Source: an uncultured Desulfatiglans sp. (GTDB lineage Bacteria > Desulfobacterota > DSM-4660 > Desulfatiglandales > Desulfatiglandaceae). From it: a stretch of DNA of 64,000 nt. Under the pieces are notes generated by a model, which did not search any database, was not told the origin of the DNA, and saw only the letters and a program-made list of their open reading frames with translations. This document shows, piece by piece, positions 1-64,000 of this stretch. The stretch is taken from the NCBI GenBank assembly GCA_900498135.1, contig LR026961.1, positions 1,082,386 to 1,146,385 of the forward strand, in the 5' to 3' direction. The position numbers and the translations under genes were made by a program. Every line of letters starts with the position of its first letter. Within the stretch, counting starts at the first letter, position 1.

Positions 1-91
1 CCCTGGCCAAATCAGGGAGTTTTTTGGGTCCGATGACAATCAACGCGATAACCAGGATAATGATCAATTCCGGCATTCCGATGCCGAACAT
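1..91 (-). CDS. TatA/TatB-family twin-arginine translocase subunit, N-terminal fragment
   Basis: Reading the minus strand from ATG at 91 gives [20 protein letters not shown] followed by [10 protein letters not shown], the hallmark start of TatA/TatB proteins: a short hydrophobic membrane helix, a Gly-Pro hinge and a basic amphipathic helix. These proteins form the pore or receptor of the Tat pathway in the inner membrane. A purine-rich Shine-Dalgarno (AGGGGGTG) lies just upstream. The gene runs off the window, so TatA cannot be separated from TatB. The Tat-signal-bearing hydrogenase small subunit at the far end of the window would be a natural client. Confidence 0.85.
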
Positions 92-127
92 AATACACCC
101 CCTAAAGGACCGCCCTCCGCAAGAGCG

Positions 128-628
128 TCAAAGAGCACGCATCATCGCAATTTCGTCGCAATCCGGAAACTTGGGGCACTTGAGGCAATCCGCCCAGACC
201 TTGTGCGGCAGAACCGCCTTGTCGACGACCTGGAACCCGATCTTCCCGAAAAAGTCCGGGACATAGGTCAAGGTAAAGACCTTTTTCAACCCCAACACTC
301 GCGCCTCCTCGAGGCAGGCCTCCACCAGCTTCAGCCCCAGACCGCGATCCCGGTAGGCCTCCAAGACTGCGAGCGACCGGACCTCGGCCAGATCCTCCCA
401 GCAGACCCCAAGGCCGCAAACCCCCACGACCTCGAGGCCGGAGAAAGAACCAGGAGTCTGTCCCGCCTCGGAGCACTCGAGCACGACATAATCCCTCAGG
501 TGATCGTATAGCTCACTTAAGGGCCTCTGAAGGAGAAGGCCCTGCTTGGCATAGTGCGTAAGGATATCGTAAATGGCATGAACGTCACCCGTTCTGGCCT
601 TTCTGAGATGCATGTCCGTTTCCATCAA
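128..628 (-). CDS. GNAT-family N-acetyltransferase (short ArgA-like)
   Basis: A 166-residue single-domain GNAT protein. The N-terminal LRKARTGDVHAIYDIL, the segment WEDLAEVRSLAVLEAYRDRG (acetyl-CoA-binding motif A, here R-D-R-G) and the C-terminal GF-x-VVDKAVLPHKVW pattern match the short N-acetylglutamate-synthase-like acetyltransferases of deltaproteobacteria. Its ATG overlaps the TGA of the upstream SPOR gene (ATGA), so the two are translationally coupled. The true substrate is inferred; glutamate is likely by family, but no arginine-biosynthesis neighbour is present to support it. Confidence 0.8.
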   Translation of the reverse strand: MMETDMHLRKARTGDVHAIYDILTHYAKQGLLLQRPLSELYDHLRDYVVLECSEAGQTPGSFSGLEVVGVCGLGVCWEDLAEVRSLAVLEAYRDRGLGLKLVEACLEEARVLGLKKVFTLTYVPDFFGKIGFQVVDKAVLPHKVWADCLKCPKFPDCDEIAMMRAL

Positions 629-1281
629 AGCCCCGTTTCCATCAAGAATCCGTCCAATCCTTCTTTCCCAGCCAATTCCTGCAGGGAGCGCTTGGCGTCG
701 GCCGCGCCCGTAAAAGGGCCGACCCTGACCCGGTAATACACCCTCCCATTGACCGACGCTCTAGTAAAATAGGCCCGAAACCCCTTTCCGGACAATCGCT
801 CGACCATTTCAGCGGCCCCTTCTTCCGTGTCGAGCGATGCCACCTGGACCGCATAGCCTACACCCTCCTTAGGAGGCATCGGAGCAGGAGCAGCAGCAGG
901 AGAAGCCGGTTTTACCGCCGTCTTGGATGCAACCGGAGACGAATCCTTTCGATGCTTACCTTCCTCCTTGGCGGTCTTCGCCTTTTTTGAAGCCAGCTCC
1001 TCGTAGAAACGCAGCTCCGGATCCTCGGCCCCTTCATTCAACGGCGGAATCGCCGCCTGGGAGACAGGTCCCGCTTCGCGCGCCAACGGCACACCGGGCT
1101 GCTCCCTGGGCAGAAAGTCTTTCAGGAACCCGGGGCCATCCCCCCGCCCCACCATGATCCCCAAAACGAAGATCCAACCGAGCAGGACCAGCAGCCCGGC
1201 TGTCCAAAAAAGAAAAGCACCGAACCCCAGCTCGAGGCGGTATCTTTTCTTGGCCTTTTTGGATCCCCTGCTGGAAGACAT
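625..1281 (-). CDS. SPOR-domain membrane protein
   Basis: 218 residues from ATG at 1281, 12 bp after the argS stop; a longer reading would run back into argS and is not preferred. Order: basic cytoplasmic tail, one transmembrane helix at about residues 23-47 (GAFLFWTAGLLVLLGWIFV), a long Pro/Ala/Lys-rich linker, and a C-terminal SPOR domain starting near GYAVQVASLDTEEGAAEMV and ending in VRVGPF-type repeats. SPOR domains bind denuded septal peptidoglycan, so the protein probably acts at the division site. It is in an alr-argS-SPOR-GNAT run, a frequent argS neighbour in this phylum. Confidence 0.85.
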   Translation of the reverse strand: MSSSRGSKKAKKRYRLELGFGAFLFWTAGLLVLLGWIFVLGIMVGRGDGPGFLKDFLPREQPGVPLAREAGPVSQAAIPPLNEGAEDPELRFYEELASKKAKTAKEEGKHRKDSSPVASKTAVKPASPAAAPAPMPPKEGVGYAVQVASLDTEEGAAEMVERLSGKGFRAYFTRASVNGRVYYRVRVGPFTGAADAKRSLQELAGKEGLDGFLMETGL

Positions 1282-1292
1282 ATCCGTGCCGA

Positions 1293-2969
1293 TCACATCC
1301 TCTCCGGCGATTCGACGCCGAGAAGCCTCAACCCATTTGCCAGCGTGATTCTGATGGCATCCACGAGGTGAAGCCGCTGCTGGCTCATAAGGGTGTCGTC
1401 CCCCACGACCCGACAATCCGAGTGCTTCGTCCCCAGATTGAAGTATTTGTGAAATTTAGCGGCCAGGTCGGTCAGGTAATAGGTCAGACGATGGGGCTCC
1501 AGCGACCGGCAGATATCTTGCAACAGAATGGGGAACTCGGCCATCGCCCGGATGAGGCCCGTTTCCTCCTCCAGTATCAGACGATCGAGGCCCGTGCGGA
1601 CGACCGGCAGCCGCTCGAGGCTGGATTCCTCGGCCTTTCTGAAGATGCTGCAGATCCTGGCATGGGCATACTGGACATAGTAGACGGGGTTGTCGCTGTC
1701 CTGCTTCTTGACCAGATCCACATCGAAATCCAGGGAAGAATCGTGGCTTTTGGTCAAGAATACGAAGCGGGCGGCATCCACACCCACTTCGGCCAGGAGT
1801 TCTTCAAGGGTCACATAGGAGCCGGCGCGCTTGGACATCTTCATCTCCTGGCCGCCCTTCCAGAGTTTCACCAACTGGATCAGCATGACGGAGAGCCAGC
1901 CGGACGGCAGCCCGTGGGCCTGCAGCGCCGCCTGGATCCGGGGGACATAGCCGTGGTGATCCGCCCCCCAGAGATTGATGGCCTTGTCGAAACCCCGCGC
2001 CCGTTTCTGCAGGTGGTAGGCGATGTCCGATGCAAAATAGGTGAATTGGCCGTCTCCCTTGCGAAGCACCCGGTCCTTGTCGTCTCCGAACTCGGTCGTC
2101 CTGATCCAGAGGGCCCCATCCTGTTCGTAGAGCCTGCCGCTGTTCTTCAATGTCTGGAGCGTGGCATCGAGCAGCCCGGATTGAAACAACTCGCTCTCAG
2201 GGTACCAAACATCGAACCGGACCCGGAAGGCATCCAGATCCCTGCGGATCTCCTCCAGCATGATCTCCTTGCCCGCCTGGGCACAGTAGGTGCAAGCCTC
2301 TTCTTCGGACATCCCATCGATCGACACCCTGCTGCCGACCGTTTCGGCCAGATCACGGATATAATCCCCGTGATATCCCTTCTCCGGGAAGGGATAGGCC
2401 GGGTCGGATCTTTGTTTAACGCGGCTGTAAATGGACTTCCCGAGCATCTGAATCTGCTGGCCGGCATCGTTGATATAGAACTCGCGCTCGACGTCATACC
2501 CGCAACACTCCAAAATCCTGCACAAGGTGTCGCCGAGCGCTGCACCACGCCCATGTCCCAGGTGAAGGGGGCCGGTCGGGTTCGCGCTGACGAACTCCAC
2601 CAGCACCCGCAGGCCCTGACCGAGAGAGCAGCGCCCGAAGTCCTCTCTTTCCTCCAGGATACGGGCGAGGAAACCGTGCCATTCGGTGCTGCGGATCCAG
2701 AAGTTGAGGAATCCGGGTCCAGCCACCTCGAGGCGATCGATAAGGCCGGCTTCATCCTTCAAGTTCTGCAGGATGACAGCCGCAATATCCCGCGGGGAGC
2801 GCCGCTGGGAAGAGGCGAGGGTCATGGGCAGGTTGGTGGCGAAATGGCCATGATCCGGGTTATTGGGGACTTCGATGACATAGCCGGGCAGCGGGGTTTC
2901 CTTCAAAAGGCCTTTCTCGAAGCAATCCGCAATCGTGTCTTTCAGTACCTGTTCAATCCTGCTTTTCAT
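1293..2969 (-). CDS. argS: arginyl-tRNA synthetase
   Basis: 558 residues beginning MKSRIEQVLKD. Class I aminoacyl-tRNA synthetase: the N-terminal Add-1 domain, the HIGH-type signature in ANPTGPLHLGHGRGAALGD, a KMSKR-like loop in MKMSKRAGSYVTLEE, and the C-terminal DALR anticodon-binding domain (LVDAIRITLANGLRLLGV). It charges tRNA-Arg. The start at 2969 forms an ATGA overlap with the alr stop; an in-frame extension further upstream lies inside alr and is rejected. Length is normal for the family. Confidence 0.97.
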   Translation of the reverse strand: MKSRIEQVLKDTIADCFEKGLLKETPLPGYVIEVPNNPDHGHFATNLPMTLASSQRRSPRDIAAVILQNLKDEAGLIDRLEVAGPGFLNFWIRSTEWHGFLARILEEREDFGRCSLGQGLRVLVEFVSANPTGPLHLGHGRGAALGDTLCRILECCGYDVEREFYINDAGQQIQMLGKSIYSRVKQRSDPAYPFPEKGYHGDYIRDLAETVGSRVSIDGMSEEEACTYCAQAGKEIMLEEIRRDLDAFRVRFDVWYPESELFQSGLLDATLQTLKNSGRLYEQDGALWIRTTEFGDDKDRVLRKGDGQFTYFASDIAYHLQKRARGFDKAINLWGADHHGYVPRIQAALQAHGLPSGWLSVMLIQLVKLWKGGQEMKMSKRAGSYVTLEELLAEVGVDAARFVFLTKSHDSSLDFDVDLVKKQDSDNPVYYVQYAHARICSIFRKAEESSLERLPVVRTGLDRLILEEETGLIRAMAEFPILLQDICRSLEPHRLTYYLTDLAAKFHKYFNLGTKHSDCRVVGDDTLMSQQRLHLVDAIRITLANGLRLLGVESPERM

Positions 2970-4120
2970 TCCAGAAATTCCCTGTGATGGCGCGATCCTA
3001 TCGAACAGAAGACGTCGTATGAGATGGTCTCTGCCCATTCGGCCATTTCATCGCATGTAATGACGGCTCCACCCTGGGACCCCAGAAAAACAGCCTCATC
3101 GCCAGGGCGGACATCGCCGCAAAGACTTGCATCGCATATCGTGAGATTCATGCATACCGTCCCCACCATGGGCACCCTTCGGCCTTGGAGGAGCACAAAA
3201 CCCCGGTTCGAAAGTCTGCGGGGCAAACCGTCGGCATATCCGGCAGAGAGCACCGCGAGCGTCGCTGGCGCCGGGGTGTAATACGTCCTCCCATAGCTGA
3301 TCGGGGTGCCGGCGGGCACTCTCTTGACCTGAATGACCTGTCCCCTGAAGTGCATGACCGGTTTGAAGGCAGATTGACCCGCACCCCCCCCGTACAGCAG
3401 TATACCGGGGCGGACCATACCGGAAATCGATTCGGGGTAAAGCGTCATCCCGGCGCTGTTTGCGATATTGTTCAGAGGGAGGGTGTAGCCCATCGAACGG
3501 GCGGTGTTCAGCACGTCCTCGAAACAGGCGATCTGTTTCTCGGTAAAGGTCCGATCTTCCTCTCCTGCGGATGAAAAGTGGGATATGATCCCTTGCAGCG
3601 ACAGGAACCGCATCCGCCGCACCCCGTCCAGAAAGGCAGCCGTGTCGGCCGGCCGAATGCCCAAACGCCCCATGCCGGTGTCGACCTTCAACTGGAAGCC
3701 GGTAATCCTGCCCTTTCGCCCGCTTTCCTGGTCGAGGACCTCCAGCATATCCATATCGAAGATCACGGGCGTCAGATCCCAATCCACCGCGGCGGACACC
3801 TCATCCCTCGAACAAAGCCCGCAGAGGAGCAACACGGGGAAAGTACCCGGGATCGCTTCTCTCAGTTCGATGCCTTCGTGCAGAAAAGCGACACCCAAGC
3901 CGTCGATCCGGCAACCCAAGAGGGTACGCGCCACAGGAACCATTCCATGGCCGTAGGCATCCGACTTGACGACTGCCAGGATCCGCGCATGAGACCCAAC
4001 GGCATCCCTGACCCGCTGGAAATTCTCCTCAAGCGCTTTCAGATCGATCAACACCCGGTTCGGCCGGCCTCGATTCTCCACTCCGCCCAATCCCCCGATG
4101 CGGCATTGTGCCGTTTTCAT
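2966..4120 (-). CDS. alr: alanine racemase
   Basis: 384 residues. PLP-dependent fold III enzyme making D-alanine for peptidoglycan. The PLP lysine is K52 in AVVKSDAYGHG; the second catalytic tyrosine region and the C-terminal beta domain (AGYADGLPRRLSNRGFVLLQ, VGTVCMNLT) are present. First gene of the minus-strand run; its 5' side faces the repeat-filled gap 4121-5008. The N-terminus (about 20 residues before VLIDLKALEENF) is longer than usual, so a slightly later start is possible. Confidence 0.96.
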   Translation of the reverse strand: MKTAQCRIGGLGGVENRGRPNRVLIDLKALEENFQRVRDAVGSHARILAVVKSDAYGHGMVPVARTLLGCRIDGLGVAFLHEGIELREAIPGTFPVLLLCGLCSRDEVSAAVDWDLTPVIFDMDMLEVLDQESGRKGRITGFQLKVDTGMGRLGIRPADTAAFLDGVRRMRFLSLQGIISHFSSAGEEDRTFTEKQIACFEDVLNTARSMGYTLPLNNIANSAGMTLYPESISGMVRPGILLYGGGAGQSAFKPVMHFRGQVIQVKRVPAGTPISYGRTYYTPAPATLAVLSAGYADGLPRRLSNRGFVLLQGRRVPMVGTVCMNLTICDASLCGDVRPGDEAVFLGSQGGAVITCDEMAEWAETISYDVFCSIGSRHHREFLE

Positions 4121-4228
4121 ACCTCAAGTGGGCTTATTCCCGTCAGCCCCGACTCGGATCATCTCAAAAGGGCGATCTTCCCGATTCGCCTCTGAGTGAA
4201 TGCCTGGCTTCCAACGCCTCGATCAAAC

Positions 4229-4288
4229 CCCTTCTTCCGGATTGGAACGCTGTTCCGGGCAAACGCGCTGACCGGATGGACACAAACC
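4229..4288 (-). repeat. R1 element, partial inverted copy
   Basis: This stretch aligns with the terminal 60 bp of the R1 family in the opposite orientation to the next copy: CTTCCGGATTGGAAC and ACCGGATGGACAC correspond to the paired CCGGATTGG and CCGGATG blocks of the better copy at 23910-23965. It abuts the copy at 4289-4565 head to head. Strongly decayed; called by alignment with intact copies rather than alone. Confidence 0.6.
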
Positions 4289-4565
4289 TGTCTCCATCCG
4301 GAAAAAAGCATCCTGCGCGACAGCCCCTCCAGTCCGTAAACGAGGGATTTTCTTCACACCCTTCGGGTGCTCAGTCCCCCCCTGCGGGGCGGGTCCCGGT
4401 TTCTTCACACCCTTCGGGTGCTCAGTCCCGCCCATCCGGAGCGGCTCCAGGTCCTGCCCATGTCAGGGGACACCATCGTTTGCCTGGGGAAGACCTGTAG
4501 GTCGCCGCACGGGCAAACCGGGCAAACGGGCAAATCGCGGCCGAGATTGGCAGGAGAGACCACCT
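4289..4565 (+). repeat. R1 element, decayed copy carrying R2 insertions
   Basis: Left arm CTCCATCCGGAAAAAAG at 4292 and GTCCGTAAACGAGGGATTTT match the left half of the intact R1 copy at 31253. The right half (GACCTGTAGGTCGCCGCAC, then GCCGAGATTGG) matches its centre and right arm. Between them sit one and a half R2 units (4352-4433) at the same internal point that R2 occupies in the copy at 31626-31950. The region lies upstream of alr, between divergent genes. Confidence 0.7.
4352..4433 (+). repeat. R2 hairpin element, one full and one truncated tandem unit
   Basis: Unit 1 is 4352-4402 and unit 2 begins at 4403 with the same bases (CTTCACACCCTTCGGGTGCT) and stops after about 31 bp. Each unit holds a small stem (CACCC-TTC-GGGTG) followed by a C-rich/G-rich stem (CCCCCCC and GGGCGGG around a CTGCG loop). 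A related 52-bp unit with changed but still pairing stems is at 31689-31740. Confidence 0.75.
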
Positions 4566-4815
4566 CGAGGCTGAGAACAAGCTAACTGATCTTCTTGCAG
4601 AGTTCAAGCGCAATTGCAGCACGCATCCGGTGCAGCCTTGACAGCCTCCGATTCCATCTCTATCATGGTCCGGCATTTGGGTCGGCCCCATCAGGAGCCG
4701 GTTGCCCGATGCCGCAGCTCCAATGCCCGGGGTCCATGGAGCAAGGCCGCACCTGCCCCTTGCAGGCGTGCTGATGAGATCCCGGAACTCCTTGCGGCAG
4801 GCCCTCCCTTGGACG

Positions 4816-4993
4816 GCTGGTTTCCATCCGGAAGATGTTTATCCAACACGGCAGGAATTCCGACCCGGGATGAGGATTTGCCGCCGATACCCATGAAACC
4901 GAGAGCGTGTCCGTGCGGCGGCCTGCAGGCCGCCACACGAACAGGCGTGGAAATCGACGCCGAGAGCGGCAGAATGCTCCCGTTCCGAGTGGG
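4816..4993 (+). repeat. R1 element, decayed full-length copy
   Basis: Starts with GGTTTCCATCCGGAAGATG, contains GGGATGAGGATTTG, a perfect 18-bp palindrome GGCGGCCTGCAGGCCGCC at 4917-4934, then AATCGACGCCGAGAGCGGC and TTCCGAGTGG. Block order and spacing equal the intact R1. The central palindrome differs from the usual GGCGACCTGCAGGTCGCC by one base on each side, keeping a perfect stem. It ends only 16 bp before the DUF2065 start codon. Confidence 0.75.
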
Positions 4994-5008
4994 CACAAGG
5001 TATCCAGG

Positions 5009-5194
5009 ATGAGATGGTTTTTCTGCCTTATAGGACTGCTGATGATCGTGGAGGGCCTCCCCTATTTCGCTTGTCCCGATAAGATGAAATCGTGGATGGC
5101 AGCCATCCAGAAGATTCCGGACGGCCAGCTTCGTATACTGGGTCTGCTTTCGATGTGCGTAGGTCTGCTGTTGGCGTATCTCTTCAATGAATAA
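5009..5194 (+). CDS. DUF2065-family small membrane protein
   Basis: 61 residues starting MRWFFCLIGLLMIVEGLPYF, with one N-terminal and one C-terminal hydrophobic helix (LGLLSMCVGLLLAYLF) around a short polar loop containing P-D-K-M-K and I-P-D. This is the YjeT/DUF2065 pattern, a two-helix inner-membrane protein of unknown function. A longer in-frame reading upstream runs through the R1 repeat and is rejected. The gene sits between the R1 copy and the queA promoter. Confidence 0.85.
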   Translation: MRWFFCLIGLLMIVEGLPYFACPDKMKSWMAAIQKIPDGQLRILGLLSMCVGLLLAYLFNE

Positions 5195-5200
5195 AAGCAT

Positions 5201-5229
5201 TTGACTTTGAACCAAAGCTCTTTTAGAAT
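5201..5229 (+). promoter_or_regulatory. sigma70-like promoter for queA operon
   Basis: TTGACT (5201-5206), 17-bp spacer, TAGAAT (5224-5229). Predicted transcript start near 5236, only about 13 nt before the queA ATG at 5249, and no Shine-Dalgarno is visible in that stretch. Confidence 0.65.
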
Positions 5230-5248
5230 TTCATGTTTAATATAATCA

Positions 5249-6301
5249 ATGTTTGATCTGGATGACTACAATTTCGATTTGCCGGCAGGATTGATCGCTC
5301 AGGTCCCCAGTGAGAGAAGAGACGCCTCTCGGCTTCTGGTGCTCGACCGCAGGAGCGGGGCGATCCGCGACCGGCATTTCCATGATATCCCCGAGCAGCT
5401 CAGCCCGGGGGATCTGCTGGTCATAAACGATACCCGTGTCGTACCCGCCCGCCTTGAAGGGAAAAAGGATACCGGCGGCCGGGTTGAATTGCTGGTTCTG
5501 GAACACGACGAGGGCGGAAAACCGGCGGCTGCGCGGCTTTGTTTGCTGAAATCCTCCAAACCACCGCAGATCGGCGGGCTTATCCTGCTGGACGATCAGG
5601 TCAGCGGGGTGGTGGAAGAGGTCCAGGGAAACGGGGTCGTGGTAATCCGGTTCAACTCCCCTGAAGCCCTCGAGAAGCTGATCGAAGAGCGTGGAAGGGT
5701 GCCGTTGCCTCCATACATCAAGCGCGCTTCGCGCGATGCGCTTGCCGCCTTGGATGTCGAAAGATATCAAACGGTTTATGCTGCACGGAAGGGTGCCGTC
5801 GCCGCTCCCACGGCAGGGCTTCATTTCACCCGGGAACTGATCGGGAGGATCGAGGAAAAAGGCGTGGCAGTCGCCCCCCTGACCCTGCACGTCGGATTCG
5901 GGACCTTTCAGCCGGTTAGAACCCAGGATATCCGCCTCCACGTCCTAGGCGAGGAGTTTTTTCGGATCGAGGCCGACACCGCGGAGGCCATTGCGAGAAC
6001 AAGACAGCGCGGAGGCCGGGTCGTGGCAGTCGGCACCACCGTTGTGAGGACGCTCGAAACGGCTGCGCTGGCAGACGGATCCATTCGCCCTGGCGAAGGC
6101 CGGACGCGCCTCCTGATTACACCCGGATATCCGTTCAGGTGCGTCGATGCCTTGATCACCAATTTTCATCTGCCGAAAAGTTCACTTTTGTTCCTGGTCT
6201 GTGCATTCGCTGGGAACGACATCATTCGGAGGGCTTACAAGAAGGCCGTTGAGGACGGGTACCGGTTTTATAGTTACGGGGACGCCATGCTGATCCTGTG
6301 A
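5249..6301 (+). CDS. queA: S-adenosylmethionine:tRNA ribosyltransferase-isomerase
   Basis: 350 residues, full length. QueA transfers and isomerises the ribosyl part of AdoMet onto preQ1 at tRNA position 34 to give epoxyqueuosine. Signatures: DYNFDLPAGLIAQVPSERRD at the N-terminus, VINDTRVVPARLEGKK, PLPPYIKR, APTAGLHFTRELI and the C-terminal NFHLPKSSLLFLVCAFAG. It is followed by tgt, the other queuosine enzyme. The leader is unusually short and lacks a clear ribosome-binding site. Confidence 0.97.
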   Translation: MFDLDDYNFDLPAGLIAQVPSERRDASRLLVLDRRSGAIRDRHFHDIPEQLSPGDLLVINDTRVVPARLEGKKDTGGRVELLVLEHDEGGKPAAARLCLLKSSKPPQIGGLILLDDQVSGVVEEVQGNGVVVIRFNSPEALEKLIEERGRVPLPPYIKRASRDALAALDVERYQTVYAARKGAVAAPTAGLHFTRELIGRIEEKGVAVAPLTLHVGFGTFQPVRTQDIRLHVLGEEFFRIEADTAEAIARTRQRGGRVVAVGTTVVRTLETAALADGSIRPGEGRTRLLITPGYPFRCVDALITNFHLPKSSLLFLVCAFAGNDIIRRAYKKAVEDGYRFYSYGDAMLIL

Positions 6302-6314
6302 CAAGCCGGCATGA

Positions 6315-7501
<1,187 letters not shown>

Positions 7502-7502
<1 letters not shown>

Positions 7503-7822
7503 TGGATTTTTTGGCCTATGCAATGGGAACGGATGGCACAGGCGGCGGACAGGGAGGAGGCTTCGGCGCCTTTATCCCCTTGATCCTGATGTTCGTAATC
7601 TTCTATTTTCTGTTGATTCGTCCTCAGCAGAAAAAGGCGAAACAGCATAAGCAGCTTCTCGCATCCATCAAGAGAGGCGACCGCGTTGTGAGCGCGGGCG
7701 GGTTGCACGGTGTCGTCACCGGCCTGGCAGACGACGTCGTCACGATCGAAATCGCCCCCAAAGTGCGGGTCAAGATATCCAGAGGATCCGTTTCCGGGAT
7801 CATCGGCAGAGAGTCGGCCTAG
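7502..7822 (+). CDS. yajC: preprotein translocase subunit YajC
   Basis: 106 residues. One transmembrane helix at about 23-40 (IPLILMFVIFYFLLI) followed by RPQQKKAKQHKQLLASIKRGD and GGLHGVV, the YajC signature. Accessory subunit of the Sec holotranslocon with SecDF, which follow directly. Start chosen at 7502 because AAAAGGAGG precedes it and it overlaps the tgt stop by one base; a longer upstream reading is inside tgt. Confidence 0.95.
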
Positions 7823-7889
7823 GATCCGCCGACGCAGCCTTTGCGGCTGCCGGGCGACATCGCATTTCTCGAACGACCAGGAGTAAACC

Positions 7890-9491
7890 GTGTCAAAAAG
7901 CTTGAGTTGGCGTAGCGCATTGGCTGGGCTCGTCCTGTTGGCGGCCTTGATCTATCTGACCCCTTCTCTCACGAGCACCCTCCCCGACTGGTGGTCGCGG
8001 GTCCTCCCCGATGATCGCATCCGTCTGGGTCTCGATCTACAGGGGGGCATCCATCTGGTCCTGGAAGTGGAAGTGGATAAAGCCGTGGAAAGCCACCTGG
8101 AGCGGACTGTCGAAGAGTTGAAGGGCGATCTGCGCAAGGAGAAACTCCGCTATCAGGCGATCGAACGAACCGGTCTCGACGGGATTGAGGTCATGATGAT
8201 GCGCGCAGAAGACGTCCAGACCTTCAGGGACACCGTCGGGATGATCTATTCCGATTTCGATATCAAGACAGGCGGAGAGGAAGACGGCCATCCCGTCATG
8301 CTGTTGATGCTCCAAGCAAACGCCCGCAAGCGCATCAAGGAGATGGCGGTCGATCAGGCCCTGGAGACCATCCGCAACCGGATCGATCAGTTCGGTGTCA
8401 CAGAACCCGAAATCCGCCCCCAGGAAGACCACCGTATCCTGGTTCAGCTGCCGGGGGTCAGCGATCCCAAACGGGCGATCGAATTGATCGGCAAGACCGC
8501 GCTTCTCGAATTCAAACTGGTGGACGAAGACCATAGTCTGGACGAAGCCCTCGAGGGGAACATCCCGCCCGGTAGCGAGATCCTCTATGAAAGCCCGCCT
8601 GCCACGGGTTCGCCGGACCGGCGCCGAATTCCATACCTGCTCAAGAAAAGGGCGGTCCTGACCGGAGAGTACATCACCGATGCCCGTGTCGCCATTGACA
8701 GCCAGTACAACGAACCCTACGTTTCCCTGTCTTTCGATACCCGCGGAGCCAGGCTCTTCGAGCAGATCACCGGAGAAAACATCAAGAAGCGGCTGGCCAT
8801 CGTCCTGGACAACAACGTCTATTCCGCACCAGTCATCCAGGACAAGATCGCCGGCGGCAAGGCCCAGATTACAGGCCGCTTCACCATGGATGAGGCGAAG
8901 GACCTCGCCATCGTTTTGCGTGCCGGCGCCCTGCCCGCACCCGTGAAGATCCTCGAGGAAAGGACCGTAGGACCTTCCCTGGGAATGGATTCCATCCAGA
9001 AAGGGATCAAATCCATGCTGATCGGCGGACTGATCGTCATCCTGTTCATGGCCATTTACTATAATCTCTCCGGCCTGATCGCCGATCTTGCCCTTGTCTT
9101 GAACATGATCTTCATCATGGCGGGACTCTCCTTTTTCGGCGCCACCCTCACGCTGCCGGGCATCGCCGGGATCATCCTGACCATCGGCATGTCGGTGGAT
9201 GCCAACGTGCTGATCTTCGAACGTATCCGGGAAGAATCGCGCCTGGGGAAGACGCCCCGCGCCGCCATCGAGGCCGGCTACGGAAAGGCTCTGGTGACGA
9301 TCCTCGACGCGCAGGTCACCACCCTCATCGGCGCACTGATCCTGTTTCAGTTCGGGACCGGACCCGTGCGAGGGTTCGCCGTCACCCTGAGCATCGGCAT
9401 CGTGGCCAGTCTCTTTACCGCGATCTTCGTGACCCGGATCATCTTCGATCTGCTTTACGTCCAGAAGCGCATGAAAAAGCTCAGCATCTAA
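7890..9491 (+). CDS. secD: protein translocase subunit SecD
   Basis: 533 residues. First TM helix near residues 9-27, then LGLDLQGGIHLVLEV (the D1 motif), the large periplasmic P1 domain (IRNRIDQFGVTEPEIR; GKTALLEFKLV), and a C-terminal RND-type bundle of five TM helices beginning MLIGGLIVILFMAIYYN with the conserved GMSVDANVLIFERIREE. SecDF uses proton motive force to pull secreted proteins across the inner membrane. It ends 20 bp before secF. Confidence 0.97.
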   Translation: MSKSLSWRSALAGLVLLAALIYLTPSLTSTLPDWWSRVLPDDRIRLGLDLQGGIHLVLEVEVDKAVESHLERTVEELKGDLRKEKLRYQAIERTGLDGIEVMMMRAEDVQTFRDTVGMIYSDFDIKTGGEEDGHPVMLLMLQANARKRIKEMAVDQALETIRNRIDQFGVTEPEIRPQEDHRILVQLPGVSDPKRAIELIGKTALLEFKLVDEDHSLDEALEGNIPPGSEILYESPPATGSPDRRRIPYLLKKRAVLTGEYITDARVAIDSQYNEPYVSLSFDTRGARLFEQITGENIKKRLAIVLDNNVYSAPVIQDKIAGGKAQITGRFTMDEAKDLAIVLRAGALPAPVKILEERTVGPSLGMDSIQKGIKSMLIGGLIVILFMAIYYNLSGLIADLALVLNMIFIMAGLSFFGATLTLPGIAGIILTIGMSVDANVLIFERIREESRLGKTPRAAIEAGYGKALVTILDAQVTTLIGALILFQFGTGPVRGFAVTLSIGIVASLFTAIFVTRIIFDLLYVQKRMKKLSI

Positions 9492-9511
9492 ATCATTGCG
9501 GGAGTCATTGA

Positions 9512-10579
9512 ATGGAATTCATCAAGCCGGGAACCCACATCGATTTCATTGGAAGGCGTAAAATCGCGTACGTATTTTCCCTACTCATGATCTTCGCCAC
9601 GATCGCTCTCCTTGTCTGGCGGGGCGGCCCCAATTACGGCGTCGACTTCTCGGGCGGCCTCCTCATCCAGGTCAAACTCGATCAGAAACGGACACCGACG
9701 GAGATCAAGACCGCCTTGGAACCCTTGGGGTTGCAGGACAGCGTTGTACAGGAATTCGGTGAGGAAGCCGAGCTGGAATATCTCATCCGTGTGCGCAAAA
9801 TGGATCTGGACTTGAGCGGCCTGAGCGAAAAGGTCCAATCCGGTCTGGAGGCCCAATTCGGAACGCCTGCCGACATCCGCCGTGTGGAGATGGTCGGGCC
9901 GAAGGTCGGGGAAGACCTCCGGCAGAAGGCTTTGTTCGCCCTCTTCTACACGATCCTGATCATCGCCATTTACATTTCCGGCCGATTCGAACTGAAGTGG
10001 TTGATGAGCGGTGTCATGGCCGTCACCTTGATCTTCATCGTCTATGTCGCATCGATCTTCGGGGTGAGCGTCACCTGGCTGATCATCCTGGCTTTGCTCG
10101 TCAGCCTGGGCATGTGCTGGTTCCTGAATTTGAAATATGCGCTTGGGGCGATCATCGCCCTGATCCACGACGTCGCCATCACGATAGGGGTATTCGCCTT
10201 GACGGACCGGGAGATCTCCCTGGCCATCATCGCCGCCATCCTGACCATCGCCGGTTACTCGCTGAACGATACAATCATCGTCTTCGACCGTATACGGGAG
10301 AATCTGCGGCGTTTCAAGCGCCGGCCTTTAGGCGAAACCATCAACACCAGCATCAATGAAACCCTTAGCCGCACCATTCTAACCTCTTCCACCACCCTGG
10401 TCGTGGTCGTCGCGCTGTTCGTCCTGGGCGGCGGTGTCATCCACGACTTCGCCTTTGCGCTCCTGGTGGGAATCGGGGTGGGAACCTATTCTTCCATCTT
10501 CGTCGCCAGCCCAATTCTGCTCCTCTGGGAAGGCCGCGCAAGAGGCAAAGCCAAAGGAGCGCAGGTCCAGTCGAAATGA
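9512..10579 (+). CDS. secF: protein translocase subunit SecF with extra membrane segment
   Basis: 355 residues. N-terminal helix, NYGVDFSGGLLIQV motif, short periplasmic domain, then the RND bundle with GYSLNDTIIVFDRIRENLRR. Between the second helix (LFYTILIIAIYIS) and the usual ALGAIIALIHDV motif there is an insertion at about residues 163-207 rich in hydrophobic residues (MSGVMAVTLIFIVYVASIFG, TWLIILALLVSLGMCWFL), predicting two additional TM helices. Textbook SecF goes directly from helix 2 to that motif. The reading frame is intact through it. Confidence 0.95.
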   Translation: MEFIKPGTHIDFIGRRKIAYVFSLLMIFATIALLVWRGGPNYGVDFSGGLLIQVKLDQKRTPTEIKTALEPLGLQDSVVQEFGEEAELEYLIRVRKMDLDLSGLSEKVQSGLEAQFGTPADIRRVEMVGPKVGEDLRQKALFALFYTILIIAIYISGRFELKWLMSGVMAVTLIFIVYVASIFGVSVTWLIILALLVSLGMCWFLNLKYALGAIIALIHDVAITIGVFALTDREISLAIIAAILTIAGYSLNDTIIVFDRIRENLRRFKRRPLGETINTSINETLSRTILTSSTTLVVVVALFVLGGGVIHDFAFALLVGIGVGTYSSIFVASPILLLWEGRARGKAKGAQVQSK

Positions 10580-10589
10580 GAGCGGCTCT

Positions 10590-12401
10590 TTGGTCAAGAC
10601 ACGGAAAAAGAAACCTTTCCTTGCCCGGCCCCTTTTCTGGATAATGCTCCTGCTCGTCTTGGGGGGCGGCGGTGCAGGCTGGTATTTCTGGCGCAGTTTT
10701 TTCGAACACGGCGCCGAATTCCATGCCCTCGTGGTGCAGATCGATCAGGAGCAGAGACGGGTCGCCGTTGGCGAGACCCTCTTCCTGCATCCCGGAGAGC
10801 GGGTGAAGATCTTGGAAATCGCAACCAACATCCCCTTCAACCATGATCTCCGCCTGGTCAGCCCTGGTTTCGACGTCAACGCCCTGCGCTTCGAAGAGAT
10901 GCCTCTGGTCTCCCTGCTGCCCGATCGAGATATTTACGATCATTATCGTTTCGAGGTCTCCGTCAAGTACCGCAATGATACGATCGGTTCTATCAACCTG
11001 AACATCAGACCCTTCCTCGAGGACTGGGCCGACAAGGCCGTGCGCACCATTTCACTCGAAGAGCGGACCGCCATCCTCCGAAAGGCCCTCGGTTTCCACC
11101 CGAACGAAAGGAAGCTTCTGCAGCTTCTCGCCGAAACCTACAAAGGCATGGCCCAGTGGCGGAAGGCCGGTGAAACGATAGAGCTCATGAATCAGGAAAC
11201 CCACGATCCGGCCGTCCTCAAAGAAATCCGGGACCTCTATGCCGCTGCCGGTGATTCAGAGGCGGTGATCCGGATCCTCAAAGAGATCACCAAACGGGAT
11301 CCGGAAGATATCTCAACGCTTCGGGAACTCGCTGAGGAACTGGACCGCGGCGGACGGACGGATGAGGCCGTCAGCTGTTATGAGACCCTCCTTGGACTGA
11401 TACCGGAGGGGGAAGCGTTGCCGATCCATTCGAGGTTGGCCCTCATCCATGCCGAGGCCGGGCGGCACCAGGCGGCCATCGACCAGTATCTGCAGCTCGC
11501 CCGCCACCAACCCGATGACCCGAATCTCTATTACAACCTCGCCTATCTCCATGAGCAGCTCGGGCTGGAGGAAGCATCCGACGATTACCTGAAGAAGGCG
11601 CTGCAGCTGAATGCGGCGGATCGGGAAGGCCGCCTCAAACTCAGCCTTCATCTGATCGAACAGGGGCAATGGAAGGAGGCGAGGCGCTGGCTGGAAGAGG
11701 TGCTGGCCGCCGGCCCGATGGATCAGGAAGGGCTGCTGCTGATGGCCCAGGTCCTGGAAAAGCTGGGGGACGAACAGGCACTGGCGGAAATTTACCGCCG
11801 TATTGCAGCGAACAATCCCCAAAATGATACGGTGCTCTTCAACCTGGGGGTGCTCGAGTACCAGAACGGGCGGCTCGAAGAGGCTGCCAACCATCTGACC
11901 GCCTATGCTGAACGCCATCCCGAAGATGTTTCGGCCCTGACCATCCTCTTCGACCTACACCGCCGTATGGAGAATGTCACGCAGGCCGTGAATGCCGCTC
12001 GAAGCCTGATACGCCTCCAGCCCGACCATATGGTCGCTTATACGTACCTCTTCGAAAACCTGCACGACCGGAAGGATTATCAGGGCATCGTCGAGGCCTT
12101 CGAACCGGCGGTTGAGGCCAACCCAAAGGAAAAGGCCCTGCGCCAATACCTGCTGGTGGCTTACCTCGAGCTCGGAAGAGAGGATCGAGCCATGAGCACC
12201 CTGGAGGGCATTCTCGAACTCGATCCAGATAACCCCGAACTCTGGCTGAACCTTGCACGATTGCGCGAAAAGCATCGGGATGTGAAGGGGGCCATGGAGG
12301 CCTACCACCAAGTCCTCCAACGGATCCCTCAGCACCAGGAGGCCTCCGAGGCCTTCCTCCGCCTGCGGCTTGAAAACCTGGATGCCTCACCGGACTCTTG
12401 A
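10590..12401 (+). CDS. membrane-anchored TPR-repeat protein
   Basis: 603 residues from a TTG at 10590, the first start after the secF stop; upstream in-frame codons lie inside secF. Basic N-terminus (KTRKKKPFLARP), one TM helix (FWIMLLLVLGGGGAGWYFW), a beta-rich domain of about 150 residues (VGETLFLHPGERVKILEI), then many tetratricopeptide repeats to the end. The position after secDF suggests a role in envelope protein handling, but this is inference; no enzyme motif is visible. Confidence 0.75.
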   Translation: MVKTRKKKPFLARPLFWIMLLLVLGGGGAGWYFWRSFFEHGAEFHALVVQIDQEQRRVAVGETLFLHPGERVKILEIATNIPFNHDLRLVSPGFDVNALRFEEMPLVSLLPDRDIYDHYRFEVSVKYRNDTIGSINLNIRPFLEDWADKAVRTISLEERTAILRKALGFHPNERKLLQLLAETYKGMAQWRKAGETIELMNQETHDPAVLKEIRDLYAAAGDSEAVIRILKEITKRDPEDISTLRELAEELDRGGRTDEAVSCYETLLGLIPEGEALPIHSRLALIHAEAGRHQAAIDQYLQLARHQPDDPNLYYNLAYLHEQLGLEEASDDYLKKALQLNAADREGRLKLSLHLIEQGQWKEARRWLEEVLAAGPMDQEGLLLMAQVLEKLGDEQALAEIYRRIAANNPQNDTVLFNLGVLEYQNGRLEEAANHLTAYAERHPEDVSALTILFDLHRRMENVTQAVNAARSLIRLQPDHMVAYTYLFENLHDRKDYQGIVEAFEPAVEANPKEKALRQYLLVAYLELGREDRAMSTLEGILELDPDNPELWLNLARLREKHRDVKGAMEAYHQVLQRIPQHQEASEAFLRLRLENLDASPDS

Positions 12402-12411
12402 CACGTTCCCG

Positions 12412-12816
12412 ATGAATGGACGCAAGCCCCATTACGATGTGTCTGCCGGAATCCTCTCGGAGCAGGGGAGGATCCTCATCACCCGCCGTCCCGAAGGCAC
12501 CCACCTGGAGGGGCTGTGGGAATTCCCAGGAGGGAAGCAGGAGGCCGGGGAAACTCCGGAGGCCTGCCTGAAGCGCGAGATGATGGAAGAGCTCGGCATT
12601 CGTGTAAGGTTGGAGCGCCCTCTTGCAACCATCGATCACGCCTATGCCTCCAAGAGCGTCACGCTCCATTTCTTCCTGTGCACCCGAGAGGAAGGACGAC
12701 CCATCGCACGCCAGGGACAGGCGATCAGGTGGGTGACCGTTCAGGAACTGGGGGCGCTTCCATTCCCCCCACCGGACTTGAAGGTCATCGACATCCTTAT
12801 GAACACCTTCGAATAA
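12412..12816 (+). CDS. Nudix hydrolase, MutT-like (8-oxo-dGTP diphosphatase)
   Basis: 134 residues from MNGRKPHYDVSAG. The Nudix box is complete: G-G-K-Q-E-A-G-E-T-P-E followed by REMMEELGI (G-x5-E-x7-R-E-U-x-E-E-x-G-U). The tail ALPFPPPDLKVIDIL (L-P-F-P-x-A-D-like) is typical of the MutT/YJ branch that cleans oxidised guanine nucleotides. It overlaps the 3' end of the TPR gene if the upstream ATG at 12370 is used, but homologues begin close to 12412. Confidence 0.9.
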   Translation: MNGRKPHYDVSAGILSEQGRILITRRPEGTHLEGLWEFPGGKQEAGETPEACLKREMMEELGIRVRLERPLATIDHAYASKSVTLHFFLCTREEGRPIARQGQAIRWVTVQELGALPFPPPDLKVIDILMNTFE

Positions 12817-12833
12817 GGAGGAAAACCGCCTTG

Positions 12834-13154
12834 ATGGTTCACAGAAGCGAGGACGGATATCGAACGCTGGCCGACGGCATCCGGATGAAAACATTGGTGT
12901 ACGGTGAATTGACGATCCTTTGCGAATTCAAGCTCGAAGGCGGAAAGAAACTCCCCCTGCACCACCATCCTCACGAGCAGACCGGATACGTGGTCAGCGG
13001 CCGGATCGTCCTGAGGGCGGGGGATGACTCCTTCGAGGCCGGGCCGGGTGACAGCTGGTGCATCCACAAGGATGTTCCCCATGAGGCCGAGGTCCTCACG
13101 GATGCCGTCGTTGTGGAGGTCTTTTCGCCGGTGAGGGAAGACTATCTTCCCTGA
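12834..13154 (+). CDS. cupin-domain protein
   Basis: 106 residues. Small single cupin: motif 1 HHHPHEQTGYVVSGR with the G-x5-H-x-H-x3,4-E-x6-G pattern, and motif 2 GDSWCIHKDVPHEAEV. The three histidines plus glutamate would bind a metal ion. Substrate unknown; such stand-alone cupins occur as sugar or thiol-binding proteins or transcriptional co-factors. AAGGAGGA at 12815 is 8 nt from an in-frame TTG at 12831 and 11 nt from the ATG, so the start could be one codon earlier. Confidence 0.85.
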   Translation: MVHRSEDGYRTLADGIRMKTLVYGELTILCEFKLEGGKKLPLHHHPHEQTGYVVSGRIVLRAGDDSFEAGPGDSWCIHKDVPHEAEVLTDAVVVEVFSPVREDYLP

Positions 13155-13206
13155 ATCCGATCTTTTTCGCCCAACCCGAATCACATACGGAGAAAGCAGG
13201 CACCGC

Positions 13207-13938
13207 GTGTACGTGGACACCATCACCATTCTGCACAGCCGGTTCCCCAGAAGGGAATCCTATCCATTCAATGTTCCGGCTTTGAGCTGCACCGATCGCC
13301 TCGATCTGCGGGATCGTGCGGTGTTCCTCGTCGGCGACAACGGAAGCGGCAAATCGACTCTGCTCGAAGCCGTTGCGCGCAGATACGGCCTGACGGTTTG
13401 GGGAGGCGAAAAAACCCACACCGCGCACCGGAACCCCTTCAGCAAATCGCTGCATCACTTTCTCAGCATGGAGGGGACGTGGGAATGGGGGGGGATCGTG
13501 AAGGGGTTTTTCTTCAGGGCCGAAAGCTTCTTCAACTTTGCAGCCTTTATCGACGATATGAGCCTCACGGACAGAAATCTTCTGGATTATTACGGCGGGC
13601 GTTCGCTGCACCAGCAATCGCATGGGGAGGCGTTTCTTTCGTTCTTCGAACATCGCTGCCGCCTCCCGGGCCTCTATCTGCTCGATGAACCGGAGGCGGC
13701 GCTCTCACCCCGCAACCAGCTCCAATTCATCTTCATCCTCCATCGGGCTCTCGCCCGCCCGGCGACGCAGTTCATCATCGCCACGCACTCGCCCATTCTC
13801 CTAAGTTATCCGAAGGCCCAGATTCTGAGCTGCGATCATGCCCCCATCGAGGAAATCGCGTATCAACAGACAAAATCCTACCGCTTCTACAAGGATTTTC
13901 TTGAGGACCCAACAGCTTTTTTAAAAGACTTCGAATAG
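13207..13938 (+). CDS. AAA-type predicted ATPase (COG3910-like)
   Basis: 243 residues with a GTG start. ABC/AAA-like nucleotide-binding core: Walker A GDNGSGKST, a signature-region Q-x-S-H-G-E, Walker B GLYLLDEPEAALSP, and the H-loop region FIIATHSPILLSYP. The short D-loop arrangement and lack of any membrane partner fit the stand-alone SMC-like predicted ATPases often called AAA_21 or COG3910. Function is not known; it lies alone after the cupin gene. Confidence 0.85.
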   Translation: MYVDTITILHSRFPRRESYPFNVPALSCTDRLDLRDRAVFLVGDNGSGKSTLLEAVARRYGLTVWGGEKTHTAHRNPFSKSLHHFLSMEGTWEWGGIVKGFFFRAESFFNFAAFIDDMSLTDRNLLDYYGGRSLHQQSHGEAFLSFFEHRCRLPGLYLLDEPEAALSPRNQLQFIFILHRALARPATQFIIATHSPILLSYPKAQILSCDHAPIEEIAYQQTKSYRFYKDFLEDPTAFLKDFE

Positions 13939-13968
13939 CCGTTCGGCCGTCCTCGCCTGCAAGCCTCT

Positions 13969-14051
13969 TTCGAATCCCTGTCCCTACTACGGACGGTCGG
14001 CCTTCTTCTCGTGCCACTCGTCCATTCTTTTATTCGAATCCCCGTCCCTAC
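13969..14051 (+). repeat. 19-bp direct micro-repeat, tRNA T-arm-like
   Basis: TTCGAATCCCTGTCCCTAC at 13969-13987 recurs as TTCGAATCCCCGTCCCTAC at 14033-14051. The bases look like the T-loop and 3' acceptor side of a tRNA gene, but no 5' half or anticodon arm is seen, so this is at most a remnant. Confidence 0.5.
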
Positions 14052-14136
14052 GAACGGCCGCCCACCAGGAGCACCATTTCGTACGTCCTCCGTCTCCCCC
14101 AAGGCCGGTGGGCATCATCTGCTGTGATCGCCGGGG

Positions 14137-15552
14137 TCAACGATGGTCGGCCTTCTCCAGTTCCTGAAGCTGAAGACTTATTTTTTGAGCGAGGATACTG
14201 TGATCCGCCGAAAGCTCCTTCGCTTTTTCGAAGTGGAACCGCGCCTTGTCCGCCTGATTCAACTTACTGAAATACAATCCAAAATTGTAGTGTGCCTCAG
14301 CCAGCCGATTTAAACGCCCATAGGCGATCCCCAGGTGGTAATACACATCGTCCTTCGCCGCAGGCGACACGGCGAGACGTTCGAAAATTTCGGCTGACTG
14401 GGTGTATTGCCCCAGATTCAGGTAGGAAAGCCCCAAGTAGTAGAACGCCGTGCTGTTTTCACCCAGCTCCGACAGGGATTCTTTCAGCGTGCGCACCGCG
14501 TCCTCGTCGCGTCCACTCAGCTGGTAGGCCTGCCCGAGATAGGTCAGCAGAGGCAAACGATAATACTTTCCGCGCTTCAAGGCCTTTTCCATGAAATCGA
14601 TCGCCGTCGGGTAGTCTCTTTTTCCCAATGCGAGGATCCCCAACCCTACATACGGAAGAGAGTCGGATGGATCTTTGTCGAGATCGGCCCGAAACAGCCG
14701 CTCCGCCTGCGTGTTATCTATGCTGCGGGCCATCACGACGGTCCTGAAGAGCGGATAGACCTTTCGAAACTGCTCGGCCTCGGGCGATGAGGCCTGCCCC
14801 GCGTAACCGCTCAGCAGGGTCTCGAGGTTCGCCATCCGTTCCGGCCCGGTCGGGTGGGTCAACAGGTAGGCCGGGATCTTATCCGACCCCAGCCAATTAC
14901 CTTTGGCAATCTCTTTGAGGGTTTCCTCCATACCGTGCGGGTCGAAGCCACTGTCCGACATATATTTGAACCCGAGCTGGTCGGCCTGCCGCTCGTCTTC
15001 CCGGCTGTAGTGCAGCTGCGCCTGGATACCGGCCGCCATGGACCCGGCGATCAGCGCCTCGGCGGCCGTACCACCCAGCAGCGCGCCCGCGAGGATACCG
15101 GCCATCGTAATCAGACCGATCTTCTTGTTCTGCTCGATGCGCTGGGCCAGATGACGGGCTGTTACATGCCCGATTTCATGGCAGATCACTGCAGCCAGTT
15201 CGTCGACCTGATCGAGGGCGCCGATGAGCCCCGAAAAGACGAATATCTGTCCGCCCGGGGCTGCAAAAGCGTTCAACGTGGGATCTTTGATGATGTAAAA
15301 ATGGAACGGGAACGGCTGGGTCTCGACCTGCTCGACCAGGTATCGTCCAAGACCGTTGAGGTATCGATTGGCAAAATCATCTTCGAGGAGGGTGAAGTAT
15401 TCCCTGATCTGGGCCATAAACTCACGGCCGATCTCCTGCTCCTCATCCACCGAAAGGGCCCAGGCGGGACCAGCGCAGCACGGCCATTTCGGGCAGAGAC
15501 CTGTCGTCACAAAAACCACCAGCAGGGTGAAAACGGCCATGATCCTGCGCAT
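14137..15552 (-). CDS. M48-family metallopeptidase with TPR domain (BepA-like)
   Basis: 471 residues from MRRIMAVFTLLVVFVTTG, a signal peptide. The zinc-protease motif is VICHEIGHVTARH (HExxH), with the distal glutamate in SREDERQADQLG. The C-terminal third is TPR repeats. This is the architecture of BepA/YfgC, the periplasmic protease-chaperone that monitors outer-membrane protein (LptD, BAM) assembly. It is last in the rplU-to-M48 run, 11 bp after the rsfS stop. A longer in-frame upstream reading overlaps rsfS and lacks a signal peptide at its start. Confidence 0.92.
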   Translation of the reverse strand: MRRIMAVFTLLVVFVTTGLCPKWPCCAGPAWALSVDEEQEIGREFMAQIREYFTLLEDDFANRYLNGLGRYLVEQVETQPFPFHFYIIKDPTLNAFAAPGGQIFVFSGLIGALDQVDELAAVICHEIGHVTARHLAQRIEQNKKIGLITMAGILAGALLGGTAAEALIAGSMAAGIQAQLHYSREDERQADQLGFKYMSDSGFDPHGMEETLKEIAKGNWLGSDKIPAYLLTHPTGPERMANLETLLSGYAGQASSPEAEQFRKVYPLFRTVVMARSIDNTQAERLFRADLDKDPSDSLPYVGLGILALGKRDYPTAIDFMEKALKRGKYYRLPLLTYLGQAYQLSGRDEDAVRTLKESLSELGENSTAFYYLGLSYLNLGQYTQSAEIFERLAVSPAAKDDVYYHLGIAYGRLNRLAEAHYNFGLYFSKLNQADKARFHFEKAKELSADHSILAQKISLQLQELEKADHR

Positions 15553-15563
15553 GAAACCTCCGA

Positions 15564-15923
15564 TCAATCCGGCGGCGGGGCATTCTCGATGGGAACGCGC
15601 GGGGCCTCGACCCATAGCCCTTCAAGATCGTAAAACGTGCGCACCGGTTCATAGAAAAGATGGACCACGATATCCCCGAAGTCAAGCAGGATCCATTGCC
15701 CCTCCTGCTCTCCTTCAATGCCGTAGGGCCGGAACCCCGCCTCCCGCATTTTGCGCTGCAAGTGCCGGCTGAGCGCCTGGACCTGCCTGGAACTGCCGCC
15801 GCTCGCGATCAGAAAATAATCCGTCAACGAGGTAAGCTTCCCGACCTCAAAAAGGACCGGATTCAATGCCTTCCTTTCCAGAAGATAGCCGGCGCATTTC
15901 CGTGCTTTTTCAAGCGTATCCAT
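15564..15923 (-). CDS. rsfS: ribosome silencing factor RsfS
   Basis: 119 residues. The RsfS/Iojap fold: KALNPVLFEVGKLTSLTDYF, the IASGGSSRQVQALSRHL loop and GQWILLDFGDIVVHLFYEPV near the C-terminus. It binds ribosomal protein L14 and blocks subunit joining. The start overlaps nadD by 14 bp, the usual nadD-rsfS pair. Confidence 0.96.
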   Translation of the reverse strand: MDTLEKARKCAGYLLERKALNPVLFEVGKLTSLTDYFLIASGGSSRQVQALSRHLQRKMREAGFRPYGIEGEQEGQWILLDFGDIVVHLFYEPVRTFYDLEGLWVEAPRVPIENAPPPD

Positions 15924-16566
15924 GGTTTCTATAAAGCCCCGTCCTCTCGATGTATTCTCTTACGGGCTCGGGGATCAGAAAACGCACAGATCTCCTCTCC
16001 CGGCACAACCGCCTGATCCGCGATGCGGATATGTCCATCCGTGTCGTTTGCAGAAAGCGGATCGACTTGCCGGAGTGCGACGTGAAAAATCCCCGTTCAT
16101 TCTCAGTGATGCCTGCGACGCCGAGCGACCGCAGGAACGCCGCGGGCTCTTCCAATTCGGTGCCTTCCCGGCCGATGACAACGAAATGCGCCCGTTCGAA
16201 CAATTCGAGATAGGCCTTCCAGGTGTAAATCTCCAGAAAGGCGTCCATACCCAGGATAAAAAAGATCTCTGCCCGCGGGCCGAACATCGCCTGGCAATTT
16301 TTCAGCGTTTCTATGGAATAGGAAGGGCCGGGCCGCCTTCCCTCGAGATCGGATGCCTCGAGATACGGAGACGAGGAGACGCCCAGACGCGCCATTTCAT
16401 ATCGGTGCGCAAAGGGCGTAATCGGTTCCCGGGTCTTGTGAGGGGGCACGGCGGCGGGAATGAGGTATACCCTGGCCAGATCCAAATTTTCTCTGACCTC
16501 TTCGGCACCGCGCAGATGGCCGAGATGAATCGGATCGAAGGTTCCACCCAGCAAGCCGAGTCTCAA
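15910..16566 (-). CDS. nadD: nicotinate-nucleotide adenylyltransferase
   Basis: 218 residues. Nucleotidyltransferase motif GGTFDPIHLGHL at residues 7-18 (G-x-F-x-P-x-H-x-G-H), IPAAVPPHK, and the C-terminal ISASRIRRL (ISSTxIR-type) motif. It adenylates nicotinate mononucleotide in NAD synthesis. It follows proA and precedes rsfS, the standard order. Confidence 0.96.
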   Translation of the reverse strand: MRLGLLGGTFDPIHLGHLRGAEEVRENLDLARVYLIPAAVPPHKTREPITPFAHRYEMARLGVSSSPYLEASDLEGRRPGPSYSIETLKNCQAMFGPRAEIFFILGMDAFLEIYTWKAYLELFERAHFVVIGREGTELEEPAAFLRSLGVAGITENERGFFTSHSGKSIRFLQTTRMDISASRIRRLCRERRSVRFLIPEPVREYIERTGLYRNHGYA

Positions 16567-16641
16567 GGCAGTCTCTTTTTCGCCGCCGAGTCCTATCGTG
16601 CAAACCCTTTCTTTCGGGCTTACCGCCCGCGGCCGGGCGGG

Positions 16642-17879
16642 TCAGCTTCTGACCTGACCGCTGCCGTAAACGATGAACTTCGTGGTCGTCAGTTCTTCGA
16701 GGCCCATCGGGCCGAAGGCATGCAGTTTGGACGTGTTGATCCCGATCTCCGCCCCCAGCCCCAACTGATTCCCGTCGTTGAAACGGGTCGAGGCGTTCAC
16801 CAACACCACGGAAGAATCGACCTCGCCCAGAAAACGCTGGGCGCGCGCGTAATCGGTCGTCACGATCGTTTCGGTATGTTTCGAGCCGTAGCGCTCGATA
16901 TGATCCAGGGCCTCTTCGAGGTCCCCCACTACCTTCACCGCCAGGATCAGGTCCAAAAACTCCGCCGGCCAGTCCTCGGCGACCGCCGCCCTGACCTGCG
17001 GCGCGATCGACCGGGTGCGCTCGCAACCCCTGATCTCAACGCCGGCCTTTTCAAACCGTTCGATCATTGCGGGGAGGAATCTCCCCGCGATCCCTTCGTG
17101 TACGAGAAGGGTCTCCATGGCATTGCAGACGCCCGGACGCTGCACTTTCGCGTTGTAACAGATCTCCTCCGCCATGGGGATCTCGGCGTCTTGGTCCACG
17201 TAGACATGGCAAACCCCTTTGTAGTGCTTGAGAACGGGGATCTTCGAGTGATCGGCCACAAACCGGATCAAACCCTCCCCCCCACGCGGAATGATCAGGT
17301 CCACGTCTTCGTCGAGCCCGATCAGGATCGATACCGCCTCGCGGTCCGTCGTAGGCACCACCTGGACGGCCTTTTCCGGTAGCCCTGTTGCCTGCAAGGC
17401 CTCGGCCAGAATCTCAGCGAGGATCATATTGGACTGAATCGCCTCGGACCCACCTTTGAGGATGACCGCGTTTCCGGATTTCAGACAAAGCGCCGCGGCA
17501 TCCACCGTCACATTGGGCCTCGATTCATAGATGAATCCGATGACCCCGATGGGAATACGCACACGTCCAACCAGGAGCCCATTCGGCCGGCGCCACATTC
17601 CGGTGACCATACCGACCGGATCCGGAAGTCCCGCGACCTCCTCTAGCCCCTGCGCCATGCCTTCTATCGTGGGGCCGGTCAAGGTCAGCCGGTCGATCAT
17701 GGCTGCTGAAAGGCCCGCTTCACGCGCCCGGGCGACATCTTTCGCGTTTTCCTCCATTATCCTGTCGGAATACCGGCGCAGCAGCCCCGCCATCCGGTTC
17801 AAGGCGGCGTCCTTATCGGCCCGGCCTATGCTGCGCAGCGCCCGGGCAGCCTTCCCGGCCTCATCGGCCATCGTGCCGA

Positions 17880-17898
<19 letters not shown>
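16642..17898 (-). CDS. proA: gamma-glutamyl phosphate reductase
   Basis: 418 residues. NADPH-dependent aldehyde-dehydrogenase-superfamily enzyme of proline synthesis: [28 protein letters not shown], catalytic cysteine in [15 protein letters not shown], and [20 protein letters not shown]. The ATG at 17898 has AAGGAGA eight bases upstream and overlaps the proB end by 19 bp; internal ATGs at 17883 and 17871 have poorer spacing. Confidence 0.97.
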
Positions 17899-20179
<2,281 letters not shown>

Positions 20180-20434
20180 TCAGACCGTCGCGATGCTGAC
20201 CTTCTTGCGGGTCTTGCCAAAACGCTCGTAAGCGACCACCCCATCGACCAGGGCAAAGAGCGTGTAATCCCTCCCGAGGCCCACGTTTCTGCCCGGATGG
20301 ATCTTCGTCCCCTTCTGCCGAACAAGGATATTGCCCGCTTTCACCTGCTGGCCACCGTAACGCTTGATGCCGAACCTCTGCCCGGCACTGTCGCGACCAT
20401 TGCGCGAACTGCCGCCTGCTTTCTTATGTGCCAT
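20180..20434 (-). CDS. rpmA: 50S ribosomal protein L27
   Basis: 84 residues starting [20 protein letters not shown], the invariant L27 N-terminus that reaches toward the peptidyl-transferase centre, followed by [27 protein letters not shown] precedes the ATG. The unusual point is upstream: a decayed R1 element lies in the 217-bp gap between rplU and this gene. Confidence 0.98.
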
Positions 20435-20451
20435 TTTATCCCTCTGTCTCG

Positions 20452-20625
20452 ATCCTGTCCGGAAATGTTCTTTTCAGCCAATCTTCGCGTCAGCCTGCAC
20501 GCCTGCCCGGGTAGCGACCACCCGGTCGCCTCCGCGCAAACGCTTGATTCCCTTCAGATCGGCCAAAAACCCTCTGCTCCGGATTGGAAACTCGTTCGTA
20601 CCGGCGAATCATTTCGGGATACAAC
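20452..20625 (-). repeat. R1 element, decayed copy between rplU and rpmA
   Basis: On the plus strand TGTCCGGAAATG, CAGCCAATCTTCGCGTCA, a stem GCGACC-ACCC-GGTCGC (20514-20529), CCTCCGCGCAAACGCTTGAT, GATCGGCCAAAAACC and CTCCGGATTGGAAACTCG follow the R1 block order of the copy at 23783. The central palindrome has a different loop but both six-base arms are kept. It is inside the predicted rplU-rpmA transcript, starting 18 bp upstream of the rpmA ATG. Confidence 0.75.
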
Positions 20626-20651
20626 CCACCTCGAAAAAATCACCGCCCCAA

Positions 20652-20960
20652 TCACTCGATGCTCTCTATATGGACCAGGCTGAAGGCCTGGCGGTGCCCC
20701 CGAAGTTTGCGGATATTCTTGCGCCTTTTGTATTTGAAAACCAGAATCTTCTTGCCTTGACCCTGGCCCTTGATGCGGCCGATCACCTTGGCGTTCTCGA
20801 CGACAGGCTGCCCGACGACGACCGAATCGCCATCAGCGCGCAAAAGGACGTCCTCGAAAACGACCGCGTCGCCCACCGCGCCAGGGAGCTTCTCGCATCT
20901 CAGCTCGTCACCCGCGGCTACCTTGTATTGTTTTCCACCTGTCTTAATGACTGCGTACAT
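20652..20960 (-). CDS. rplU: 50S ribosomal protein L21
   Basis: 102 residues: MYAVIKTGGKQYKVAAGDEL, then VVGQPVVENAKVIGRIKGQG and KYKRRKNIRKLRGHRQ, all diagnostic of bL21. First gene of the minus-strand run. A sigma70-like promoter at 21175-21203 predicts a leader of roughly 208 nt. Confidence 0.98.
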   Translation of the reverse strand: MYAVIKTGGKQYKVAAGDELRCEKLPGAVGDAVVFEDVLLRADGDSVVVGQPVVENAKVIGRIKGQGQGKKILVFKYKRRKNIRKLRGHRQAFSLVHIESIE

Positions 20961-21174
20961 GACCTCTGCTCCTCAAGTATATTGCGTTTCCCTCCGCAAA
21001 CGGTCCCGACAGCCGACCCCCAGGATCGATTCGCACCATCCCCTGTGCTCCCTAAGGCGCGCTGCCGTCCGGCTGAACCTCGGCCGTCCGAATCTCAGGC
21101 AGATTCGCCCTTTCCCTGACCGCTATCCGCCAATCCCTGAAAGCGATCTTTGCATGGAAACTGGTGAATTTGGA

Positions 21175-21203
21175 ATGATAGCTTTCTCTTGGCGACAAGT
21201 CAA
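21175..21203 (-). promoter_or_regulatory. sigma70-like promoter for rplU-rpmA-obgE-proBA-nadD-rsfS
   Basis: Read on the minus strand: TTGACT (21203-21198), 17-bp spacer, TATCAT (21180-21175). Each hexamer matches the consensus at five of six positions. The predicted start near 21168 leaves about 208 nt before rplU, in which no reading frame or terminator was seen. Confidence 0.65.
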
Positions 21204-21243
21204 GGGCAAAAACTGATCTGATGAGGCTCCCAACTTCCTCGAT

Positions 21244-21282
21244 TTGACATCGGCCGACACACCCACTTATAATAAAATAAGT
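21244..21282 (+). promoter_or_regulatory. consensus sigma70 promoter with overlapping inverted repeat
   Basis: TTGACA (21244-21249), 18-bp spacer, TATAAT (21268-21273): both hexamers are perfect. A 6-bp inverted repeat ACTTAT-N6-ATAAGT (21265-21282) covers the -10 box and could be an operator. It faces the small gene at 21378 and the thioredoxin gene, about 100 nt downstream. Confidence 0.75.
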
Positions 21283-21377
21283 TGATCCGGCAATCGTCTT
21301 TTCGCCCTTCTCGACATCGATCAACCCTTTTTCCTTTGAGGCGCGGGCTCCGTTGCCCGTAGAAAGGAGAACGAGCC

Positions 21378-21689
21378 ATGGAATCCTGTCGAGCGTTGAC
21401 GTATGAAATGCTCCCCAACCGCATGAGCCTCCATCTCGAGGACAGTCCCCGCGACTTGAAGACAGCGAGGCTCCTCGCCGACCAAAAGGCACAAGAGGTG
21501 CTTTCCGAGCCGATGCTCCTTGCCTGGTATGATCGGGATACCGGCCGGTTCTCCCCTCAGGTGGAATGCTGCGGCGAAGATAAGCCGTCGTGGGTGATCT
21601 ACGCTGAATCCCGCGGGGCCGATCTGAGCATCGACATCGATCGCCAGGCCTTCGTCTTCATTTATCACGACGCGGGAAAGGCCCTCTGA
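21378..21689 (+). CDS. small conserved protein, DUF5619-like
   Basis: 103 residues, acidic and soluble: no TM helix or signal peptide. Visible pattern: MSLHLEDSPRDLKTARLLAD, EPMLLAWYDRDTGRFSPQVE, then a C-terminal strand-rich part DLSIDIDRQAFVFIYHD. This resembles the small DUF5619 family known from Geobacter-like bacteria; the match is from memory of the pattern and is tentative. GAAAGGAGAACGAGCC precedes the ATG. Function unknown. Followed 31 bp later by the thioredoxin gene and downstream of a consensus promoter. Confidence 0.75.
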   Translation: MESCRALTYEMLPNRMSLHLEDSPRDLKTARLLADQKAQEVLSEPMLLAWYDRDTGRFSPQVECCGEDKPSWVIYAESRGADLSIDIDRQAFVFIYHDAGKAL

Positions 21690-21720
21690 ACATCAACCCT
21701 CAACCGGTAGAGGCAGCGCG

Positions 21721-22251
21721 ATGGATTCCGACTCTATTGTGATCCGATGTCCGAAATGCGGAACGAAGAACCGCGTTCCCGCCACCAAGCTGGACCTGAA
21801 TCCCGTGTGCGGAAAGTGTCGCGGCCCCCTGTCCGAAGCGCTGCAGTCCAGTCGTCGACCTCTTGCCGTAACGGATCGATCGTTCGAGGCGGACGTCCTC
21901 GGATCTTCTCTGCCGGTCCTTCTCGATTGCTGGGCACCCTGGTGCGGGCCTTGCAGACAACCAACACAGGAATCGGAGACCTCAAGGCCTTTGTTGGTTG
22001 ACTGCTGGGCACCCTGGTGCGGGCCCTGCCGGACGATTGCGCCGATCCTGGAGGCCCTCGCCCAAGAATACGCCGGGAAGATCAAAATCGCCAAACTCAA
22101 CGTAGACGAGAATCCCATGACGTCATCCCGGTTCGGCATCAGGAGCATCCCAACGCTGCTCCTTTTCCGCAGCGGCCAGGTCGTAGATCAGATGGTCGGG
22201 GCTCTGCCCAAGGCTGAAATGGAGGCGCGCATCCGGCCCTTTCTGCCATAG
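21721..22251 (+). CDS. thioredoxin (Trx2/TrxC-like) with duplicated active-site segment
   Basis: 176 residues. N-terminal zinc-ribbon cysteines C10-x2-C13 and C30-x2-C33, as in thioredoxin 2, then a thioredoxin fold ending SIPTLLLFRSGQVVDQMVG with the cis-proline P144. The odd feature is two complete WCGPC active sites: DCWAPWCGPCR at residues 69-79 and again at 94-104, exactly 25 residues (75 bp) apart, with 23 identical bases at 21928-21950 and 22003-22025. A normal TrxC has one. The insertion adds a second strand-plus-active-site segment ahead of helix 2, and the frame stays open. It may be a real in-frame duplication or an assembly artefact. Confidence 0.9.
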   Translation: MDSDSIVIRCPKCGTKNRVPATKLDLNPVCGKCRGPLSEALQSSRRPLAVTDRSFEADVLGSSLPVLLDCWAPWCGPCRQPTQESETSRPLLVDCWAPWCGPCRTIAPILEALAQEYAGKIKIAKLNVDENPMTSSRFGIRSIPTLLLFRSGQVVDQMVGALPKAEMEARIRPFLP

Positions 22252-22299
22252 CCGTCCCACAGCTGGTTCGCACAGCCGGTCAAAGGAGCCGGGTATTCC

Positions 22300-23631
22300 A
22301 TGCGCGCATTTCCGTTCCTGAAAACAATCCAGTACTATCGTGACCACCTCTGGCGTATCAGGGAGGCAGAACTGCCGAGAACACGGGCCCTGCTGCTGAG
22401 GCTGTTACGCATGGTCGTACTGTCGGCGGACGGTTTTCTCAAGGACGGCTGCCAGCTGCGGGCCTCCGCCCTGACATTTTATTCCCTGCTCAGCATTGTA
22501 CCGATCCTGGCGGTGGTCTTCGGCATCGCCAAGGGTTTCGGCTTCGAGGCGGCCCTGCGCAGCCAGCTCATGCAGTACCTCGAAGGCCAGGAGGATGTCC
22601 TCGAGCGCGCGATCAGCTTTTCCCACGCACTGATCGAGACGACCCAGGGCGGGCTCATCGCCGGCATAGGCCTGATCTTCCTCTTCTGGGCCATCATCAA
22701 GATGATTTCGAATATCGAGGCCGCCTTCAACACCATCTGGAGCCTGCCCTCGGGGCGGTCTTTCGGACGCAAGGTGAGCGACTACCTTTCTTTGATGCTC
22801 ATCTGCCCTCTACTCTTCGTCATTGCCAGCGCACTGACGGTCTTCATCGAAAGCCAGATCCGAATACTCGCCGAGCATATCACCCTCCTCGGTCCTGTAA
22901 ACCCCTTCATCTTCAAAACGCTTCGGCTGTTGCCGTTCGTCGTCATCTGGTTCCTTTTCACTTTCCTGTACGCTTTCCTCCCAAACACCCGCGTCAAAAC
23001 GGTCTCCGCGGCTGTCGGCGGATTCCTCGGGGCGGCCTTCTATCAGATCTTTCAATGGATCTACATTACCTTTCAGATCAACGTAGCCAAATACAATGCC
23101 ATATACGGCAGTTTCGCCGCCCTTCCCCTCTTCTTGTTCTGGCTGCAGATCAGCTGGATACTGGTTCTCCTCGGCGCTGAAATCGCCTATGCCCATCAGC
23201 ATGTCAAGAACTCCGAATTCGGTCCGGACTGCCGCCGAATGCCCATTGCCTTCCGCAAACTCCTGGCCCTGGCGATTATGCACACCCTGGTCAAACACTT
23301 TCCGACCCATGACAAGCGTTGGAACATGGAGCGGATCGCCTTGAAGCTCGAAACCCCGATGCGCTGTGTCCAAGAAGTGCTCGGCGATCTGCTCGAGGCG
23401 GACCTGATCACGGAGCGCGTCGGAGATCGGAAAAGCGCGCCCACCTATATGCCCGCCCGGGATCCGGCCATTCTGACGGTAAGCTATGTCCTCAACCGAC
23501 TGGAAGATAACGGGGCCAGGGATCTTCCAGTGTCCGAATCCCCGGATACCCTGCGAATTCAATCCATCCTGAAAAGCTTTCGGGACCTCGTCCAAAAATC
23601 CGATGCGGATGTCCTGCTGAAGCAGCTGTAG
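22300..23631 (+). CDS. YihY/virulence-factor BrkB-family membrane protein
   Basis: 443 residues. YihY core with six hydrophobic segments: CQLRASALTFYSLLSIVPIL, GLIAGIGLIFLFWAIIKMI, DYLSLMLICPLLFVIASALT, LRLLPFVVIWFLFTFLYAFL, VGGFLGAAFYQIFQWIYI, LFLFWLQISWILVLLGAEI. A cytoplasmic C-terminal extension of about 140 residues has a winged-helix-like pattern (WNMERIALKLETPMRCVQEV). Formerly mis-named ribonuclease BN; the true role is unknown. Confidence 0.92.
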   Translation: MRAFPFLKTIQYYRDHLWRIREAELPRTRALLLRLLRMVVLSADGFLKDGCQLRASALTFYSLLSIVPILAVVFGIAKGFGFEAALRSQLMQYLEGQEDVLERAISFSHALIETTQGGLIAGIGLIFLFWAIIKMISNIEAAFNTIWSLPSGRSFGRKVSDYLSLMLICPLLFVIASALTVFIESQIRILAEHITLLGPVNPFIFKTLRLLPFVVIWFLFTFLYAFLPNTRVKTVSAAVGGFLGAAFYQIFQWIYITFQINVAKYNAIYGSFAALPLFLFWLQISWILVLLGAEIAYAHQHVKNSEFGPDCRRMPIAFRKLLALAIMHTLVKHFPTHDKRWNMERIALKLETPMRCVQEVLGDLLEADLITERVGDRKSAPTYMPARDPAILTVSYVLNRLEDNGARDLPVSESPDTLRIQSILKSFRDLVQKSDADVLLKQL

Positions 23632-23782
23632 GTCAGGCTGCACCAGGAACGGAAATTGACTTTTGACCTGCTGACCGAAAACCGTGTAGGCTCGTGAGAA
23701 TGGCCTTTTGCCTGAATCGATCCGGATCGGGGCAGAAAATATTTCATCCGTCCGAAGAATTGTGTTATGTAATGTTTGTGGA

Positions 23783-23993
23783 GAATTAGTTTCCATCCGG
23801 AAATGGTCTTTTTGGCCAATCTCGGCGTCAATCTGCACGTTTGCTTGTGCGGCGACCTGCAGGTCGCCTCCGCGCAAATGCTTGATTTCCTTGATATTGG
23901 CCGAAAATCCTCATTTCCGGATTGGAAACTTAGTCCTACCGCGAAATTATTTCCGGATGCACACGAATTAGTTTCCATCCGGAAATGGTCTTT
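23783..23993 (-). repeat. R1 element, well-preserved copy plus partial tandem
   Basis: On the minus strand this is almost base for base the copy at 31253-31440. The central palindrome GGCGACCTGCAGGTCGCC is at 23851-23868. The 29 bases at 23783-23811 recur as a direct repeat at 23965-23993, so a second copy begins with 182-bp periodicity but breaks off. The array ends about 58 bp before the MarR-type gene. Confidence 0.9.
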
Positions 23994-24051
23994 CGATCTC
24001 TCGGATCGTACTGGTTTGAATGCTCACACCCTCACTCAAAGCGGATCCACC

Positions 24052-24480
24052 ATGCGCACAAAAAAACGGATTGAGACGTATCATCAAATGCTCACCATAC
24101 TGAGCGGCGACCTGGACCTGACCCAGCGCGACATCGCCAAGCAAATGGGGATCAGTCTTGGTAAAACCAACGCCTGCCTATCCGAACTGATCCAAAAAAA
24201 ACTGGTCAAGGTCAATCCCTTGCGTATTCCGCGGAATCTTTACCGTCAGGAAGACCTGGCCACCAAAGGCTTTCTAAAGATTGACCGCGCCGAGGCTTCT
24301 CAGACCAAAACCAACTACCTTTACGTCCTCACTCCAGAGGGGCTGGAAGAGAAATATCGGATGGCCCAGCATCTCTATGAGCAAAAGTGCAGTGATCTCG
24401 AGAGGCTCAAGCAGCAGATCACCGATCTGAAGAATGAGATCGAGCAGGAGGCGCCCCGACGTAGTGAAACGGCGACGTAA
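24052..24480 (+). CDS. MarR-family EPS-associated transcriptional regulator
   Basis: 142 residues from ATG at 24052. Winged helix-turn-helix at about residues 14-68: LTQRDIAKQMGISLGKTNAC and LSELIQKKLVKV, then a wing with NYLYVLTPEGLEEK, and a C-terminal coiled coil (EQKCSDLERLKQQITDLKNE). This is the MarR_EPS pattern, usually next to exopolysaccharide genes; none is adjacent here. The in-frame upstream region is R1 repeat DNA and is not part of the gene. R1 lies on both sides. Confidence 0.85.
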   Translation: MRTKKRIETYHQMLTILSGDLDLTQRDIAKQMGISLGKTNACLSELIQKKLVKVNPLRIPRNLYRQEDLATKGFLKIDRAEASQTKTNYLYVLTPEGLEEKYRMAQHLYEQKCSDLERLKQQITDLKNEIEQEAPRRSETAT

Positions 24481-24507
24481 CCCCGACCTTGGATCGGCGC
24501 CGCTGTC

Positions 24508-24735
24508 AGCGTCTGGAAAAGGCTTTTTTGGCCATCTTTGCGTCAGTTTGTGCGCCTGCCTGTGCAGCGTGCCTTTCGTGCGTTTTCGCTCAGCCGATTG
24601 CTTTTATCGACTTTGTCGAACCAGGACCCGCCGCAAAACGCTGAGTCTCTGCACCCGAAGCGTGTAAAGGAAAAAATCCTCATTTCCCGCCTGGAAATTG
24701 TTTCATGTCCAAAGCTTCATTTCCGGATGGAAGCA
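24508..24735 (-). repeat. R1 element, heavily decayed copy
   Basis: GTCTGGAAAAGGCTTTTTTGGCCATCTTTGCGTCA-like bases at the left and AAAATCCTCATTTCC plus CTTCATTTCCGGATGGAAG at the right follow R1 outer-block order in the same orientation as 23783. The middle (24545-24660) is diverged and longer, and the central palindrome is lost. It lies in the 382-bp gap before the ABC transporter; beyond it only the promoter at 24783 is seen. Confidence 0.55.
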
Positions 24736-24782
24736 AGGCAATCTGACAGGATTTCGAGTCGGGTGAAGCAGGAGTAATTTTC

Positions 24783-24820
24783 TTGACAAGCTATTTCATA
24801 TTGTAATATTACATTCAATA
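24783..24820 (+). promoter_or_regulatory. candidate promoter/operator for the ABC transporter
   Basis: TTGACA at 24783-24788 followed by an AT-rich -10 region (TAATAT with 15-bp, or TATTAC with 18-bp spacing). A perfect 10-bp palindrome GTAATATTAC lies at 24803-24812 inside a wider TATTG...CAATA inverted repeat. The overlap with the -10 region suggests repressor control. Confidence 0.45.
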
Positions 24821-24862
24821 ATCAATCTCCAGTCGGAAATAAAGCGTAGAGAGGTTTCGAAC

Positions 24863-25894
24863 ATGGCTCGAACAGCAGTCTTCGGCCTATTCGTCGCTTT
24901 GGCGTCGGTCTTCTCGGCATGTGTCGGCGACGCGGGCGCCGAGGCCCCTTCACACGACCCCATGCCGGCGGAAAAGGCCATCGTTCTTGCGGTGGAATTC
25001 TGCTCCCATGCAGCCTGCGCCTACGTTGCCGAGGCGAAAGGCTGGTACGGAGAGGCTGGCGTCCCTATTGAATCCTTTGACAGTTACGTTACCGGGATGG
25101 CGCTTTCAGCCGCCCTGACACGCGGAGAAATCGATGCCGCCTATATCTGCCTGATCCCTGCGATTTGCGCCTTCGCCAACGCGAAGGTCCCCTTGAAGAT
25201 CGTCGCAGGTACCCACCGATACGGGTACGCCGTCTCCTGCAACCCCGAACGGATAACCTCACCCGCCGATCTTCAGAAGCCCGGGATCCGGATCGGCTGC
25301 GCCCGTGAGGGCAGCCCGACCGATGCCCTCCTCCAAAAGGCGGTCGACGTCTATCGGCTGAATCCGCAGAAGGTGGCGGCAAACATTCGCCGGATGAGCC
25401 CCCCCAAGCAGCTTCTAGCCCTCAGGATGGGGCACCTCGATGCCGCGGTGATGCCCGAACAGTACCCCAGCATGGCTGAATCGGCGGGGTTCCCGGTTCT
25501 TTTGACGGCCCAGGACCTTTGGCCGGACATGCAGGGGAGCGTCCTGATCGTGACGGAGCGGTTCCTCGAGCGTAATCCCCGATCGGTTCTACGCCTTGTA
25601 GAAGTGACGGAGCGGTCCACAGAATGGATCAACCGGAACCCGGAGGCCGCCGCCCAAATCCTCGCCAAGGCCTTGCGCATCACAGGCAACCGGATCTTCC
25701 CGGTCAAGGAGATCCAACAAGATCCCGTCCTGGATACAACCCCTCAGGCCCTGCAGCGATCCCTGACCGAGCGCCTCGTCTGCACCACCCGCATCGATCC
25801 TGAGCAGGTTCAGAAAACCATCGATTACCTGGCCGATCTCGGATATATCCGGCAGCGCTTCGAGGCGGATCAGATTCTGGCGATCGACCGTTGA
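24863..25894 (+). CDS. ABC transporter substrate-binding protein, NitT/TauT (NMT1/SsuA-like)
   Basis: 343 residues with a signal peptide (ARTAVFGLFVALASVFSA; a nearby cysteine follows but the lipobox is poor). Periplasmic-binding type II fold: VEFCSHAACAYVAEAKGWYG, ALTRGEIDAAYICLIPAI, DLQKPGIRIGCAREGSPTDA, LRMGHLDAAVMPEQYP. This matches the NMT1/SsuA family that delivers sulfonates, nitrate, pyrimidines or similar small molecules. The ligand cannot be read from the sequence. The stop overlaps the permease start. Confidence 0.88.
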   Translation: MARTAVFGLFVALASVFSACVGDAGAEAPSHDPMPAEKAIVLAVEFCSHAACAYVAEAKGWYGEAGVPIESFDSYVTGMALSAALTRGEIDAAYICLIPAICAFANAKVPLKIVAGTHRYGYAVSCNPERITSPADLQKPGIRIGCAREGSPTDALLQKAVDVYRLNPQKVAANIRRMSPPKQLLALRMGHLDAAVMPEQYPSMAESAGFPVLLTAQDLWPDMQGSVLIVTERFLERNPRSVLRLVEVTERSTEWINRNPEAAAQILAKALRITGNRIFPVKEIQQDPVLDTTPQALQRSLTERLVCTTRIDPEQVQKTIDYLADLGYIRQRFEADQILAIDR

Positions 25895-26658
25895 ACAAGA
25901 GGCGCCGGATGCAACGCATCACCTTTCATTGGTCCTTCCTGCCGGTCCTTGTCTTCCTCGGTCTCTGGGAGGTCTCCGCCCGCCTTTTTATCGAGAATCC
26001 CGCGCTTCTACCGCCTTTTTCAACCGTGATCAGCGAAGCCTGGAGACTTCTTGAAAGCGGAGTCCTGCCCCGGCACTTCCTCCGCAGCCTCTTCCGGGTG
26101 ATCATCGGGTTCGTGACGGGCTCAGCGGCAGGTTTGTTCATGGGAATCCTGATGGGCTGGAAGACGGCTGCGCACCGCACGCTGCACCCCGTCATGAGCC
26201 TGATCTATCCCATACCGGCGCTCGGGTGGCTGCCTGTTTTCATGCTCTGGTTCGGGATCGGGGAAATGCTGCCCATCGCCATCATCTTCATGTGCTCTTT
26301 CTTCCCGATGGTTTACAACACCCAGACAGGCATCCGCTCCGTCGACAAGGATCTCGTCAAAGCCGCCAGGACCCTCGGAGCGTCGGACCTCAAGGTCCTT
26401 ACGACCATCCTCATCCCCCTGGCGCTTCCGAACATCTTCACCGGCCTTCGCCTGGAGTCCGGCATGGCCTGGCGCGTGATCATCGCTGCCGAGATGGTGG
26501 CTATTCCGACTGGAATCGGAGCGCTGCTGATGAGGGCCGAAAGTCTTGTCCGCCTGGACATGGTCATTGTCTGTCTGATGGTCCTTTCCCTGATGTGTTT
26601 TTGTTTCGAGCGGATCTTCCTGTTTCTCGAAAGAAAGGCAACCGGAAGATGGTCCTGA
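25891..26658 (+). CDS. ABC transporter permease, SsuC/TauC-like
   Basis: 255 residues from TTG at 25891 (TTGA overlap with the preceding stop); an ATG at 25909 would give 249. Six hydrophobic segments and the EAA cytoplasmic loop near KAARTLGASDLKVLTTILIP, with GLRLESGMAWRVIIAAEMVA as in SsuC/TauC. Inner-membrane channel partner of the adjacent binding protein and ATPase. Confidence 0.93.
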   Translation: MNKRRRMQRITFHWSFLPVLVFLGLWEVSARLFIENPALLPPFSTVISEAWRLLESGVLPRHFLRSLFRVIIGFVTGSAAGLFMGILMGWKTAAHRTLHPVMSLIYPIPALGWLPVFMLWFGIGEMLPIAIIFMCSFFPMVYNTQTGIRSVDKDLVKAARTLGASDLKVLTTILIPLALPNIFTGLRLESGMAWRVIIAAEMVAIPTGIGALLMRAESLVRLDMVIVCLMVLSLMCFCFERIFLFLERKATGRWS

Positions 26659-26820
26659 GGCGTCTTTCATCCGGAAAGGATCCTTATCGCCTCGCCGGCC
26701 TGCTGCGTATCCATCGAGAGAGGCTCCAATCCAGAGATTCCCGGGCTGGATACCAGAACTTCGGAGGACTCGATGCCTCGGCCGGTCCCGGCGCTGTAGA
26801 AACCGGAGAAAGGAGCCGTT

Positions 26821-27873
26821 TTGCCGCGAATCGAACTGCGATCCCTGAATAATTTTGTCCTGAAAGACGTTTCGTTCACCATCGACGACGGCGAATTCAT
26901 GATCCTCCTGGGAAGAAACGGTGCAGGAAAGAGTACGCTTCTCAATATCATCGCCGGTCTGATCGATTACGAAGGCACAGTCCTGTTCGACGGAAAAGCG
27001 GTCGACACCCTTCACTCCGAAGAGCGGAACGTCGGGTATCTTTTTCAGAATCTGGCTCTCTTCCCTCATATGGATGTAAAATCCAACATCGCTTACGGCC
27101 TGAGGATGCGCGGAACCTGCAAGAAAAGCAACCTCTCCGAAAAGGTGCACACCCTCCTTCAGATGGTCCATGTCGCTCATCTTGCCGATCGATACCCCCG
27201 CGACCTGAGCGGCGGTGAAAGGCAAAGAGTCGCTCTGGCCAGGGCGGTCGCGACCCGGCCGGACATCCTCCTCATGGACGAACCACTCGCCAGCATGGAT
27301 CTGAGATCCGCCAAATACATGCGGACGGATTTCAAGCGCCTGCAGCGTGAACTCGGCTGCACCACGCTCTTCGTCACCCACAACCTGACCGAAGCCGCGG
27401 AGATGGCCGACCGTATCGCCTTGATCGAAAACGGCCGCCTGCTCCAGACAGGGACTCCCGAGGAGATCTTTTTCGCGCCTGCCGACGACCGCGTCCGCCG
27501 GTTCATCGGAGAGCCCAACATCCTCGAGTGCCAGTCGAGTCGCATCGTCGAGAACGGGCTCGCTATAGCCTATTGTGGTGAGCTGCCGGTTTTCGTCCCC
27601 TATGAAGGGGGACCGATCCGCAAAATCGTCATCCTGCCGGAGCATATCTATGTGTCTATCGAAGCGCCAGCCGGTCCTCACATCAACCGGTTCAAGGGCG
27701 TGGTTCGAAATCTGCGGCGCGATGGTTCCACCGTGAGACTGGCTCTGGGTGTCCGCGGCCACACCATCCTGGCCGAGCTGCCCCTCAACGTATGCGAAAT
27801 GCTCCATCTAGCCCGGGGCTCGGTGGTCCACATGATCTTGAAGCTGCGATGGATTCAGACCCTGAACGATTAG
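26821..27873 (+). CDS. ABC transporter ATP-binding protein with C-terminal regulatory (TOBE-like) domain
   Basis: 350 residues from a TTG start with GAAAGGAG six bases upstream. Walker A GRNGAGKST, Q-loop YLFQNLALFP, signature LSGGERQRVALARA, Walker B ILLMDEPLASMD, H-loop FVTHNLTEAAEMAD. After residue about 235 there is a C-terminal domain ending in a TOBE-like segment (VRNLRRDGSTVRLALGV). Such long ATPases are usual for molybdate, spermidine or sugar importers, while NitT/TauT systems normally have about 260-residue ATPases. It is separated from the permease by a 162-bp gap. Confidence 0.93.
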   Translation: MPRIELRSLNNFVLKDVSFTIDDGEFMILLGRNGAGKSTLLNIIAGLIDYEGTVLFDGKAVDTLHSEERNVGYLFQNLALFPHMDVKSNIAYGLRMRGTCKKSNLSEKVHTLLQMVHVAHLADRYPRDLSGGERQRVALARAVATRPDILLMDEPLASMDLRSAKYMRTDFKRLQRELGCTTLFVTHNLTEAAEMADRIALIENGRLLQTGTPEEIFFAPADDRVRRFIGEPNILECQSSRIVENGLAIAYCGELPVFVPYEGGPIRKIVILPEHIYVSIEAPAGPHINRFKGVVRNLRRDGSTVRLALGVRGHTILAELPLNVCEMLHLARGSVVHMILKLRWIQTLND

Positions 27874-28560
27874 GCGTTCGACTGCGCGGCCCGTTTTTTC
27901 CTGGCCGTTTCATCCCCCGGGAAACCGTACCTCGAGGTCCGGTATAAAGTTGTACAAAGACGGTTCCCCAGGCCGGCCCGGCAAAATAGAAACTCCCGGT
28001 GAGCCGCGCTCCCTCGGGCGGGAGCAAAAGATCATCCACGATTCAGAAAAATGGCCTGCCAGCCACCCCAAACAGACCATCGCGCCGTCAGCCTGAAATT
28101 TCGTCGACTATTTTTTCCGAAACCGCTTGCACTTTGCTTTCGGAGTATTTATCATCATATAAATTGCAACAGCCCTAATTCCGTTACGGTAATTGAGCCG
28201 AAGCCTTTCAGCTGGCTCAAACATGCAGGAATTGTCTTCAGGAAGATCGGAGTCTCAGCGCCCGCCATTCCGTGGCCGCGTTTCTATCCTTCCCTAAAAC
28301 GGATTCCGAAGCACCCCGGATGATCTGCAAACCAGGCAGATCCGAGGGGGGGTTGTGTCAGCAAGAAGAAGACCGCTTCACCGATCGTTACGCCCAGGAA
28401 GCATTCTTCGCCCGACCTGACCGGTCAACCTGCCTTTGACACAGGCTCATGGAGAGGCTCTATCCGCATCGCCGGGAAGATCCTGTGGATCGCTTCCGGC
28501 AGGGGTTGTCGCATACCATTGATTCGAACGATCCAGCAAGTAAAGGAGTATAATCTCGAC
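27874..28560 (+). other. 687-bp intergenic region with candidate promoter and long leader
   Basis: No convincing gene on either strand. A sigma70-like promoter is visible at 28127-28155. The rest shows no repeat family or terminator I can support. The reading frame at 28051-28323 has no ribosome-binding site and no recognisable protein pattern. Confidence 0.6.
28127..28155 (+). promoter_or_regulatory. sigma70-like promoter upstream of the RRM gene
   Basis: TTGCAC (28127-28132), 17-bp spacer, TATCAT (28150-28155). If used, the leader to the GTG at 28561 is about 400 nt, consistent with the long, cold-responsive leaders of some RNA-binding-protein genes. Confidence 0.45.
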
Positions 28561-28950
28561 GTGAAAAAGATCTACGTAGGAAACCTGCCGTTCAGCGCAT
28601 CGGAAGAAAAGGTACACAAGGCGTTCTCCCAATTCGGGGAGGTGCATTCCGTCAAGCTTCTGACCGATCCGGTGACAGGCAGGATCCGCGGGTTCGGTTT
28701 CGTGGAAATGGAATCCGATGCAGCAGATGCGGCTATAAAAGCCCTTGACGGAGCGCCTTTCGAATACCGGAAACTGCGCGTTCACGAAGCGTTCGAACGT
28801 GTCCGGACCGTCGAACGGTCCACTACCGGGAGAACCTCCGGCGGAAATTTTCACAGCCACATCGGCCGCCGGGAACCCGTGTTGACGGTCGGCGGACAGC
28901 GCAGCAGCCGCGACAAACGATACAGCCAGGCGGCTTTACGCAGGGGCTAG
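28561..28950 (+). CDS. RRM-domain RNA-binding protein
   Basis: 129 residues from GTG at 28561, with AAAGGAG 12 bases upstream. RNP2 is KIYVGNLPF and RNP1 is IRGFGFVEM, so a complete single RRM of about 80 residues followed by a basic, Ser/Arg/Gly-rich tail. Bacterial proteins of this type (Rbp family) bind single-stranded RNA and are often cold-induced. A TTG further upstream would add residues absent from relatives. Confidence 0.92.
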   Translation: MKKIYVGNLPFSASEEKVHKAFSQFGEVHSVKLLTDPVTGRIRGFGFVEMESDAADAAIKALDGAPFEYRKLRVHEAFERVRTVERSTTGRTSGGNFHSHIGRREPVLTVGGQRSSRDKRYSQAALRRG

Positions 28951-29254
28951 CCTCCCCCTCTGTTCCTAATCTCAGCCAATCCCTAAGCTATCGTGAAAGC
29001 AGTCGAACGGTCGATGAAACGCATGGGACGCCCGGCAAGGCCAGGCCTCTCATTTCGGACCTTCATCTTGCTGCGGCCGCCTCAGACCCTGTCCGTCCCG
29101 TCATGTGACGGGGCCGGGCGCCTTCCGGGAGCTGCAGGCCCCGGCGGCCGATTCGCGAGCATTCAGCCGGTCGGTTACCCTGCAACCGGATTCGGAGCCT
29201 GCGTCATTCAGGGAGAAAAAGCGGTTTTGTCGGCTTACCAGGAGAAAGGTCATC
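28951..29254 (+). other. 304-bp gap with a perfect stem-loop
   Basis: No gene seen. CCCGTC-ATGT-GACGGG (29098-29113) is a perfect 6-bp stem with a 4-base loop, not followed by a T run, so it is not a classical terminator. It lies about 140 bp upstream of fabH and could be a leader structure. Confidence 0.4.
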
Positions 29255-30313
29255 ATGACAAGATCCAGGATCATCGGCACAGGATCTTTTGTTCCACAGC
29301 GCATCCTGTCCAACAATGAACTAGAACGGATCGTCGAAACAAACGACGAATGGATCACCCGGCGGACAGGTATCAAGGAACGTCGTATCGCATCGAAAGG
29401 CAAGCGCGAATCAACGACGGATCTGGCAACCCAGGCGGCGGAAAACGCCCTTCGAATGGCGGGCGTCAACGCCGAAGACCTCGACATGATCGTGGTCGGT
29501 ACCGTCACGCCTGACCGGCAGTTCCCTTCCACCGGCTGCATGCTCCAAACCGCTATCGGAGCGTCGCAGGCGGCCGCTTTCGATATTTCGGCGGGATGCT
29601 CGGGTTTTCTTTATGCCCTGACCATGGCCGACAACGCCATTAGGGCCGGGACATCCCGATGTGCACTCGTTGTAGGTGCCGAACGGCTGTCGACCATCGT
29701 CAACTGGCAGGACCGCAGTACCTGTGTCCTGCTTGGAGACGGCGCCGGCGCGGTGGTCATGGCGGGCTCTACGAATGGGAACGGGGTCCTTTCAACCCAT
29801 CTTCGATCGGATGGCGCCTTTTGGGACCTGCTTTACGCCAGTTACGAAAGCTGCTATCTCCCGGAAAGCCTCGCTTGCATCGATCTCAAGCCGTTCCAGC
29901 TCAAGATGGAGGGCAATCGGCTCTTCAAACGCGCGGTGAATTGCCTGTCTACCATAGCCGAAAAGGCGCTGGCCGAAAACGGCCTCGCAAGCAGCGATAT
30001 CCATCTCATGATTCCCCATCAGGCCAACATTCGCATCATCCTGGCCATGGCGCAAACCATCGGTATTCCAATGGAAAAGGTTTACACCAATCTGGACCGT
30101 TACGGAAATACATCCTCCGCTTCGATCCCGATCGCCCTGGATGAGGCCAACCGCGCCGGACTGATCAAGGACGGCGACATGCTGCTGCTCGTCAGCTTCG
30201 GAGCGGGATTGACGTGGGGGGCCTCCATCATCAAGTGGGGGAGCCACAATCATAACGAAAAAGGTCAGTCGCTCCTCCAAAGCGGAGCCGACCTGGATTC
30301 CATCCGGAAATGA
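29255..30313 (+). CDS. fabH: 3-oxoacyl-[acyl-carrier-protein] synthase III family
   Basis: 352 residues from ATG at 29255, preceded by AGGAGAAAGG. Thiolase fold with the KAS III triad: C115 in AFDISAGCSGFLYA, H255 in IPHQANIRI and N285 in YGNTSSAS. FabH condenses acetyl- or other acyl-CoA with malonyl-ACP to start fatty-acid synthesis. The conserved domain ends near WGASIIKWG (about residue 329); the remaining about 23 residues are an unrelated tail whose last codons and stop lie in an R1 fragment (30297-30339). The family is usually 320-335 residues long. Confidence 0.93.
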   Translation: MTRSRIIGTGSFVPQRILSNNELERIVETNDEWITRRTGIKERRIASKGKRESTTDLATQAAENALRMAGVNAEDLDMIVVGTVTPDRQFPSTGCMLQTAIGASQAAAFDISAGCSGFLYALTMADNAIRAGTSRCALVVGAERLSTIVNWQDRSTCVLLGDGAGAVVMAGSTNGNGVLSTHLRSDGAFWDLLYASYESCYLPESLACIDLKPFQLKMEGNRLFKRAVNCLSTIAEKALAENGLASSDIHLMIPHQANIRIILAMAQTIGIPMEKVYTNLDRYGNTSSASIPIALDEANRAGLIKDGDMLLLVSFGAGLTWGASIIKWGSHNHNEKGQSLLQSGADLDSIRK

Positions 30314-30339
30314 TTCCCCGGTAGAACCTGGTTTCGAAA
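30297..30339 (+). repeat. R1 terminal fragment overlapping the fabH stop
   Basis: TTCCATCCGGAAATGATT, then CCCGGTAGAACCTGG and TTTCGAAA, align with the first 43 bp of R1 (31259-31301). The fabH TGA (30311-30313) is the TGA inside the CGGAAATGA block. Confidence 0.65.
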
Positions 30340-30475
30340 GCGTAAAACCGGCGGCCCAGGGACGTCACTCCTTCGGAGGAATGGCCAGACAGCGGCAGGC
30401 AGACTCCCCGCGGCCGATGGGAACTCGAAGGAGGGGTCTCAGGAAAGCAACGCCGGCTCCGCGTTCGGAGGCGCA

Positions 30476-30931
30476 TCAATCCCCCATGGCCGCCAAATAA
30501 TCATCCAGCATGGTCTCCAACCGCAACTTATGCTTGGCCTCCTCCTGGGCCAGCATCTCGAAGAGCTTACGGTGTTCTTCCTCAGCGGTCCGCGCCGCGA
30601 AATCCCGGTAAAAGGCCTGGGCCTTTTCCTCCCGTTTCATGGCAAGGCGCAGGATATCGGCATAGGCCATGTCCGGAACATATTGGAGATCCACGAGGTA
30701 ATCACTGCGCTTCAGATCAGCGATCTTTCTGATGGAATACTTGGCCACCTGCTCACGGCTGAAATTTTCGAGCATTTTCTGGTGACGGCGTTCTTCATCG
30801 GCAAATTCATGAAAAAGCGCTTTCGTGCCCTGGGCCGATTCACGCCGGCTCAGATCCTCATAGAACTGAACCGCCTCCTTTTCCTTGTCGATAGCATAGG
30901 TCATGATTTCATCGAAGTTATCGAATGGCAT
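30476..30931 (-). CDS. ferritin-like diiron protein (rubrerythrin-type, no rubredoxin domain)
   Basis: 151 residues, all-helical. Two E-x-x-H-type half-sites: FHEFADEERRHQKMLENF and MLAQEEAKHKLRLETML, plus KEKEAVQFYEDLSRRE and KREEKAQAFYRDFAAR, giving the four-helix diiron site. There is no C-terminal rubredoxin CxxC pair, so this is a ferritin/erythrin-like protein probably used in peroxide or iron handling in an anaerobe. Convergent with fabH; it has its own promoter. Confidence 0.9.
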   Translation of the reverse strand: MPFDNFDEIMTYAIDKEKEAVQFYEDLSRRESAQGTKALFHEFADEERRHQKMLENFSREQVAKYSIRKIADLKRSDYLVDLQYVPDMAYADILRLAMKREEKAQAFYRDFAARTAEEEHRKLFEMLAQEEAKHKLRLETMLDDYLAAMGD

Positions 30932-31054
30932 TCAACTCCCCCTTTCACCTCGTCGCAAAATGTTCGGCCGAATCCCTTCCTCGAGGGCTGCTCCGCCAAC
31001 GTACGGACCCCAAGACCGGGCATCTATCATAACAGCATGGTTTCATTACGGTTC

Positions 31055-31083
31055 AATCTATGGGAAAACCCCTTGAGTGTCAA
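31055..31083 (-). promoter_or_regulatory. sigma70-like promoter for the ferritin-like gene
   Basis: On the minus strand TTGACA (31083-31078), 17-bp spacer, TAGATT (31060-31055). A leader of about 117 nt would precede the ATG at 30931. Confidence 0.6.
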
Positions 31084-31252
31084 CAACGTCTGTGTGAAAA
31101 TACATGATAGGCTTCTCCCTTAAAACCCGTTTCATTCCAGAGCGGGATGAGTTTGATCCCGGCCGGGCAAAAGATGCCTTCCTTCTCCCTCGGGGAACGA
31201 CAAGCCGGGCAAAAGGTCTTTCCTTGCCAGGGAAAAGTTTTGATCCATCGGC

Positions 31253-31440
31253 GAATTCGTGTCCATCCGGAAATGATTTCGCGGTAGGACTAACTTTCCA
31301 ATCCGGAAATGAGGATTTTTGGCCAATATCAGGGAAATCAAGCGTCTGCGCGGAGGCGACCTGCAGGTCGCCGCACAAGCAAACGTGCAGATTGACGCCG
31401 AGATTGGCCAAAAAGACCATTTCCGGATGGAAACGAATTC
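31253..31440 (+). repeat. R1 element, complete type copy
   Basis: 188 bp. The left 24 bp (31253-31276) and the reverse complement of the right 24 bp (31417-31440) agree at 22 positions; both begin GAATTCGT and contain TCCATCCGGAAATG. Inside are a second CCGGAAATG block, the inverted pair TTTTTGGCCAAT / ATTGGCCAAAAA (31316-31415) and an 18-bp perfect palindrome GGCGACCTGCAGGTCGCC (31355-31372). The region from 31299 to 31430 can fold as one long imperfect hairpin. No coding capacity is credible. Confidence 0.9.
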
Positions 31441-31625
31441 GGTGAAGAAAAAGCCGCTCGTACGGAGCGGATTCCTGGGCGAACCCGGCAGGCATCATCG
31501 AATGGGTGGCAACGCCCAGAATCGGGGCAGCCTTTTAAGAATTAAATTTTTGTGGAATTTTAGACGAATATCTATATATTTAATGAGTTGTGTTGCTCCG
31601 GAAACCGATTGTCCGGCAGGCGCCG

Positions 31626-31950
31626 GCGTCCATCCGGAAATATGGCTTTCAAAACGAAATAGTTTCCAATCCGGAAATGAGGATTTTTCTTCACACGCTG
31701 CGCGTGCTCAGTCCCACCCTTGCGGGGTGGGTCTCGGTTTGGCCAATATCAATGAAATCAAGCGTTTGAGCTGAGGTGACCTGCAGGTCGCCGCACAAGC
31801 AAACGTGCAGATTGACGCCGAGATTGGCCAAAAAGACCATTTCCGGATGGAAATCAAGCGTTTGCGCGGAGGCGACCTGCAGGTCGCCGCACAAGCAAAC
31901 GTGCAGATTGACGCCGAGATTGGCCAAAAAGACCATTTCCGGATGGAAAC
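31626..31950 (+). repeat. R1 composite: R2 insertion and tandem core duplication
   Basis: R1 left arm at 31626-31688, an R2 unit at 31689-31740, then two tandem copies of the R1 core with 96-bp period (centres at 31775-31792 and 31871-31888), ending GGATGGAAAC at 31950. The first centre reads GGTGACCTGCAGGTCGCC, one base off perfect symmetry; the second is perfect. Confidence 0.9.
31689..31740 (+). repeat. R2 hairpin element inside R1
   Basis: 52 bp. Stem 1 is CACGC-TGC-GCGTG (CACCC-TTC-GGGTG at 4352); stem 2 is CCCACCC-TTGCG-GGGTGGG (C-rich/GGGCGGG at 4352). Both stems changed on both arms. Flanked by GAGGATTTTT and GGCCAATATC, the two halves of an R1 arm that are contiguous in the copy at 31253. 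Confidence 0.8.
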
Positions 31951-32218
31951 TGTTCCAGAGCACCTCTCGGGAAGCATCGCCCCTTACCGATCCACCCCTC
32001 CCCGAGAGCCGGAGGTTGTTCACCGACCGAGCCTGCCCGGCTTTAAGGCCTCGGAGGGGCGTATATTGGCCGGTATCAATCGAAGCCGGCACTGCAAAGA
32101 GGTAAACCGGCCCACCGTCCAGGCGGCAGGAGGATAAGCGCTGAAAAGCGGACAGCGTATCCTCTTTCGAGCAAGAACCCGATCACTTGGTCAAGTTTCG
32201 TATGGAGGTCCGATTTCA

Positions 32219-34053
<1,835 letters not shown>

Positions 34054-34057
<4 letters not shown>

Positions 34058-34920
34058 CCACCTGGACGCTGAATTGGCCGAACCACACCCTGGAACTCGG
34101 AAGACGGACGCTGGTCATGGGGGTCCTGAACGTCACCCCGGATTCGTTTTCCGACGGGGGCAGGCATTTCGCATTTGAAGAGGCGGTGGCTGGCGCCTGG
34201 AGGATGGTCGAAGAGGGGGCCGACATCATCGATATCGGTGGAGAATCGACCCGGCCTTTCGCCCCAGAACTCGACGCCGCGACCGAAAAGGCACGTATCG
34301 TACCCGTCATCGAAGCGCTGGCGAAGAAGATCCCGGTGCCGATCAGCATCGACACCTACAAGGCCGAGGTGGCCCAAGCGGCGCTGGACGCCGGTGCATC
34401 GATCATCAACGATATCAGCGCCCTCCGCTTCGACCCGGAGATGGCCCCGCTGGCCGCGTCCCGCGGTGTGCCGGTCGTGCTCATGCACATGCAGGGCACT
34501 CCCCGGAACATGCAGGAAAACCCCTATTATGAGGATCTATTCGGCGAAATCACCCTGTTCCTCCAGGATGCGGTTGAGCGAGCCCTGCAGGCAGGTATTC
34601 GGGAAGATCTGATCATCCTGGATCCGGGGATCGGGTTCGGCAAAACCTTTACGCACAACCTCCAACTCATCAGGCAGCTCTCGCGCTTCTCCGCGCTGGG
34701 AAAACCGATCCTGGCCGGACCGTCCAACAAGGCCTTCATCGGACATATCCTGAAGAAGACGGCCCACGAGCGGGACACGGGAACGATGGCCGCGGTGACG
34801 GCCTGCGTCCTGAACGGTGCAGCCATCGTCCGGGTGCATAACGTACGCCTGGCCGCAGAAACCGTTGCGGTGGCGGATGCCATCAAGAGAGGATCCATCG
34901 ATCAGAATGCGGAATCATGA
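34054..34920 (+). CDS. folP: dihydropteroate synthase
   Basis: 288 residues. TIM barrel with [83 protein letters not shown] and C-terminal IVRVHNV. Joins pABA to the pterin in folate synthesis. The ftsH-folP order is widely conserved in bacteria. Confidence 0.97.
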
Positions 34921-35719
34921 CTTGCTGCTTCTGTGCATCGACGTCGGCAACACCCATACCGGCCTCGCCCTCAGCGACGGTGAGCGGATTCTCGAACACT
35001 GGAGAATCCGGACCCAAACAGACATCACCAGCGATGAGGCGGCGGTGCTTCTCAATGGGCTTTTCCAGCTCAGAAACCGCCGCATGGCAGACATCACCCA
35101 TGCCATCGTGACGTCCGTCGTCCCCCACGTCAACCGGGCCTTGAGTGCTCTGTTCGAGCAGGTCCTCGAGGTCGAAGGGTCGTTCGTGGACCACGAAACG
35201 GATACGGGCATGCCGGTCAGGTACAAAAACCCCGCCGAAGTGGGCGCTGACAGGATCGTCAACGCAGTGGGGGCCTACGATAAATTCCGATGCGCCTGCA
35301 TCGTCGTCGACCTGGGGACGGCAACCACCTTCGACTGCGTTTCCTCCGAGGGGGTCTATCTCGGCGGGGCCATCGCCCCCGGATTGATGATTTCCATGCA
35401 AGCCCTCGTCAGCCGTGGATCCCGGCTTCCCAAACTCGAGCGGATTTCCAGACCCCCGGCCGCGATCGCCTGCAGCACCCTGGACAGCATGAACTCCGGC
35501 CTTCTGTATGGATACGCCGGACTCGTCGACGGGGTCCTCACCAGAATGAAGCAGGAAATGGGCGGCAGGCCGATGGTCGTCGCCACCGGTGGGATCGCAC
35601 CGGTCCTCCAGGATGTATCTGAACATTTCGACGTCATCGAGCCCTTGTTGACATTCGAGGGGCTGGCGGCCATCTTCAGGCGCAGACTTTCCTCTTCGGG
35701 TAGGGTCAAACTCGCCTGA
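34907..35719 (+). CDS. coaX: type III pantothenate kinase
   Basis: 270 residues from ATG at 34907, overlapping folP by 14 bp; a longer reading upstream is inside folP. ASKHA fold: CIDVGNTHTGLALSDGERI (phosphate loop), ADRIVNAVGAYDKF, VVDLGTATTFDCVS, GGAIAPGL, and VVATGGIAPVL. First step of coenzyme A synthesis. Type III enzymes are not feedback-inhibited by CoA. Confidence 0.96.
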   Translation: MRNHDLLLLCIDVGNTHTGLALSDGERILEHWRIRTQTDITSDEAAVLLNGLFQLRNRRMADITHAIVTSVVPHVNRALSALFEQVLEVEGSFVDHETDTGMPVRYKNPAEVGADRIVNAVGAYDKFRCACIVVDLGTATTFDCVSSEGVYLGGAIAPGLMISMQALVSRGSRLPKLERISRPPAAIACSTLDSMNSGLLYGYAGLVDGVLTRMKQEMGGRPMVVATGGIAPVLQDVSEHFDVIEPLLTFEGLAAIFRRRLSSSGRVKLA

Positions 35720-35853
35720 ACCGGCTGAAACCGCTCCCTGCCCAAGCCTTGAGAAACCTGCCGCGTCAATGGCAGCGGAGGAGGTTGTCTTTTTGCCTGT
35801 GTCGGAAGCGTGCGATCATTCGGCCAATGACTTGGAATATCCAAGAGATAAAG

Positions 35854-36855
35854 ATGAAGATGCATCAGGAATCCGGAATGTGCACCCATTCGGGGGGTCA
35901 ACCCGCCGATGTCCGTCAAAAGACCGTCGCGGCCCTTCGCCCGGGAGACATGATCGGGATCATCTCGCCGGCCGGCCCCCTCGAGCGGGGAGATCTGGAG
36001 GCCGGGATGGCACATTTGCGGGCCGAAGGCTTCCAAATCCGCGAAGGCCGCGCCCTTTTTGCACGGAAGGGTTACCTTGCGGGGTCTGATGCGGCCAGAC
36101 TCGAGGACCTTCATGCCATGTTCAAGGATCGTGACATCAAGGCCGTTTTTTGCTCGCGCGGCGGTTACGGCAGTCTTCGCCTGCTCGAGAAGATCGACTG
36201 GCCTCTGCTGGCCGCCAATCCGAAGATCTGCATGGGGTTCAGCGATCTGACAGCGCTCCTCCTTGCGATTTGGCGGAAGGCGCGTTTCATCACCTTCCAC
36301 GGCCCCGTCGTCAGACAAATGGGAGAGTTGGACCGGCAGGACATGGCCGAAACACTCGCGGTGCTCAGGGGGGCGCCTCCCCGACCGATCCGCCTCCCCC
36401 GAGAGGGCGTCCTGCGACCGGGAAGAGCGAAAGGCCCTCTGATCGGCGGGAATCTTACCCTTCTTTCCCACTTGGCAGGGACCCCCTATTTTCCCGATCT
36501 TTCAGGCGCCGTTCTCTTTCTGGAAGACCATGGCGAACAACCTTACCGGGTCGACAGAATGCTGCGCCACCTGGCGTTGTCCGGCGCTTTGCGGGGAGTC
36601 TCCGGCCTGATCGGAGGAGACTTCATTCAATGCGGCACCCTCAGGACCATCGCCGCCCTTTTCCTGGAACTGGCGGACGAACTCGATGTGCCCTGCACCA
36701 TGGGGCTTCCTTCGGGCCACGGTGAGCGGAATGTCTTGCTGCCGATCGGCGCCGAGGTCGAATTGGACACCCTCGCGGGCATCCTCGAAATCATGGAGGC
36801 GCCTGCCGACACGGTGAAAAACAGCCTTGGCAGCTGCGATGAAAAGCGCCCTTGA
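35854..36855 (+). CDS. LD-carboxypeptidase (LdcA/MccF family, S66)
   Basis: 333 residues from ATG at 35854; other in-frame ATGs at 35827, 35860 and 35878 are possible and the start is uncertain. Family motifs: LRPGDMIGIISPAGP, VFCSRGGYGSLRLLEKIDW, nucleophile elbow GFSDLTALLLAI, and GGNLTLLSHLAGTPYFPD, VLFLEDHGEQPYRVDRML. The Ser-Glu-His peptidases of this family trim tetrapeptides in peptidoglycan recycling or inactivate microcin C-like peptides. Confidence 0.9.
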   Translation: MKMHQESGMCTHSGGQPADVRQKTVAALRPGDMIGIISPAGPLERGDLEAGMAHLRAEGFQIREGRALFARKGYLAGSDAARLEDLHAMFKDRDIKAVFCSRGGYGSLRLLEKIDWPLLAANPKICMGFSDLTALLLAIWRKARFITFHGPVVRQMGELDRQDMAETLAVLRGAPPRPIRLPREGVLRPGRAKGPLIGGNLTLLSHLAGTPYFPDLSGAVLFLEDHGEQPYRVDRMLRHLALSGALRGVSGLIGGDFIQCGTLRTIAALFLELADELDVPCTMGLPSGHGERNVLLPIGAEVELDTLAGILEIMEAPADTVKNSLGSCDEKRP

Positions 36856-37024
36856 CTTGAGCGGCAGACATCCCTGTGGGCGCTGATCGAGTCCGTATAA
36901 GAGCAAGGATCGTCTGCGGGATTTTCGGCTGCCGAACCGGCGTAAGGCCTCCGCCTCGCCTGAGACCTGAAGCGGCCGGGCGCCACAGACAGACCTGAAG
37001 ACGAAGAATGTAGAGCACCGAAGC

Positions 37025-40000
37025 ATGCAGAACGCATCGACCCATCCAATCCATCCCCTTCGAGCTGCCATTCAATCCGGCAAGGACCCTACCCGGCTGA
37101 CCGGGCTTGGCGGCACAGCCATGAGTTATCTCTTCGCACTCCTCGCGCAACGGCTCGACCGCCCCTGTCTGGCCGTCCTGCCCGGCAAGAAGCAGGCCGA
37201 GCAGTTTTTTCAGGAGCTGCAGTTTTTCATGGCCGAACAGGACAATCATCGCACCGGCGGGCCGCGCAGGCTTTATCTTCTTCCCCCTTACGACATCTCA
37301 CCGCTCTCGGGCTTGAGCCCTCACCGGGAGATCGTCAATCTGAGGATCGAAGCCCTTTACGCCCTGACTTCCGCAGACAACCCCGTCGTCGTCACCTCGC
37401 AGGAGGTCCTCCTGTACAAGCTGGTCCCCAAGGGCCGTCTCATTCAGGCGCTCGAATACCTTGCGGCCGGTGAAGAAATCGACCGCGAGCAACTCCTCCG
37501 GCACTTGGAGATCTGTGGCTATCAGCGCGTTTCCCTGGTGGAAGAACGCGGGGATTATGCCGTCCGCGGTGGAGTCCTGGACATCTTCCCCCCCTCGAGC
37601 CCGTTGCCGATCAGGCTCGAGCTCTGGGGGGACCATCTCGAATCCATCCGCCTCTTCGAACCGCTCAGCCAGCGGTCAGAAGGGGCATTCGACGAGTGGG
37701 TCCTTCTGCCCAACACCGAAATTATCATGGACGAAGCCGCTGTTCAACGGGCGCGATCCATGGGCCGCCTTCCACCCCCGGGGGCAGAAGGATCCCATTT
37801 CCCCGGGCAGGAGGCCTGGCTGAACCATTTTTACCCCGGGCTCGACTCCCTCTTCGACTATCTGCCGGCAGACACCCTCATTGCCCACTTCGACCCCCAG
37901 CGATTGCAAGGCGGCCTGAAGCGGATGACGGAGCGATTTCAACTCGATCTTGAGCGTTTCCGCGAAGAATCAGTGGACAAGGGGCTTCCCTTCCCAGAAA
38001 CCGAAGGCCTCATCCATGGCGGGGATGCCGTCCTCTTAAGCCTGAACAGCTTCCAGCGGCTCGAAGTGAACGAGCTCGATCTGCAGACGCCCGGTCCCTC
38101 TACGGAAAGGGACGGGGTGCATTTCCAGCTCGAGGGCACGTTCGGACTCGACACCGACCCCGATGTCCAACTGGCCGGGCAGGGAAGGGGATCTCTCGCC
38201 CCTCTCGCCAACAAAATCGCCCTCTGGCTTTCCCGCGGCGGCCGGGTGATCATCGTCAGCCGCACGGCAAAACAGGCTAACCGGCTGGTGGAGATCCTCT
38301 CGAACTACGATGTGAGCGTCCTCGGCACGGTGGATTCCTGGGAGGAGCTTCCTGAGAGTCCCGGGCTGTGGATCTGCCTGGGACGGCTCGGGCGGGGTTT
38401 CCTCTGGCCCGCGGAGAACCTGTATATCATCAGTGAAGACGAAATCTTCGGTCAAAAACGGGGGCGAAGCAGAAATAGAGAGAAGGCACGGGAAAACGCG
38501 CTGTCATGGTCGACGTTCAGCCAGCTCAAGCAGGGCGACCTCGTGGTCCACGAGGAGCATGGCATCGGACGGTACGGCGGACTTCTCAAGATGGAGATCC
38601 AGAACAGGGTCAATGACTTCATTCTGATCGAATACGCCAACGCCGACAAGCTCTACATCCCGGCGGACCGCGTCAGCAGTCTTCAGACCTATGTGGGCGC
38701 CGATGAAGTCGCTCCGAGATTGGATCAATTGGGCGGGCGATCATGGAACATCGCCAAGGAGAAGGCTCGCAAATCCGTCAAGCGCATCGCGAAGCAACTC
38801 GTACAGCTGTACGCCCTGCGCCGATACCGCTCTGGTTATGCCTTTTCCAATCCCGATCACTATTACCGCGAATTCGAGGCGACATTCGAGCACGAGGAAA
38901 CCCCCGACCAGATCAAGGCCATCGACGATGTCCTGGACGATATGACCTCCGAACGTCCCATGGATCGGCTCATCTGCGGCGATGTGGGATTCGGAAAGAC
39001 CGAAGTCGCCCTGCGGGCCGCCTTCAAGGCCGTGGCCGACGGCAAACAGGTCGCCCTGCTCGTCCCCACGACGGTCCTCGCCGAACAGCACTACCAGACC
39101 TTCACCAAGCGGCTGTCGCCCTATGGGATCGGGGTCGGTCTCCTCAGCCGATTCAAACCTCCGTCCGAACAGCGGGAGGTTTTGGCCAAGGTGCGCTCGG
39201 ATAAGATTCAGGTCCTGATCGGTACGCACCGGCTGCTCCAGAAGGATGTCTCCTTCATGGACCTCGGGCTGCTGATCATCGACGAAGAACAGCGCTTCGG
39301 GGTCAAACAGAAGGAAGCCCTCAAAAAATACCGCAGCATGGTCGACGTTCTGGCCATCACCGCCACACCGATCCCGAGGACCCTGCAGATGTCCCTCATG
39401 GGCGTGAGAGATCTCAGTGTCATCGAAACCGCTCCCGAAGACCGTCTGGCCATCCAGACCTACCTCTCCCCCTTTGACGAAAACCTCATTGCGAGAGCCG
39501 TCCGCTTCGAGATCGAACGTCATGGGCAGGTGTTCTTCGTCCACAACCGGGTTCAAACCATCGACATGGTCGCGGAACGCCTCGGCGCGATCGTCCCCGA
39601 GGCCCGCATCGCGGTCGCCCACGGTCAAATGAAGGAGAAGGACCTCGAGTCCACCATGCTCACCTTTTTGCGGAAAGAATTGGACGTCCTGGTCTGCAGC
39701 ACCATCATCGAATCCGGTTTGGACATTCCGTCCGCCAACACCATCATCATCAACGAGGCAGAGCGCCTGGGACTGGCGCAGATCTATCAGCTCCGGGGGC
39801 GCGTCGGCAGATCCAAAGAGAAGGCTTACGCCTATCTGCTGATCAGCGACGGCACCCACCTGACGAGGGAGGCCGAGAAGCGCCTCAAGGCCCTGATGGA
39901 CTTTTCCCACCTGGGCGCGGGCCTGCACCTCGCTCTGCACGACCTCAAGATCAGAGGCGCCGGCAACATTCTCGGATTCGCGCAATCCGGTCAGATCGCC

Positions 40001-40624
40001 ACTGTAGGCTACGAACTCTACCTGAGGATGATCGAACAGGCGGTGGCCGAATTCAAAGGCGAAGAATGGCTGCCGGAAATCAACCCCGAGATCCTCGTCG
40101 ACATGGAGGCCTATCTCCCGGAAGACTACATCATGGATACGGATGTCAGACTGAATCTCTATCGGCGTCTGTCGATCCTGAACGAGACACGGGATCTGGA
40201 AAATGTCGAGCGGGAGATGGTGGACCGCTTCGGCAAAGCCCCGCCTCCTGTGGAAAATCTTCTCTGGATGATGCGGCTGCGCATCTTTGCAAAACACCTC
40301 GGCATTGCGCGCCTCGAGGTCGGCACCGACAGCGTGACGCTCCACTTCGATCCCGATCGCCTGGCAGACCCGGCAAAGCTGGTGCAGAGGATAGGGACCC
40401 TCCCGAAGCGCTATCGTTTCCTGGGAGAGAATCGTTTGCGCATCCTGATGGGACCCCTTACCCTGCCGGAAGATCGCAGGCGCATCATGGAAAGTCTCCA
40501 GATCCTGCGCTCGGACCATCGGACGGCCCATGGAGAAATCAGCCGTTTTTCCGCCAGCCCCTCGCCCGGGGAGGATCGTTCCTATCGAAGACCGGCACGA
40601 AACGTCCAGGCGGGAAAGGGATAG
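37025..40624 (+). CDS. mfd: transcription-repair coupling factor
   Basis: 1199 residues. UvrB-homology domain at the N-terminus, then the CarD-like RNA-polymerase interaction domain (GDLVVHEEHGIGRYGGLLKM), then a RecG-like translocase: motif I GDVGFGKTEVALRA, DEEQRFGVKQKEALK (motif II), TATPIPRTLQMSLMGVRDLS, and QIYQLRGRVGRSKEKAYAYL. The C-terminal TRCF domain follows. Removes stalled RNA polymerase and recruits UvrA. Full length. Confidence 0.97.
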   Translation: MQNASTHPIHPLRAAIQSGKDPTRLTGLGGTAMSYLFALLAQRLDRPCLAVLPGKKQAEQFFQELQFFMAEQDNHRTGGPRRLYLLPPYDISPLSGLSPHREIVNLRIEALYALTSADNPVVVTSQEVLLYKLVPKGRLIQALEYLAAGEEIDREQLLRHLEICGYQRVSLVEERGDYAVRGGVLDIFPPSSPLPIRLELWGDHLESIRLFEPLSQRSEGAFDEWVLLPNTEIIMDEAAVQRARSMGRLPPPGAEGSHFPGQEAWLNHFYPGLDSLFDYLPADTLIAHFDPQRLQGGLKRMTERFQLDLERFREESVDKGLPFPETEGLIHGGDAVLLSLNSFQRLEVNELDLQTPGPSTERDGVHFQLEGTFGLDTDPDVQLAGQGRGSLAPLANKIALWLSRGGRVIIVSRTAKQANRLVEILSNYDVSVLGTVDSWEELPESPGLWICLGRLGRGFLWPAENLYIISEDEIFGQKRGRSRNREKARENALSWSTFSQLKQGDLVVHEEHGIGRYGGLLKMEIQNRVNDFILIEYANADKLYIPADRVSSLQTYVGADEVAPRLDQLGGRSWNIAKEKARKSVKRIAKQLVQLYALRRYRSGYAFSNPDHYYREFEATFEHEETPDQIKAIDDVLDDMTSERPMDRLICGDVGFGKTEVALRAAFKAVADGKQVALLVPTTVLAEQHYQTFTKRLSPYGIGVGLLSRFKPPSEQREVLAKVRSDKIQVLIGTHRLLQKDVSFMDLGLLIIDEEQRFGVKQKEALKKYRSMVDVLAITATPIPRTLQMSLMGVRDLSVIETAPEDRLAIQTYLSPFDENLIARAVRFEIERHGQVFFVHNRVQTIDMVAERLGAIVPEARIAVAHGQMKEKDLESTMLTFLRKELDVLVCSTIIESGLDIPSANTIIINEAERLGLAQIYQLRGRVGRSKEKAYAYLLISDGTHLTREAEKRLKALMDFSHLGAGLHLALHDLKIRGAGNILGFAQSGQIATVGYELYLRMIEQAVAEFKGEEWLPEINPEILVDMEAYLPEDYIMDTDVRLNLYRRLSILNETRDLENVEREMVDRFGKAPPPVENLLWMMRLRIFAKHLGIARLEVGTDSVTLHFDPDRLADPAKLVQRIGTLPKRYRFLGENRLRILMGPLTLPEDRRRIMESLQILRSDHRTAHGEISRFSASPSPGEDRSYRRPARNVQAGKG

Positions 40625-40772
40625 AACCCAGGATTTTTCTTGGCATGCTTCTTTCGAGATGCTAGGCTGATAGGTTAAAGTACGGAGTCGCGGCCCTTTT
40701 CTTGGAACACCTGGCCGGAACGAACGGATGTAAACGACCGGACAACCGGACACCGATGATGGAGTGCTTTTT

Positions 40773-41747
40773 ATGAACAGGAAGAAATGGACTTGCACGC
40801 TGGCAGGCTGCCTACTCATGTTTATTCCTTTTCCCGCAGGGCTATGCGCAGAAGTCTGCAATCGGGTGGTCGCCATCGTCAACGAAGACGTGATCACCCT
40901 GTACGAACTCAACCACAAGATCAGGCAGGTGACCGGCCTGGAGCCGGAAGAGTTTCGAAGCCAGGATGAAACCGCCTTTCTGGACGCACGTCGGAAGATT
41001 CTCGACTTTCTGATCGATGACAAAATTGCACAGAAGAAGATAGACGAACTGGGAATCAAGGTTTCACCGGCCGAAATCGATGATGCGATTGAAAAGATGA
41101 AACGGAACAACAACCTGACGCATGAAGATCTTCTCGCCCGGCTCGAAAGCCAGGGGATCTCCTATGAAACTCTGCGGGAGAACCTGAAGGATGAGCTCGA
41201 GCGGATGCAGTTGATCAACTTTGAAGTGAAATCCAAGATCATCGTGCGGGAAGAGGCCATGAGGGCTTATTACGACGAACACCGGGAACAGTACATCACC
41301 TATGAGACCCTTCACCTCGCTGCGATCGTTTTACCGGTCGGCAACCCTTCCGACAAACAGGAGCGGCAGAGGATCGAATCCCAAATCACAGATATCCACC
41401 GGCGCCTGAGCGCGGGAGAGGATTTCGGCGAACTCGCCCGCAGGTTTTCCCGCGGCCCCGGTGCCAAGGACGGAGGGGATTTGGGCCTTTTCAAGACAAG
41501 CCAGCTCAACAAGGCCCTTCTGGAGGCGGTCGAAGGGATGCAGCCGGGGCAGATCAGTCAACCTATCGAGACCGCTTCCGGTTTTCAGGTCATCAAACTG
41601 CTCGATCGCCGGGCGGGCGAAACCAAGGCCTATGAAGACGTCAAGGATGCCATCTACAGCGAGCTGTATCGCGAAGAGATCAACAGGCGTTACATGGAAT
41701 GGGTGAAACAACTGAGAGACCAGGCCTACACGAAAATCATCTTCTAA
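40773..41747 (+). CDS. SurA-like periplasmic peptidyl-prolyl isomerase
   Basis: 324 residues from ATG at 40773, TGGAGTG seven bases upstream. Signal peptide (MNRKKWTCTLAGCLLMFIP), SurA N-domain AIVNEDVITLYELNHKIRQV, then one parvulin (PpiC) domain of about 100 residues (ARRFSRGPGAKDGGDLGLFK and QPIETASGFQVIKLLDRR). SurA assists outer-membrane protein folding. E. coli SurA has two parvulin domains; one is common in this phylum. Confidence 0.92.
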   Translation: MNRKKWTCTLAGCLLMFIPFPAGLCAEVCNRVVAIVNEDVITLYELNHKIRQVTGLEPEEFRSQDETAFLDARRKILDFLIDDKIAQKKIDELGIKVSPAEIDDAIEKMKRNNNLTHEDLLARLESQGISYETLRENLKDELERMQLINFEVKSKIIVREEAMRAYYDEHREQYITYETLHLAAIVLPVGNPSDKQERQRIESQITDIHRRLSAGEDFGELARRFSRGPGAKDGGDLGLFKTSQLNKALLEAVEGMQPGQISQPIETASGFQVIKLLDRRAGETKAYEDVKDAIYSELYREEINRRYMEWVKQLRDQAYTKIIF

Positions 41748-41759
41748 AGCGATACAAGG

Positions 41760-42713
41760 ATGGAAAACGAGCAGGACAGACAAACAGAGGCCCCCGCAGG
41801 AGGCCGCAGGTCGATGCCCGGAGAGGGTATAGGCGCCTACCTGCGCGGTGAACGTGAACGGCAGGCGCTGAGCTTCGATGACATCCTGGAGCGCACACGG
41901 CTCCAGCCCCATATCCTCGAGGCCCTCGAAGCCGAGGATTGGGATCGGCTTCCCTCCCCCGCCTTCGCCAAGGGCTTCCTGCGCAACTATGTCTCCGCCC
42001 TGGGCCTTGACCCAGCGGCCGTCCTGGAACGATTCGGAGAAGAGCTTCCCAGACGGACGGCTCCCCTCAAACCGTTGACCCAGGAGGTCCGGCATCGCGG
42101 GCCGGGGCCGCTTCTGCTCGTCGCCGGACTGCTCCTGATTTGCCTGCTGGGCTTTCTCCTGTGGTCCAGCGGATCCAAGAAAAGCCTTGAGGAGCCGGCT
42201 TCCACGGCTCCGTCCGAGATCGACTCTGCAGCCGACGTTCGCGTTCCGCCCGACACCGGCCAAGATCCCGAACCCGTTGAAGCAGCGCCTTCCACCGGCA
42301 ATGACCTCCCGGAAAAATCCCCCGAGACGTCGGGGCCGCAACTCGATGCGAGTGCGCAACCTGAGCCGCCTCTTGCCGGGGAAAACACCGCGGGCGCCTT
42401 TTCCGAACCGGCTCCAGCGGAGACCCTTGCCGAGATGGAATCCCCGCCCGCGAAACTGACCCTGAAAATGCAGGTCATGAAACGGACCTGGGTCAAGATC
42501 TTTGTCGACGATCAACGTCCGGAAGAAAGGATTTTCGTGCCCGGCGAAGAAAAAGTGTGGCATGCGGAAAAAGGCTTCGAAATGCGCATCGGAAACGCGG
42601 GAGGCATCAGCCTCGAACTGAACGGCCAACCGGTGCAGAATCTGGGAAGGGAGGGGCAGGTCATCCGGTTGAACCTTCCCGCGGGTTACGAAAGGAGGCG
42701 TCAGGAGAGATAA
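41760..42713 (+). CDS. RodZ-like helix-turn-helix membrane protein
   Basis: 317 residues. N-terminal HTH_25 domain (GAYLRGERERQALSFDDILE, AEDWDRLPSPAFAKGFLRNY), one TM helix at about 117-133 (LLLVAGLLLICLLGFLLW), a long Pro/Ala/Glu-rich linker, and a C-terminal beta domain of the DUF4115 type (KMQVMKRTWVKIFVDDQRPE). RodZ links MreB to the membrane in cell-shape control. A start at 41814 is also possible. The tyrS start follows two bases after the stop. Confidence 0.88.
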   Translation: MENEQDRQTEAPAGGRRSMPGEGIGAYLRGERERQALSFDDILERTRLQPHILEALEAEDWDRLPSPAFAKGFLRNYVSALGLDPAAVLERFGEELPRRTAPLKPLTQEVRHRGPGPLLLVAGLLLICLLGFLLWSSGSKKSLEEPASTAPSEIDSAADVRVPPDTGQDPEPVEAAPSTGNDLPEKSPETSGPQLDASAQPEPPLAGENTAGAFSEPAPAETLAEMESPPAKLTLKMQVMKRTWVKIFVDDQRPEERIFVPGEEKVWHAEKGFEMRIGNAGGISLELNGQPVQNLGREGQVIRLNLPAGYERRRQER

Positions 42714-42714
42714 A

Positions 42715-43944
42715 TTGGAAAATGTTCTAGATACCCTGCAGTCAAGAGGTTTTGTTGAACAGGTGACCGATCTCGACGGCGTGCGGGATCTTCTCGACCG
42801 GCCGGCTGTCTGCTATATCGGCTTCGATCCAACCGCAAAGAGCCTGCATGTCGGGAGTCTCCTGCCTATCATGTCCCTCGTCCACATGCAGCAGTCCGGC
42901 CACCGACCCATTGCCCTGGTCGGCGGCGGAACGGGCATGGTCGGTGACCCGAGCGGCAAAACCGAGATGCGGCCCATTATGAGCCGTGAGCAGATCGATG
43001 AAAACGCTGAAGGACTCAAGGCGCAGTTGTCCCGATTCATCGATTTTTCGAACAACCATGCACTGCTGCTGAACAACGCCGACTGGCTGACGGAATTGCG
43101 GTATATCGACTTCCTGAGGGATATCGGAAAACATTTCTCGGTCAACCGCATGCTGGCCGCCGAAAGCTACCGCATGCGGCTCGAAACCGGACTCAGCTTC
43201 ATCGAATTCAACTACATGCTCCTTCAAGCCTATGATTTCTGGCATCTTTTCAAATACTACGATTGCCGCCTCCAGATGGGGGGGAACGACCAATGGGGTA
43301 ACATCCTTGCCGGTGAGGACCTCATCCGCCGCCTCGAAGGGGAAGCCGTGTTCGGCCTGACCTTCCCCCTCCTGACCACATCGGCCGGGATCAAGATGGG
43401 AAAAACCCACAAGGGGGCGGTGTGGCTGGACCCGGATCTCACTTCTCCTTACGATTACTATCAATATTGGATCAATCAGGACGACGCGGATATCCCGCGA
43501 TTTCTCGCCCTGTTCACCCTGCTGCCGATGGATGAGGTGCATCGCCTCTCCCAGTTGAAGGGTGCTGAGATCAACGCCGCCAAAGAGATCCTGGCCTATG
43601 AAGCGACGCGCATCTGCCATGGTAGACAGGAAGCCGACCGGGCACGCGAGGCGGCCAAGAGCCTTTTCGGGGAAGAGGAATCCGGCCTGGCCGATTCGGC
43701 GCCCCAGTTCTCTGTCTCTGTGAAGGAGTTGGAACAGGGCATCCCCGCCTTCATCCTCTTCGAGCAGTGCGGCCTCTGCAAGACGAGAGGAGACGCCCGC
43801 CGCCTGATCGGCCAGGGAGGCGCTTACTTGAACGGAGAAAGATTGGATGTCTTCGATCGTGTCGTCAACACCGCTGACCTGAAGGAAAACAGTCTTCTGC
43901 TGAGAGCAGGGAAAAAACGTTACATGCACGTCGTGGCCGCTTAA
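42715..43944 (+). CDS. tyrS: tyrosyl-tRNA synthetase
   Basis: 409 residues, TTG start with AGGAGA upstream. Class I: YIGFDPTAKSLHVGSLLPIM (HIGH-like), QAYDFWHLFKYYDCRLQMGG, KMGKT in AGIKMGKTHKGAVW (KMSKS-like), and a C-terminal S4-like RNA-binding domain (ARRLIGQGGAYLNGERLDVF). Charges tRNA-Tyr. Confidence 0.97.
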   Translation: MENVLDTLQSRGFVEQVTDLDGVRDLLDRPAVCYIGFDPTAKSLHVGSLLPIMSLVHMQQSGHRPIALVGGGTGMVGDPSGKTEMRPIMSREQIDENAEGLKAQLSRFIDFSNNHALLLNNADWLTELRYIDFLRDIGKHFSVNRMLAAESYRMRLETGLSFIEFNYMLLQAYDFWHLFKYYDCRLQMGGNDQWGNILAGEDLIRRLEGEAVFGLTFPLLTTSAGIKMGKTHKGAVWLDPDLTSPYDYYQYWINQDDADIPRFLALFTLLPMDEVHRLSQLKGAEINAAKEILAYEATRICHGRQEADRAREAAKSLFGEEESGLADSAPQFSVSVKELEQGIPAFILFEQCGLCKTRGDARRLIGQGGAYLNGERLDVFDRVVNTADLKENSLLLRAGKKRYMHVVAA

Positions 43945-44018
43945 AATTCGCCCCCCTCCCGGGGAAGGGTCCATGGGGAGCGGTTCCGCTGATCCAAGGC
44001 CCCTGGGGCAGCGGCCGG

Positions 44019-44999
44019 ATGAAGGACTTTATGAAAGAAGAAGAACTGGAAGACAGCCTGCTGGAAGAGGAAGCCGAGGAGGATCTTTCGCCCGTAGCGG
44101 AGGCGTATAGCCTTGCGCCGGCTACGGAACGGTCCCTTGCGGCCTATGATCCCCTTCAACGCTATCTTCTGGAGATCAAACAATATCCTCTACTCACCCG
44201 AGAAGAAGAAATGGAATTGGCGATCCGGGTCAGGGAAAAAAACGACCAGAACGCGGCCTACCGGCTCGTGACCGCCAACCTCCGTCTCGTTGTGAAAATC
44301 GCTATGGATTTCCACCGCTTTTGGACTCGAAACCTGCTCGATCTGATACAGGAGGGAAATGTCGGGCTCCTGCACGCCGTCAAGAAATTCGACCCCTACC
44401 GCGGCATCAAATTCTCCTATTACGCCTCCTTCTGGATCAAGGCTTACATTCTCAAGTCCATCATGGACAACTGGAAACTGGTCAAGATCGGAACCACTCA
44501 GAGCCAGAGAAAACTTTTTTTCAATCTGGCCAAGGAAAGGGACAAGCTGATCGCCCAGGGCTTCGATCCGGAGCCGCGCCTCCTCGCCGAGAGGCTGGAC
44601 GTCAAGGAAGAGGAAGTCGTGGAAATGAGCCAGCGGCTTGGAGGCTGGGAAGTCTCCCTCAGCTCGCCGATCGGGGAGGATTCCAGGGAACCCTTCAGTG
44701 CGCTGCTGCCGGACCCCGGAATCGGCGCCGACGAACAGATCTCCGAGGCCGAAGGCCGAAGCCGGCTCGCCGAGAAACTGAAGACCTTCCGCGAGACCCT
44801 TTCGGGTAAAGAAGCAGACATCTATGATCATCGTATCATGGCCGAAAAACCGCTGACGCTGCAGGATCTCGGTGACAAATACAACATTTCGCGCGAGCGT
44901 GTTCGTCAGATCCAGGAAAAAATCATCAAGAGGATCAAATCCTGGCTCAAGGAGGAAATCCCTGATTTCGAAGAAGAATACTCCGATTTTCTCAAGTGA
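44019..44999 (+). CDS. rpoH: RNA polymerase sigma-32 (heat-shock) family factor
   Basis: 326 residues. Regions 2.1-2.4 (ANLRLVVKIAMDFHRFWTRN, DLIQEGNVGLLHAVKKFDPY, IKFSYYASFWIKAYI), the RpoH box QRKLFFNLAKERDKL that is diagnostic for sigma-32 types, and region 4 (LTLQDLGDKYNISRERVRQI). An acidic N-terminal extension precedes region 1.2. ATG at 44031 has AAGGA just upstream and is an alternative start. Confidence 0.92.
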   Translation: MKDFMKEEELEDSLLEEEAEEDLSPVAEAYSLAPATERSLAAYDPLQRYLLEIKQYPLLTREEEMELAIRVREKNDQNAAYRLVTANLRLVVKIAMDFHRFWTRNLLDLIQEGNVGLLHAVKKFDPYRGIKFSYYASFWIKAYILKSIMDNWKLVKIGTTQSQRKLFFNLAKERDKLIAQGFDPEPRLLAERLDVKEEEVVEMSQRLGGWEVSLSSPIGEDSREPFSALLPDPGIGADEQISEAEGRSRLAEKLKTFRETLSGKEADIYDHRIMAEKPLTLQDLGDKYNISRERVRQIQEKIIKRIKSWLKEEIPDFEEEYSDFLK

Positions 45000-45147
45000 C
45001 GACGAGACCTTTTCCTTGCACTATCACCCGGATTTTCCTTCAAACGCCCACGCCCGGTCTGCACCGTGCCGCAAAGGGCGCAGCGGGGCGGGTCCACTTC
45101 TACAACTGAGAAAAACCCTATCGAGGCTGATCGTCGATCAAGAAGAG

Positions 45148-46983
45148 ATGATGCATCCACTGAAACCCGCTGCGCGGCTCGGCCGCCCTTTTCCCGGAGC
45201 GGCGCTCTTTCTGGCTGTCGCCCTGACCTTCATGGGCGGATGCGAGACGGTGCCGACCCAAGCCGTCCCCATTCGGCCCGACGCCGTTCCTGCGGCGCCC
45301 GAAAAGACGGCGCCCGAACCATCTCCGGATCCCGTCTCCGAATACCCCGGCACCGGCGATCCTGTGCTCCGGAGAAAAGGTTCAGACCCACTGAAGGAGG
45401 CGTACTCCTCATTTGCGATGGCCGCCCTCGCCGAGGCCGCCGGCCGGTATGACCAGGCGGGCCGTTACATTGCGGAGGCTCTGAAACATGATCCGGACTC
45501 CGTGTATCTGAACATGAAAATGGCCCTCCTGCTCAAAGAGATGAATCGCCCGCAGGAGGCCCTGCCCTATGCCCGGAAGGCCTTGGCAGACGACCCGAGC
45601 CAGACGGAGCCGTTAATCCTGCTTGGGGACCTGCACAGAATGCTGGGGGACGAGAAACAGGCGGCACAGGCCTATGAAAGCGTGCTGCGGGTCGATCCGG
45701 GGGATCAGAGGGTGCGTTTTCTGCTCGCAACCCTTTTCATCCGCACGGGCAGCTATTCCAGGGCCCTGGAACATCTCGATCTGATTCTCACTGAAAAACC
45801 GGGTCTCATCCTCGCCCATTATTACAAGGGGCGGGTCTATCTCGAAATGGAGAAATTCCAGGAAGCCGAGGAGTCCTTCCAGAACGCCTTGCAGTTCAAC
45901 GAGTTCTTCGAGCCTGCCCTGTTCGACCTGGGGACGCTCTACCAGATGACCGGGCGCGATGTCCAGGCGGTTTCCATGTACGAGACGCTGCTGTCGGCCT
46001 ATCCCGAAAACAGCTCCGCACGCGAACGGCTGGCGAACCTCTATTTCAAGCTCGGACTCAACGAAAAGGCCGAACAGCAGTTGGAGCAGATCAAGGCCCA
46101 CTCGGAACCCGGCGAACTCGGACGCCAATCCCTCGGTTTGATCTACTTGAAACAAGGGAGGCTGGACGAATCGATCGAAGAGCTCAAAATGATCCTCATG
46201 GCCTGGCCCGACGACGACAAGACGGCTTATTACCTCGCGACCGCATACGAAGAGAAGGGCGATTTTGAGCAGGCTGCAACATATTTCGCCAGGATCAAAC
46301 CCCAATCGACCTATTACACCAATGCTCGTCTGCATATGGCCTTCATGATGGAAAACGGCGGGGAATACCTGAAGGCCGCCGATCTGCTCCGGGATGCCTT
46401 GCGCCATTCACCGCAACCCGAGCTGTACATCATGTTGAGCACCATGCTCGAAAAGGCAGGGCAGGTCCAGGAAGCGGAGCAGGCGGTGCGCCAGGGCCTC
46501 GAGCGAGATCCGGATCACATCGATCTGATTTACCGGCTCGGCGTCCTGCTCGACAAACAGGGAGACAAAGCCGCCTGCCTCGAAGAGATGCAGCGGATCC
46601 TGCGCATCGACCCCGAGCATGCCGACGCACTCAACTACATCGGCTACACCTATGCCGAGCAGGGAATCCGGCTCGATGAAGCGCTGGAATTGATTGAAAG
46701 GGCGCTCGAGATCAAACCCGAAAGCGGCTACATCATGGACAGCCTGGGCTGGGTCTACTTCCAAAAAGGTCTCTACCAGGCAGCGATCCAATATCTTCAG
46801 AGGGCTGCGGAATTGGAGCCCAATGACCCGACGATCCACGAACACCTCGGGGACGCCTATTTCCGCGAACGCCTTTTTGACGAGGCCTTGAAAAGTTATG
46901 AAAAGGCTCTTTCCCTGGGGCCCTCGGACAAGCCGAGTCTCGAAGAGAAGATCCTTCGGACCAAGGCCCTGATAGGAAGGTAA
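45148..46983 (+). CDS. TPR-repeat lipoprotein
   Basis: 611 residues from ATG at 45148 (or the next codon). Lipoprotein signal with lipobox LTFMGGC, a Pro-rich stretch, then at least ten tetratricopeptide repeats of 34 residues (for example AALAEAAGRYDQAGRYIAEA and YLLGDL-like helices; SGYIMDSLGWVYFQKGLYQA). Likely outer-membrane anchored scaffold. It sits between rpoH and the LolB-like lipoprotein gene; the downstream start overlaps within 3 bp. Function beyond protein interaction is not visible. Confidence 0.85.
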   Translation: MMHPLKPAARLGRPFPGAALFLAVALTFMGGCETVPTQAVPIRPDAVPAAPEKTAPEPSPDPVSEYPGTGDPVLRRKGSDPLKEAYSSFAMAALAEAAGRYDQAGRYIAEALKHDPDSVYLNMKMALLLKEMNRPQEALPYARKALADDPSQTEPLILLGDLHRMLGDEKQAAQAYESVLRVDPGDQRVRFLLATLFIRTGSYSRALEHLDLILTEKPGLILAHYYKGRVYLEMEKFQEAEESFQNALQFNEFFEPALFDLGTLYQMTGRDVQAVSMYETLLSAYPENSSARERLANLYFKLGLNEKAEQQLEQIKAHSEPGELGRQSLGLIYLKQGRLDESIEELKMILMAWPDDDKTAYYLATAYEEKGDFEQAATYFARIKPQSTYYTNARLHMAFMMENGGEYLKAADLLRDALRHSPQPELYIMLSTMLEKAGQVQEAEQAVRQGLERDPDHIDLIYRLGVLLDKQGDKAACLEEMQRILRIDPEHADALNYIGYTYAEQGIRLDEALELIERALEIKPESGYIMDSLGWVYFQKGLYQAAIQYLQRAAELEPNDPTIHEHLGDAYFRERLFDEALKSYEKALSLGPSDKPSLEEKILRTKALIGR

Positions 46984-46985
46984 GA

Positions 46986-47792
46986 TTGAGGAGGTTCATC
47001 GGATACCGGAAAATATTGCTTCTCCCGGCGGCTGTGTTGGCCCTCTGCCTGACCTCGAGCTGCGCGCGACCGCCAGTCGAACCCCTTCAATCCCCCTACA
47101 GCCCGCCGATGGTCACATCGCTCGTCGCCGGCCTCGAACATCAAAAGGGGCTGGTCTCGTCCGCAGTCTGCGCGGGCACCTTGACCGTCGGGGAAAACGG
47201 TTCCGCTTCCAAGGTCAGTCTCCTCATGGCAGGCCGTCTGCAACCCCTCACCGTCAAGATCGAGATGACGCATTTCTGGGGTAATCCCCTTCTCCACATC
47301 CTCGTCCGCAACGACACGGTGGAGGTGCTCTCTTTCCGCGACAAGAAGCTGCTGATCGGAAGCCTGCGGGACCCGCTCTTCGAACCCTACCTGCCCGGCA
47401 TACTGGACCCCTCGGCACTCTGGGCCCTCGTGCGGGCGTACCCTGACATCGGACCCTACGAAAAGGCTTTGTCCCTGCGGCCCCAGGAAATTCAACTCCT
47501 CGATGAAGCCGGAAAACCCCTTCAAACATTCGCTTTTGACGTCCAGGCCGCCGCTCCCACGGCGGTCCATTTCCCGGCGCAGGGTCTTACCCTCTACTTC
47601 GACCGGTTCGCGCGCACCGGCCCCATTGATTATGCAAAGCGCTGCCGCATCGAACCCGCGGCAAGCAACCGTTTCATAGAAATCCAATGGGACGATATCA
47701 CCTTCAATCGAACGTTGCCGGAACCTGTCTTCGCTCTGCAGGTCCCCCCCGGTTACCGGATCGTGGAGATTGAACGGCGGGCCCTGGAGTAA
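46986..47792 (+). CDS. LolB/DUF4292-like outer-membrane lipoprotein
   Basis: 268 residues from TTG at 46986 with AGGAAGG just upstream. Signal peptide and lipobox (LALCLTSSC), then a beta-sheet-rich domain: SSAVCAGTLTVGENGSASKV, GRLQPLTVKIEMTHFWG, and FDRFARTGPIDYAKRCRIEP, resembling the half-barrel of LolB/LppX. Probably binds a lipid or lipoprotein acyl chain. The identification is by pattern and position, next to LPS glycosyltransferases. Confidence 0.7.
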   Translation: MRRFIGYRKILLLPAAVLALCLTSSCARPPVEPLQSPYSPPMVTSLVAGLEHQKGLVSSAVCAGTLTVGENGSASKVSLLMAGRLQPLTVKIEMTHFWGNPLLHILVRNDTVEVLSFRDKKLLIGSLRDPLFEPYLPGILDPSALWALVRAYPDIGPYEKALSLRPQEIQLLDEAGKPLQTFAFDVQAAAPTAVHFPAQGLTLYFDRFARTGPIDYAKRCRIEPAASNRFIEIQWDDITFNRTLPEPVFALQVPPGYRIVEIERRALE

Positions 47793-47795
47793 GCC

Positions 47796-48734
47796 ATGCC
47801 CGCCATGCCTGCCAACCTGGAAATCAGCTTTATCGTCGTCAACTGGAATACCCGCGAGTACCTCCTCGCCTGTCTCGAGAGCATTCACCGAACCGTGACC
47901 GATATCCCTTTCGAGATCATCCTCGTAGACAATGCCTCGCTGGATGGAAGCGTCGAGGCAGTGGAGAAACGGTTTCCCGAGGTGCACATCATCCGCAATG
48001 AGACCAACCGCGGGTTTGCGGCCGCCAACAACCAGGCCTTCACACCCATGCGCGGCCGGTACGCCCTTCTGCTCAACACCGATGCGGTCCTCCTCGACGG
48101 CGCAGTCAAAGAGCTGCACACCTTCATGGAAACGCAAACGGATGCCGCCATGGCATGCGGGCAACTTCTCAACCGGGACGGAACCCGTCAAAGATCCGTT
48201 GCCGCTTTTCCCTCCTGGCTGACGTTGATCGCCAACGAAACGCTGCTGAGCCTGCTGTTTCCTCGCAAACACCCTGGAAAACACAGGTGTCCCGCCACGC
48301 CACACCCGGTGGATTCATGCATCGGCGCCTGTCTGATGGTCAGGTCCTCCGCTATCCGAGAGGTGGGAGGGTTCGATGAGCGCTATTTCTTCTTCTTCGA
48401 AGAAACGGATTGGGCGCTGCAGATGAAGAAGGCAGGCTGGAGCAGCTATCTCGTTCCCCAGGCACGCATCATCCATGATCAAGGTCAAAGCGTGGGGCAG
48501 AATGTACGGGCAAGGATCCACTTTTACCGTTCGAGGTACCGGTACCTGCGCAAATGGCACCCGAGGTCCTTTGTGCTCCTCTGGACCCTGGTCTTTTTGC
48601 GACTGCTCGTAAACACCCTGCTGGCAAGCGCGGGCGTCCTCCTTTCGTTCGGAACCGCCCGCGCCTTGCGACGGCGGCTGAAGGTCTACATCCAGTTGAT
48701 TTTCTGGCACCTGAAAGGATGCCCCGAACCCTGA
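47796..48734 (+). CDS. family 2 glycosyltransferase
   Basis: 312 residues. GT-A fold: ISFIVVNWNTREYLLACLES, FEIILVDNASLDGSVEAVE, NRGFAAANNQAF, and LLLNTDAVLLDGAVKEL (DxD-like N-T-D), then DERYFFFFEETDWALQMKKA. The C-terminal hydrophobic segment near FVLLWTLVFLRLLVNTLL suggests membrane association. Rhamnosyltransferase-like group used for surface glycan or LPS assembly. Confidence 0.9.
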   Translation: MPAMPANLEISFIVVNWNTREYLLACLESIHRTVTDIPFEIILVDNASLDGSVEAVEKRFPEVHIIRNETNRGFAAANNQAFTPMRGRYALLLNTDAVLLDGAVKELHTFMETQTDAAMACGQLLNRDGTRQRSVAAFPSWLTLIANETLLSLLFPRKHPGKHRCPATPHPVDSCIGACLMVRSSAIREVGGFDERYFFFFEETDWALQMKKAGWSSYLVPQARIIHDQGQSVGQNVRARIHFYRSRYRYLRKWHPRSFVLLWTLVFLRLLVNTLLASAGVLLSFGTARALRRRLKVYIQLIFWHLKGCPEP

Positions 48735-48747
48735 GCAAGAGCGAAAC

Positions 48748-49833
48748 ATGTTGATCAAAGGCAACCCCTCCCTGCCGGCCGGCATCCGGAACCTGCTCCT
48801 CATCCAGCTGGGAGACATAGGCGACGTGGTTCTGACGACACCGGCCATCCAAGCCCTTCGGGAAGCGTTCCCTTCGGCCCGCATCCATGCGGCGGTGCGG
48901 GAAAAGGCGCGCGGGATCCTGGAATGCTGTCCGCCCGTGGACGACATCTCCTACGTAAAAAAGGAAGGCCATTCGCTCTTCGAAGCCTTCCGGACCCAGC
49001 GTCGCTTTTTCAGGCGGCTCAGACGCCCGCCGCTGGATCTCAGCATCGACCTGCGGACCGGGACGCGGGGGGCTATCATGGCGCTTCTCTCGGGAGCACC
49101 CACACGAATCGGGCGTTATTCCGAAACAGACACACTCTGGCGCAACCGGGTCTTCACGCACCTTGTTGCACCTCGAGATGAAGCCACCCAATATTGTGCA
49201 GAGCATGGCCTCAACATTCTGCGCCCCTTCGGCATCGCAACGCAGGAGAGGCGCCCGAAACTGGTGGCCCCGCCCACCCTCCACGATCGTGCAGCCTCCA
49301 TCCTGGCTTCGGCGGGTCTTCCGCGGGGAAGGCCCTTCATCGCGGTTCAGCCCTTTTCTCTCTGGGAATACAAAGAGTGGCCGGCAGAGTGCTTTGCCAG
49401 GCTCATCAGCCTGATGAGTACGGAGTTCGAAAGGCCGGTCGTCCTCATCGGAACCCGGAGCGAACGAGAGCGGGCGGCTGGACTGGCCGCCAAGGCCCGT
49501 GGCGACATCTTCCATCTGGCCGGCATGACCACCCTCGACGAACTCGCCGGGGTCCTCAGCCTCGCCACCATGCTGATCGGGTGCGACAGCGCCGGCATTC
49601 ACATCGCTGCAGCCGTCGGGACCCCGACCGTCAGCATTTTCGGTCCATCTTCGCCCATCAGCTGGGCGCCCCGCGGCCCAAGGCATCATGTCGTCTGTCA
49701 GCACTGGGACTGTGTTCCTTGCAGGCAGAAAGGATGCCAGAATTCCGAAGTCAGTCGATGCCTCCAGACCCTTCCTGTGGAGGCCGTTCTGGAAACAGTC
49801 CGTCTCGCGTTCACGGACCGCAGCGGGCAATGA
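48748..49833 (+). CDS. family 9 glycosyltransferase (heptosyltransferase-like)
   Basis: 361 residues. GT-B fold: LLIQLGDIGDVVLTTPAIQA, RIHAAVREKARGILECCPPV, FIAVQPFSLWEYKEWPAECF, and the C-terminal nucleotide-sugar site LIGCDSAGIHIAAAVGTPTV followed by IFGPSSPISWAPRG. ADP-heptose:LPS heptosyltransferase family (RfaF/WaaC/WaaQ). The precise acceptor is not readable. Confidence 0.92.
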   Translation: MLIKGNPSLPAGIRNLLLIQLGDIGDVVLTTPAIQALREAFPSARIHAAVREKARGILECCPPVDDISYVKKEGHSLFEAFRTQRRFFRRLRRPPLDLSIDLRTGTRGAIMALLSGAPTRIGRYSETDTLWRNRVFTHLVAPRDEATQYCAEHGLNILRPFGIATQERRPKLVAPPTLHDRAASILASAGLPRGRPFIAVQPFSLWEYKEWPAECFARLISLMSTEFERPVVLIGTRSERERAAGLAAKARGDIFHLAGMTTLDELAGVLSLATMLIGCDSAGIHIAAAVGTPTVSIFGPSSPISWAPRGPRHHVVCQHWDCVPCRQKGCQNSEVSRCLQTLPVEAVLETVRLAFTDRSGQ

Positions 49834-49866
49834 GCTCAGAACCCCATGGATCGAGGGAACGGTGAG

Positions 49867-51495
49867 ATGAAACCATGGATCTCTTTGCGGTGGGACAGTT
49901 CGGAGAAAGCCTCACCGAACACGATCCCGCCGCAGCGTTTCCCCTGCCGACGGATCCTTTTCCTGATCCTGCTTCTTTCGCTCATCATCCGATGGTACAA
50001 CTGGGAACATACCCACATCATCAACCCGGATGGAACCCTTTACATCGACCAGGCGAGGATGATCAGCCACGGCTATATGGCGGAAACCACCCTGGCTGAC
50101 CTGCGTTTTCTCTCGCCCTATCCCTTCGCGGTTGCGGCCGCCTACCCGCTTTTGGGCGACTGGGAGACGGCGGCCCGAGGCATTTCTCTCCTCTTCGGCA
50201 CGCTCACCCTCATTCCGCTCTTTCTGCTCGCCCGCAAGTTCCTCCGGCCCGAAACAGCCCTCGGGCTCATCCTGATCTTTGCACTCATGCCGACCTTCGT
50301 CGTCAACAGCGCAGAGGCTGTCCGAGATCCCATGGCATGGTTTTTCGGCGCCTGCGGACTCTATCTGATGATTCATCAGACGCAGACCAAGCGTTGGTGG
50401 GCGGTATGCCTTGCGGGTGCGAGCTTCGTGCTGGCGGCATGGAGCCGCGTCGAAATGGGGCTATTCTTCGGGGTGTCGCTCCTCTTTCTCCTGTTTTTGG
50501 AAGAGAAGGCGCGGTTCAGAAAATGCCTGGTCTTCTGCCTCCCCTTGCTGGCTTTCCTGCTCCTGAACATCTGGATCTCCGCCGCCGGCCAAGCGGTCGA
50601 ACTCAATGCGCTGCGCATCGATGAAATCAAGACCAAACCTGGAGGACTTTTCACGGGTTATCAAGGGGTTCGCGAGGGGCTCTCGCATCTTGCGCAGGAT
50701 CAGGCCACAGGCCCCTTGCGCTTCTTCCTCCAGATTGCCCGCAGCCATGTCCTCCTGGTCGCCTTCGGAGAAATCGTTTCAACCCTTCTCAAAGCGGTCC
50801 ACTATCCTTTCGCTCTGCTCTTCATCGCCGCGTTCACCCCTCTGCGTCGCGAAATCGGGAAAAACCGCTGCCTATTCTATCTCACGTTCCTCGCCGCTGC
50901 CGCCTTGGGGATCCTCTATGTGCATCTTCTCGACCAGTGGATCAGCGAGGCACGTTTCTTCGTGTTCGCCCTGCTGCCTGCATCCGTCATCATGGGACTG
51001 GGACTGGACAGGTGCCTCTCCTTCCTGTCACGCCGCTTTCAACTCCAGGGTGCAACGGCGCTTTTCATCGCCGCCGCCGTTGTAATGGCCCTGACTCTGC
51101 CGAAAAATCTCAAGGAAAGGGAGGCGGACAAAGGCGTTTTCAAAGCGATCGGCGCCCTGATCGCCTCCCGGGAAGATCCGGGCAGGCTGACCCCGGTCGC
51201 CGCATCGGACCCGATCCAACGCTGGATCACCTTTTACGCGAATCCCCGCTACAACGGCCCGACACCGATCAACGGAAACCAACTCCGCATCGAGGCCCTT
51301 GTGGGATCTTCCTATGAAAGACTCATGCAGAATCTGAGGGCACAGCGCATTCCCTATCTCCTGTGGGAAGAAAAGCGTTGGCCCGACTGCGGCTATACCC
51401 TGGAAAAAAGCATGAACCGGCGGGATCTCAAGATGCTCGGTCACTGGGAACACCGGGACACGGGGCGGATGATCCTATTCGAAGTGCAGCCCTAG
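49867..51495 (+). CDS. family 39 glycosyltransferase (ArnT/PMT-like)
   Basis: 542 residues from ATG at 49867; an ATG at 49846 is also in frame. About ten TM helices. Early acidic motif NPDGTLYIDQARM in the first periplasmic loop, as in dolichol- or undecaprenyl-phosphate-dependent GT-C enzymes (PMT_2), and WFFGACGLYLMIHQTQ. The C-terminal soluble part carries LLWEEKRWPDCGY. Probably adds a sugar to lipid A or a surface glycan. Its last 68 bp overlap the convergent glycosyltransferase gene at 51428. Confidence 0.87.
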   Translation: MKPWISLRWDSSEKASPNTIPPQRFPCRRILFLILLLSLIIRWYNWEHTHIINPDGTLYIDQARMISHGYMAETTLADLRFLSPYPFAVAAAYPLLGDWETAARGISLLFGTLTLIPLFLLARKFLRPETALGLILIFALMPTFVVNSAEAVRDPMAWFFGACGLYLMIHQTQTKRWWAVCLAGASFVLAAWSRVEMGLFFGVSLLFLLFLEEKARFRKCLVFCLPLLAFLLLNIWISAAGQAVELNALRIDEIKTKPGGLFTGYQGVREGLSHLAQDQATGPLRFFLQIARSHVLLVAFGEIVSTLLKAVHYPFALLFIAAFTPLRREIGKNRCLFYLTFLAAAALGILYVHLLDQWISEARFFVFALLPASVIMGLGLDRCLSFLSRRFQLQGATALFIAAAVVMALTLPKNLKEREADKGVFKAIGALIASREDPGRLTPVAASDPIQRWITFYANPRYNGPTPINGNQLRIEALVGSSYERLMQNLRAQRIPYLLWEEKRWPDCGYTLEKSMNRRDLKMLGHWEHRDTGRMILFEVQP

Positions 51496-52672
51496 CCCGG
51501 TAGATCCCCCCGATCCTGGCGGCCACAAGGCGCCAGTCGTGCCTGGAAGCCGTCAGCCGCGCGTGCAATCCCATACGCCTGCGGTCTTCCGGATCCAGCA
51601 GCGATTTCAGAGCGGCGCCGATGGCTTCGATATTTCTGTCCTGGCGGACCACAAATCCTTCTTCACCGTCCCGGACCAGGTCGCGCGCCCCCACGTTCGA
51701 ACTGATCACCACCGGGAGCCCGGCCGCCATGGCTTCGAGCACGACCATGCCAAAGGTGTCGAATCTGGAAGGCATTACAAACAGATCCGAAGCCAGGTAG
51801 AATTTTTCCACCTCCCGTGTCGGCCCTGCAAAGAACACCCGCCGGTCGAGGCCGAGCTCCCGTGCAAGGCGCGTATATCCTTCCTGATCGCCTTTCCCGA
51901 CCACCAGCAGCTTGAGGGGCGGCATCGTCCCATTCCCATGGAGCAATTCCGACATGCCCTTCAAGACCAGATCGAGGCCCTTGACATCGAAGTTCATCCC
52001 CACAAAGAGGGCGACCACGTCTTCCCGGCCGAGGCCGACCCGCCGCCGGATCTCCCCGCGGCAATCTTCCCGGTTCAGGCGCTCGAAGCGATCGAGCGCC
52101 ACCCCGGGATGGATCACCTGAATCTGATCGGGCGGCAAGGCGTAGCATTCGAGAAGGTGCTTCCTGACGAGGTGCGAAACCGGCATCACAAGAGGCCTGA
52201 GGGGATTCCTGATGCCCCTTGTCTCGACCCATGCCGTACTACGATCGAAGAGGCTCATCCGCTTTCGGCGCACCTGTGCAACCCATTGGCTGTGGGGGAT
52301 GCCGTGCATGCTGAAAAGATCCATCCGCCAAATCCGGTCATGGGAATGGATCAAGTCGAACCTCCCCGGCGGGGCGGCGCGGTTGACGAAGAAGGCGAAA
52401 GTCGGCTGTCTAAGAAACCGGGGGAACCGGAATACCGGAATCTTGTGAAACGTCACCCGCCCCCCGCCTGCGCGCCACTGATTGGCCAGGATGTGGACCT
52501 CGACCCCTTCCTCGCTCGAAAGCCTTTCCCCAAGTTCGAAAGCAAAGGCCTCGGCGCCGCCGAGCAGGCCGTATTTGGGAATCACCATCGCCACCCTGAT
52601 CGGGGCGTTGGGTTGGCGACCGGGAAGCCGATGGATGGATGCCTCGGAAGGGAATATCTCCTGCGCCGTCAC
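51428..52672 (-). CDS. family 4 glycosyltransferase (WaaG/RfaG-like)
   Basis: 414 residues. GT-B: IRVAMVIPKYGLLGGAEAFA, FDLIHSHDRIWRMDLFSMHG, ALFVGMNFDVKGLDLVLKGM, and the E-x7-E region FDTFGMVVLEAMAAGLPVVI. Such enzymes add glucose or similar sugars to the LPS core. The start overlaps the stop of the next upstream gene (ATGA), so the two are coupled. Confidence 0.92.
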   Translation of the reverse strand: MTAQEIFPSEASIHRLPGRQPNAPIRVAMVIPKYGLLGGAEAFAFELGERLSSEEGVEVHILANQWRAGGGRVTFHKIPVFRFPRFLRQPTFAFFVNRAAPPGRFDLIHSHDRIWRMDLFSMHGIPHSQWVAQVRRKRMSLFDRSTAWVETRGIRNPLRPLVMPVSHLVRKHLLECYALPPDQIQVIHPGVALDRFERLNREDCRGEIRRRVGLGREDVVALFVGMNFDVKGLDLVLKGMSELLHGNGTMPPLKLLVVGKGDQEGYTRLARELGLDRRVFFAGPTREVEKFYLASDLFVMPSRFDTFGMVVLEAMAAGLPVVISSNVGARDLVRDGEEGFVVRQDRNIEAIGAALKSLLDPEDRRRMGLHARLTASRHDWRLVAARIGGIYRARAALRIGSSAPCPGVPSDRAS

Positions 52673-53475
52673 CGCCCGTCTCCAGATCCCCCGGGGGCCT
52701 CTTTTCCGGCAACCCCCGCCTTCCAGGAGGAACAGTATTCCATCTCGCGCAGTTTGACATACCGGGCAAAAAGGGCGTAGGCCGATGTGGCAGCGATGAT
52801 GAGCCCCGCCGTACCGTCCAGAAACCCCCGTTTGAGGACGTAGACCTCGAGAAACTTGAACACGGGCCTCAGCAGGAGCAAATGCCCTCCATAGCGCTTG
52901 CCCCGGTCATGGAGATCCGCTGCCAGAAGGGAGGAAAACCGGTTGACGGTGTCGATCTGCCCCGTCAGTCCCCCATGATACGGGTAGTGGAGAAGGTCTT
53001 GCGTCAACCGTCCGACTGGCCCCTCGATCTCCAGACGCTCATGCACTCGGCCGCCGACGAACCGGCCCTTGCCACGGCGGAAGAGCCGTGTCTGGTGATC
53101 GGGATAAAAGCCGCTGTGCCTGATCCAGCGACCTTGATAAAAAGAGCAGCGGGGCATCCAGTAGCCGTTCTTCGCCTCCGGGCGCGCCATCACGGCGAGG
53201 ATCTCTTCGCGAAGAGCCTTGGAAACCTGCTCGTCTGCATCGAGGCTCAGAATCCAGTCCTGCCTGGCCTCCGACACGGCGAAATTCTTCTGCCTGACAT
53301 AGCCCTCCCAAGGCCTTTCGTAAACCTTCCCCGTAAAGGAGCGCGCAATCCGCACGGTGTCATCCCGGCTCAAAGAATCCACCACCACCAGTTCATCCAC
53401 CCACGAGACGCTTTCCAGGCAGCGGCCGATATTCTCTTCTTCGTTGTAGCAGATCACACAGGCGGAAAGCCCCAT
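52669..53475 (-). CDS. family 2 glycosyltransferase (WaaE/KdtX-like)
   Basis: 268 residues from ATG at 53475, GAAAGGAG upstream. GT-A with MGLSACVICYNEEENIGRCL, VVDSLSRDDTVRIARSFTGK, KNFAVSEARQDWILSLDADE (DAD metal site), and GRWIRHSGFYPDHQTRLFRR. This is the WaaE beta-1,4-glucosyltransferase pattern of LPS inner-core synthesis. A longer in-frame upstream reading (to 53577) is poor in family residues. Confidence 0.92.
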   Translation of the reverse strand: MGLSACVICYNEEENIGRCLESVSWVDELVVVDSLSRDDTVRIARSFTGKVYERPWEGYVRQKNFAVSEARQDWILSLDADEQVSKALREEILAVMARPEAKNGYWMPRCSFYQGRWIRHSGFYPDHQTRLFRRGKGRFVGGRVHERLEIEGPVGRLTQDLLHYPYHGGLTGQIDTVNRFSSLLAADLHDRGKRYGGHLLLLRPVFKFLEVYVLKRGFLDGTAGLIIAATSAYALFARYVKLREMEYCSSWKAGVAGKEAPGGSGDGR

Positions 53476-53584
53476 CAACACACTCCTTTCATCGAGTCGG
53501 GTCATCCACATGACCGATGCCGGCGGATGCCGATGATGAACGTATCCTCTCTGGAAATCCCTTTCTTTTCGCTTCACCTGCGCT

Positions 53585-53620
53585 GCTGGATGACGGGCCG
53601 ATCCCCGGACCTCATCCAGC
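53585..53620 (-). terminator. stem-loop after the response-regulator gene
   Basis: Perfect 9-bp inverted repeat GCTGGATGA (53585-53593) / TCATCCAGC (53612-53620) with an inner CGGG/CCCG pair in the loop. No T run follows, so rho-independent termination is only possible, not shown. It lies 15 bp downstream of the stop at 53635. Confidence 0.4.
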
Positions 53621-53634
53621 CCTCAGGGGCGCAA

Positions 53635-54375
53635 TCACCTGGCAACAGATTTTTTCAGAAGCAGCAGCCCTTCTTCCTCCCGTTCAAAAACGGGCGCCAG
53701 GCGGGTAACCCCCACCATCGTCATAATCTCCCGGAGATTTTCGGTCAGCCCTGTCAAGACCGCTTTCCGGCCGCTTTTTGCAGCATCTGAAAGCAGTTGA
53801 ATCAGAGCGGCAATTCCTGCACTGTTCATCCCGGCCGTAGCCGCGAAATGGATGAGCACCCCGCCCGCCTCCCTTCCGGCTCTCCGCCAGTCCTGCAGGA
53901 GCTCGGCCCCCGTTTTTCCATCCAGCCGTCCGGCAACCTCGAAGATAAGGACTTCCCCCTCTTTTCGAAACGAAAATACAGGGCCCAAAGGCTTCTCTAC
54001 ACGCTTCAGCCGCTTTTCCGCCCTGTCCAGAGCCGAATCGAGGGCTGAGCGGCCAATCGGTTTATTGATAAAATCCGTGGCATCGAGATCGAGCGCCTGG
54101 AGCGCCAGATCCATGTCACCGTGGCCTGTAATGACGATCACCTGGGTCCCCGGGTCAGCCGCCTTGATGCGTTGCAGGACCTCGAATCCGTCGATACCGG
54201 GCATCTTGATGTCAGTGAAGACGATCCGGGGCTTTTCTTTCTCGAAAAGCGCCAACCCCCCGGCGCCGTTTTCGGCCAGGAGGACCTCGTAGCCGTATGC
54301 CGAGAGAAAGAGGCGAAACATGGTCAGATTCGCGTTCTCGTCGTCGATGACAAGGACCTTTGGTTTAGGGCCCAT
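53635..54375 (-). CDS. response regulator with C-terminal STAS domain
   Basis: 246 residues. Receiver domain at 1-120: acidic pocket D11/D12, phosphoacceptor D55 in IVFTDIKMPGIDGF, T-loop VITGHGD, K105 in FINKPIG. After a linker the C-terminal part (about 131-246; VLIFEVAGRLDGKTGAELLQ and LIHFAATAGMNSAGIAALIQ) is a STAS domain of the anti-anti-sigma/SpoIIAA type, with a serine in NSAGIAAL where SpoIIAA-like proteins carry the phosphorylated serine. There is no DNA-binding domain. Last gene of the cluster, four bases after the RND-kinase stop, so the kinases above it are the likely phosphodonors. Confidence 0.9.
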   Translation of the reverse strand: MGPKPKVLVIDDENANLTMFRLFLSAYGYEVLLAENGAGGLALFEKEKPRIVFTDIKMPGIDGFEVLQRIKAADPGTQVIVITGHGDMDLALQALDLDATDFINKPIGRSALDSALDRAEKRLKRVEKPLGPVFSFRKEGEVLIFEVAGRLDGKTGAELLQDWRRAGREAGGVLIHFAATAGMNSAGIAALIQLLSDAAKSGRKAVLTGLTENLREIMTMVGVTRLAPVFEREEEGLLLLKKSVAR

Positions 54376-54379
54376 CGGT

Positions 54380-57364
54380 TTATCCCCTTTCCTCCCCCGG
54401 CACCGGGAACAGAACCCTGAAAGTGCTTCCCCGGCCCTCCTCGCTCCGTATTCGGACGCGGCCCCCATAGGCCTTGACTATGCCATAGACGATGGAAAGC
54501 CCCAGCCCCAATCCCTCGCCGCCCTTTTTCGTTGTGTAGAAAGGTTCGAAGACTCTGCCCAGGCTTTCCTCCGAAATACCCGGGCCGGTGTCCGATATCT
54601 CCAACCCCACCGCCCGCTTGCCCGCCCTGAAGGTGCGCACACCGATATGGTCTTCCGCCGTCTCGCCTCCGGCCCTCCGTTTGCGCAGAATCGCTTCCCT
54701 GGCGTTGTTCAGAAGATTGAAGACGACCTGCCCGATCCGGTTCACGTTGGCGAAAACAGGGGGCAGATCCGGCTCGAACTTCAGCTCGAGCCGGATGTTT
54801 TCGAGCGCCAGCTGATGCCCGAGGATCGCCAGCACTTCTTGAGCGGCGGCATTCAGGTCCACCTCCTCGCAGTCGACATCCGCCTTCTGGTCGAACCTGC
54901 ATAGGCGCTTGATCGTGCCGCTTGCCCGGTCGACCTGTTCGTCGATCTCCTGAACAATCTGCCTGAGCTGCTCCCGGGAAATCTCCTCCCCGCGATCGAG
55001 TGTCATTTTGAGATATTCGCTGCCCATCTTGATGGCATTCAACGGCTGGTTCAATTCGTGAGCCACTCCGCCCGCCACTCCCCCTAGCGGCCGCATCAGC
55101 TTCAATAAATCCCACACCGTCACCAGATCGACATGCAGCATCAAGGATGGCAGCAAAACGAGATCCCCCACCAGGGCCGCGAGCAGGGTGACGGCCATCA
55201 TCAGGCCGAAGACGGCCGTCGGTTCGAAATGGGAAAACAGCAGGACCGCAAAGCCCGAGCCGATCGTGAGTGTGGTATAAACCATCGGACGGCCGACACG
55301 CAAGAGGGTATCGGTCAAGGCGCGCTGCTTGTTCAGATCCTTTTTGAGCTCCCGGCTGAACCCGACGAGGTAATGAATGGTGTCATCCACCGCCAGTCCG
55401 ATGGCTATCCCGGCTATCAGGCTCGTCACCATGGACAGCTTGATCCCCAGCCATCCCATTAGACCGAAATTCACGATGATCGGGAAAAAATTGGCCAGAA
55501 TCGCGACGACGCCCACCCTGAGCGAAACGAACAACACCAGCATCAAGGCAAACACCGCAGCGACGGTGATCCAGAGGCTGCTCACCTGCCCCCGCGTCAC
55601 CCATTCGCTGCTGGCGGATATGACCATGCCGAAGCCCGTAGCATCGACGCGGGAGGACCCTCCCAGAACCGAATTGCAGTGTGCTTCTATCCTCGATTTC
55701 ATCCGCAGGAACTCCGCAGAACTGGAGAGGCGGGTCAGCAGGAGGATGCCGGTTCTGGAAAAATCCTCGTCCATATACGTGCGCAGCATGTCGGTCCCGA
55801 GGATCGTCTGGTAGCTGTTCACCAGCATCCGGACCTCGAAAGCCTCTTCCGGCAGGGCATAGTCATTCGGATCGAACCGATTGAGGGCATAGCGGACCAG
55901 CTTGAGATAGTCCAGGAAGGACAGGGTCTTGTCGACACCCTCGAGCGTCTGCAGATAGTCCTGGATCTCTTCGACCTTTCTCAAATGGGCCGGGTCTTCG
56001 AAATAGCCCTCCCCCTCTCCCTCCACGACCACATTCACAGGGAAGGAGCCGGTCATATCCCGGTACGCATCATGGAAATGCCTGCTGATTTCGCTTTGTT
56101 CCCTGAAATAGGCGACAGGGTTCGTCTCGACGCGGATGCGCGTCATCCCCCAGAACGCCAGAAGGATCACCACCGCCAGGATGGGGAGGGTCATCCTCTG
56201 ATGGGCGACATCGATCCGGACAATCGCCTCGAGAAATCGGGCAACGCAGGCGTGGGGCCGTGCAATCGACGATAGACGGCTCCGCGGTGCCGGCAAGGCC
56301 GTCAGAAGCGCGGGGAGAAAGGTCAAGATCATGACCAGGAGGCAAACCATTCCCAGGCATGAGAAGAGCGCGAAGGACCGGATCCCCTCGATCCGGTTGA
56401 CGAAAAGCGAACCCAGGCCGATGATGGTGGTGGCCACCACCAGGCCCATCGGCAGCGCACTGCGCGAAAAGGATTGGATCACCGCTATCCTGTTCGAGGC
56501 CGCGTTCTCGAGTTCCTCGAGGTACATGGACCAGACATGCATACAGTAGGCCGTTCCGACGGCAATCAGAAAAACGGGCACGATCATGGTGAGCATGGTC
56601 AGGGGCACCCCCGTCATGCCCATCAGCCCGAACACCCAAATCAGCACCATCAGCACAATGCCGAGAGGGATCAATATCCCCCGAAGGTCTCTGAAAAACA
56701 GAAACAGCAACACCGCGATCACACCGAATGTCAAGGGAGGCAGATGCAGAAAATCCCTTTCCGTAAAACGGGAAAGGGCCTCCGAAACAACCGGCATCCC
56801 AATCTGATACAGATCGATCCCTTGTCGTACCCGCTCTATTTCCTCCTGCACTGCATTCACGACCGCCCGCCGGTCTTTGGAGTCGTCGAGCAGCAGCATG
56901 ACCGAGGTGTTTTTTCGGTCTTCGGAAAGGAGGCTCTTCCAGATCAGTTCGACCGGTTGAAGGATCTGTTCGAACTCCCTCAGGCTCTTGATGCCGAAAA
57001 GCTCCACATCGCGCTTGATGCCGGGCAGACTGATCACCCTGCGAACCCCCTCGATCTCTTCCAGGCGATCCGCCAGTTTTTCGATTGCTTTGAAGGCACC
57101 GGGCTCGAACACCCCTTTCGTCCGGGCCACGACGAGAATCACCTCTTCCGTCCCGAAAATCTTCTTGAATTTCTCATATCGGCGGGTCTCCGGCAGGTCT
57201 TCGACCGCCAGATCATACAGGGAGGACTGGAACCGAAGATGGGGAATCTGCCAGATGAAGAAGAGGGTCAGCATCAGGAGAAAGACGATCGTCCAGCGGG
57301 GATGACCCAGAATCAGCCGGATCCACTGCTGCTTCAATGCGGATTTGTAGTAGGAGGCGATCAT
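54380..57364 (-). CDS. RND/MMPL-family permease fused to a histidine kinase
   Basis: 994 residues from ATG at 57364; an ATG at 57469 would add a low-complexity Arg/Pro tail and is not preferred. Residues 1-750 form a complete RND/MMPL protein: TM1 22-40, periplasmic domain 41-210, helices 211-360, second periplasmic domain 410-590, helices 595-745 with the transporter motif GLAVDDTIHYLVGFSREL at 656-672. Directly after the last helix (LVTVWDLLKLMRPLGG) comes a histidine kinase: H769 in VAHELNQPLNAIKMG, N-box NLLNNAREAI at 883-892, G1 DTGPGI, F-box FYTTKKGGEGLGLGL. Permeases of this type are often lipid or hopanoid transporters; kinase fusions are uncommon. Probably senses its transported or bound lipid and signals to the neighbouring response regulator. 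Confidence 0.9.
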   Translation of the reverse strand: MIASYYKSALKQQWIRLILGHPRWTIVFLLMLTLFFIWQIPHLRFQSSLYDLAVEDLPETRRYEKFKKIFGTEEVILVVARTKGVFEPGAFKAIEKLADRLEEIEGVRRVISLPGIKRDVELFGIKSLREFEQILQPVELIWKSLLSEDRKNTSVMLLLDDSKDRRAVVNAVQEEIERVRQGIDLYQIGMPVVSEALSRFTERDFLHLPPLTFGVIAVLLFLFFRDLRGILIPLGIVLMVLIWVFGLMGMTGVPLTMLTMIVPVFLIAVGTAYCMHVWSMYLEELENAASNRIAVIQSFSRSALPMGLVVATTIIGLGSLFVNRIEGIRSFALFSCLGMVCLLVMILTFLPALLTALPAPRSRLSSIARPHACVARFLEAIVRIDVAHQRMTLPILAVVILLAFWGMTRIRVETNPVAYFREQSEISRHFHDAYRDMTGSFPVNVVVEGEGEGYFEDPAHLRKVEEIQDYLQTLEGVDKTLSFLDYLKLVRYALNRFDPNDYALPEEAFEVRMLVNSYQTILGTDMLRTYMDEDFSRTGILLLTRLSSSAEFLRMKSRIEAHCNSVLGGSSRVDATGFGMVISASSEWVTRGQVSSLWITVAAVFALMLVLFVSLRVGVVAILANFFPIIVNFGLMGWLGIKLSMVTSLIAGIAIGLAVDDTIHYLVGFSRELKKDLNKQRALTDTLLRVGRPMVYTTLTIGSGFAVLLFSHFEPTAVFGLMMAVTLLAALVGDLVLLPSLMLHVDLVTVWDLLKLMRPLGGVAGGVAHELNQPLNAIKMGSEYLKMTLDRGEEISREQLRQIVQEIDEQVDRASGTIKRLCRFDQKADVDCEEVDLNAAAQEVLAILGHQLALENIRLELKFEPDLPPVFANVNRIGQVVFNLLNNAREAILRKRRAGGETAEDHIGVRTFRAGKRAVGLEISDTGPGISEESLGRVFEPFYTTKKGGEGLGLGLSIVYGIVKAYGGRVRIRSEEGRGSTFRVLFPVPGEERG

Positions 57365-57505
57365 CAACGGATCGATTTCCCTTTCCGGCAGCCGGGGGGG
57401 CGGAAGCCCCCCGCCGCGCCGCCGCGCTCCGACTGATGCACCAGCATTGCGCCGGCGAGCGCTTTCCACATGGTTTTCCGCCTATCGACGCTCATGGGGG
57501 CCAGA

Positions 57506-59524
57506 TCAATCCTTGGCGGGAGGAAATGTCAAGGTAAAGGTCGTTCCGACGCCTTCCTCACTTTCGAAGGAAATCTCCCCGCCGTAGTCCTTGACGATCC
57601 CTTGAGAAATGGAGAGGCCAAGCCCCATCCCCTGGCCCATCCGTTTGGTCGTGAAGAAAGCGTCGAAAATCCGCCGGCGCAGCGCCTCCGGAACGCCGCT
57701 CCCGGTATCGGAAATGCTTACGGCTGCCTGCCCCTGATCCAGAAACGAGCGGACCCGGATCTTCCTCTCACCGGAAAAGCCGGTCGACTCCCGCTTCTGA
57801 TTGATGGCATCCCGTGCATTGGCAATCAGGTTGAAGATGACCTGCTCCAACCGATTGACATGGCCGTAGATCAGCGGAAGGGTTTCCGTCAGATCCAGTT
57901 CCATCTCGATGTTCTGGATGCTCAACTGCCTTTCGATCATTTCGTAGACATTACGGATCGGCAGGTTGATATCGATTGTTTCGCGGGCGAAATCCGCCTT
58001 GCGGCCGAATTCCCGGAGGCGCTTGATGATGCCCGTCGCGCGGTCGACCTGTTCGCTCACCTCCTTCGCAACGCAGTCGAGATCCTGCTTCGGAACGGTT
58101 TCCCCTTTCTCGAGCATCATCTGGAGGAATTCGCTTCCCATCTTGATCGCGTTCAGCGGCTGGTTCAATTCGTGCGCGATGCCGGCGGACATTTCCCCAA
58201 GCGTGCTCATCTTGCTGGCCTGAATGAGCTGCGCATCCTTTTCGAGCATCTCCGTAATATCGGTGACAGCGACAATCATCACGTCCCGATCCTGGACCTT
58301 GGAGGGCACGGCATGAATATTGACAAAAAAGGGATCTCCGTCCTTTCTAAAATGGCAGACCTTCGAATAGGACCGTTTCACACGACCCTCGGCATCGGGC
58401 CGGAAAAGTGCGTCTTCCCGCTGCCCTTCCCTGCGGCAGGCCAGGGCGGCAAACGAGCGTCCGATCAGTTCTTGGCGCCCGTATCCATAGACCTCCTCGG
58501 CGCTGGGGTTGGCGTCCAGTATATCCAGGGTTTCCCGGTCGAGCACGAAGATAGGGTTGGGCCCGCTCGTGAAAAGGGAGCGGTATTTCTCCTCTGATTC
58601 CTGCAGCCGCTCCTGCGATGCCTTGAGCCGGAAGGTCATGTTCATCAGCGAATCGGCCAACTGCTTGACCTCGTCGCGAGCCCGCCGCTTGTAGACGACA
58701 CAGTCATAACACACCTGAAGCTTTTCAGGGAATTTGGAGGTCGCCTTCTCCATGAATTCGGTCCCGTCGACATACCAGCAGGGGACCTCGATATTGTGAT
58801 GGGCCGGACAGCTGTATTCCCGGCATCGAAGTTGCTCCCAGCACCGCGGACGGCTTCCCAGGTGCGACTTGACATCGAGATTCCCCCGGCTGATTTCGTC
58901 CGCCAGTTGAGTCAACTCCCAGATCGGGCGTGTGATGTACTTGGAGAGCCACCGGCTGACCAGGAAAAAAATCACCACGATAGAAGAGAGAATCCCGAGA
59001 TAGGTCATCCGCAGATTGGCGATGACACCGTCTATGTAATGTTTGTCGAGACCCACATGAACTGCACCGATCTCGTAGATGCCCTCGAGGATCGGGACCC
59101 CGATGTCATAGGCGCTCATGCCCTCCAGATTCAGGAGGCGGATGGTGTAATTCTCGCCGGCCTTCACGACATTCGCGCCGGCAAGACCGTCCGGAAAGGG
59201 ACGGATGAAATTGTGGGCGATGACGTTATGCCCATCATCGAGGATGAAGATATAGGCGATCAGCTGCTTGCGCTCTTCAAGCCTTGCCGCATCGAAAAGA
59301 AGGCTGATGAGGTTGGGATAATCTTCCGTCAGGATATAGCTCCGGCCCGTATCGGCGACGGCCCTCGCAATAGCGATGCCTCTCTGCCGGAGTTCTTCGG
59401 TCATGCTCGATACCAGGACCGTCCGCGTCACCAGGGCGCTGCCAAAACTCATCATCAAGATGATGGCAAGGATCGAATAGAGGATCTTGTTCTTGAGGCT
59501 GATATTTTCGAATCGCTCCATCAT
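57506..59524 (-). CDS. membrane histidine kinase with HAMP, two-CW and PAS domains
   Basis: 672 residues from ATG at 59524, overlapping the stop of the binding-protein gene by ATGA. TM1 about 17-38, periplasmic sensor 40-172, TM2 173-194, HAMP 195-220, then a six-cysteine region: C228 and C249 each before W, with C234, C239, C272 and C275 (two-CW pattern). PAS about 308-425, HisKA with H451 in AGIAHELNQPLNAIKMGSE, N-box NLIANARDAI, G-box DTGSGVP and MGLGLS. The cysteine cluster could hold a metal or respond to redox. The kinase core is nearly identical around H451 to that of the RND-kinase next door. Confidence 0.92.
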   Translation of the reverse strand: MMERFENISLKNKILYSILAIILMMSFGSALVTRTVLVSSMTEELRQRGIAIARAVADTGRSYILTEDYPNLISLLFDAARLEERKQLIAYIFILDDGHNVIAHNFIRPFPDGLAGANVVKAGENYTIRLLNLEGMSAYDIGVPILEGIYEIGAVHVGLDKHYIDGVIANLRMTYLGILSSIVVIFFLVSRWLSKYITRPIWELTQLADEISRGNLDVKSHLGSRPRCWEQLRCREYSCPAHHNIEVPCWYVDGTEFMEKATSKFPEKLQVCYDCVVYKRRARDEVKQLADSLMNMTFRLKASQERLQESEEKYRSLFTSGPNPIFVLDRETLDILDANPSAEEVYGYGRQELIGRSFAALACRREGQREDALFRPDAEGRVKRSYSKVCHFRKDGDPFFVNIHAVPSKVQDRDVMIVAVTDITEMLEKDAQLIQASKMSTLGEMSAGIAHELNQPLNAIKMGSEFLQMMLEKGETVPKQDLDCVAKEVSEQVDRATGIIKRLREFGRKADFARETIDINLPIRNVYEMIERQLSIQNIEMELDLTETLPLIYGHVNRLEQVIFNLIANARDAINQKRESTGFSGERKIRVRSFLDQGQAAVSISDTGSGVPEALRRRIFDAFFTTKRMGQGMGLGLSISQGIVKDYGGEISFESEEGVGTTFTLTFPPAKD

Positions 59525-60780
59525 TCTTCCGTTGAATGCCTCTTCACGGGAGGGGGGTTCGCCGACCCGGCAACCTGCCAGTCCGAAATCAGGTAAAAGG
59601 ACTCGTCCTCGATACGGGTGAAGTAGACCTCTTCGAGCGCTTGGTGGTCCGTCGGGCTGAAAGATATCGTGTTCGCGATCCCGATATCCCAGTACCTGAT
59701 CGTCTCGATCGCATCGATGAAAGACTCCCGGTCGACATTCCTGCCCGCCCGCTCCAGGCCCTCGACCAGGACCCTCGCGTTGATGTAACCCTCCAGACTG
59801 ACGAAATTGGGCTTGTCTTCCGGGAAAAATCGGGCGAGACACCGCACATATTCTGCGACACCCGGAAGAAGGGCCTGCATCTCGACCGATTCAGGCGGCG
59901 GAACGACCTGGCTGACCACCACCCCGTTTCCATCCGGGCCAAGGCGCCGGGCAAGTTCATCGGCGCCGACAAACGAGACGTTGTAGAAGAGGGGGTTGAA
60001 TCCAACCGCCCTCGCCTCCCGGATGAACCGGGCGCAAGGCTCGTAGGTGCCGATCATCACGACCGCCTCGGCTGCGCTCTCCCTGATCCTTGCAAGCCCC
60101 TCTTCCACGTCGAGAGTCCCCCGGATATAGGATCCCCGGGCAACGGGCGTCAACCCGTATGCCCGCAGGGCCAGTTCCGTGCCTTTGAGGCCGTCGAAGC
60201 CATAGGCGTCGTACTGATAGAACACGGCGACACGCCGGATGCCCAGATCGGCGACCAGATGCTTCACGGCGGCGGCCGTCTCCTGGTAGTAGGAAGCCCT
60301 CACATTGATGAGGTAACGGTTCACCGGGTCACGCAGCGCATAGGCCCCCGTAAACATGCCCACAAGAGGGATCCGCGCCTTTTCGATCAAAGGCACGATT
60401 TTGACCGTCGTAGGCGTACCGACATAACAGAAAAGCGCGAAAACCCGGTCCTCGATAATCAGCTTCTGGGTGTTGGCAACGCAGCGCGGCGGATCGTAGC
60501 CATCGTCATAAGCGATCAGCTCGATCCGGCGGCCATGCACGCCGCCACGCTCGTTGACAAGATGGAGATACGCGAGCGCGCCGTGCAGTGTCTGGGTGCC
60601 CAGGTAACCCGCATGACCTCCCAGGGCCAGCGAGGAACCCAGGAGGATTCTCGTCTCATCGACCTGGTAAGACGCCGGCTGCCGGTCGGCCACCCCTAAC
60701 GGTGCGTCGCAACCGGCCGCAAACATGAAGATCCCCATAAAAAAGGCCCATCGGAGACAGAACGTGATCGACCGTGCCAT
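59521..60780 (-). CDS. periplasmic binding lipoprotein, Peripla_BP_6 (LivK-like)
   Basis: 419 residues from ATG at 60780 (GGAGGGG upstream). Lipoprotein signal with cysteine in MFAAGCDAP. Type I periplasmic-binding fold: ILLGSSLALGGHAGYLGTQT, DDGYDPPRCVANTQKLI, VFALFCYVGTPTTVKIVPLI, and IRRVAVFYQYDAYGFDGLKG. Related to branched-chain amino acid and urea binding proteins, but no ABC permease or ATPase is next to it. Being first in a cluster with two kinases suggests it presents a ligand to the sensor kinase rather than feeding a transporter. This is inference. Confidence 0.9.
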   Translation of the reverse strand: MARSITFCLRWAFFMGIFMFAAGCDAPLGVADRQPASYQVDETRILLGSSLALGGHAGYLGTQTLHGALAYLHLVNERGGVHGRRIELIAYDDGYDPPRCVANTQKLIIEDRVFALFCYVGTPTTVKIVPLIEKARIPLVGMFTGAYALRDPVNRYLINVRASYYQETAAAVKHLVADLGIRRVAVFYQYDAYGFDGLKGTELALRAYGLTPVARGSYIRGTLDVEEGLARIRESAAEAVVMIGTYEPCARFIREARAVGFNPLFYNVSFVGADELARRLGPDGNGVVVSQVVPPPESVEMQALLPGVAEYVRCLARFFPEDKPNFVSLEGYINARVLVEGLERAGRNVDRESFIDAIETIRYWDIGIANTISFSPTDHQALEEVYFTRIEDESFYLISDWQVAGSANPPPVKRHSTEE

Positions 60781-61728
60781 GACCCCTCCAATGCCTCTCA
60801 CGCCCACTGCGTTTCAATCCTGGGCGCAATCTGCCGCGCGGAGACTCCCCGGCTCCGTTCGGACGCCGCCGTTTGACCGGACCATGCAAACCCAACCTGG
60901 GCTTAACCCGAAAACAGAGTCTCTTCCCTCTAGATGTCCATCGGGGAATGATTTCCCGGCACGAGCCGGTTTCCAAGACAACCCCTGCCGTTCATGCTGC
61001 GCCTCGTTCAGGCATACTCCTCCACCTTCGAGCCGCCCGTGTCAGACCTGGCGAAACCGGCACGCCCATCTGGAAGTCTTTCTCCAGACCGGGGGTGGGA
61101 AGGGGCCCTCTCTTCCCGGCCGGGGGATCTGCCATTTGCGGAATCGTTTGGATAAAAAGCGCATAGTGTTAAATTATAATAAAATTTCGATCGATACTCT
61201 TGACTTTTTTTTCGGGCTCGGATAACAGTGTTACACAGTGAACGGATCGCCATAAACGACTTTCATCCCGGGCCGTTTCCAAACTCCCCCCAGCAGGCCC
61301 TTCCAGGCGGTTCGAGTCTTACCTGTATCATTCTCCTGAATCGGCTTCGTTACACGGATTAAAGGAGCAATGCACAGCGATTCCAATTTTGCTGATAGAT
61401 CTAAAAAGGCCCTTTGAGGGAAGTCTGAGGCGATGCCCATTCCCCATAGCGGATTTCCATGCAAAAGCGGCCTTTTCGCCTGTCTCGCTTTCAACCCACA
61501 GGCGGTTGATTGTTCAGCAGGCTGCAAGCCCCGGCGGTCCAAGGGACTGATCCCTTTGATACCGGGAAAACGACCCATCCCATGGTTTTGGGGTTTTGGT
61601 CGTTCTAGGCAGTTATCTCCCAACTCGCGCTTCTAAACAGCCCCCCTGTGTGATTTTTACAGAGTCTTGCGATTCGGATACAGTACCCCGCAACGTGCAA
61701 CAAACCACTCAACAGGAGGTGACTGATC
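60781..61728 (+). other. 948-bp intergenic region upstream of the hydrogenase genes
   Basis: Divergent promoters for the signalling cluster and the hydrogenase are expected here. Seen: a decayed R1 fragment at 60934-60978, an AT-rich patch at 61163-61190, and TTGACT at 61200 without a convincing -10 box. Reading frames at 61231-61623 (minus) and 61433-61636 (plus) overlap each other and show no family pattern, so neither is called. Confidence 0.6.
60934..60978 (+). repeat. R1 terminal fragment
   Basis: ATGTCCATCGGGGAATGATTTCCCGG followed by GGTTTCCAAGAC aligns with the first 45 bp of R1 (31259 onward). A decayed remainder may extend to about 61100. Confidence 0.5.
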
Positions 61729-62676
61729 ATGGATCAACAGGTTAAACGGGATTTCTACGACAGACTGGCTGCAAGATCGATCTCCCGGCGCGATTTCATG
61801 CGCTACTGCGGGATGCTGACCGCAACCATGGGGCTTTCAGCCTCTTTCGTGCCGAAGGTTGCAGAGGTCTTCGCCGCCCCGAAGCAGAGGCCGCCCGTCG
61901 TCTGGCTCCACTTTGCCGAGTGCACGGGATGCTCGGAGGCGGTTCTGAGATCACAATATCCTTGGATCGACGAACTGCTGATGGAGATCCTTTCCATGGA
62001 ATACCATGAAACGATCATGGCTGCAGCCGGTCATCAGGCCGAAGACAACCTGCAGGCCGCCGTCAAAAAATACGAGGGGCAATTTCTCTGTGTGGTGGAG
62101 GGCGCTGTGGCCACCGCCCACAACGGGGCCTACGGTAAAATCGCAGGCAGGACCTTCCTCGAAATCGCGAACGACGTCTGCCGAAAAGCCGGCGCCGTTA
62201 TTTGCATCGGGACCTGCTCCAGCTTCGGCGGCATCCAGGCGGCCGCCCCGAACCCCGGCGGATACAAGGGTGTCGGCGATGCCTTGGGCATCAAGACCCT
62301 CAACATCCCGGGCTGTCCGCCGAACCCTGTCAATTTCGTCGGAACCGTAGTCAACTACCTCCTGCTCGGCCAGCTTCCGGACCTGGACGAAAAGGGACGT
62401 CCACTTTTCGCCTATGGTCGCACCATCCATGATCAGTGTCCCAGGCGCTCTCATTACGAAAACGACGAGTACGTCGAATCATTCGGATCCCCGGAAGCCA
62501 AGATGGGTTACTGCCTTTACAAGATGGGCTGCAAAGGGCCGGAAACCTACAACAACTGCCCGACTGCAAAGTACAATGCCGGCACCAGCTGGCCGGTGGA
62601 GGCGGGTCATCCCTGTATCGGTTGCAGCGAGCCCGGATTCTGGGACGAAATGGGCCCCTTCTTCGAACCGCTTTGA
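61729..62676 (+). CDS. [NiFe] hydrogenase small subunit, periplasmic type
   Basis: 315 residues, AGGAGGTGAC upstream. Tat signal S-R-R-D-F-M at residues 19-24 followed by a hydrophobic stretch, so the folded heterodimer is exported. Iron-sulfur ligands: C65 and C68 in FAECTGCSE for the proximal cluster, G-T-C-S, G-C-P-P-N-P, and the C-terminal series ending HPCIGCSEPGFWDEM for the medial and distal clusters. This is the group 1 respiratory uptake hydrogenase pattern (HynB/HydA-like). It passes electrons from H2 to periplasmic cytochromes. Confidence 0.95.
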   Translation: MDQQVKRDFYDRLAARSISRRDFMRYCGMLTATMGLSASFVPKVAEVFAAPKQRPPVVWLHFAECTGCSEAVLRSQYPWIDELLMEILSMEYHETIMAAAGHQAEDNLQAAVKKYEGQFLCVVEGAVATAHNGAYGKIAGRTFLEIANDVCRKAGAVICIGTCSSFGGIQAAAPNPGGYKGVGDALGIKTLNIPGCPPNPVNFVGTVVNYLLLGQLPDLDEKGRPLFAYGRTIHDQCPRRSHYENDEYVESFGSPEAKMGYCLYKMGCKGPETYNNCPTAKYNAGTSWPVEAGHPCIGCSEPGFWDEMGPFFEPL

Positions 62677-62780
62677 TATCTCGCGTGGGGTTTCCGGACA
62701 CGCCTCAGGAGTAGTTGAGATGAAAAGAGCCTTTGGTTCTGGCGTGAAAATCGTCCTGACCACGGAATCGGTCATTGGGA

Positions 62781-62800
62781 TCATCCGGAAATGAAGTTTT
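62781..62800 (+). repeat. short R1-like terminal block
   Basis: TCATCCGGAAATGAAGTTTT matches the terminal CATCCGGAAATGA block of R1. Only about 13 bases are shared, so chance cannot be excluded. Confidence 0.3.
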
Positions 62801-62874
62801 GAAAATGACGTCGTTTTCAGGCCGGGATGGAATATCTCCCGCGTTCAACCGCCATTATCTTGAAAGGAGTCGCC

Positions 62875-64000
62875 ATGGCCAAACGAATCACCATCGATCC
62901 TGTCACCCGGATTGAAGGCCACCTGCGGATCGAAGTGGAAGTCGCTGACGGGAAGGTCGTCAATGCCTGGAGTTCCGGGCAGATGTTTAGAGGCATCGAG
63001 ATGATCCTCAAAGGAAGGGACCCGCGGGATGCCCCTCTTTTTACACAACGATCCTGCGGCGTCTGCACCTATGTGCACTATCTCGCCTCCATCCGGGCGA
63101 TCGAAGCGGCCGTAGGCGTCGAGGTCCCTGAAAACGCACGCATCCTCCGGAATCTCCTCCATGGAACCCAGTACCAGCACGACCACATCATTCACTTCTA
63201 TCATCTTCATGCCCTGGATTGGGTCGACATCTTGAGCGCATTGAAAGCCGACCCGCAAAAAACCGCGGCTCTCGCTGAAAACGTGAGCCAGGCACGCTGG
63301 GGGGGGACTGCCTATTTCAAACAAGTCCAGGAGCGCATCAAGACCTTTGTGGAGAGCGGCCAGTTGGGGCCATTCAACAATGCCTATTGGGGGCATTCGG
63401 CCTACGCCCTCCCGCCGGAAGCCAACCTGATGGCGGTCTCTCACTACCTCGAGGCCTTGCGCCTGCAAGCCAAGGCCGCCCAAATGCACGCGATCTTCGG
63501 TGCAAAGAACCCTCATCTGCAATCCCTGGTGGTCGGTGGAATCACCTGCGCCATGGATCTCACTCCAGACCGGATTGCCGAATTCCTCTATCTCTGGAAG
63601 GAGACGCAAGCCTTCGTCAGGAATGTTTATCTTCCGGACATCCTCGCGATTGGATCCTTTTACAAAGATTGGGCTGCGCTGGGAGGCACTTCCAACTTCC
63701 TCGCCTGGGGCGACTTTCCCGAAGGCGAAAAAGAACCCGAGAGCCTCTTCATGCCCCGGGGGGTCGTCATGAACCGCGATATCGCCGCCGTCAGACCGGC
63801 GGAGCAGGAAAAGGTCACCGAGCACATCGCCCACTCCTGGTACGAGGGGAATACCGATCAGCATCCGTATAAAGGACAGACCGCCCCTCAGCATGGCGAC
63901 TACGACCCCGACAACCGCTACTCGTGGATCAAGGCACCGCGTTATGAAGGCGAGCCGTGCGAGGTCGGTCCTTTGGCGAGGATGCTCGTGGCATACGCCA
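62875..64000 (+). CDS. [NiFe] hydrogenase large subunit, N-terminal part
   Basis: 375 codons to the window edge, frame open. ATG at 62875 with AAAGGAG upstream. L1 motif R59-S-C61-G-V-C64-x3-H68 carrying two of the four Ni-Fe ligands; TIDPVTRIEGHLRIEVEV, YQHDHIIHFYHLHALDWVD, and GGITCAMDL are typical of group 1 enzymes. The C-terminal L2 motif (D-P-C-x-x-C) and the cleaved tail lie outside the window. A 198-bp gap separates it from the small subunit gene. Confidence 0.95.
   Translation, partial: MAKRITIDPVTRIEGHLRIEVEVADGKVVNAWSSGQMFRGIEMILKGRDPRDAPLFTQRSCGVCTYVHYLASIRAIEAAVGVEVPENARILRNLLHGTQYQHDHIIHFYHLHALDWVDILSALKADPQKTAALAENVSQARWGGTAYFKQVQERIKTFVESGQLGPFNNAYWGHSAYALPPEANLMAVSHYLEALRLQAKAAQMHAIFGAKNPHLQSLVVGGITCAMDLTPDRIAEFLYLWKETQAFVRNVYLPDILAIGSFYKDWAALGGTSNFLAWGDFPEGEKEPESLFMPRGVVMNRDIAAVRPAEQEKVTEHIAHSWYEGNTDQHPYKGQTAPQHGDYDPDNRYSWIKAPRYEGEPCEVGPLARMLVAYA

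Follow-up and report, generated by a model that had tools for sequence, protein, structure and literature searches.

Anatomy of R1 and its copies in the window

The type copy of R1 occupies positions 31259–31434 of the window, the whole 64-kb stretch of DNA from an uncultured Desulfatiglans sp. that was analyzed here, and is 176 bp long, counting the terminal G and C. The hexanucleotide GAATTC flanks the element on both sides, at 31253–31258 and, identically, at 31435–31440, as a target-site duplication (TSD). On the plus strand, the layout of R1 is asymmetric: an outer-left segment of 36 nt (31259–31294), which harbors the left terminal inverted repeat (TIR) GTGTCCATCCGGAAATG and the remnant of a first hairpin (hairpin I), is followed by a 140-nt long palindrome, the core or hairpin II (31295–31434), which ends in the right TIR (...CATTTCCGGATGGAAAC), exhibits covariation, and scores 150.9 bits in a covariance-model search. 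The spacing of the outer-left segment to the core is fixed at ~36 nt in this and other genera, and hairpin I takes the form GTGYCC...GGRCAC in other genera. The TIRs span ~17 bp at either end (GTGTCCATCCGGAAATG/GTTTCCATCCGGAAATG), with an end consensus of GTxTCCATCCGGAAATG. A first-pass annotation of the window had described TIRs of 24 bp; ~17 bp of these are the element's own, and the remainder is the 6-bp TSD, which was counted as TIR because GAATTC is itself palindromic. Short, devoid of a transposase gene, and bounded by TIRs at both ends, R1 has the makeup of a MITE, and its fold taken over the whole element has a z of −9.8, with 0 of 200 shuffles as good. A protein-coding interior was considered and rejected: the frame EIKRLRGGDLQVAAQANVQIDAEIG... 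is open in this genus and interrupted by a TAG stop in the loop elsewhere.

Copies in the window were sought with a repeat search and the R1 covariance model, and both confirm R1 as a real repeat family. The model matches 31295–31434(+), 23789–23928(−), 31711–31854(+), 20451–20590(−), and 4858–4996(+), with E values from 1.5e-35 to 4e-4. The copy at 23789–23964(−), found by both methods, is 96% identical to the type copy, is bracketed by the TSD GAATTA (23783–23788 and 23965–23970), and adjoins a piece of a second R1 right end at 23971–23993(−) that was recognized by repeat search and BLAST. Both methods also recover an older copy of ~77% identity (20451–20626, minus strand) and a composite copy (31626–31950, plus strand) made up of a left TIR, a core interrupted by an inserted two-hairpin module, and a right part doubled as a 96-bp tandem repeat. 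The core at 4858–4996(+) is strongly decayed (covariance model, E 4e-4), and the copy at 4289–4582(+), which carries two inserted hairpin modules, is a decayed relative picked up by the repeat search only and not by the covariance model.

The inserted module, ~52 bp in length with two small hairpins, is found at one place of some R1 copies (window 31688–31740 and 4328–4434) and recalls the modular BOX elements of pneumococcus; 27 of the 32 genome-sample matches to its sequence, TGCTCAGTCCC, adjoin R1 ends. At 3536542–3536965, 3015755–3016179, and 3899082–3899369 of the source genome and at 31738–31950 of the window, either the R1 core is repeated in tandem, with a period of ~142 bp, or its right part is, with a period of 96 bp. 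Separately, the stretches at 54867–55097 and 57981–58211 of the window consist of diverged duplicate DNA (74–76% identity) within long minus-strand ORFs and are probably paralogous genes.

Genomic dispersal, target duplications, and a probable partner insertion sequence

The source genome of the window (G000) is a single 4.80-Mb contig, of which the window covers positions 1082386–1146385. BLAST with a 172-bp query recovers at least 41 near-full R1 copies of 94–100% identity (best 40 of 451 candidates scored), a 16-mer R1 end with ≤1 mismatch is found 181 times per orientation genome-wide versus 0 for the reversed control, and the covariance model identifies at least 150 copies over the 4.80 Mb, all matches listed having E<3e-18. 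The family is genome-wide by all three measures and not limited to the window, and its ends and center co-occur at a fixed distance; neither outcome by which the first-pass annotation would have been refuted was seen. Among the 150 matches listed, the strands are represented about equally (76+/74−), and no replication-strand bias is visible (22+/23− in segments where GC skew is positive, 19+/24− where it is negative).

The genomic context of R1 was analyzed with a home-made hexamer gene finder in an 864-kb genome sample, partly picked around known copies and not unbiased in copy density. Consistent with the placement noted in the window, 83 of 88 sampled copies lie between genes, versus 15% of random positions. 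No consistent neighbor genes, and no consistent orientation to genes, were found among the sampled copies, and a terminator or UTR role was rejected for want of any co-direction of R1 with genes. Read-in by genes in sense to R1 is under-represented (25 versus 47 unique sites, p=0.013). R1 abuts the 3′ end of a gene in 11/88 copies, roughly double the 5.6% expected, with its right end facing the gene in 10 of 11 near-3′-end cases; nine of the 11 abutted genes end in TAG, a codon that makes up 25% of stops, and in five of the 11 the stop is an in-frame TAG composed of the "TA" of the TSD and the terminal G of R1 (copies 2189498, 3474743, 3533878, 3607667, and 3632201 of the source genome). Four held-out copies (L228, L229, L230, and L232) likewise form a stop on TSD plus terminal G.

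Exact TSDs lie just outside GTxTCC...GGAxAC in 16 of 57 sampled copies of this genome (shuffled mean 0.4, maximum 3), in 22 of 50 copies of other genera (shuffled 1.2, maximum 4), and in eight of 20 copies of further families (shuffled 0.9, maximum 4), so that only ~30–45% of R1 copies retain them. In this and the other genera, they measure 6 bp (30 copies), 7 bp (seven copies), or 8 bp (one copy) and are TANNTA-like in sequence, such as TAGATA, TATCTA, TAGTTA, and TAAATA. When the flanks of two insertions in the source genome, at 3628564 and 4407208, were joined and compared with the draft of a sister genome of the same genus (G001), both loci proved to be unoccupied in the sister; the empty alleles are contiguous, 96–97% identical, and contain exactly one TSD copy each. 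TSDs far above shuffled expectation, together with these two empty sites, bear out the earlier proposal of a mobile element.

ISDol1-type ISNCY elements generate 6–7 bp repeats, and we therefore searched NCBIfam family NF033593 (ISNCY). The source genome has three matches (L078–L080), scoring 432–445 bits versus a cut-off of 325, one of them with a TGA; the candidate partner transposase, at 438.9 bits, exceeds the same curated cut-off and is a protein of ~455 aa with DUF772 and DDE_Tnp_1 domains (Pfam). The candidate partner insertion sequence (IS), which presumably resembles the ISDol1 type, is ~1.69 kb long with ends GTTTCCATCCGGAAAA.../...TATTTCCGGATGGAAAC, and the terminal sequences of the three IS copies read GTTTCCATCCGGAAAACG... 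and ...CCCTATTTCCGGATGGAAAC. Copy L079 is 1693 bp long with the TSD TAAATA; L078 and L080 are without a clear TSD. There is no transposase within the 64-kb window, as first annotated, and the candidate partner is encoded elsewhere in the genome, where IS copies with a matching terminal repeat provide the transposase gene flanked by R1 ends that the annotation had proposed to look for. An ISNCY element (L078 1255–1293) and an R1 copy (L021 left flank) share the same insertion point and the same repeated flank (...GACAAGAGCCCGTTTCATAACA).

With the ISNCY transposase as alignment query, 28 relatives were retrieved, mostly from Desulfobacterales and Desulfosarcina records, and their IS ends were sought with no information other than an inverted repeat flanked by a duplication. 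Eight have GTxTCCATCC-like ends and perfect 6-bp TSDs; L121 has a 7-bp TSD and the distant L130 has GGGCTA. These relatives measure 1.66–1.70 kb, with TSDs such as TAATTA, TAGTTA, TACTTA, TATCTA, and TAGCTA; the IS of G016, for example, has the TSD TAATTA and the left end GTGTCCATCCAGAAATG. R1 and the ISNCY IS are thus alike in terminal repeat (GTxTCCATCC...), in 6–7 bp TSDs at TANNTA, and in their presence in the same genome and its relatives, whereas the IS, at 1.66–1.70 kb, encodes a ~455-aa transposase and R1 is geneless. Judged by sequence, the ends, TSD length, and target of R1 are those of the ISNCY IS family. The sequence in common is limited to the first ~17–25 bp of the ends; the interiors have no similarity, and that of R1 is not derived from the IS by deletion. 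No intact NF033593 gene was found in the draft of the sister genome, despite its many R1 copies; either the assembly has a gap or the partner has been lost. Because ends and TSDs match, we infer that R1 is a MITE mobilized in trans by an ISNCY-family transposase.

Distribution, covariation, and strand bias of the fold

Within the order, matches to the R1 model occur in 51 of 85 genomes, representing 34 of 47 genera; the class comprises the same 85 genomes, and a class-wide search is the same search. When the phylum was sampled evenly, 15 of 197 genomes had matches at E≤1e-20, among them members of ten families outside the order, with one to seven copies each among the matches listed. In one complete genome (G168), L225 4943–5081 contains an R1 interior with unrelated ends (GCAATCGTYC), a single copy among the matches listed, flanked by an apparent NiFe-hydrogenase large subunit gene and its maturation protease gene; its outer stem differs in sequence and pairs nonetheless. 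Rfam (4227 models) has 0 matches in the window at gathering score and only noise in six relatives, and the literature searched, mostly outside subscription journals, yielded no description of the R1 family or of ISNCY MITEs.

To define the fold, 26 cores from 11 genera and 23 full-length elements were compared. The consensus of the cores contains 48 pairs, 23 of them with two-sided changes. Across the full-length elements, 95.4% of cells are paired (88.8% when shuffled); covariation scores 0.231 versus 0.100 shuffled (0/500), with slid versions at ≤0.064. Hairpin I forms pairs in 75% of cells and, although weak in this genus, stands out clearly in others (GTGCCC...GGGCAC, GTGTCC...GGACAC). The internal loops AAGG/ACGCC and GGAG/CACAAG stay unpaired and are conserved phylum-wide, and in three copies the apical hairpin has been swapped for an unrelated one that is also paired. 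Mapping changes at paired sites by parsimony onto a FastTree topology gives 46 compensatory double changes.

These changes are not symmetric with respect to strand. Between genera, tree events from Watson–Crick to G–U outnumber those to A–C by 66 to 21 (63 to 26 when pairs are predicted from either strand with ≥60% Watson–Crick), and in held-out families there are 69 G–U versus 11 A–C cells. The R1 strand folds better than its complement in 57 of 57 cores (mean −59.8 versus −47.7), a figure that overstates independence owing to common ancestry, the tree-mapped events being the better evidence; the consensus energy is −52.6 on the R1 strand versus −19.6 on the complement, and in held-out families the R1 strand folds better in 19 of 20. 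A DNA palindrome should be strand-symmetric, and R1 is not. Rare changes among copies within the source genome, however, comprise 22 G–U versus 20 A–C, and a tree of its young copies, with few events, gives 15 versus 14. As the G–U excess is found between genera and not in young copies, the strand-specific fold appears, on this sequence evidence, to be conserved in the lineage that propagates, while resident copies drift neutrally. Covariation supports the fold of one strand, as in structured RNAs, and the simplest reading would be that the fold is that of RNA, a transcript of that strand; alternatively, it is possible that single-stranded DNA folds strand-specifically. The "transcribed structured element" that the first-pass annotation had set as an alternative to a mobile element therefore seems to apply in addition to it, in that the interior is a conserved strand-specific fold across the phylum.

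We consider it unlikely that R1 is a MITE only, with a palindrome that is just DNA and whose arms are renewed by template switching (quasi-palindrome correction) without selection on RNA. Long palindromes do undergo such correction, but template switching gives Watson–Crick arms and not a one-strand G–U excess (66 versus 21; 69 versus 11), nor does it fit internal loops that are mismatched and yet conserved phylum-wide or an apical hairpin replaced wholesale in three copies with pairing kept. Compatible with this reading are the absence of G–U bias in resident copies and the lack of co-directional placement with genes, which a selfish DNA insertion would be expected to show. Less probable still is a structured regulatory RNA (an ERIC-like mRNA-stability element, terminator, or leader) that helps host genes, with mobility secondary. 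The inconsistent neighbor genes and orientation (76+/74−), the apparently neutral decay of resident copies, and an anatomy without the U-tract of a terminator argue against such a role, even though it would accommodate the strand-specific fold across the phylum, the scarcity of sense read-in (25 versus 47), by which transcription through R1 may matter, and L225, a lone copy that lacks R1 ends and sits between two apparent hydrogenase genes.

Known systems and a proposed mode of propagation

To our knowledge, no TSD is expected of REPIN/REP–RAYT systems, and the unit of 20–40 nt without target duplication that typifies REP, BIME, and REPIN sequences is not what R1 presents. That R1 is such an element, moved by a RAYT (Y1 HUH transposase) via single-stranded DNA hairpins, is scarcely tenable: R1 is intergenic, palindromic, and of high copy number, and one of its strands folds better, but it has 6–7 bp TSDs with clean empty sites, ends that match a DDE ISNCY element, and a unit of 176 bp instead of 20–40 bp. 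TSDs and ISNCY ends thus uphold the MITE branch of the earlier interpretation and speak against its REP/BIME branch. REPIN/REP–RAYT sequences resemble R1 as intergenic palindromic repeats mobilized in trans and differ in transposase class and in their much shorter units (PMC3116915).

Closer parallels are found among MITEs. MITEAba12, for which mobilization in trans by ISAba12 has been proposed, is like R1 short and non-autonomous, with TIRs that match a co-resident IS, a family-wide spread, and TSDs in ~40% of copies; unlike R1, it measures 111–114 bp, has a 9-bp TSD, and is reported to have weak secondary structure, with no conserved strand-specific fold described (PMC6382973). ERIC/IRU and RUP, the latter assigned to IS630-Spn1 by its ends and likewise proposed to be mobilized in trans, are intergenic palindromic MITEs of ~100–170 bp with stable predicted RNA folds, as is R1, but have TA at termini or target where R1 has 6–7 bp TSDs, and they lack the ISNCY partner and the extra outer-left hairpin (PMC2229807). 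The Coxiella QMITE1 and QMITE2 are also long palindromic MITEs, some of which are transcribed as small RNAs; QMITE1 was reported to be without orthologues in other genomes (PMC5896051), whereas R1 recurs across the phylum with covarying stems. Set against these systems, R1 is new in its probable ISNCY partner, in its spread over the phylum, and in the evidence for a strand-specific structural selection absent in residents.

In all likelihood, then, R1 is an ISNCY-mobilized MITE whose fold has been preserved phylum-wide on one strand. As a non-autonomous cut-and-paste transposon, it would be recognized at its ends by the DDE transposase of the ISNCY IS, encoded elsewhere in the genome, and inserted at TANNTA-like sites with a 6-bp, sometimes 7-bp, duplication. 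Between the ends lie two hairpins of 36 and 140 nt, the latter folding with conserved internal loops; throughout the phylum, compensatory and G–U changes have preserved this fold on one strand. Selection appears to act on the fold in those copies that leave descendants, individual residents losing it neutrally. A folded read-through transcript might then make a copy tolerable to the host or block transcription and translation from crossing its ends, and structured copies could thus survive long enough for mobilization; we put forward this role in host tolerance, or as a barrier across the ends, as our best guess, though a doubtful one. That R1 is a mobile structured RNA whose own folded two-hairpin transcript is needed for propagation is possible, with the odds somewhat against it. 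If so, selection would target the source copies rather than the host, and R1 would be a MITE whose selfish function is encoded in RNA.

Bacterial MITEs are usually viewed as decayed IS ends with incidental palindromes, and an elaborate hairpin kept in distant relatives is not expected of ordinary passenger transposons. In R1, selection on the lineage that replicates can be told apart from selection on residents, which makes it testable whether the folding of bacterial palindromic MITEs, as RNA or as a single strand, serves the element.

Follow-up and report, generated by a model that had tools for sequence, protein, structure and literature searches.

The window analysed here is a stretch of 64,000 nucleotides (positions 1,082,386-1,146,385 of G000, the single-contig, 4.80-Mb genome of an uncultured Desulfatiglans sp.) that carries copies of an interspersed repeat, R1, some of which contain a shorter unit, R2. 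At 31626..31853 (plus strand), sequence and nhmmer arm models define an R1 host with one R2, its left arm spanning 31626-31688 and its right arm 31741-31853. The R2 unit between the arms, at 31689..31740 (plus strand), measures exactly 52 bp, as delimited by sequence, a 0-mismatch pattern match and the genome-wide register, and comprises hairpin 1 (31694-31706, CACGC-TGC-GCGTG), hairpin 2 (31713-31731) and a terminal TTT. In two R1 copies that lack R2, the join between GAGGATTTTT and GGCCAATATC is unbroken: one at 31261..31434 (plus strand), flanked by the 6-bp duplication GAATTC (31255-31260 and 31435-31440), and one at 23789..23964 (minus strand), flanked by GAATTA as read on the plus strand (23783-23788 and 23965-23970). 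A sequence-only reading of this DNA had proposed that R2 sits at the same point of R1 in two loci, one of them in partial tandem at 4352, and both observations hold. The second locus is a decayed R1 at 4290..4578 (plus strand, ends approximate) with two R2 units at 51-bp pitch, the first of 51 bp at 4352..4402 and the second, in which hairpin 2 is degraded, at 4403..4452 (both plus strand). A degraded R1 with one R2 (24624-24672) at 24512..24731 (minus strand) was absent from that reading's list; two further R1 copies, at 4823..4992 (plus strand) and 20455..20620 (minus strand), are decayed and without R2. The R2 pattern has three matches in the window and none in 100 shuffles.

Adjoining the first host, the sequence shows the right arm of R1 partially repeated in tandem at 31850..31949 (plus strand), where GGATGGAAA meets TCAAGCG. 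The same dimer-like join occurs at G000 191371, 4449163, 4475100, 4606959 and 4549350, and its recurrence suggests that there may be an R1 subfamily with a doubled right arm. At C1:276201 the sister species has an R1 with two R2 units; window 62776-62830 (G000 1145161-1145214) has partial left-arm-like surroundings and no full element.

The position of R2 was scored in 2.06 Mb of G000 (43% of the genome) and in 0.4 Mb of the sister species G001, a biased sample because it was picked around R2 matches, using profile models for the left arm, R2 and the right arm, which strongly decayed units can escape. R2 occupies one exact point of R1, GAGGATTTTT^(CTTYACACNCTNCGNGTGCTCAGTCCCACCNCTNCGNGGCGGGTCCCGGTTT)n^GGCCAATATC, and with CTTCACAC...CCCGGTTT taken as the unit, an R1 without R2 reads exactly GAGGATTTTT^GGCC at this point. 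The register is constant for 114 + 55 units, the left-R2, R2-R2, R2-right and left-right gaps each peaking at one or two values. Among 104 full-length R1 copies in G000, 58 have no R2, 32 have one, 13 have two and one has three, such that about four in ten carry one to three whole units. Tandem units keep a constant 51-52 bp pitch with TTT common to the unit boundaries, and R2 units that lack both arms mostly lie in decayed arm sequence. Genome-wide, the first half of R2 at up to 3 mismatches has 187 matches in G000 and its reversed pattern has none; in G001 the R2 pattern at 2 mismatches has 136. The other R1 arm offers a mirror site, TTTTT^GGCCAAT, at which R2 was found in 0 of 169 units. 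A repeatedly used target would be expected to be hit on both sides, which disfavors repeated target-specific insertion and favors a single ancient insertion event; of the earlier suggestion of site-specific insertion, the fixed site is supported, whereas a repeated process in this genus is not.

R1 itself spans about 174 bp, is bounded by imperfect inverted ends (GTGTCCATCC...GGATGGAAAC) and has a palindrome at its center. Matches to it occur in 25 of a set of 61 related genomes that includes the one with the window, representing 20 of 40 genera. Flanking 6-bp duplications (at least 5 of 6 bases) accompany 24 of 60 R1 copies without R2, against 2.0 after shuffling, and 9 of 54 R2-bearing copies, against 0.8. 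Comparison of G000 with G001 revealed two R1 insertions that are missing in one species, which retains a single copy of the target (GAACTA, TGGTTA). An intact 1.7-kb insertion sequence (G000 1500164-1501861) has R1-like ends and encodes a transposase of the ISNCY family (NF033593, 445.8 bits, cut-off 325); G000 holds two more near-complete copies, one with an internal TGA, and GTTTCCATCCGGAAA is common to the ends of all three and of R1. This insertion sequence is also flanked by 6-bp duplications, such as TAAATA, and a homologue that is 66% identical occurs in another genus, in a copy flanked by TAATTA duplications. Based on the common ends, the 6-bp duplications and the empty sites, R1 is best interpreted as a MITE that belongs to this ISNCY insertion sequence, which would presumably mobilize it in trans. 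At one locus of G001 (L089), an R1 copy lies between flanks that are widely separated in G000 (compared with G000 4699790, L065 and 1500164), a junction consistent with a rearrangement through R1 copies. At G000:3015810-3016406, R1 monomers with ends in common are arranged in tandem at a pitch of about 142 bp; the assembly has N letters there.

R2 folds into two hairpins with TNC triloops. The sequence-only reading had noticed that the stem arms changed together, and counts of pairs on the named stems in 119 units, set against shuffles, bear this out. Columns 12/18 are G-C in 50 units and C-G in 50, with Watson-Crick pairs in 101 (shuffled mean 52, maximum 69), and columns 34/40 are G-C in 59 and C-G in 45, with Watson-Crick pairs in 104 (shuffled mean 56, maximum 73). 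The two strands differ in stability: the bottom strand folds better in 110 of the 119 units with RNA energies and in 103 with DNA energies, and as RNA it reaches -22.2 kcal/mol versus -17.1 for the top strand. Hairpin 2 contains, in 95 of the 119 units, one top-strand A.C pair that corresponds to a G.U wobble of the bottom strand, and other genera keep this mismatch as well. The loops of the bottom strand are of the GNA type, and GNA loops make unusually stable DNA hairpins. A search of Rfam with the window and the loci gave no match.

The sequence-only reading had also raised the possibility of an R1 subfamily that carries R2. R2 presence is indeed clustered on the tree of R1 arms, requiring 27 changes versus 42.8 with shuffled labels, but the R2-bearing copies do not form one subfamily, as a single clade is rejected (AU test, p = 0.0038). 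Arm divergence climbs with R2 number (0.065, 0.094 and 0.135 for n = 0, 1 and 2), indicating that the youngest R1 copies are mostly without R2 and that R2-bearing copies are older, the direction of change in n being judged from divergence. The divergence of R2 correlates with that of its arms (rho 0.60), a relation more in keeping with joint inheritance than with the late arrival of R2 in copies that were already old. At orthologous loci many arrays keep their R2 number, and in some the two numbers are a complete unit apart (1 versus 2, 2 versus 1); among the orthologous pairs examined, none had n = 0 against n of at least 1 in an otherwise identical R1. The interiors of some orthologous elements diverge more than their flanks, as is expected from exchange between copies. 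R2 is enriched in intergenic DNA and, beyond that, has no preferred gene orientation. A stronger constraint on R2 than on R1 was considered, since R2 has the lower divergence from its consensus, but orthologous loci do not bear it out: the identity of R2 there (0.90) equals that of the flanks (0.90). R2 thus accumulates changes roughly as fast as the DNA around it, in the manner of a passenger, and any benefit to the cell would be hypothetical.

In other genera, R2-like units are less bound to this place. G018 and G049 carry them, singly or in pairs, at a different R1 site, GTTTCCAATT^CAGAAATGAG, and G018 has a related unit in reverse orientation at the R1 site CTTGATTT^CCTTGATC. In G009, four R2-like units follow TGTCATTT outside R1, and R1 was not found in this genome. 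G057 has 25 R2-like units, some in tandem at 56-bp pitch and some outside R1. At all clear junctions a T run is followed by a unit with a TTT end, and the empty form is intact. Named records contribute three R2 pattern matches, all from the MAG 'Deltaproteobacteria bacterium Meg22_1618_Bin_163'; no viral contig had a match, and a contig scan with a nearby ORF of the window returned no relatives. That such units occupy other sites of R1, face both ways and are also found away from it indicates that the module is older than its present association with R1 and was transferable, and implies that the R2 family has inserted more than once in evolution. The sequence-only reading had named R2 copies placed at random or unconnected with R1 as grounds against its view; these are not a feature of this genus and do exist in other genera, where the units outside R1 still join at a T run in the clear cases; across related genera, the history does look insertion-like. 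Two side observations concern further modules. Four loci of G018 (L148, L263, L270, L277) have a second hairpin module, TTTGTCC...GGACTCCCC...GGGTCCCCGGTTT, in reverse orientation at another T-run site of R1, and this too can be tandem. At two loci of G009 (L268, L271), a short palindrome, TTTCGATCCCGCC...GGCGGGATCGAAA, adjoins an R2-like unit, and hairpin modules of several kinds may therefore cluster.

The reading that we favor, at a probability of about 0.68, combines an ISNCY-moved MITE with an older module that lodged in it once and has since spread with it, gaining and losing whole units. R1 would be a non-autonomous element moved in trans by the ISNCY-family transposase, and R2 a self-contained double-hairpin module derived from an older and wider family. 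In an ancestor of the genus, R2 would have lodged a single time in the left R1 arm, at the boundary of TTTTT with GGCC, and would then have been copied along with R1 at transposition and shuffled among R1 copies through recombination or gene conversion. Its number would change only by whole 52-bp units, probably driven by unequal exchange of repeats that have TTT at their boundaries. For the family as a whole a single insertion would not hold, as implied by the R2-like units that other genera have elsewhere in R1 or away from it.

The principal alternative, which we consider unlikely, is that R2 is a tiny mobile element in its own right. It would enter DNA in one direction, 3' of T runs, perhaps from a single strand like the elements derived from IS200/IS605, and would build its arrays by repeated re-insertion at the same T run. 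The recurrent junction of a T run with a unit ending in TTT, at GGATTTTT^GGCC here and at the G018 and G009 sites described above, is consistent with this idea, as are the numerous and partly tandem units of G057 and the consistently better folding of one strand. Units of the same array are, moreover, no more alike (similarity 0.812) than units of different arrays (0.807), as re-insertion would have it. The mirror site, however, is unused in this genus, and R2 and its host arms age together. A partner enzyme is also missing, none with R2 ends having been found among IS200 copies or RAYT-like loci. IS200/IS605 was rejected as partner because the IS200 copy at G000:4559060 has end hairpins of the CCGGCTTTGCCGG type, unlike R2, and RAYT because the R2-family model lies near only one of about 35 Y1-transposase loci, a locus of the R2-rich G001. 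Extended to the whole family, this would make R2 an independent mobile unit of some 50-56 bp, composed solely of two hairpins, that parasitizes other MITEs and whose directional insertion 3' of T runs leaves no target duplication, a proposition that we regard as unlikely.

Replication slippage inside each R1, starting from a first R2 that was a decayed piece of R1 or of a transcript, is very improbable: the constant tandem pitch and the common TTT boundaries would suit it, but the lack of any greater likeness between neighbors within an array rejects local slippage as the main source of arrays, and R2-like units exist outside R1 in other genera. Less probable again is a functional RNA element (a processing site, insulator or attenuator) whose bottom strand is selected and for which R1 is a mere vehicle, since the strong stem covariation, the more stable bottom strand and the conserved wobble of hairpin 2 that speak for it are set against the lack of an Rfam match, an R2 identity at orthologous loci no higher than that of the flanks, and the absence of a preferred gene orientation.

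In architecture, R1/R2 may be called BOX-like, a resemblance that does not make it a member of the BOX family. BOX elements of Streptococcus pneumoniae and S. suis have the form boxA-boxBn-boxC, with inverted ends, target duplications and terminal inverted repeats like those of ISSpn2; their internal hairpin module is present from zero to several times in tandem, in numbers that vary between strains, and one boxB module of S. suis is framed by either of two distinct flanking pairs (PMC3049150). R1/R2 likewise is interspersed, with inverted ends that resemble those of a resident insertion sequence, target duplications and a variable tandem hairpin module; R2 is present zero to three times at a fixed join, with whole-unit differences between close species at orthologous loci, and its occurrence in different surroundings recalls boxB in its two frames. 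Unlike BOX, the partner of R1/R2 is an ISNCY insertion sequence, and the likeness is treated here as an analogy only. R2 further differs in having two hairpins with TNC triloops, in joining at T runs and in reaching at most three to four units, and R1 without R2 is already a complete palindromic MITE that is found across genera.

BrickBuilt of Porphyromonas gingivalis is likewise a MITE with an internal tandem array of variable number and terminal inverted repeats like those of a resident insertion sequence (PMC4596501), as R1 is, but its 23-nt repeats, IS5-type ends, 4-bp duplication and roughly 19 copies set it apart from R1/R2 (PMC4596501). The Correia/NEMIS elements of Neisseria are one MITE in two forms, told apart by an internal segment of 50 bp at a constant position (PMC2229807), comparable to the two forms of R1; the Neisseria segment differs from R2 in carrying an IHF site, and tandem copies or occurrence of the module elsewhere are not described for NEMIS in the text consulted (PMC2229807). 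As a small hairpin unit with strand-asymmetric folding and no obvious target duplication, R2 also resembles REP/RAYT and elements derived from IS200/IS605, but it is not consistently found beside RAYT-like genes and, unlike the IS200/IS605-derived elements (PATE), does not share its ends with resident IS200 copies.

Mobile arms with an optional tandem hairpin module, the BOX architecture, have thus arisen in a distant bacterial class. Here the transposase has a clear candidate, and many genera preserve R1 in its empty form. The origin of boxB-like modules is, to our knowledge, not settled. As an R2-type module is found here in either orientation, at several sites and also away from its host element, the entry of a hairpin module into a MITE becomes testable by strain comparison.

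Follow-up and report, generated by a model that had tools for sequence, protein, structure and literature searches.

A recurrent fusion of an RND permease to a histidine kinase, found in association with [NiFe] hydrogenases

Results

The 64,000-nucleotide stretch of DNA from an uncultured Desulfatiglans sp. that was analysed in this study (the window) encodes a protein in which an RND/MMPL permease continues, in one chain, into a sensor histidine kinase, and this fusion recurs in related genomes, many of which also carry a sensory-type [NiFe] hydrogenase. Our preferred reading, to which we give somewhat better than even credence, is that of a transceptor-like kinase that would take its input from the RND part and, along with a second sensor, act on a single regulator of H2-linked metabolism. 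The fusion, its intact motifs, the paralogy of the kinases, the gene order and the association with hydrogenases are all backed by the sequences themselves.

The fusion protein and its junction

The reading frame runs from position 57364 to 54380 on the minus strand, with an ATG start, 994 codons and no internal stop. The following features of the gene are referred to below.

54380..57364, minus strand: RND(MMPL)-HisKA-HATPase_c fusion of 994 aa, with the RND part at residues 1-752 and the kinase core at residues 757-990
55382..55387, minus strand: acidic pair D660-D661 in TM10, within the invariant GLAVDDTIH
55109..55123, minus strand: juxtamembrane element V748-T749-x-W751-D752 at the RND/output junction, common to the cNMP and cNMP+GGDEF fusions
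55058..55060, minus strand: phospho-acceptor H769 in the HELNQPLN box, invariant in 11/11 aligned fusions

The preliminary description of this DNA, as a complete two-half RND permease followed by HisKA and HATPase domains, was borne out by Pfam, which gave two stretches of MMPL (PF03176, 1.5e-30), HisKA at residues 764-824 (5.6e-10) and HATPase_c at residues 874-989 (6.9e-24). The two homologous halves of the RND part together score 106.8 bits against PF03176, compared with a gathering threshold of 20.5, and Patched and Sterol-sensing matches are found there as well. By hydropathy each half has hydrophobic segments, with large loops between them; the TM numbers used here are predicted ones. 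The last conserved RND residue, D752, lies at window position 55109-55111, exactly where the junction had been placed (near 55110). The same description had the domains meeting without a linker, which is right in that no HAMP, PAS or STAC domain intervenes, but a short conserved juxtamembrane element (VTxWD and the 16 residues to H769) does. On the basis of its domains and its H, N, G1, F and G2 boxes, the protein is classed as a HisKA sensor histidine kinase; these boxes (H769, N887, D925-x-G927-x-G929, F942 and G953-x-G955) are invariant in the 11 aligned fusions.

The fusion ORF is also intact in G039, an independent genome from the same genus, with 97% identity to the window copy. Between the two, dN/dS is 0.136 for the RND part, 0.053 for its second half and 0.120 for the kinase, and judged by these ratios the permease half is under strong purifying selection. 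A single-sequence AlphaFold2 model of the fusion was unusable (mean pLDDT 40.6), and an Rfam scan of the window gave zero matches.

Recurrence in the order and exchange of outputs

RND-kinase fusions had been thought rare, which does not hold for this order: they were found in 11 of the 85 genomes searched (G000, which is the window genome, G039, G029, G033, G037, G040, G058, G059, G062, G072 and G080), the class-level search covering the same 85, and in two genomes of another family (G119 and G457). These counts are lower bounds, because contig ends truncate several other RND copies. The assembly of G072 is fragmented, and a frame change splits the kinase part there. A near-exact-peptide search of the genome contigs returned just an MMPL protein of 26% identity (L009) and an unrelated kinase (L010). 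As to the prospect that the fusion would prove common and already characterised, it is not rare in the order, but no paper on an RND-kinase fusion, an RND transceptor or an RND-GGDEF/cNMP fusion was found in the open-access literature (subscription journals lay outside the scope of the search). Domain databases may well contain the MMPL+HisKA architecture as an unstudied entry.

The RND module of relatives across the order shows 44-55% identity, and among 395 sampled genomes of the phylum the module turned up in a few further families. The ORFs at the relatives' loci, with representatives confirmed by Pfam, fall into three architectures that share the same junction, namely RND-HK, RND-cNMP-GGDEF and RND-cNMP, and the cNMP domain alone on the RND module is the more widespread group compared with cNMP+GGDEF. 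The sister proteins with cNMP+GGDEF include those at L042, L043, L045-L050, L084 and L085, among others. An intact diguanylate cyclase had been expected in these sister fusions, but their GGDEF motif is degenerate (RYDxxxF and similar). In a tree with uneven supports, the RND halves of the kinase fusions do not form one clade and require 3-4 label changes, which suggests that RND halves were swapped between paralogues or that outputs changed repeatedly.

Conserved motifs of the permease half

The D-D motif previously noted in the second RND half is the D660-D661 pair of TM10. D660 is present in 47/47 and D661 in 44/47 aligned RNDs, and GLAVDDTIH is invariant in 28/28 members of the close clade. 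In TM4, the first-half counterpart, members of the close clade have GTAYC or a near variant with no acidic residue, and since this acid is absent the classical RND proton relay appears to be incomplete in the fusion. The earlier proposal of a transporter-sensor, not a degenerate sensor, is plausible because the permease is complete, the D-D pair is conserved and the permease half is under strong purifying selection, although TM4 lacks the acid.

The VTxWD element was found in essentially all fused members regardless of their output and in 0 unfused full-length RNDs, its loosest version being LIGLYQ in L121; the spacing from WD to the phospho-acceptor His is constant across the kinase fusions. 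We infer that VTxWD is a transmission element.

It is somewhat unlikely, in our estimate, that the permease is degenerate and serves as a receptor only, binding a hydrophobic ligand or sensing the state of the membrane with no net transport, in the manner of sterol-sensing-domain proteins. Such a receptor would fit the lack of an acid in TM4, and the interchangeable outputs on one RND module do resemble those of a sensory input module. However, all members of the clade have Asp-Asp-Thr-Ile-His in TM10, constraint is strongest in the second half, and unfused members of the family, which presumably transport, keep the same TM10 motif.

The window operon and its kinases

Missing from the preliminary description were the operon, the cNMP/GGDEF sister fusions, the paralogues of the kinase, the response regulator that they share and the link to hydrogenases. 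In the window, the fusion gene probably forms an operon with three other minus-strand genes, the first three of those listed here, and [NiFe] hydrogenase genes diverge from it.

59521..60780, minus strand: Peripla_BP_6 periplasmic-binding-protein lipoprotein (lipobox AAGC), the stop of which overlaps the kinase start by 4 bp
57506..59524, minus strand: sCache_3-HAMP-Cys-rich-PAS-HisKA-HATPase_c histidine kinase, the core of which is paralogous to the fused kinase
53635..54375, minus strand: response regulator with receiver and STAS domains (REC-STAS), beginning 4 bp past the fusion stop codon
61729..62676, plus strand: Tat-exported [NiFe] hydrogenase small subunit (TIGR00391, E 9.5e-123), divergent from the signalling operon
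62875..64000, plus strand: [NiFe] hydrogenase large subunit, continuing beyond the window end (complete in L122)

The sCache kinase gene is separated from the RND-kinase gene by 141 bp, and the two kinase cores have 48-50% identity. REC-STAS is the sole receiver of its type in the window genome. Glycosyltransferases lie downstream of its gene, and the gene of the hydrogenase large subunit is followed by those of a HycI protease and a class III cytochrome c. Between HAMP and PAS the sCache kinase is rich in Cys (CWEQLRCREYSCPAHH...CYDC) and may have a metal or redox site there. The operon's binding protein, single-length in the window, is double-length (~800 aa, with two Peripla_BP_6 stretches) in G037 and G040 (L047:16444-18837 and L052:9798-12248).

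In the kinase tree, the fused kinase cores make up one side of a branch with support 94/96, indicating a single origin. One clade (100/100) unites them with the sCache-type kinases and with the PAS kinases linked to hydrogenases, and excludes both six other kinases of the window genome and the kinases that lie beside the sensory hydrogenases of other families. The H-box specificity region is nearly identical between paired kinases. At the thresholds used, five genomes (G000, G039, G029, G119 and G457) each have two kinases of the clade, no more, and a single matching receiver, the next receivers falling to 45% identity or less; in G029 that receiver lies within the sensory-hydrogenase operon and the fusion gene is on a different contig. 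The receivers of the system carry no DNA-binding domain. The relatedness of the kinases is no proof of cross-talk. Another kinase of the clade (~770 aa), adjoining a longer receiver protein (~400-530 aa) of the same receiver type, was seen at G058:C550, G062:C156, G059:C340, G040:C29, G072:C614 and G080:C12.

Association with a sensory-type [NiFe] hydrogenase

A cytosolic sensory-type [NiFe] hydrogenase is encoded in 9 of the 13 fusion genomes; it adjoins the fusion gene in four (G457, G119, G072 and G080) and lies elsewhere in the genome in the remaining five (G029, G037, G058, G059 and G062), where it heads an operon of small subunit, large subunit, PAS kinase and receiver. In G457 and G119 the gene order is RND-HK, cytosolic [NiFe] small subunit (312 aa) and large subunit (513 and 508 aa, respectively), PAS kinase and receiver, and exported hydrogenase genes adjoin. 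The cytosolic pair has no signal peptide, and its large subunit keeps the Ni-ligand motifs RICGIC and DPCLVCTVH. The closest PDB entries to the pair are 'Hydrogenase-2' 7uur/7utd, which we take to be the group 2 enzyme Huc.

When the order was searched with the sensory small subunit, strong matches (54-71% identity) came only from G029, G037, G058, G059, G062, G072 and G080, all seven being fusion genomes. The hypergeometric probability of seven out of seven falling within 11 of 85 genomes is 6.7e-8, and that of five genera falling within 8 of 47 is 3.7e-5, although the count by genus removes relatedness only partly. The same search found no sensory hydrogenase in the window genome or in G039. 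Fusion loci with no adjoining hydrogenase include those of G029 (C1), G040 and G058/G059/G062. Outside the order the sensory hydrogenase is also present without the fusion, beside other kinases, and therefore its presence does not depend on the fusion. In one unrelated family (L151:4579-8523), the genes of a cytosolic sensory-type [NiFe] hydrogenase have a Peripla_BP_6 gene upstream of them, so that both kinds of input are again paired.

It is unlikely that the hydrogenase association is incidental, with the module regulating some other process in anaerobe genomes that are simply rich in hydrogenases. Some neighbours would suit this explanation, such as the AMP-ligase/ketosynthase-like genes at L051 (G058), L054 (G059) and L055 (G062), all of one genus, the molybdopterin oxidoreductase in L053 and the redoxin/rhodanese in L052. 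Against it are the adjacency in at least three lineages, the co-occurrence in genomes (p about 4e-5 by genus), and the kinase clade and receiver type held in common.

Discussion

Our results suggest that the HAE3-like RND permease would act as a membrane-embedded input, joined via VTxWD at the end of TM12 to HisKA/HATPase_c. We infer the steps of sensing, coupling, convergence and target as follows. The conformational or protonation state of the RND part, set by substrate and/or proton-motive force, would shift the kinase/phosphatase balance, the conformational change passing through TM12 and VTxWD to the DHp domain. The second kinase would read another cue, a periplasmic solute in the case of the window and H2, via the cytosolic [NiFe] sensory hydrogenase, elsewhere. 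Both kinases would set the phosphorylation of one receiver (REC-STAS in the window), which would in turn adjust H2-linked electron metabolism. In the window the target is probably the exported [NiFe] hydrogenase, because its genes are divergent from the operon.

More tentatively, the system could be a hub that senses H2/energy through several inputs, with three paralogous kinases that would act on one receiver: the RND-fused one as a sensor of the membrane or proton-motive force, one as a sensor of periplasmic solute, and one linked to the H2-sensing hydrogenase. The RND part would then be a general input module with kinase, cNMP-binding and GGDEF outputs, that is, an RND-based class of transceptors.

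The direction of control could in principle be the reverse, with RND transport under the control of the kinase half, as it would be of the cNMP domain in the sister proteins; we consider such a regulated pump improbable. The cNMP-binding domain is a typical regulatory domain, many relatives have it as their only output domain, and the degenerate GGDEF active sites of the sister proteins may bind rather than produce, yet the fusion retains every catalytic box of the kinase as well as the phospho-acceptor, and the gene of a matching receiver adjoins. That an assembly error or frameshift has joined two genes deserves practically no credence, since apart from the split frames in some relatives from fragmented assemblies (L030, L102 and L104) nothing speaks for it, the window genome is a single 4.8 Mb contig, and G039, where the ORF is likewise uninterrupted by the frameshift or stop that was looked for between the domains, and 11 further loci have the same architecture. 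Being intact in an independent genome and recurrent both in the order and in another family, the fusion is neither an artefact nor a singleton.

A recurrent class of RND-kinases in which the junction is fixed, the outputs are swappable and an acidic pair is conserved would allow a direct test of whether the conformational cycle of an RND protein can drive signalling, a question that is relevant to Patched/Dispatched/NPC1-like proteins. Such a class would also give hydrogen sensing in anaerobic bacteria an arm that has gone unrecognised.

Most of the known transporter-kinase fusions are SLC5 proteins. The fusion appears to work most like the CbrA/CrbS transceptors, with which it shares a polytopic secondary-transporter domain placed N-terminal to HisKA/HATPase_c in one chain. 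In CbrA and CrbS an SLC5 transporter is joined to the kinase through STAC (PMC7096432, PMC13022988). A structure is given in PMC13022988. CbrA transports histidine; the transporter domain appears to modulate the autokinase, and transport is unaffected by substitution of the His (PMC7096432). In contrast, the transporter fold of the fusion is RND/MMPL and not SLC5, no PAS domain precedes the kinase, and the receiver adjoining the fusion is REC-STAS or a receiver only. By its domain content the fusion is not a member of the CbrA family, because neither SLC5 nor STAC was found in its Pfam scan.

The RND half is closest to the HAE3-type RND/MMPL permeases, TIGR00921 being its best NCBIfam match (E 1.1e-69), and it resembles them in its two homologous halves and the DD in TM10; HpnN and MmpL are more distant. 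Its score of 235.2 lies below the TIGR00921 cut-off of 351.9, so that it is HAE3-like only, and it differs from HAE3 proteins in lacking the acid in TM4 and in carrying cytoplasmic output domains. In HydDB, [NiFe] group 2b comprises H2 sensing linked to histidine kinases, and group 2c is putative and linked to diguanylate cyclases (PMC5037454). The cytosolic [NiFe] pair, soluble PAS kinase and receiver of G457, G119 and others are similar to these groups as described. Unlike them, these loci also encode a kinase of the same clade that is fused to an RND permease, and their receivers have no DNA-binding output. Compared with the histidine-kinase-linked H2-sensing systems, the window genome has the fusion without a sensory hydrogenase, whereas G457, G119 and others have one.
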